Source of the DNA: a virus
Virus record (IMG/VR): IMGVR_UViG_3300017770_000160
Coordinates: 1-24,359 of that record
Length of the DNA stretch: 24,359 nt
Direction: 5' to 3' (one strand)
Under the pieces are notes generated by a model. That model saw only the letters and a list, made by a program, of their open reading frames with translations. It had not been told where the DNA came from and ran no database searches. Position numbers and translations under genes: made by a program. Shown piece after piece: positions 1 through 24,359 of the stretch. Position 1 is the stretch's first letter. Each line of letters opens with the position of its first letter.

Positions 1-1
1 T

Positions 2-64
2 ACACCGATTATCTTCGACCAAGATAATACTTTACTTGTGATTATAGATGAGGGAGATGAATGA
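2..64 (+). CDS. C-terminal end of an unidentified protein (partial, cut by left edge)
   Basis: An open frame enters from the left edge and ends at a TGA that overlaps the polymerase start codon as ATGA. Only 20 residues are visible: alternating hydrophobic residues (PIIF, LLVII) and an acidic tail ending DEGDE. This looks like a closing beta strand plus acidic end. The stop/start overlap matches the gene packing elsewhere in the window, which supports a real upstream gene in the same transcription unit. Too little remains to name a family. A sliding clamp would fit next to a polymerase, but the visible tail does not match the usual archaeal PCNA C-terminus, so I do not assign it. Confidence 0.55.
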   Translation, partial: TPIIFDQDNTLLVIIDEGDE

Positions 65-2463
65 TAATTGATTGGTTCTCCGAATCCCCATCAGACCCTC
101 CCGTTCTCTACGAGAGGCGCAGGGGTGCTGATGGTGTATTGCATGAGCGATACATCATGAGTGAGGATGATGACTATGTACAGCCCTTCTGTTGGGTTGA
201 CCAAGCATCCCCTACTCATGTACTACGTCGCATTCAAAGACTCGGTGCAGAAATACATTATGACATTTCAGCGAAGGGATTACACAATCAGAATCTATGG
301 AAGGTTACAGTATCACATCCCAACTTACTTTGGGAGTTAAAGGATAAGTGTCCACGTTGGACATACGAGGCTGATGTCAATTACCTTGACCAGATTCTTC
401 TGACAAACTATCCTGATGAGATACCTGACTTCCATCCTCGTAAGTGGTACTTCGACCTTGAATGGAACCCGAATGATGATGACGACTTTACAACGGTCAT
501 GGCTGTTGTAGACAGCGACCTTCGTACTCCCGTTGTCTTTGCATGGAGTAGAGACAGCATACACAATACGACTCGTAAGACCGAGTTTATTGATAGGTAT
601 GGTGGTTATGAACTACGTACATATGCTAACGAGCATGAGATGCATGATGGTTTCTTGACGTTCCTTGAGGAACGTGACCCTGATATGCTTATTGCTCATG
701 CAGGACATTGGGCTGACTTACCACATCTACACCGAAGGCTTGGTGCTGAACGTGGGCGCATGTCACCACTCAACATATTCGTTGCACCCCCCAAAGATGG
801 GAGTGGGTACAAGAGTACACGTCAACCTATCAAGGGGCGACTGGTGTTTGATACTGCGGCTCAATGGACTGATGGAAGTGGCTTTGAGGGCATATGGCAA
901 AAGTCCGGTAAGGGTCAAGCACAATCACGTAAACTCGATTGGTTCGCTAAGGAACTTGGTTTCGGAGGTAAACTAACAAATGACATTGAGGGTATGACTG
1001 TATTCAATGGATGGACTGATTACTATGATGACTTCGTTGATTACTGTCTTGTCGATACAACACTCTTGCGTGATTGTGATGACAAACTTAACTGTACTAA
1101 TTTCCACTTCGCATTGCAGAAAGTCTGCGGTGTGCAGTTTGGAAGTACACACAAGGTTACTCGATACTTCAGGGGATTGATAGGACGACGTACCGAACTC
1201 AAAGCCCCTTCATCATTCATACAAGAACGACCTGAATTGGAAGCGGCATGGGTTATGCAACCTGTACCGGGTCGTCATGAGAACGTCGCTCTCATGGATT
1301 TCGCTTCACTATATCCTAACATTATCCTCTCCGCCAACCTGTGTTGGACGACCCTCGTTGATGAGGGTGGAGAAGGAATACTTACACTCATCATACCTCC
1401 TAAGCGAGAGAAGGACGGTACATACATTCATGGTACTGGTGGTACATTCCATTGGGACCAATCAAAGGAGGGACTGTTCCCGAAGGTTGTCAAGGAACTA
1501 CTTGCCTTGAGAAAGCAATACAAGACAATGATGAAGGAAGCAACTGATGCAGATGAGAAACTCGGTTACAACATGTTACAGATGGCTGTAAAGGTTGCAG
1601 TAAACGCTCTCTATGGAATGACAGGAAGCCGTAAGATTGGCGGTCAATGGAGTAGTTATGCCATTGCATCATCCATTACATATCTTGGTCGCAAGTCTAT
1701 CACCATGCTCGTTGATGAGTGTGAGAAGCGTGGCTACAAGGCTCTTGCAGGACACACGGACTCCGTGTATGTGCAAGTACCATTTGATGATGCACACCCT
1801 CTATGTGAAACGCTCACAGGTATCTCACAGAATGAATTGAACTTGGCGTATCTTGATGTCGAGTTTGAAGCGTTCTTCCCATACTGGTTTACAGCCAATA
1901 CGAAGAACAGAAACTTCGGACTCATATCATGGCCTTTGGAAGATAAAGGTAAGATGAAAGTAACTGGTTACTCACTTAAGGCATCCAACGCCCCTGCGGT
2001 AACGAAGGAGATTCTTTCATCAGCGTTTGAGTTGATTGCTACTGGTGCTGATGAGAATGAGGTGTACAACAATGTTAGACCTGCTGTTACGAATCTGTAC
2101 AAGGGTGGTAAGTCTGTTGATGAGATTGCTTCAAGTGGTCGCATAAATAAGAAACTACATGAGTATGACAAGGTTGTACCCAACCCTGCTAAGGCGGCGA
2201 GATACTCTAACCAATACCTCAAGACTGACTTCAACAAGGGAGACAGTATCAAGTGGGTATTCGTAAACGGTGTACCCGAAGGGCAACCTCTCACCAATGT
2301 AATAGCATACGAGAATGTAAATCAACTTGAGGATTACGACATCGACTGGTCTACTGTAGTAGAGAAGTGGGTGCGTTCAAAAATCAAATCAGTATACGAA
2401 ACCCTCAACTGGGATTTGGATGCAGTAACAGCAATGAGAGTTCCTAAAAAATATGGATGGTAA
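61..2463 (+). CDS. polB: Family B DNA polymerase with 3'-5' exonuclease domain, variant motif C
   Basis: Replicative DNA polymerase of the archaeal/viral B family, 800 residues. Exonuclease motifs: Exo I FDLEW (D132, E134); a degenerate Exo II AHAGHWADLPHL (D219 kept, but the usual Asn five residues earlier and the Phe before the Asp are missing); Exo III Y328-x3-D332. Polymerase motifs: motif A DFASLYPNII (D413), motif B K511-x3-NALYG (N515, Y518), motif C GHTDS (H565, D567) where the family normally has DTDS. The Asp that is the main catalytic metal ligand of motif C (second of the pair) is kept; the first is His. The start is set by ATGA overlap with the previous stop and the GAGG-type site just upstream. 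It heads the replication gene run. No frameshift or truncation is seen. The family call is secure; whether the variant motif C is fully active cannot be told from sequence. Confidence 0.97.
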   Translation: MIIDWFSESPSDPPVLYERRRGADGVLHERYIMSEDDDYVQPFCWVDQASPTHVLRRIQRLGAEIHYDISAKGLHNQNLWKVTVSHPNLLWELKDKCPRWTYEADVNYLDQILLTNYPDEIPDFHPRKWYFDLEWNPNDDDDFTTVMAVVDSDLRTPVVFAWSRDSIHNTTRKTEFIDRYGGYELRTYANEHEMHDGFLTFLEERDPDMLIAHAGHWADLPHLHRRLGAERGRMSPLNIFVAPPKDGSGYKSTRQPIKGRLVFDTAAQWTDGSGFEGIWQKSGKGQAQSRKLDWFAKELGFGGKLTNDIEGMTVFNGWTDYYDDFVDYCLVDTTLLRDCDDKLNCTNFHFALQKVCGVQFGSTHKVTRYFRGLIGRRTELKAPSSFIQERPELEAAWVMQPVPGRHENVALMDFASLYPNIILSANLCWTTLVDEGGEGILTLIIPPKREKDGTYIHGTGGTFHWDQSKEGLFPKVVKELLALRKQYKTMMKEATDADEKLGYNMLQMAVKVAVNALYGMTGSRKIGGQWSSYAIASSITYLGRKSITMLVDECEKRGYKALAGHTDSVYVQVPFDDAHPLCETLTGISQNELNLAYLDVEFEAFFPYWFTANTKNRNFGLISWPLEDKGKMKVTGYSLKASNAPAVTKEILSSAFELIATGADENEVYNNVRPAVTNLYKGGKSVDEIASSGRINKKLHEYDKVVPNPAKAARYSNQYLKTDFNKGDSIKWVFVNGVPEGQPLTNVIAYENVNQLEDYDIDWSTVVEKWVRSKIKSVYETLNWDLDAVTAMRVPKKYGW

Positions 2464-2467
2464 TAAA

Positions 2468-2677
2468 ATGAAAAAAGATTGGACACAAACAGATGCGGCG
2501 AAAAATAAAAAGTTTATACACAAGACTACAGATATTCCCATGCAATGTTCTCTTTGCCCTAAGAAGGGTTTGAATGATTTCTTTGAACTCAAGGCAAAGG
2601 ATATAACACACTATTTGTGTGAGAATTGTTTCACTTGGATATGCGCCCAATCAGACTTTAGAAAAAACAATGAGTGA
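2468..2677 (+). CDS. Small zinc-ribbon protein (69 aa)
   Basis: A 69-residue protein with two Cys pairs, C27-x2-C30 and C51-x2-C54, plus C59, the spacing expected for one zinc ribbon. The N-terminus is Lys-rich. I chose the ATG four bases after the polymerase stop because a GGATGG site lies just upstream. An in-frame ATG at 2453, inside the end of polB, would add five residues. The function is unknown. Zinc ribbons of this size in archaeal viruses may bind DNA, RNA or host transcription factors, but no family is recognised. It is the first of several small Cys-rich proteins in this arm. Confidence 0.75.
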   Translation: MKKDWTQTDAAKNKKFIHKTTDIPMQCSLCPKKGLNDFFELKAKDITHYLCENCFTWICAQSDFRKNNE

Positions 2678-2682
2678 TTAAA

Positions 2683-2916
2683 ATGAGTAAATGGAAATTT
2701 TGGAAAAAGGTACAAGAAACGCAGACGGTAAATTCATCAGTAAAGTATTGCTGTAACTGCGGTGGAAAGGTCATGCGACAAACGAAACTAAATGAGTTTT
2801 TCGATATGACTCCTACGAATCAGAAACGATTATATGATTTCGAGAAGGAGAACCGAGAGGTCACCGAGAGCATTGGGTTCAATAACAAGCGAAGAAAATA
2901 CAGGGGGAATATATGA
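2683..2916 (+). CDS. Small basic protein with CC-x-C motif (77 aa)
   Basis: A 77-residue protein with a Trp/Lys-rich N-terminus (WKFWKK), a compact Cys cluster C23, C24, C26 followed by GGK, and a charged helical C-terminal half. Only half of a zinc-ribbon Cys set is present, so metal binding would need a dimer or other ligands. The ATG at 2683 is preferred because GAGTGA lies five bases upstream. A GTG at 2674 overlapping the previous stop would add three residues. No family is recognised. It sits in a tight run of small genes between polB and the MazG-like gene, and its stop overlaps the next start. Confidence 0.65.
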   Translation: MSKWKFWKKVQETQTVNSSVKYCCNCGGKVMRQTKLNEFFDMTPTNQKRLYDFEKENREVTESIGFNNKRRKYRGNI

Positions 2917-3149
2917 TGGATGAAACGAAGAAGGTATTAGTCAAAATAGAACGACTAAGAGAATCCGCTTTACACACACTCGATACATTAGATGTAGCGG
3001 TGAAGGGTATCGTGGATGCAATGAAAGAAGGTAACAGCAGAATACAAATGAGGCTCACTCTTACGAAGGTCCTTGTACAAATCTGTACAGCGATGGAGAC
3101 AATGAGTATTGCATCACTAATCGAGGATGGTGAATACGATGACGCTTGA
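2913..3149 (+). CDS. Small helical protein, unknown (78 aa)
   Basis: A 78-residue protein, starting at an ATG that overlaps the previous stop (ATGA) and follows a purine-rich GGGGGA site. It has no Cys ribbon. The sequence reads as two or three amphipathic helices with heptad-like Leu/Ile/Val spacing (KVLVKIERLRESAL; TLDTLDVAVKGIVDAM; LVQICTAMETM) and an acidic end. Predicted soluble, perhaps an oligomeric helical bundle. No family is recognised and I infer no function. A second ATG directly follows the first. Confidence 0.65.
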   Translation: MMDETKKVLVKIERLRESALHTLDTLDVAVKGIVDAMKEGNSRIQMRLTLTKVLVQICTAMETMSIASLIEDGEYDDA

Positions 3150-3543
3150 AAAGAAGTGTATAGTATGTTCAGGGATATTCACCCCTTCTACGAATACAGA
3201 CCCAAACAAATTGTGTTTTGATTGTAGGGATAAGAGGACGTTTACTGCTCAAATGACAAAGGTGTTCACCAATATTCAGAATGGTATGCAAGCAATCGAG
3301 GACCGCTTGGCTACTTTAGAGAGTAAAATATCATACATAGGTACTATCGTACAAGCCGAAGTATCGACTAAGATAGATGAAATCGAGCGACGAAGAGATG
3401 GTGATTTGGAAGTCGATGTTAAGATGATGGTTGACTCAAGGATGGCTACAATCAATTCACGAATAATTACCTTGGAGGATAAGACAATCAATTCCATAAA
3501 GGTACTTGACCCGAACAACAAACTAAGACACATATGGAGATGA
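3139..3543 (+). CDS. Zinc-ribbon plus coiled-coil protein (134 aa)
   Basis: The N-terminus holds one clear zinc ribbon: C7-x2-C10 and C26-x2-C29. From about residue 40 to 125 the protein is helical with coiled-coil character (repeated Ile/Leu spacing, e.g. AIEDRLATLESKISYIG and MATINSRIITLEDK). An N-terminal metal-binding head and a long oligomerising stalk suggest a DNA-binding or scaffolding adaptor, but no family is recognised. The ATG at 3139 is chosen because GGTGA lies six bases upstream, inside the end of the preceding gene. An in-frame ATG at 3127 would add four residues but has no such site. Confidence 0.7.
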   Translation: MTLEKKCIVCSGIFTPSTNTDPNKLCFDCRDKRTFTAQMTKVFTNIQNGMQAIEDRLATLESKISYIGTIVQAEVSTKIDEIERRRDGDLEVDVKMMVDSRMATINSRIITLEDKTINSIKVLDPNNKLRHIWR

Positions 3544-3547
3544 TGAG

Positions 3548-3865
3548 ATGAGTAGAATAGAAGATGAAGTATGCGAGAAAATACAACAACGAGCGCAGGT
3601 CGGCCTTGCAAAGTACGGGGTGAGTATGGAGGATGAGAAACTATCTCGTCTTAAGTGGCTCATACACGCACAAGAAGAAGCAATGGACTTAGCCGTGTAC
3701 CTACAGAAGTTAATTGAAATTGAACAAATGGACTTACCTCACAACAAGTGGCTAAAACAAGTGAGGGAAGCCTCTCATCCCAACGACACTAATACGTTTT
3801 CTCGTGGCATGTTTCCTGCTAATTGGAAACCAGCCCCCTTTCAATTGCAGGAGGAAGAAGAATAA
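3548..3865 (+). CDS. MazG-like nucleotide pyrophosphohydrolase-like protein
   Basis: A 105-residue protein whose first 55 residues follow a pattern common in phage-encoded MazG-like/dNTP diphosphohydrolase proteins: KIQQRAQVGLAKYGVSM, then LSRLKWLIHAQEEAMDLAVYL. The EE-x2-D group (E43, E44, D47) would be one set of metal ligands of the all-alpha NTP pyrophosphatase fold; the second ExxD helix is not clear. Members hydrolyse dNTPs to dNMP and pyrophosphate and can shape the nucleotide pool during infection. The C-terminal 40 residues are not recognised. Starts four bases after the previous stop. Family-level similarity is by eye. It could equally be a non-catalytic helical relative. Confidence 0.6.
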   Translation: MSRIEDEVCEKIQQRAQVGLAKYGVSMEDEKLSRLKWLIHAQEEAMDLAVYLQKLIEIEQMDLPHNKWLKQVREASHPNDTNTFSRGMFPANWKPAPFQLQEEEE

Positions 3866-4881
3866 TGAGATGGAATCCTACTGGTGATGATAGTCGTCAA
3901 TTGATAGACGAGTACGGGGAGGAGACAGGCCACACAGAAGAAGTGGACTGGTACAAGCGTAGTACATACGCATGGAATCCAAAGGAGGACCAAGACAAGA
4001 TTCTCCGTATCACAAAGTCAAGCATGGGTACATTCGGCTGGTGTCGTCATCAATACTATCTTGAGAAGTTCAAGGGACTACGAGGCGAGAGCCGTTATTA
4101 TCACACTCGTGGATTGAATGTCCACGACCTCATGGAATGGTTTTGGGGTAACTTCACAAGCCAACAGGAAAGCGAGATACTACGTACAGAAGATATAGAT
4201 ACTGCGAGAGAACTCTTCCTATCATCTGCGCCCACCCCTCCTGAACCGTATGAGTTCGGTGAAGAGGAACAGATTCAACAATGGCTTGATTGGCAGTTCA
4301 GACGGTTACTTGCTACTAAGGGTAAAGACTGGCGACCTGTAGGTGTGGAGTCAAACATTCACGGCAATAGGTATGTCATCGTTGATGATGAGCCTATACC
4401 TGTTCATCTATCAGGATTCATTGATACACTCTTCAAAAGCGAAGAGAACGGCTTTGCTCTAATGGAATTAAAGACTGGTAAGTACAACAGTAGCAAGCCG
4501 GGAAACATGCGTAAGGAGATGGCATTCTACAAGATGATGTTGGAGAACAGTCCACACCATGAACTACTCCCTATCACCCATTGGGGATGGGAGTTTCCGG
4601 GTGGGGGCATAGAAGGCGGGACTGGTGCGAAGTTGCACTATGAGTCTGCTACTGATAAGAAGGGTAAGTTGGCTATGCGTAGCGTAGAAAACAATCTCGT
4701 CAAGTTAGTGAAGGCTCATCTGAACATGGAGTTTCCACCTGACCCATTCTTAGGAAGATTGAAAAAAGGAGTTCCAATGGAGGAACAGAAACTAAAATGC
4801 AATTGGTGTGATTACAAAAGCGACTGTGAATTTTGGTCGCTCACCGATGACTACTTAGACAACATAAAGGAGGAGATATAA
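3865..4881 (+). CDS. Cas4/RecB-like PD-(D/E)XK nuclease with Fe-S-type Cys set
   Basis: A 338-residue protein with the PD-(D/E)XK core: H87 in RGLNVHDL, D187 in LSGFIDTLF, and E201-x-K203 in LMELKTGK, followed by the helix EMAFYKMML. Four Cys are placed as in Cas4/AddB/Dna2 nucleases: C60 near the N-terminus, then C312-x2-C315-x5-C321 at the C-terminus. This is the usual signature of a [4Fe-4S] clamp closing the nuclease domain. Such enzymes trim single-stranded DNA ends and act in recombination and replication. Start is the ATG overlapping the previous TAA, nine bases after AGGAGGA. An upstream in-frame TTG was rejected. No CRISPR array or cas1 lies in the window, so a replication or recombination role is more likely than spacer acquisition. 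Confidence 0.88.
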   Translation: MRWNPTGDDSRQLIDEYGEETGHTEEVDWYKRSTYAWNPKEDQDKILRITKSSMGTFGWCRHQYYLEKFKGLRGESRYYHTRGLNVHDLMEWFWGNFTSQQESEILRTEDIDTARELFLSSAPTPPEPYEFGEEEQIQQWLDWQFRRLLATKGKDWRPVGVESNIHGNRYVIVDDEPIPVHLSGFIDTLFKSEENGFALMELKTGKYNSSKPGNMRKEMAFYKMMLENSPHHELLPITHWGWEFPGGGIEGGTGAKLHYESATDKKGKLAMRSVENNLVKLVKAHLNMEFPPDPFLGRLKKGVPMEEQKLKCNWCDYKSDCEFWSLTDDYLDNIKEEI

Positions 4882-5183
4882 TGAAAGCACAAGGATTAGC
4901 AATACAACGTTTCTTAGAGGAATTTTTAGATGATGACTATTCGATAAGAATCATAGTCAAAGAGAATGGTAACTTACCTAACAGGGTTCCTTTCATTCGT
5001 ACATCATACAGACAAACTACGATTGATTCATGGTTAGATGAAGAGACAGGCTTCCCTGATACGGTTGGTCCTCTCGATATTCTATACACTATTCATGCAC
5101 GTTATCTTAAAGACGATGAAATCTTAGATACAATGGATAAATTGAAACAAGACTTAGACGACTTCCTACGAGCATTCCGGTGA
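4881..5183 (+). CDS. Hypothetical protein (100 aa)
   Basis: A 100-residue acidic protein that I do not recognise. The start ATG overlaps the nuclease stop (TAATG) after a GGAGGA site, so it is translationally coupled to the Cas4-like nuclease. The first 20 residues and the last 25 look helical (FLEEFLDDDY; LDTMDKLKQDLDDFLRAF). The middle contains a probable beta strand and a Gly/Pro-rich stretch. There are no Cys, signal peptide or membrane segment. The position between a nuclease and a primase suggests a replication accessory role, which is inference from context only. Confidence 0.7.
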   Translation: MKAQGLAIQRFLEEFLDDDYSIRIIVKENGNLPNRVPFIRTSYRQTTIDSWLDEETGFPDTVGPLDILYTIHARYLKDDEILDTMDKLKQDLDDFLRAFR

Positions 5184-5187
5184 TTAC

Positions 5188-6276
5188 ATGCCGTTCGTGC
5201 CTATTGACTTTCCAAGAGAGGTCTTGGAATTACCTGCTAATGGTGAACGTGGGTGGCGACGAATTGTAAAGGATAGCGATGAACTACAACAGTATTGGCG
5301 TGGCAAGAACGGAAGTGGTAACGTATACTTCACGGCTTATGGTTACAATGAAACACAAGCCCCTAAGCATCATCGTGTTGATTACAACACTCCACGAATA
5401 CACCACTTTGTAATGGACTTCGACTGTAAGGATTTCAAGAATCGTGGTGTTGATGTACCCTTTGAGATACCACACTCCGAAGTAATCAGTCTACACCGAC
5501 ACCTATCGGATAACAACATAGAACACTTCGTATGGTTTACTGGTGGAGGTTTTCACGTATGGGTTCCTCTTTCAGAAACAATTGAACCCGCCGATGGTTC
5601 TGAACTTTCACGGGTAAAGTATTCAGGGAGAGTACTCATCAACAAGTGGGAGAAGGTCTTGAGTCCTTTCCGCTGTAACGACCCTACAGTAGCGTTTGAT
5701 ACAAGCGGTATGATACGCATTCCCAACTCATTCAATGCAAAGAGAGATTGCTGGACTATACCACTAACAAGTGAAGAACTTACTACACTAACGTATGATG
5801 GTCTGATGGATAAGGCGATGGTTCCACATACTGGTTACATCAGTATGGGTGGAGAACGACTTGACTTTGAAATTATACAAAGCCCATTGATGACAATGAC
5901 AGACATCAAGCCTGTTGATTTACCTACTGTAGCGTATGATGACATACATATCTTACCATGTTTAGCGCAAGCGGCAATGAACGGTGGTAACCCTACTGAT
6001 AGAGCAAGGTATCACTTCGTGTCATTCCTTGCTGATAGATTTAGAATGTTCTTCCCTGCTTGGAAGGTGACAGAAGAAGAACGATTGACTCATGTTCCAT
6101 CTATTGTTGACATATGCTCTCAACAGAACTGGGTGGACTTTGACCGTGACTATACCGCCATGCGAGTTGGTCATATTGTCAAGGCGGGGCATACTCATGC
6201 TTCCTGTACCACACTTTACCAAGAAGGTCTATGTGTCGGTAAGTGTAATTATCACGACGGAACGGGGGTAATGTGA
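5188..6276 (+). CDS. Archaeo-eukaryotic primase, PriS-like, with C-terminal Cys cluster
   Basis: A 362-residue protein of the archaeo-eukaryotic primase superfamily, which makes primers for DNA synthesis. Catalytic motif I is MDFDCKD (D77, D79), motif II is TGGGFHVWVP (H123), and motif III is AFDTSGMIRIPNSFN (D171 with R177 and N180-S181). All core residues are present. The C-terminus adds four Cys (C310, C340, C349, C353), ending GLCVGKCNYHDG. This is either a zinc site or a small cluster-binding domain analogous to the PriL C-terminal domain. Start follows GGTGAT by a few bases. No separate PriL is seen in the window, so the one polypeptide may do both jobs. The family call is strong; the metal type is unknown. 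Confidence 0.88.
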   Translation: MPFVPIDFPREVLELPANGERGWRRIVKDSDELQQYWRGKNGSGNVYFTAYGYNETQAPKHHRVDYNTPRIHHFVMDFDCKDFKNRGVDVPFEIPHSEVISLHRHLSDNNIEHFVWFTGGGFHVWVPLSETIEPADGSELSRVKYSGRVLINKWEKVLSPFRCNDPTVAFDTSGMIRIPNSFNAKRDCWTIPLTSEELTTLTYDGLMDKAMVPHTGYISMGGERLDFEIIQSPLMTMTDIKPVDLPTVAYDDIHILPCLAQAAMNGGNPTDRARYHFVSFLADRFRMFFPAWKVTEEERLTHVPSIVDICSQQNWVDFDRDYTAMRVGHIVKAGHTHASCTTLYQEGLCVGKCNYHDGTGVM

Positions 6277-6518
6277 TGCCATCTGTACCGTGTACCGTTT
6301 GTGGACAGTATAGAGGAACCGTAAAGCCCGATAGATACTTTGAGGGTTATTTACGTATATGCTACGTCTGTAAACAAAAGGATGAAGTAAAAAAGAAGTA
6401 TCAATGTAAATCGCTAAGAACTGGTGGAAAGAAAAGATGCAGACAGTTTCGTACACAACGAAGTGTTTACTGTGTGAATCATGTTAGAAGCAACATACCA
6501 ATAAAGGAGGAAGAATAA
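6276..6518 (+). CDS. Double zinc-finger protein (80 aa)
   Basis: An 80-residue basic protein with two Cys modules. The first is a zinc ribbon, C6-x2-C9 and C29-x2-C32. The second is C44, C55 and C66-x2-H69, with the pattern CKS..TGGKKRC then YCVNH. This resembles the short treble-clef-like CxxH finger found in many viral and eukaryotic proteins (DUF5763-like, by eye). It is likely a nucleic-acid binder. The ATG at 6276 overlaps the primase stop (TGATG) after GGGGGTAA. The next start overlaps its own stop as TAATG. It lies between primase and XPF-like nuclease genes, so a replication accessory or regulatory role is possible. Confidence 0.75.
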   Translation: MPSVPCTVCGQYRGTVKPDRYFEGYLRICYVCKQKDEVKKKYQCKSLRTGGKKRCRQFRTQRSVYCVNHVRSNIPIKEEE

Positions 6519-7216
6519 TGCCTAAGCCTGATTTGATAATTGATAGCAATGAGAGAGGAAGCCTATGCGAGTCCATAGAGCGACGAGCAACGAAGGCGGG
6601 GCTGAACATAGTCCGTAAGCCATTGCTTGTTGGAGACTACTTACTTGGTGGTGCGCTTGTAGAAGCGAAGAGTATTGGCGACCTATTCCAATCATCACAC
6701 AACGGTCATCTATGGCGACAACTCGATAACATGGATGCCAATTACGAACGATTCTTCTTAGTCGTTCACGGGTCCATTGACAAGTACGTTGCAATGGCAA
6801 AGAAGAATGGTAAGAAGGTTACATATTCACGAATACAAAATGAACTCATGGGTACGATAGCGAGAGTTATGTCTGACTTTGAGTGCCAAGTATTCTACAC
6901 GCCTAATCTAAGTGAGGCGGCAATGTTTGTAGTGAAACTACATGACAAACTCCACAAGCCAGCGAGCAAGCATGGCGCACACGCACTACGCCGTGTCTCG
7001 TCTAATGACATCCGTTTGGATATGCTGTTGGCTGTACCCTCCATTGGGAGGGAGATTGCTGAACGCTTGTTAGAACAATGCGGCAGTATCGAAGAAATGG
7101 TATTCCCTGAATCACTAAAGAAGGTAAAAGGGTTGGGCGACACCCGACGTAGTTTACTCGTTAAAGTATTAACAAGTGAGGAAGAGGTACGCCAAGCAAG
7201 GAGAAAAAAGGTTTAG
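6518..7216 (+). CDS. XPF/ERCC4-family structure-specific nuclease with HhH domain
   Basis: A 232-residue protein with an N-terminal ERCC4 nuclease domain and C-terminal helix-hairpin-helix repeats. Nuclease residues: D9 in IIDSNER, D40 in VGDYLLGG, and E49-x-K51 in VEAKSIGDLF with D55. This is the XPF/Mus81 ERKxxxD pattern with the central Arg replaced by Ala. From about residue 165, AVPSIGREIAERLL and VKGLGDTRRSLL form two HhH hairpins for DNA binding. Archaeal XPF/Hef relatives cut branched DNA, flaps and stalled forks. It lacks the helicase domain of Hef and so resembles the short crenarchaeal XPF form. Strong AAAGGAGGAAG site; the start overlaps the previous TAA. Confidence 0.92.
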   Translation: MPKPDLIIDSNERGSLCESIERRATKAGLNIVRKPLLVGDYLLGGALVEAKSIGDLFQSSHNGHLWRQLDNMDANYERFFLVVHGSIDKYVAMAKKNGKKVTYSRIQNELMGTIARVMSDFECQVFYTPNLSEAAMFVVKLHDKLHKPASKHGAHALRRVSSNDIRLDMLLAVPSIGREIAERLLEQCGSIEEMVFPESLKKVKGLGDTRRSLLVKVLTSEEEVRQARRKKV

Positions 7217-7218
7217 CC

Positions 7219-7226
7219 TTATAAAT
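7219..7226 (+). promoter_or_regulatory. Probable archaeal TATA box before the ATPase gene
   Basis: TTATAAAT lies in the 37-base gap between the XPF-like nuclease stop and the ATPase start. It is the only clear TATA-like element in an intergenic space of the plus-strand arm. With the usual archaeal distance of about 25 bases, transcription would begin at roughly 7247-7252, just before the ATG at 7254. The mRNA would then be leaderless or nearly so, consistent with the lack of a good Shine-Dalgarno site for this gene. This is inference from position and sequence only. Confidence 0.5.
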
Positions 7227-7253
7227 CGGCAAAGAGAAAAAGGTTGTGGAATT

Positions 7254-8657
7254 ATGACATCAGTAAAGGAATATAGAGCAGTACAGAAGTTTCCAATTTT
7301 GGATGCGTATCTTACGCACTTCTCAAGAACATCAATGAAGAATGAGATACCGGGTCTACTGTCATTCTTTTACATTCAAGGACAACTTGCATTACCATAT
7401 GTTCGTATTCCGACTGGTGATACCCACCTCGACCCTCGTGTTCACGTCTTTTGGATTCAGCCATCAAGGACTGGTAAATCCATTGCATGGAACTTCGTTG
7501 GAGACATTATGGAAAATGTCGGTATTCCAATCGAGTTGTTTGCATCAGGTACAGACGCAGGACTGATAGGCTCTACAGAACAGATTGTAGATGAGCATGG
7601 AAAGCCTACTGGTGAGATGGAGACAGTACCGGGTTTGCTCGCAGGTCGTAAGGGTATCAACTTCGATGAAGGTTCCATTCTACTTACTCCAAACAAGCAC
7701 AGTCAAGAGACTGTATTGTATCTTCAAACAGCGTGTAACCCTGTAGGAAGCGGGAACAACACACTCGTTAAGCACATGAAGGGCAACAAGGTTGAGTGTC
7801 CTTCTATGGTGTCGCTATGGATTACTACGTACCCACCGAAGGGTGTTAAGGACTACGTTCTGACTAAGGGTATTTTCCAACGTGTACTGCTTTACTGGGC
7901 GCATTGGGACATGGACGCAAGACAAGAAGTGAGTACACGTAGGCTTGGTACGTTCTTCAAACAATCCAAAACAATTGATTACACAAAGGATGACCTGTAT
8001 GATTATTTCAGAACAAGTGAGAAGAGAATGCGGGACCGTCTACTCGATATGGGTGAGATAACATTCACCCAATGGGATGAACTATCCGAAGATGAAAGAG
8101 AAGATTTGGTACAGGAAAAGATGTGGACTATGTTCACCCCTGCGCCTGACTTTGATACAGCATTGTATCAAGCGTCTGATGAGATATACGACCTGCTTCG
8201 CAACATGGATGCGAGCATGTCTGAAATCGTTGCTTCGTTCACCCCTGCTGTTGAGAACTACTTAGGTATCTTCGCTACTCACATGGCTATTCTTGATGAG
8301 AAGTGGGTGATTACTGCGGACCACGTAGACATGGCTCACGAGATTCTCATTGACCTATTCCAAAACCTCATTGCTTGGCTTGAGGATTCCGTTGAAATCA
8401 ATGGAAGTAAGGCTAAGGAAGGAAAGATTCACGATGACATGCTCAAAGCATACAAGGCATGCGCCCCATATGAGATTGATGATGAGGGTGATGGTTGGAG
8501 ATTACAGATGAGTATATGGAATATGTATATGTCTAACACAGGTGTAAGCAAGAGTACAGCGCAACGGCACTTCAAGGACTACTCGGCGAAATTATTCAAT
8601 CGAAAGAAGAGTTCAGGAAGAATGTACTACAGAAGAAAGGGTGAAAAGAATGAGTGA
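7254..8657 (+). CDS. P-loop ATPase, probable replication motor/helicase-like protein
   Basis: A 467-residue protein. The P-loop is QPSRTGKS (K75), with Gln where the first Walker A Gly normally stands. The Walker B-like motif is GINFDEGS (D138, E139). A later WITTYPP (T191) and GIFQRVLLYW (R210) sit where sensor and arginine-finger residues would be in AAA+ or DUF3987-type ATPases. The C-terminus has a winged-helix-like segment (TGVSKSTAQRHFKDY) followed by a basic tail, probably DNA binding. The start at 7254 avoids overlap with the XPF-like gene and lies just after a TATA-like box; an ATG at 7176 was rejected. Its place after primase and nuclease suggests a replicative helicase or translocase. 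I cannot name the exact family. Confidence 0.7.
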   Translation: MTSVKEYRAVQKFPILDAYLTHFSRTSMKNEIPGLLSFFYIQGQLALPYVRIPTGDTHLDPRVHVFWIQPSRTGKSIAWNFVGDIMENVGIPIELFASGTDAGLIGSTEQIVDEHGKPTGEMETVPGLLAGRKGINFDEGSILLTPNKHSQETVLYLQTACNPVGSGNNTLVKHMKGNKVECPSMVSLWITTYPPKGVKDYVLTKGIFQRVLLYWAHWDMDARQEVSTRRLGTFFKQSKTIDYTKDDLYDYFRTSEKRMRDRLLDMGEITFTQWDELSEDEREDLVQEKMWTMFTPAPDFDTALYQASDEIYDLLRNMDASMSEIVASFTPAVENYLGIFATHMAILDEKWVITADHVDMAHEILIDLFQNLIAWLEDSVEINGSKAKEGKIHDDMLKAYKACAPYEIDDEGDGWRLQMSIWNMYMSNTGVSKSTAQRHFKDYSAKLFNRKKSSGRMYYRRKGEKNE

Positions 8658-9252
8658 CATAATGGCATTAGATATTGAAACGGGTAACTACTCTTGGGAA
8701 ATAGGGGGATGGGATAAGACCGCATCTTTCGAGCCTACAGTAGTGGCTACATGGAACGGAGAGGATGGAAACATCTACTGTAACAAATCATTGTCTGTAG
8801 ATGCCACAGTAAAGGCACTACACCCTCGTACATTAGGTGATGACTTAGATGCACACGTCAAGAAGGGCGGTGTCATTATCGGTCATAACATCAAAGCATT
8901 CGACCTCCCTGTATTACGGGATGCATTGGACTGTTGGACAGCAGGTGATATGCTGAAAACAGAAAGCGTCATTGATACAAAGAACCTCGTCAACAAAGCG
9001 GCTATGACACAACAGAAAGTCATGACCAGCCTCAAAGACTTGGTTAAGCATACCTTAAGCGACAACAAACTTATGAATAGTGAGGATGCGCCTAAAGCAT
9101 GGAGGCAAGGGAAATATGATGAGGTGGCTAAGTATTGCTTAAGTGATGCTCAACTTACATATGACCTATATCAATTTGGTAAGAGCGAAGGCTACGTTCG
9201 TTCTCGTGCAGTAGACACGGGAGAATTAGTAGATATAGAAGTAGAATGGTGA
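8650..9252 (+). CDS. DEDDy 3'-5' exonuclease (RNase H-like, DnaQ/PolB-exo type)
   Basis: A 200-residue stand-alone exonuclease. Motifs: Exo I MALDIETG (D8, E10), Exo II GHNIKAFDLPVL (N80, D85), Exo III Y162-CLS-D166, all in canonical form and order. It resembles the proofreading domain of family B polymerases more than bacterial DnaQ. It removes 3' nucleotides and could proofread in trans or process ends. The ATG at 8650 is chosen because GGGTGA lies seven bases upstream; the GTG at 8641 is part of that site. It overlaps the ATPase stop by eight bases. It is notable because PolB at 61-2463 already has its own exonuclease domain, with a weaker Exo II. Confidence 0.9.
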   Translation: MSDIMALDIETGNYSWEIGGWDKTASFEPTVVATWNGEDGNIYCNKSLSVDATVKALHPRTLGDDLDAHVKKGGVIIGHNIKAFDLPVLRDALDCWTAGDMLKTESVIDTKNLVNKAAMTQQKVMTSLKDLVKHTLSDNKLMNSEDAPKAWRQGKYDEVAKYCLSDAQLTYDLYQFGKSEGYVRSRAVDTGELVDIEVEW

Positions 9253-9257
9253 ACACT

Positions 9258-10778
9258 ATGAAAAAAGAACAGGAACAAGGAAGAACAAATGCACAACAAA
9301 TGAACATACGTGCGGCACGTACAATTGCTGATACCGTGAAGTCCACGTTAGGACCAATGGGTATGGATAAGATGCTTGTAGACGGGCATGGGAACGTTAT
9401 CGTAACAAACGATGGCGCAACCATTCTACGTGAAGTAGACGTATCACATCCCGGTGGTAAGATGATTGCAGAAGTAGCAAAGACACAAGAGAACCTATGC
9501 TACGATGGTACAACAAGTACTGTCGTATTAGCAGGTGCGTTACTGGGTAACACAGAATCTCTCTTCGCTCGTGGTCTACACCCTAACGTCATCTGTCGTG
9601 GGTATCACGAGGCATCTCTCATGGCGACTACATACCTAAGTAATGAGGTTGCTATGTTAGCCGAAGGAAGAGAAGAATACCTTAAGATTGCACGTACTGC
9701 GATTACTGGTAAGACTCTTGAGAACGCTCTCGACAAGGTATCAGAACTATGTGTGTCTGCTGTCGAACAAGCAGGAAGTGCTGAATCAGTACGTGTGGTA
9801 TCGTTCCCCGGTGGTTCGCTTGATGACTCATACCTCTTTGGTGGTGTGATTGTCAACAAGGATTTCGTACTTGAAGTAGAGGATGAAAAGGAAACCTATC
9901 GTCATTTCATGCTTATCAACACAGGACTTGATGTTGAAAAGAGTGAAGAGAATGTACAGGTACAGATTGATGCTTCGTCTTATTCATCATACAAATCCGC
10001 AGGTAAGGCTGATTTGATTTCAAATGCAAAGAGTATCGTAGAAGCATTCGACGGCAAGCATGGTATTGTCTTTGTACGTGATAGCGTAAACGACCACGTA
10101 TGCGCCTTCCTCAAGAAGCATGGAATTATGGCTGTACGTCGTACTCCTGAATCAGTTATACGTGCGCTAAAACGTGCTACTGATAGCGTCATCTTCCAAA
10201 CAGTTGATGACATCTCATCATACACTTCAACCGACATTACAAGAGAGAAGCACAATGATGTATGGCATTTGTTTGTTTCTAATAATACTGGTGAAAGTAA
10301 GGAAGCAACACTCGTACTTCGTGGTGCTACTTCGCACACACTTGAAGAAGTCGAACGTGGGTTTGATGACGCTCTTGGAGTTGTATCGTTGGTCATGGCT
10401 AATGATAGGATTGTTGTTGGTGCAGGTAACGCATACGCTCGTATGGCTGTCTATCTACGCAACCATGCGGCTCAAGTGGGTGGTCGAGCACAGATGGCTA
10501 TCGAAGCCTTTGCAGATGCTTTAGAGAGCATTCCTATGACCATTGCAGAAAATGCTGGTCAAGACCCTCTCGATACGATTCTTGAAATGAGACATCAATT
10601 GATGGAAGGTAAGACTTCTATTGGTCCTGATGTCGAGAACGGTGGTGTATGCGACGTTCTTGCGCTCGGTGTTATCGAGCCTGTAGAACTTGTACGACAA
10701 GCGGTATTGAGTGCGGCGGAAGTTACGAATGCTATCCTACGCATTGATGACATCATTGCACGTCGAGGCATGGAATAG
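9258..10778 (+). CDS. Group II chaperonin (thermosome subunit), divergent
   Basis: A 506-residue HSP60-family chaperonin of archaeal/eukaryotic type, which folds proteins inside a double ring using ATP. Seen: GPMGMDKMLVD and TNDGATIL near the N-terminus, NLCYDGTTST (D83) for the usual GDGTT, an apical region beginning with FPGGSLDDSYLFGGV, FDDALGVV (D371), VGAGNAYAR (G388-N391) where cellular subunits have PGGG, IAENAGQDPLD and ILRIDDIIA near the end. Catalytic Asp residues are kept, but two glycine-rich nucleotide contacts differ. It is about 35-40 residues shorter than typical thermosomes and lacks the GGM-rich tail. Start at 9258 follows GGTGA; an ATG at 9246 was rejected. It may fold virion proteins such as the giant protein on the minus strand, or join host rings. 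Confidence 0.95.
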   Translation: MKKEQEQGRTNAQQMNIRAARTIADTVKSTLGPMGMDKMLVDGHGNVIVTNDGATILREVDVSHPGGKMIAEVAKTQENLCYDGTTSTVVLAGALLGNTESLFARGLHPNVICRGYHEASLMATTYLSNEVAMLAEGREEYLKIARTAITGKTLENALDKVSELCVSAVEQAGSAESVRVVSFPGGSLDDSYLFGGVIVNKDFVLEVEDEKETYRHFMLINTGLDVEKSEENVQVQIDASSYSSYKSAGKADLISNAKSIVEAFDGKHGIVFVRDSVNDHVCAFLKKHGIMAVRRTPESVIRALKRATDSVIFQTVDDISSYTSTDITREKHNDVWHLFVSNNTGESKEATLVLRGATSHTLEEVERGFDDALGVVSLVMANDRIVVGAGNAYARMAVYLRNHAAQVGGRAQMAIEAFADALESIPMTIAENAGQDPLDTILEMRHQLMEGKTSIGPDVENGGVCDVLALGVIEPVELVRQAVLSAAEVTNAILRIDDIIARRGME

Positions 10779-10949
10779 ATGGGACGATTGATTGACCGAT
10801 TAAAGGTCAAGTGCCGTAAGTGTACACATTGGCATATTCCACATCGCCTAACGGCGAGATACCTTGACGGTGAAAGTAAACGTATTCATCTCTTTCAATG
10901 TAAAGAGTGCGGTGCGTTTTGGATTGATTCATCTTTTAATCAACAGTAG
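10779..10949 (+). CDS. Small zinc-ribbon protein (56 aa)
   Basis: A 56-residue protein starting at the ATG immediately after the thermosome TAG. It has C12-x2-C15 and C41-x2-C44-G, a complete zinc ribbon, with His- and Arg-rich residues between the pairs (THWHIPHR) and an FxWID C-terminus. The arrangement resembles small phage and archaeal zinc-ribbon proteins that bind nucleic acid; no named family is claimed. It is the last plus-strand gene. Its final 14 bases overlap the end of a small minus-strand gene. No strong Shine-Dalgarno site is seen, so it probably relies on coupling to thermosome translation. Confidence 0.75.
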   Translation: MGRLIDRLKVKCRKCTHWHIPHRLTARYLDGESKRIHLFQCKECGAFWIDSSFNQQ

Positions 10950-11010
10950 CAAACCATGTAGCAACAAAACCTGCTATGAACGCTATCAAGAAAAGGATAA
11001 GAATTGTCAT
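10936..11010 (-). CDS. 24-residue single-span membrane peptide
   Basis: A mini-ORF starting one base after the stop of the 54-residue gene and ending in TAA. The peptide is almost wholly one transmembrane segment: MTILILFLIAFIAGFVATWF followed by ATVD. Short hydrophobic peptides at the end of a tail or late operon can be holin-like, signal-anchor or regulatory proteins, but 24 residues give no family match. Support comes from gene order, tight spacing and composition, not homology. It overlaps the plus-strand zinc-ribbon gene by 14 bases. It could also be a chance ORF. Confidence 0.45.
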   Translation of the reverse strand: MTILILFLIAFIAGFVATWFATVD

Positions 11011-11011
11011 A

Positions 11012-11176
11012 TTACCAACTGTTTATGACGGCTTGTGTAGGCGGTGTACCCCAACTGCTCGGCCATTCATTGAGGTTGATAGTGCCGTCAATAAAATACA
11101 GACCGTGTTCAGCATACTCGAATTGAGTAAAACCTGCGTTGTGCATTCCCGTTGTCATCTCTTGTGGTGTCATCAT
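11012..11176 (-). CDS. Small protein downstream of fibre (54 aa)
   Basis: A 54-residue ORF whose ATG overlaps the fibre stop (ATGA), the same arrangement as other genes of this arm. It contains HNAGFTQFEYAEHGLYFIDG and ends WGTPPTQAVINSW; it is aromatic and soluble. No family is recognised. The position directly after a tail-fibre gene suggests a fibre chaperone or small tail component, which is inference. Translational coupling to the fibre gene is likely. The rest of 10950-11172, between the two convergent arms, is filled by this and the 24-residue peptide. I see no hairpin or T-run that would make a clear terminator. Confidence 0.6.
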   Translation of the reverse strand: MMTPQEMTTGMHNAGFTQFEYAEHGLYFIDGTINLNEWPSSWGTPPTQAVINSW

Positions 11177-13485
11177 AGCATCTCCGTAATTTGAAAGTAA
11201 GTGAGAGTATTGAGAGCCGCCCCTATGCTTGTACTGCTTACCACATGAGCGAAGTGAGCAACCTTATCACCCGCATCCAATTTGATTACTGCTGATATTT
11301 GCGTATCTGCGCCGTTAGCACTTCCTCTACGAAGCCGAATAGCATATCCTCCACCACTTGCGGGTGATACTTGGATGTTAGACATAGACCATGAAACGGA
11401 AGTCGTCGTGTAATAACTACACGCTACGAGATAATAGCCATCTCTCGGAGCAGTATATTCATTGTTGGTTGTACTAAAGTCAGAGCCTACATTCCACAAT
11501 GTTAAATCATGTGTTATCTTTGTCGCCCCTGAACTGTAACTCATATTCCCTGAAAGATAGGCGAAGAACTTCGATGCCTTAGCGTTGATGGCCGTTATTG
11601 CCGTGGTATTACCATTCGCTAATAGTGTGTTACCTGTAATAGCAGGGTCGTTAGCGGCCTGTGCCATAGCGTCTGTGTACTCCGTTGCGCCGTCAGCGAC
11701 GTTCAGCATGGTTCGCACATCTGCGGGGGATATTTCTTCAATAATACCTGCACCTGCGCTGTCTCTTCCAAGTAGTTTATTCGTCGCTGATACATCTTGC
11801 ATCTTAGCATAAGTAACTGCATCAGCCGCAATAGTAGCCGCTACTGAACCTGAACCGCTTGCTGTAACATCACCTGTTAGTGCTGTTATACCCGCCGCCG
11901 CTGTTGCCGCCCATTTAACACCTGATGCTTCTGAACTATCTGCTGTTAGAACATGGTTGTTAGTGCCGACGCTAAGTATAGTTGCATCACCTGAACCATC
12001 TCCTACTACTATCTGTCCTTTGGTTCCCAAATCGCTGTGCATAATTGCACCTGCGGCGTTGACATTGGTTGCGTCTGTAACGTCAGCACTTGCTTCGATT
12101 GCATCTAACTTCGTTTTGTCTCCGTTAGCAAATGCCCCTTCAGATGGAGGTTGTTGTGCGCTGTCAGCCTTTGCTCCTTGTGCGGCAGTAGCATATGCGG
12201 AGGCCGCAGTAGTAGCGGCAGTTCCAAGACTAAGATGCGTTGAAAGCGCACTTGCATCAATACCAAGAGCGATAGTCCCACTTGTTGTAATGGGAGAACC
12301 TGAATCCACTTGTATACCATCTGAACCGCTTACCGCAACAGAAGTTACTGTACCTGTTCCAAGCACTTCCACTTCATTCCACGAAGAGTTAGTTTTATCG
12401 TAAACATATTGTTTTACTGTTTGCCCAAACGCACCTGCTGAATTGAAATTTACTGTGTTACTCCCATGAAGATTTTTTATAGTTATCAAATAACCATCGG
12501 GAAAAGTACCACTCGGTGATACTGTACAAGTACCACCGGGTGTTAGAATAAGATAATTTTCATCAGCCGAAGTTACTGTTATACTTGTAGCAGTAGAAGA
12601 TAATACTGAATCAAATACACGTCGAGTGAAACGGTTTCCACTTGAATCCTTCCCTGTGTAGAAAAGGACTTGATTACCTTCACTATCGTATGATTGCCAC
12701 ATAGCACCAAAACGACTTCCGGACATAGAACCTGCTTCACTTCCTCCATGTAAATTATCAAGGTCCGTATGTGAATCAATAGCATTAGTAGCCGCTACTG
12801 CCCCTGATGTAACAGGTGAAAAGTAAATTGGAGAAGGTCTGATGAATACTCTCTTATCATTTATTTCAGTTACTTTAATGTTTAAATCACCGGAACCTGA
12901 TGAGTATACACATCGTAATGTGGCGAGGACTACTGATTGTTTTACAGCCAATGAAGATGAAGGAAAATTAAGAAACGCCGAAGGTGCAAGGGGGTATGAT
13001 GCACCAATAGTAACAGGGGAACCCATTTCCCACCCTATTGAGTTATTTGCATTGTCTGAATTAACATAGATAACAACTATTGCTTCCTTCCCTGATGTCA
13101 ATGCAGAAGGGGAACCAGCCTTATGTGCGCTTGTACTGATAAGGTCAATGTCTATGTTTGTAGAACTTCCAAAAGCATACATTACACCATCTAATACTGC
13201 GTAACCACCTTGTAGATTTACACGGAATAATGAAGAAGAACCAACACCATTTACTCGACCTGCTAAGTTGAGAGGATTGTTCCTATCACCATCTGCCTTT
13301 GCAGTATCTTCTTCAAGTAATATTCCATTCCCATGTATACCTTCAAAGGCATTTGTAAGCGTAGGACTGATGATGTGCTCACCATCAAACAAGCCATCTT
13401 CCGCTGTAGGTGTGGACACACTTGTATGTGTCGTTAACGTCATGTTCGCCTTTGTATGCCCCGATAATGGATTTCCTGTCATCAT
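11173..13485 (-). CDS. Tail fibre protein with C1q-like C-terminal domain
   Basis: A 770-residue virion protein. The N-terminal third is a beta-rich region found in tail proteins. The middle has typical fibre shaft sequence rich in Ala, Gly, Ser and Thr, e.g. GTVTSVAVSGSDGIQVDSG, TTSGTIALGID, ATILSVGTNNHVLTADS and ITALTGDVTASGSG. The last 130 residues or so (about 11176-11575) read as a C1q/TNF-like jelly roll (FFAYLSGNMSYSS; NEYTAPRDGYYLVACSYY; LDAGDKVAHFAHV), a common trimeric receptor-binding tip. It probably recognises the host surface. Start ATG overlaps the previous stop (ATGA) after GAGGTGG; a second ATG follows at once. Expected trimer. The fibre role is strong; the receptor is unknown. 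Confidence 0.85.
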   Translation of the reverse strand: MMTGNPLSGHTKANMTLTTHTSVSTPTAEDGLFDGEHIISPTLTNAFEGIHGNGILLEEDTAKADGDRNNPLNLAGRVNGVGSSSLFRVNLQGGYAVLDGVMYAFGSSTNIDIDLISTSAHKAGSPSALTSGKEAIVVIYVNSDNANNSIGWEMGSPVTIGASYPLAPSAFLNFPSSSLAVKQSVVLATLRCVYSSGSGDLNIKVTEINDKRVFIRPSPIYFSPVTSGAVAATNAIDSHTDLDNLHGGSEAGSMSGSRFGAMWQSYDSEGNQVLFYTGKDSSGNRFTRRVFDSVLSSTATSITVTSADENYLILTPGGTCTVSPSGTFPDGYLITIKNLHGSNTVNFNSAGAFGQTVKQYVYDKTNSSWNEVEVLGTGTVTSVAVSGSDGIQVDSGSPITTSGTIALGIDASALSTHLSLGTAATTAASAYATAAQGAKADSAQQPPSEGAFANGDKTKLDAIEASADVTDATNVNAAGAIMHSDLGTKGQIVVGDGSGDATILSVGTNNHVLTADSSEASGVKWAATAAAGITALTGDVTASGSGSVAATIAADAVTYAKMQDVSATNKLLGRDSAGAGIIEEISPADVRTMLNVADGATEYTDAMAQAANDPAITGNTLLANGNTTAITAINAKASKFFAYLSGNMSYSSGATKITHDLTLWNVGSDFSTTNNEYTAPRDGYYLVACSYYTTTSVSWSMSNIQVSPASGGGYAIRLRRGSANGADTQISAVIKLDAGDKVAHFAHVVSSTSIGAALNTLTYFQITEML

Positions 13486-13826
13486 GCCACCTCAATTGTA
13501 ATTTCAATTTTCACTTCATTAGAATTATTTTTAGTAATTGGTTTAATGGTGAATCTACTTACAGGAGTAAAACTTGTCGCACCCCTTGTTTGAATATATA
13601 CTTCCTTTATGGATTCAGTAAAGGCTTCTGTATGTGGTAATAATGCTTCTACGAGTAATGTGGAATCATCTACTATGGTAACCGTAGGCGTGAGTGTGAT
13701 GGCAGGTCGCCCTGCTGAACCATCGTCGCTGGTCGCTGGTGTACCGTCAAATCCTAAGATAACCTCGTTTATGTTATCTCTTATCGTTTCGATAAGTAGA
13801 CGGCGTATATGGTTACTTACTGGAAT
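13482..13826 (-). CDS. Tail/baseplate-associated protein with non-canonical start (114 aa)
   Basis: A frame open from 13862 down to 13482 fills the gap between hub and fibre genes. It contains no ATG, GTG or TTG before its last few residues. The best start is ATT at 13824-13826, eight bases after a perfect AGGAGG (13835-13840), giving 114 residues. It contains VSNHIRRLLIETIRDNINEV, LGFDGTPATSDDGSAGRP and a beta-rich C-terminal half ending VKIEITIEVA. Its stop overlaps the fibre start (ATGA), as expected for a real gene. The alternative is a -1 slip on the A6 run at 13840-13845 at the end of the hub gene, fusing both products. No family is named; a baseplate or fibre-connector role is inferred from position. 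Confidence 0.6.
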   Translation of the reverse strand: MPVSNHIRRLLIETIRDNINEVILGFDGTPATSDDGSAGRPAITLTPTVTIVDDSTLLVEALLPHTEAFTESIKEVYIQTRGATSFTPVSRFTIKPITKNNSNEVKIEITIEVA

Positions 13827-15226
13827 CCTCCAACCCTCCTTTTTTGTACTACAGTCATACCCTTATTTCCTCCTACGGGTTGACCACTTCCACCAATTGT
13901 ACCTCTTGTTGTTCCACCAATAAGAATTGCGGTATTCATAACGTGATTTTCAACTATTTTACTTTCTATCTTAAGTTCTATTTTACCAAACATAGCAAGA
14001 TTAACATCAACTATTTGTATATTATTATTAGGATTTGATTTATCCGCTTCTACTGTAACACCTTCATTGATACCTTGTAGTACACCTTCCAATCCTACTT
14101 CAACATTCATTAATGAAAAGTCGCTTGTATTACCAAACGGGAAGTGTCGTACTTCTGTAACAATTTTATTTTTACCATCATGTTGTACAGTCATACCGGG
14201 TCTTACATTCAACGAATTATAGTTTCCAGTTATTTGCATTTTTCCTTTCATCAATGATTGTCCACGAAGAATCTTTCTTCCCACTCTTCGTGCGCTCGAA
14301 ATCGTTCTTACTGTATGGTCAACAAAGGGTGCAGGTGATTCACGTATTTCTTCTGTCTGTGATTCAGCATCATCAACAGATACTATGATTAAATCATTTA
14401 ACGCTAATGGTAAACCTTGTACTGTTACTCTATTCGGAGAATCGTCTATTGGATTTTCTTGTATCGAAATAGGTGCTTTATTTGTAATGTTTACATCGTT
14501 TTCACTAAACGTCAATGGTATGTATAACAAGTTCCCAAAGGTGTCTAACAATATCATTCTTCCATCTTGCCTTGCTAAGTATCTAAGCGATGTCATAAGG
14601 TTTGTATTAAAGAAATCGTGTGCAATAAATCGTGTACTGTGATGTCTATCACTTGATACTGTATTTTCTGGTCTACTGATATTCACACTTGTTACTCCAG
14701 TACTAACCGATTCTCCTAATTTTATGGCTAAGTCTGTTGTTCTTAATCCAATATCGAGAGGCTGTCCCATTTTCACGGCATCATGAGTAAATCCTATGTC
14801 ATCAAGAGTACGACTTTTCATATTCTGTAAATGCCCAAAAACTCCTATTGTACTATCTTCTATAGATTTTAGAACTAAACGTTCGGAAGGGCGCAGTTCA
14901 TTGTATAGAAGTGTTGGAACGTTGCTTGAAGATAAACTTTCACCATTAAAATATGGCTTACCGGTGTACTCATGACCGGGTGTTTGAGCGTGTGTAATCT
15001 GTACTCCTGATTCACCCTCAACAATCTGATATGATGATTGAGGCATAACCTGTAGTGTGCGGGTATTGTTTTTTTCTACAGTAATTTTTGGCTTCGATGA
15101 AGTTTGTACGCTTACACGAGCATGATGAACAGCATTGTCAACAAACACCGGCTTACGCACATGACTCATGACTTCACTAACATCGGTGTTAAACCGACCA
15201 GTAGTAGTATTTTTGATAACAGTCAT
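13817..15226 (-). CDS. Tail hub / baseplate-like structural protein
   Basis: A 469-residue protein with features of tail-hub proteins (gp27/late control D-like in general layout). An N-terminal beta domain is followed by a segment with LLDTFGNLLYIPLTF, RVTVQGLPLALNDLIIVSVDD, and ARRVGRKILRGQSLMKGKMQITGNYNSLNVRPGMTVQHDG, the pattern of hub domains that form the ring at the tail tip. The C-terminus is Gly-rich (GGTTRGTIGGSGQPVGG) and ends KRRVGGFQ. Start ATG at 15226 overlaps the previous stop (TGATG); a GTG at 15238 is possible but would overlap more. The assignment is by general pattern and context, so moderate. The end overlaps the next ORF by ten bases. Confidence 0.6.
   Translation of the reverse strand: MTVIKNTTTGRFNTDVSEVMSHVRKPVFVDNAVHHARVSVQTSSKPKITVEKNNTRTLQVMPQSSYQIVEGESGVQITHAQTPGHEYTGKPYFNGESLSSSNVPTLLYNELRPSERLVLKSIEDSTIGVFGHLQNMKSRTLDDIGFTHDAVKMGQPLDIGLRTTDLAIKLGESVSTGVTSVNISRPENTVSSDRHHSTRFIAHDFFNTNLMTSLRYLARQDGRMILLDTFGNLLYIPLTFSENDVNITNKAPISIQENPIDDSPNRVTVQGLPLALNDLIIVSVDDAESQTEEIRESPAPFVDHTVRTISSARRVGRKILRGQSLMKGKMQITGNYNSLNVRPGMTVQHDGKNKIVTEVRHFPFGNTSDFSLMNVEVGLEGVLQGINEGVTVEADKSNPNNNIQIVDVNLAMFGKIELKIESKIVENHVMNTAILIGGTTRGTIGGSGQPVGGNKGMTVVQKRRVGGFQ
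13835..13840 (-). promoter_or_regulatory. Perfect AGGAGG ribosome-binding site before an ATT start
   Basis: AGGAGG on the minus strand lies eight bases before ATT at 13826 and is followed by a second GGAGG (13827-13831). It falls inside the last codons of the hub gene, where such a strong site is not needed for that gene. This supports independent translation of the 114-residue ORF. Immediately upstream is a run of six A (13840-13845). Confidence 0.55.
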
Positions 15227-15564
15227 CAGCAGTTCCACCGTTTAAGGGATGCCCCTTTAGGTGTGAGTTTGCCTTTCTTACTTGTAGGTCCTTTCATTCC
15301 ACCCATGCGAGCACAAAACGATTTACGACGCTTTGCTTTCTTAGAGCCGGGTTTCAGTTTACTGGGTTTAGTAGTAACTGGAGGTTTTAAATTAGCACCA
15401 GACTCTCTTTTAGCGGCGGCTCGACCTTTAGCGTTCAAGCCACCTTTTCGATGATGTTTGTTAGGGTTGTAACCGTGAAACGGTTTACTCTTCTTTTTTG
15501 CTTTCATTAATGCAAATGCATTTTCCATAGGAGTGCAACAATTACAAAAGTCGTAATCCATCAT
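15226..15564 (-). CDS. Small basic DUF6321-like protein (112 aa)
   Basis: A 112-residue, very basic protein. The N-terminus has a Cys cluster (FCNCCTP). The core reads GGLNAKGRAAAKRESGANLK, then KAKRRKSFCARMGGMKGP, and ends SLKRWNC. This resembles a family of small basic proteins widespread in marine phages, which I place by memory as DUF6321-like. Function unknown; strong positive charge suggests contact with DNA or an acidic virion protein. It starts at an ATG overlapping the stop of the giant gene (ATGA), with GGTGAT upstream. Located between the giant structural protein and the hub, so probably made late. Confidence 0.75.
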   Translation of the reverse strand: MMDYDFCNCCTPMENAFALMKAKKKSKPFHGYNPNKHHRKGGLNAKGRAAAKRESGANLKPPVTTKPSKLKPGSKKAKRRKSFCARMGGMKGPTSKKGKLTPKGASLKRWNC

Positions 15565-18500
15565 GAGCCATCACCTGTGTGGTCTGATGTGTTGTAGGTT
15601 ACATCTCCTTTATGTCCTTTAGGGTGCAGGGCTTGTGAGAATCGTGGGAGAACGGTAAAGTCCATGCGCTTTACCTTTTCATCACTATCAATACGAGAAC
15701 GCCTTCTCGGTGCATCAGAACGATAATGTTGCAATGTATTTTCACTTATGACAAGTCTTGTAACTTCGTTATTGAGTAATGAAGAATCGAATGACGTATC
15801 ACTTATTCCAATAATCTTCGGTCCTTTGCTTACTGGTACACTTTCGTTTGATGATACGTTCATTACATAGGCTGGTGCATATGGAGGATTGGTATCAGGA
15901 TTAGTTGCTCGGATATAATATCCTGAACTTGCTCTACCGTTACTGGTTTCATACAAGAATAGACCGTACTTTCCTCCACCAGTAGCGGAGAAGTAGTTTG
16001 CACCATATTGCGGAGATGATGAGTGTAGTGCATTGTTAGGTCTGAAAACTTCTACGTGTTGCTTGTCAAGTAGTCTTACGGTTCTTAGCATAAACGTAAT
16101 ACTTTTATCTGTAAAATTAGTCTGTGCGCTACTAACGAAAACATTTGTTTCATATGGATTTGCTGTTTTATTTGACCCATCTATACCGCCCCAATCTTTG
16201 TCGCTTACAGGAGACAAGTAATTACGAGTCTCGGCCAAATATGTACCACCTAAAGGATTGAAGTTGGAAGTGTGTGTATAACGCATGACACCACCTTGTG
16301 GCTGTCCAGCGAAGGTCAAACTTGTCAAATCGTAGTTACCTAATGTTTGCGAACCAGCGGTCAATCCACCTTGCAGAACAACACGCTGTCCCACGTTTCT
16401 GTCTGTGTGTAGACTATGTGCTTCGGTATTGATTGCCATCATGTTGTCGTCCACACCTTCTATGTTTTCGCCGTCAATACCTATACGTGGACTTGAACGA
16501 CTCACAGCATCCTTGTGTGGTGTCTCACCGCTGAAATCTTCTACTCTATCACTTGCTACGGCTTCTGGTTTTAACAGTCCATTTTCATCTATACCGAGTC
16601 GAGCACTTATTCCACGAGGAACTTCATTAGGTTGCAGTACATCATTTCTTGCTCGTATCAAACCTTCTGATGTATTCGGTTCAGCGGTATTGTGTGACAA
16701 CACTACACCTGTTGTATGATACGGTTCATCAACATCAGTAATCAAATCTTCATTAAATGCAGTTGGGTATCGAACACCTCGCCCGTTACCCATGTCTCCT
16801 ATTCTTTGAGCATGAGTTGGCATGAATACATCTACTAAATTATTAGCATCGTTGTTGTTAACATTGTTAAGACGACCACCAAATCTTGGTACTTTTAATC
16901 CGTCTGTTACATTTGAATCTGCTAAATCAGTTATATTTTTCAAGTTAACAAGTGGTTGACCATTATTGTATAGACGTTGATATGGAGTTCTATCACTCAC
17001 TCTATCGTACTCATAAGCATCACTACTATCCCATGCGGGTCTGATACCAAACCCACGTACAGGATAACGGCGTATATCTTCACCACGAGTATTACCCCAC
17101 CAATCAACGAGATAGTAATTTACAGCACTATGAATTGAATCAATACCCTTTCCAGTAGCATCGCCCCACCAATCTCTTACTACTGTAGATGCATTACGTA
17201 ATGTTCGTACAGGGCATCCAAATGCTCTTGTCATACGCATACCGTTTCCATAACGCACTTGCCATTCTGGTTTATCGACTCCGAGCATACCGCTAAAGTT
17301 AGTTTGTCGTTCCATAACACCAACGTATGTGTTAGGGTAAGTAGGAGAAGCACCTCCTGTCGGTGCAGAATCACCTCCACCGTATGTCCATGTTTGAGTT
17401 TCTTGCTGTACAAGAGGACCGTGTTGATAACCAGCAATTGTGTTAGAACCAGTAATACTCGCTTCTCGATATGCCCTCATTCCATACAAAGCCCATTGAG
17501 GTTTGTTGTATGGTTGACGTAGAGAGAAGCGGTAACCGAATGGCCGTGTTCGTGTTTTTACAGGAGTAAAAGTAAGAGTTGAATTTGTATTAGAGGCAGT
17601 AGCATTAGCACTCAATTCAAATGTAGTAGCATTCGTGATAGATAATACGGTTGCACCACTTGCTATACCTGTACCACTTACTCCCATACCTACTGCTAAC
17701 TTAGTAGTAGAATCCATTGTAACAGTAGCATCTGTGTTTGTAGTATCACAAGTAGCATCTGTAAAGTTATCATAAACTGATTTTGTTATTCCTAATGATA
17801 CAGCGTATGAACCATCATCGTCGTGGTCAACCCACACAGGACCATCAGAAGTATATTCTAATGGATAATCCCACGAGGCTGATACATATCCATACCCATC
17901 GAGTCTACTCGTTAAAGGACCACCACGGCTTCCACAAGGCCAATAGTGATTCAGTAATGGCGCACCGCTTGATTGCGTTGCAGTATCTGTAGAACCATCA
18001 GCACCAGTTTTAACATTTGAATCAATAGTTGTGTGCGCCGCACTTCGTTCTAATGTAAATACAGTTGCAAGAATTGATTGAGCACCGCCGCCGTTAGGAT
18101 TAGTGTACGTAATTGTATGCGACCCTGTTATGGCAGTAATCGAAAAAGTTTCATCGTCAATGTTTATCAAATCTGATACTACAAGTTGAGGTGCAGAAGT
18201 AGTGGTAATTTGAGATAATATTTGATTTGCAGTAAGAGAAACCGTACCGCTAAATGCGTTCGTTGTTCCATTACCTATTACAGTCATAGGGGCAGTAGGA
18301 GTACCTGCACCTGATGGTGCTTTAGTAAGTATAGTACTGGGTTTAGTCGGTGTAGCGATATTGAATGCGAAAGGACCTAAACTTGCATAGTACGTTGCGT
18401 CGTGGTAATGTACAGTTTCAAAATGTTCGGGCATACTGTTCAATGGTTTTGACAGTACGGCTCTATCAGTAAGTGGATTCAACCATGTTCTTGAAGAATC

Positions 18501-21500
18501 AGAATAGAATGTATGAGGGCGACCAAGATTAGGATGCCATAGACACAAATACGCATCACCCATGTGCAGACTATTGGTATCTCTTGAACCATTGAATGCT
18601 TGATTATCTGCTAATAATGAATGCGTGATAACACTTGTACGAGTATCATTGAAAATTGTACCAGCAGGTCTAAAGTCATAAGCACGAGTCAATCGAATTT
18701 TTGTTCCCACAGTTAAATTATTTGTAAAATTACTCGATGCAGTAATAGTAAAACGGTATGGTTTGTTCATGTAAGAAGCGTCATTACCACTTCTTTCTGT
18801 ATATGTGTGAGTTCTTCTTACACCGTCAGCATCCGTATATTCTAATTTCATACCGTAATGAGGCACTTTAGGGAATCCTCTTGCATCATCAACAGTTATT
18901 ACAGTAACAGGGGAATTTATTTTACTCACTACAGTACATACAGGTGCAAGACTGATGTTCTCAAGGACATTAGAATAAAGGTCAGGATAGTTGGAAGGAT
19001 AACCACCAAGCGTTAATTGGCATCCTATACTTCCAGCACTCGCTCTCAAGAACTCATAGTAATTGTCGAGTCTATGAATGGACAAATGACGTATTCCATC
19101 TGCTGATGAATCTTCGGGTCCTGATTCATGTACAATAGACCACCACGGAATGTTACTTGTTATTCCCGGTGTTGCGTATGCAAACATACTACGATTGTAA
19201 GGTAAACTTCGACGTGTGAATGCTGGTGATTCTGATGATTGCACACCCAACGGATTGTATGACATAAGCGGTGGAATGTTTGTAAATTGGCTTCCGTGGT
19301 CAGGGTCATGGTCTATCATTAATTCGTTAATGAATAATTCACACCCTCTTACATCAGCCATTATTGCTTCGGCAAGTACAAGTCCCAAACCACCTGTACC
19401 TGCATCGGGTTCTCGTATACCTACAACTAATGCAACTTGCTGGCTGGTCAGTTCGTTTACCTTATCCCCTGTCTCATATGGTGCTTTTGTAGCAACGCTA
19501 TGATTTTGATGGAAGCCTAACAGTTGAGATTTGTGTATGTTTGGTTGAATAACAATTTGATAAGCACCGACTTCACTTGGGTCAGGGAAGTGATGCTTCA
19601 AGGTGTACGTAGCGGCGGCTTCCAATACGATTGTATGACCACCCTTTGAGTTTACAACACCTGCTTGACCCTTTGATGCAAGAACTCCATAACCATCATA
19701 CTTGACCTTAGTTTCAAACATTAACGTGAACGCACCACCGTGTATATCACTCGGTCCACTTGGAGTAGCGGTCATAGTTCCTATAGTGATACTTGGGTCA
19801 TATCCTGTTATTTGGTCAGTAGTAGAAGAAGGAATTGTAGAAACATCTAACGCTGTATCATTGATGAGTGTCTTTTCTGTATTAGCAACAAAGGCTGAAC
19901 GTTCTGCTCTATGTAGCCCGTACAGTCCTTGATAAGCAGGATGCGCCCAATGACCGGGTAACATTGCCTGTGTAGCATTAACAAAGTGATGACCCATTCG
20001 TGGAATAGCCATAGGTGTGAGAATTGGTTTTTTGTATGTCTCGTAAGGTGTTTCCGTTCCTCCACTGGATAAATACAATGAATGAGCCATATCAGGACTG
20101 TTCCCACTTACTTCTGCGTGGTCACGCATTCTTCTTGCGGCAAAGAAGCGATTGCTTCCAGCAGGTACATAATAAGAAGGAACGACCTTACAAGCAGTAA
20201 TTGAACTTGCCACCATAGAAGTAAAGTTTGCATCTCCTTTACATCCTGTAAACGTACTTCCTGAAATGTTAGTAAATGAGGCCACACCGCTTTCTCCAGT
20301 AGTTGGATTGTGTAATCTTAGATACTTCTTTACCAATGCACCCCCAACCCAATCAGCATTACCGAATCCACCAACAAACAAATTTGCATTAACAGCAGTA
20401 TTAACAGTTAAAGTAGTTCCAACAAACGATACACCTGTTAAATCATTATACACAACACCGTTAGCGTGTGAGTATGTTGTTGGGTAACGGTGCGTGTGAG
20501 AGTTACCGTTCTTTGTTACGTGGAAGTATAATGAACGGTCATGAAGTTCGTATGAGGTCTTTAGTGGTGCATTGTTTGTTGAAGATTTCCATCCTTTTCT
20601 TGTCATTTCAGGGAACAATTCTTCTGATAAATTTTGGCTAATATGGTCGTACTCATGGTCGCTAAACGTAGGACCTAATCGTGGTCCGTCTGTTGTATCA
20701 GTAAATATACCATCTATGTCCGAATCTATTCCGGGTCTTAGCATACCACCTGTACCCATAGTTTCTGTTTGATAGGCTTGTAATCTATCAAAACCACTAC
20801 GGATAATTATGTTTCCGGGTATAGAATCAGGATTGGGTAATTGTATTTTCAAATTGGGTTCGACACCACTTCCCGCTTCCGCTGGTGCTAACCCTTCTGC
20901 GGTTCTATCTGATACCTGTTTAAAGGAACGAACAATGGTTCCAAACGGTGAACCACCTTCTATTGAGTGTACTTGTCCTGTATCATCTAAAACTTCAATA
21001 CTTTCAAACTGTATTTCTTCATTTGGTATATCTAAAATATCTCGCAATCTATTTGGATGCAATTGCGCTAATTGTGGATGACTTATTTCCTGTGCTTGAA
21101 TAATTGGGAACATAGCATTATTCGTTGTTTCAAAGGTGAATCTATTATTTCCAAGTAGTTTTTCACCAGTTAAGTATGCGTTAGTACCGTCGCTACTCAC
21201 TCTTGTAACAAATGGTACTGCACCTAATCCACGAGCATTTACCGCTGGAAGTGAAAGATTACCACCATCCATGCGCTTCCATACTACATTTTCAACTGAA
21301 AAATTGCGAGCAGAAGAATATTCATTTGCTTTGTATGCATTTATATCTCCCCACCAAAAGTCTCGACCATAACTGTATCTTGATGTAACGTTTGTAGCAC
21401 CAGCCGACCCATCAGAAGGAAGAGAAGCCGCAAGATAGTACTCTAATCTCAAGTTTCTTCTATCACCAGTGCCGGGACTTTCATCTAAATCTAAGAACAA

Positions 21501-24359
21501 ATCTCCAGTTTCAGCAAAACACGGTTCTGCATTTGCAAGTAAAGTATCGTTAGCAACAGGTGCTACTGTTATACCGCCTTCAACGTATGAATCTAATGCC
21601 GTACCAGCAAAGGGAAGTGGTGTACCATCAGAAGAAGTAGCAATCAATGCTTCTACGTTAGGACCAGCATTCGCAGGTGCAGTAAAACGCTCACTATTGT
21701 GTATACGTTCATCCCATTGAACAGTACCAGCGAATTTTATTGCATCTGTAGGGTCTTGAGTATCAACATTAGTTTTTGAAACTACAGTCAACCAATCTCC
21801 AGTAGCAGTAATCCCATCACGGTCATGCTTGGCAACCAAAGGAAATTCACTTTCATACGAAATTACAACAAATGCCCGACTGTATACTCCCTGTGGTTGA
21901 TGCAAATTTTTGATTACATCAAAGGATGTACTGTCATTATCATCATGATAAATAGGTTGACCGCTATTCCCACCGTCATTATATCGTGAAGCATAATCTG
22001 TGACATTCCCTGTGTAGTAACTATCAGTATGTGCTAATCCTAAATTCCATGTATACGGGGTGGCAACACCTGCGTTAGTACCACCTACACCATTCAATAT
22101 TCGAGAGGCTTCGGGTGACCATTTAATCGGTTTTGTATGAGGTAAATGTCCATAGGCTGTCATACATGAATTACTTGAACCATATGGACTGAAACCGAGT
22201 TTAGCATGCCAAGCACCAAGACCTGCACCGTAACCTTCTGTACCAACCTTTAGCGAGTTAAGGTATGAGTAACGCTCACCAGCCCATCCGACAGCACCTA
22301 CAGGTCGTGTACGGTCTATAGCATCGACAATACCACTAAAATGCACTTGTGTCATATGGTCCCTTGCTGTTTCGTTTTCATTATTGAAACGGTGAACACC
22401 CGCTTTTGACCATACATATAATTTTGAAGGCGCACTTGATAAATCTGGTATATCATCAGCCGCCGCATAACTTCCTGCCAATTTATCTTCGTATACTTTG
22501 ACATCTTCAAATACAGGCAGTTTACTGTGTTTATTGGGTGCTAAAGCAAACACAACACCCCAAGCACCGCTTTGATATATTACTTCACGACTGTGATAAG
22601 GCGCATAACACGGTATGTCTCCTGCGCCTGATACACCAGTTGTACCACCTTCACTTGTTCTTAACCACCCACACGCTGGTATTTGTTCAAGTATAGCCTG
22701 TGTACCACCTGACATAGTTGCTCTAACTTCAACATATGAATTTGTTAAATCAAAATCTCCGCTGTTTGCCGCTGGAACTGTATACGTAGCAAAATCTAAT
22801 TCTATCCAACCGTATCTATCTTGACGCATGGCATTCCCCATAGATGGTGCAAATGTACCACCCATTGCTTTTATTGCGCTCTTTCCGGGGAACTCATTCA
22901 TAGCCTGTCCAAGTACAGTAGCAAGTTCTTCACCGTTTTGACATCGAGTAGCATCGACTACAACTAATTCTGGTTCTACTTCCGATAAAGTAACATCAGA
23001 ACTTCCTGTTAAAATAGCCTTAGCCATTAATCCTGATACTCTAAACGCTGTAGGGTGAACTATGTTTGTTCCTCTTTTAATTGCATAATTACTCTTAGGG
23101 TGTGAAGGGTTGAAAGCCATTTGATTATCTAACCATGAGCCACCGGGATGATAACCACCGTCCATATGGAATGTCATATCAGCACCCATTGCTATACTGT
23201 AATACATTGCACCTACGTGCTTGTAGGGATGTGCCTTTTTCATATCGGCAATATTGTTAGCATTCACAGTTCCAATATAATTAAAATGTTCACCATAATG
23301 ATAACCGTGGTCTGGTCTTTGCATAAGACCTACACCTGAACCTCCTGCATCACCTATGTTTGGAATACCTTGTGGTGGTGACCAATTCCAACCATAAAGC
23401 CAATGGAAACGATTTCTTGCATTTTGATGTGCTAATGTAGGAGGTGAATATTGACCTGCCTCATTTTTAATATCGTTAGGCAAGTTCAATCCATACGGTA
23501 CTTTACTCCATGTGTTTCCTGTAGTAACTACATAGCCGGGATGCGGTTGATTATCTGAATTTGCTGATGCTTGTTCAGTAAACGGGAAAGCCTGTCCGGG
23601 TCCGTATATTGCAAACATTGTATGTGTTTCTGTATGCGCTCTTACAGTATCACCACTTGATGGGTCATATCTTGCATTTGGATTTGCTACTCGTAAAATT
23701 ACAGGTACAGGTCTTTGTAAAATAGTACCAGCCGTATATCTTGCTTTTACGGGGGCTGGTAATGCCGAGTTAACAGGGAAACTTCCGTTATCTAAATCAG
23801 TAGTAAGCCTGTTTGCACTATTGAAGAAAGGTGAATTAATACTTGCTCTATGCTGATTTAAAAGTGCTGTAGCGGGGAAGAAAGACAAAATTGCATTACA
23901 ATCTACAATAGCGAAAGAAGTTGAAATTTCGTTGGCGTTTTGTATACCAGCAGTACCAGTAGGACCTGTAGAATATGGATGAGTATAGAAATCTGAATAA
24001 TCATTTTCAGTACCATCATTCACATCCATCACCACACCGCTAAATCCACCACCAAAGTAAAGTGGTACGCTATGGTCATTGCTGTCTCTGCCGCCCTTGA
24101 AGTAAATTAGAGGTTCAGAATCCACAGAACCATATGAGCGATAACCACCAATTTGTTGTTCAGCAAATCTCTGGAGTACGTGTTCTTGATTTGTTACGTT
24201 TTTAGCACCAATATTTGATACCCAATCATCGTTTGAGAACAAATCATTCCATGTAACTTCTGTTAAAGAATTTGAACCATTCTTAGATTCTAATAGTGAA
24301 AATTGTTTTTCTTGGTAATAGTATCGTAAACGCTCACCATAAGATGGTTTCTTTGCTAA
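15561..24359 (-). CDS. Giant virion structural protein, at least 2932 aa (5' end outside window)
   Basis: One frame with no stop from the TGA at 15561 to the right edge. The TTG at 24242 is not its start, since coding continues upstream in frame (visible segments KKPSYGERLRYYYQEKQ and LTEVTWNDLFSNDDW) with no ATG before the edge. The protein is rich in Gly, Ser, Thr, Tyr, His and Asn, with no membrane segment seen and few Cys. It is modular and beta-rich: a region near 19510-19750 resembles a LamG-like fold (GGAFTLMFETKVKYDGYG), 18790-18945 carries VITVDDARGFPKVPHYGMKL, and 17565-17765 carries an Ig-like cassette. Likely a large tail or appendage protein for host contact. The exact role is inferred from neighbours and composition. 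No enzymatic motif recognised. Confidence 0.8.
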   Translation of the reverse strand, partial: LAKKPSYGERLRYYYQEKQFSLLESKNGSNSLTEVTWNDLFSNDDWVSNIGAKNVTNQEHVLQRFAEQQIGGYRSYGSVDSEPLIYFKGGRDSNDHSVPLYFGGGFSGVVMDVNDGTENDYSDFYTHPYSTGPTGTAGIQNANEISTSFAIVDCNAILSFFPATALLNQHRASINSPFFNSANRLTTDLDNGSFPVNSALPAPVKARYTAGTILQRPVPVILRVANPNARYDPSSGDTVRAHTETHTMFAIYGPGQAFPFTEQASANSDNQPHPGYVVTTGNTWSKVPYGLNLPNDIKNEAGQYSPPTLAHQNARNRFHWLYGWNWSPPQGIPNIGDAGGSGVGLMQRPDHGYHYGEHFNYIGTVNANNIADMKKAHPYKHVGAMYYSIAMGADMTFHMDGGYHPGGSWLDNQMAFNPSHPKSNYAIKRGTNIVHPTAFRVSGLMAKAILTGSSDVTLSEVEPELVVVDATRCQNGEELATVLGQAMNEFPGKSAIKAMGGTFAPSMGNAMRQDRYGWIELDFATYTVPAANSGDFDLTNSYVEVRATMSGGTQAILEQIPACGWLRTSEGGTTGVSGAGDIPCYAPYHSREVIYQSGAWGVVFALAPNKHSKLPVFEDVKVYEDKLAGSYAAADDIPDLSSAPSKLYVWSKAGVHRFNNENETARDHMTQVHFSGIVDAIDRTRPVGAVGWAGERYSYLNSLKVGTEGYGAGLGAWHAKLGFSPYGSSNSCMTAYGHLPHTKPIKWSPEASRILNGVGGTNAGVATPYTWNLGLAHTDSYYTGNVTDYASRYNDGGNSGQPIYHDDNDSTSFDVIKNLHQPQGVYSRAFVVISYESEFPLVAKHDRDGITATGDWLTVVSKTNVDTQDPTDAIKFAGTVQWDERIHNSERFTAPANAGPNVEALIATSSDGTPLPFAGTALDSYVEGGITVAPVANDTLLANAEPCFAETGDLFLDLDESPGTGDRRNLRLEYYLAASLPSDGSAGATNVTSRYSYGRDFWWGDINAYKANEYSSARNFSVENVVWKRMDGGNLSLPAVNARGLGAVPFVTRVSSDGTNAYLTGEKLLGNNRFTFETTNNAMFPIIQAQEISHPQLAQLHPNRLRDILDIPNEEIQFESIEVLDDTGQVHSIEGGSPFGTIVRSFKQVSDRTAEGLAPAEAGSGVEPNLKIQLPNPDSIPGNIIIRSGFDRLQAYQTETMGTGGMLRPGIDSDIDGIFTDTTDGPRLGPTFSDHEYDHISQNLSEELFPEMTRKGWKSSTNNAPLKTSYELHDRSLYFHVTKNGNSHTHRYPTTYSHANGVVYNDLTGVSFVGTTLTVNTAVNANLFVGGFGNADWVGGALVKKYLRLHNPTTGESGVASFTNISGSTFTGCKGDANFTSMVASSITACKVVPSYYVPAGSNRFFAARRMRDHAEVSGNSPDMAHSLYLSSGGTETPYETYKKPILTPMAIPRMGHHFVNATQAMLPGHWAHPAYQGLYGLHRAERSAFVANTEKTLINDTALDVSTIPSSTTDQITGYDPSITIGTMTATPSGPSDIHGGAFTLMFETKVKYDGYGVLASKGQAGVVNSKGGHTIVLEAAATYTLKHHFPDPSEVGAYQIVIQPNIHKSQLLGFHQNHSVATKAPYETGDKVNELTSQQVALVVGIREPDAGTGGLGLVLAEAIMADVRGCELFINELMIDHDPDHGSQFTNIPPLMSYNPLGVQSSESPAFTRRSLPYNRSMFAYATPGITSNIPWWSIVHESGPEDSSADGIRHLSIHRLDNYYEFLRASAGSIGCQLTLGGYPSNYPDLYSNVLENISLAPVCTVVSKINSPVTVITVDDARGFPKVPHYGMKLEYTDADGVRRTHTYTERSGNDASYMNKPYRFTITASSNFTNNLTVGTKIRLTRAYDFRPAGTIFNDTRTSVITHSLLADNQAFNGSRDTNSLHMGDAYLCLWHPNLGRPHTFYSDSSRTWLNPLTDRAVLSKPLNSMPEHFETVHYHDATYYASLGPFAFNIATPTKPSTILTKAPSGAGTPTAPMTVIGNGTTNAFSGTVSLTANQILSQITTTSAPQLVVSDLINIDDETFSITAITGSHTITYTNPNGGGAQSILATVFTLERSAAHTTIDSNVKTGADGSTDTATQSSGAPLLNHYWPCGSRGGPLTSRLDGYGYVSASWDYPLEYTSDGPVWVDHDDDGSYAVSLGITKSVYDNFTDATCDTTNTDATVTMDSTTKLAVGMGVSGTGIASGATVLSITNATTFELSANATASNTNSTLTFTPVKTRTRPFGYRFSLRQPYNKPQWALYGMRAYREASITGSNTIAGYQHGPLVQQETQTWTYGGGDSAPTGGASPTYPNTYVGVMERQTNFSGMLGVDKPEWQVRYGNGMRMTRAFGCPVRTLRNASTVVRDWWGDATGKGIDSIHSAVNYYLVDWWGNTRGEDIRRYPVRGFGIRPAWDSSDAYEYDRVSDRTPYQRLYNNGQPLVNLKNITDLADSNVTDGLKVPRFGGRLNNVNNNDANNLVDVFMPTHAQRIGDMGNGRGVRYPTAFNEDLITDVDEPYHTTGVVLSHNTAEPNTSEGLIRARNDVLQPNEVPRGISARLGIDENGLLKPEAVASDRVEDFSGETPHKDAVSRSSPRIGIDGENIEGVDDNMMAINTEAHSLHTDRNVGQRVVLQGGLTAGSQTLGNYDLTSLTFAGQPQGGVMRYTHTSNFNPLGGTYLAETRNYLSPVSDKDWGGIDGSNKTANPYETNVFVSSAQTNFTDKSITFMLRTVRLLDKQHVEVFRPNNALHSSSPQYGANYFSATGGGKYGLFLYETSNGRASSGYYIRATNPDTNPPYAPAYVMNVSSNESVPVSKGPKIIGISDTSFDSSLLNNEVTRLVISENTLQHYRSDAPRRRSRIDSDEKVKRMDFTVLPRFSQALHPKGHKGDVTYNTSDHTGDGS
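17565..17765 (-). other. Ig-like/beta cassette inside the giant structural protein
   Basis: About 65 residues containing TTKLAVGMGVSGTGIASGAT and VLSITNATTFELSANATASN. This matches, by eye, a short beta cassette seen in many phage tail and fibre proteins (LxVGMxVSGTGIxxGTxVxSI). Such cassettes are often inserted or exchanged between virion genes. It lies inside the large frame, not a separate gene. Confidence 0.55.

Follow-up and report, generated by a model that had tools for sequence, protein, structure and literature searches.

A 114-codon gene of the tail module, on the minus strand of the viral DNA analysed here (24,359 nucleotides of IMG/VR record IMGVR_UViG_3300017770_000160, hereafter "the window"), is very probably translated from an AUU codon at position 13826, which is served by a strong Shine-Dalgarno (SD) site and probably helped by coupling to translation of the gene upstream. 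AUU starts are known but rare; what would be new is their recurrent natural exchange with AUG in a single overlapping gene of what appears to be an archaeal virus.

The gene and its neighbours

The features that matter for this reading are listed by their positions in the window.

13482..13826, minus strand: 114-codon gene with the proposed AUU start (start ATT 13826-13824, stop TGA 13484-13482)
13824..13826, minus strand: ATT start codon, aligned with ATG in relatives
13835..13840, minus strand: Shine-Dalgarno site AGGAGG, read directly, with 8 nt between it and ATT
13827..13831, minus strand: second SD-like motif, GGAGG, read directly; it abuts ATT and is too near to serve it
13840..13845, minus strand: A6 run, shared by the window and L001, its near-copy, and absent from the clade's other ATT relatives
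13817..15226, minus strand: upstream gene of 469 aa (the "hub" of the initial annotation), overlapping the 114-codon gene by 10 nt with its last codons
13817-13819, minus strand: TAA stop of the upstream gene, which is read in frame +1 with respect to the 114-codon gene
11173..13485, minus strand: downstream gene of 770 aa, fibre-like, whose ATG overlaps the TGA stop of the 114-codon gene
13482-13485, minus strand: ATGA overlap of the 114-codon gene and the downstream gene, read directly

The initial annotation had described a stop-free frame that bridges a hub and a fibre gene, lacks a normal start codon, ends in an ATGA overlap, lies −1 relative to the hub frame and has a perfect AGGAGG ahead of ATT 13826. 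Direct reading bears out each of these points, places AGGAGG at 13835-13840 and finds all of the coordinates correct. The minus-strand frame from 13862 to 13482 runs for 126 codons without a stop, a length expected by chance with a probability of about 1.6e-4 at the local composition. Counted from ATT 13826, the first ATG, GTG or TTG of the gene is a GTG at codon 105, so that standard gene callers miss the gene in this virus, as had been predicted; more broadly, callers restricted to ATG, GTG and TTG lose or shorten this conserved gene of the structural module in roughly one allele in four. For the upstream gene, the most likely start is the ATG at 15226 (MTVIKNTTTG, as in relatives), and not the GTG at 15238 picked by the ORF lister.

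Homology outweighs the chance estimate. A first search of IMG/VR returned homologues of the 114 residues in 72 contigs at 66-99% identity, and because these encode the same protein in the same place, the frame at 13482-13826 is, judged by its relatives, a real conserved gene and not a product of chance. Later IMG/VR searches with distant members raised the collection to 70 distinct alleles in total; 66 of them are exactly 114 codons long, two have 115 and two are clipped by contig ends. Values of dN/dS between allele pairs (0.04-0.12) indicate strong purifying selection, and relatives keep the same gene neighbours: the 469-residue gene lies upstream, and the gene downstream overlaps. In DNA, the closest relatives that start with ATG share 88-90% identity with the window.

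From the position of its gene, the 114-residue product may be a small protein of the baseplate or of tail-fibre attachment. It matched no Pfam or PHROG family above the cut-off, and its PDB match to a phage tail protein (8bl4, E 0.87) is weak. AlphaFold2 predicts, with medium confidence (pLDDT 72), a helix at the N-terminus and beta strands after it; comparison of this model with the PDB was uninformative, and its matches among viral proteins, to unannotated ones of tailed viruses, were weak, the best being A0A516MG31 (TM 0.58) and another a protein of HGTV-1. As for the labels that the neighbours had been given, "fibre" is partly upheld by a weak C1q-like C-terminus, below the Pfam cut-off, in the downstream 770-residue protein, which also has a DUF5907 repeat. 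The identity of the upstream 469-aa protein as a hub was not confirmed (model pLDDT 36).

The start-codon column

Across the 70 distinct alleles, the codon aligned with the ATT of the window reads ATG in 51 and ATT in 19, and none has a different codon there, such as GTG or TTG. In the ATT alleles, as in most of the ATG alleles that overlap, an SD site stands 7-8 nt before the start (7 nt before ATT in the groups of L018 and L027 versus 8 nt in the window). The ATT and the AGGAGG site, which the initial annotation had seen in one sequence, thus both recur in relatives, the latter as an SD at the equivalent place.

A maximum-likelihood tree built without the start codon requires five changes between ATG and ATT, all five of them forced by well-supported branches alone. 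With ATG at the root five changes are needed and with ATT eight; ATG is ancestral, and AUU was gained at least three times (three gains and two reversions, up to five gains). The ATT alleles fall into three groups.

ATT group 1: the window, L001 and L008-L011, with L002-L007 carrying ATG within the group
ATT group 2: L018, L020, L021, L025, L026 and L375, with L059 carrying ATG within the group
ATT group 3: L027-L038

Between the window and L008, ATT has been retained across a dS above 1, which supports its role as a start, since an Ile codon without such a role would be free to drift; among Ile codons, ATT makes up only 47% in long ORFs and 40% inside the 114-codon gene. Codon 3 (window 13818-13820) also divides the alleles, being GTN in 19/19 with ATT versus 20/51 with ATG. 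It is ATN in 24 of the 51 ATG-start alleles, and an ATT start and an Ile codon 3 are never found together.

The initial annotation had offered either an AUU start or a −1 slip on the A6 run. The former is favoured by the column of 51 ATG and 19 ATT codons with an SD in place; the latter, a programmed −1 frameshift or transcriptional slippage that would fuse the upstream protein to the 114-residue frame, is highly improbable. Although the run is in the right phase, lies near the end of the upstream gene and is found in both the window and L001, it is absent from L008-L011, whose ATT and gene are the same (CAACGAAGG there versus CAAAAAAGG in the window and L001). In most relatives the upstream gene occupies the +2 frame, from which a shift of another type would be required; in L002-L007 and the outgroups it terminates ahead of the start codon or at it (TAATG, as in the closest ATG relatives, or TGATG), leaving the 114-residue protein with an ATG of its own. 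Because the run is unconserved, the hub frame differs and these junctions occur, we take the upstream and 114-residue proteins to be separate, and the fusion of hub and bridging frame falls away; A6 was likewise rejected as a programmed −1 slippery site, no conserved in-phase site having been found across the relatives. Nor does an error of sequencing or assembly deserve more than a negligible probability, since ATT appears in 23 of 73 first-set sequences and in 19 distinct alleles overall, from many separate metagenomes and among sequences with many other differences. A miscounted A run that would join the frames, which had been named earlier as the observation to watch for, is excluded by independent contigs. 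A further candidate start is a different non-standard codon, for instance codon 3 (GTA, GTC or GTT), and here the excess of GTN beside ATT and the second GGAGG of the window, 6 nt before codon 3, count in favour. We nevertheless regard this as very unlikely: GTN is frequent beside ATG starts and in outgroups too, the sole SD of the other ATT lineages lies 7 nt before ATT and 13 nt before codon 3, and GTA, GTT and GTC are poor initiators.

Probable initiation at AUU and its precedents

For the AUU start, we propose that the codon at 13826 would be decoded by initiator Met-tRNA, giving a protein that should begin Met-Pro-Val-Ser, and that the strong SD 8 nt upstream would position the ribosome on it. 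Both the SD and the AUU are embedded in the final codons of the upstream gene, which ends at a stop 4 nt beyond the AUU, an arrangement in which terminating ribosomes could re-initiate. Such translational coupling would offset the weakness of the start codon, while AUU itself may lower or tune the dose of the protein.

Overlapping gene pairs of archaea and bacteria show termination-reinitiation that drops sharply with distance (PMC10666635). In every ATT allele, the upstream stop falls 4-8 nt past the start codon (an overlap of 10-14 nt); in ATG alleles it ranges from −7 to +11. The SD duplex has a median of −11.5 kcal/mol in ATT versus −9.5 kcal/mol in ATG alleles, and local folding is weaker in ATT than in ATG alleles, both comparisons being unadjusted for kinship; a stronger SD and weaker folding would both help a weak start codon. 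The ATG allele of L059 has an SD identical to that of its ATT neighbours. Because many ATG alleles share the same overlap and SD, coupling alone leaves the choice of AUU unexplained. In E. coli, AUU initiates at about 0.3% of the efficiency of AUG (Hecht et al. 2017, as cited in PMC10666635). The archaeal factor aIF1, too, disfavours non-canonical starts (PMC6237735), so that the proposed start presupposes a host in which AUU is used efficiently.

The cause of the AUU, as distinct from the site of the start, can be read in two ways. It is quite possible, if somewhat short of an even chance, that ATT is a tolerated near-neutral accident, in which coupling makes it matter little which start codon is used, and the bases free to change are dictated by the overlapping upstream frame. 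The overlap of 10-14 nt in all ATT alleles agrees with this, as do the +2 frame lineages, in which G to T at the third position of the start merely turns Ala into Ser near the upstream C-terminus and GTG would change an upstream Tyr into Cys. In the window lineage, however, GTG would be silent in an upstream Gly codon and yet is never found, and GTG and TTG are seen in 0 of 70 alleles though other genes of these viruses use both. The alternative, which we hold to be doubtful and offer tentatively, is that AUU is a selected, gene-specific setting: coupled to the upstream gene, it might fix the ratio of two tail proteins or tie synthesis of the small protein to aIF1 proofreading, hence the repeated moves between AUG and AUU and never to GUG or UUG.

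As to the AUU start as such, precedents are established in E. coli for infC (IF3) and pcnB, and the baseplate gene 26 of phage T4 has an internal AUU start. The gene described here would resemble infC and pcnB in having a gene-specific AUU start used with initiator tRNA; it differs in being a structural-module gene of an archaeal virus, with repeated switching to and from AUG, in a host domain that is without IF3. T4 gene 26 is alike in placing AUU in a gene for a tail part, but there it is an internal, secondary start in a bacterial phage gene. Autoregulation of the infC type, where the AUU serves feedback control by IF3 (Sacerdot et al. 1996, cited in PMC2268962), was considered and rejected, the product here being a conserved 114-aa tail-module protein without detected initiation-factor homology. 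In archaea, a likely ATT start has been proposed for the Asgard tubulin atubA (PMC13394414), likewise on the strength of homologues and of a plausibly spaced ribosome-binding site, but for a single cellular gene and without a comparison of AUG and AUU alleles. The coupled overlapping pairs of archaea share with our gene a short overlap and an SD inside the upstream gene; they differ in their canonical starts, ATT being mentioned there only as something that might account for −5 nt overlaps (PMC10666635).

AUU is not a general habit of these viruses. A survey of start columns in about 20 related contigs counted ATG 304 times, GTG 24, TTG 11, ATT 7 and ATC 2; all seven ATT entries belong to the 114-codon gene, and most of the other odd codons came from misplaced columns, where a standard start stood only a few codons away. 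Generally relaxed initiation was rejected on this basis, the start columns of other families in these contigs being ATG, GTG or TTG, and other ATT candidates (for example, component 81) were judged to be antisense or internal frames. A published reconstruction traced 61,358 ancestral AUG starts to 363 switches to GUG, 113 to UUG and one to AUU (PMC5622118), the last count being lowered by annotation bias, as AUU is under-called. Against these figures, a single viral gene that gained AUU three times or more, and GUG or UUG never, is unusual, and the natural series of paired AUG and AUU alleles offers a test of how archaeal ribosomes accept AUU.

A possible ATC start was seen in the portal gene of two contigs (L074:9311-9313 and L134:1992-1994), where GGAGGGATTGTAATCGCA overlaps the terminase stop TAA. 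The portal gene begins with ATG in most relatives, and these two have no standard start until codon 12; they are identical over 1,845 bases and so represent one population only.

The virus

The window is a 24-kb fragment, and related contigs reach 102 kb. On one strand it encodes PolB, a TCP-1/Cpn60 chaperonin, and PD-(D/E)XK and ERCC4 nucleases, with structural genes on the opposite strand. The Magrovirales, viruses of Poseidoniales whose gene order and pattern have been described (PMC12999244, PMC10768690), are recognized by a genome of about 90-110 kb, PolB, a chaperonin and two oppositely transcribed modules, and the gene content of the window together with the related contigs agrees with this description. 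We therefore assign it, by gene content and order, as a probable ocean archaeal virus of magrovirus type; magrovirus reference records gave no close match in the phage collection. Among GenBank phages, PolB and the portal protein (the latter from a related contig) are nearest to HCTV-5/HVTV-1, at 24% and 29% identity. With these tailed archaeal viruses, the Magrovirales and the Druskaviridae (HCTV-5, HVTV-1), the virus of the window shares the PolB/portal affinity, a chaperonin and the opposite directions of replication and morphogenesis genes; the difference lies in the 114-residue protein itself, for which no match was detected in GenBank phages or HCTV-5.

The chaperonin of the window (9246-10778, 510 aa) is of the TCP-1/Cpn60 type, and its only cellular matches in one scan of genome contigs were 35-38% identical, in Methanomicrobiaceae MAGs. 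On the minus strand, a frame that stays open for 2,932 codons or more (15561-24359) runs off the window and, from its place in the structural module, may encode a giant virion protein. Between it and the 469-aa gene, at 15226-15564, lies a gene for a small Lys/Arg-rich protein with DUF6321, a domain that PHROGs also place at the C-terminus of much longer phage proteins.
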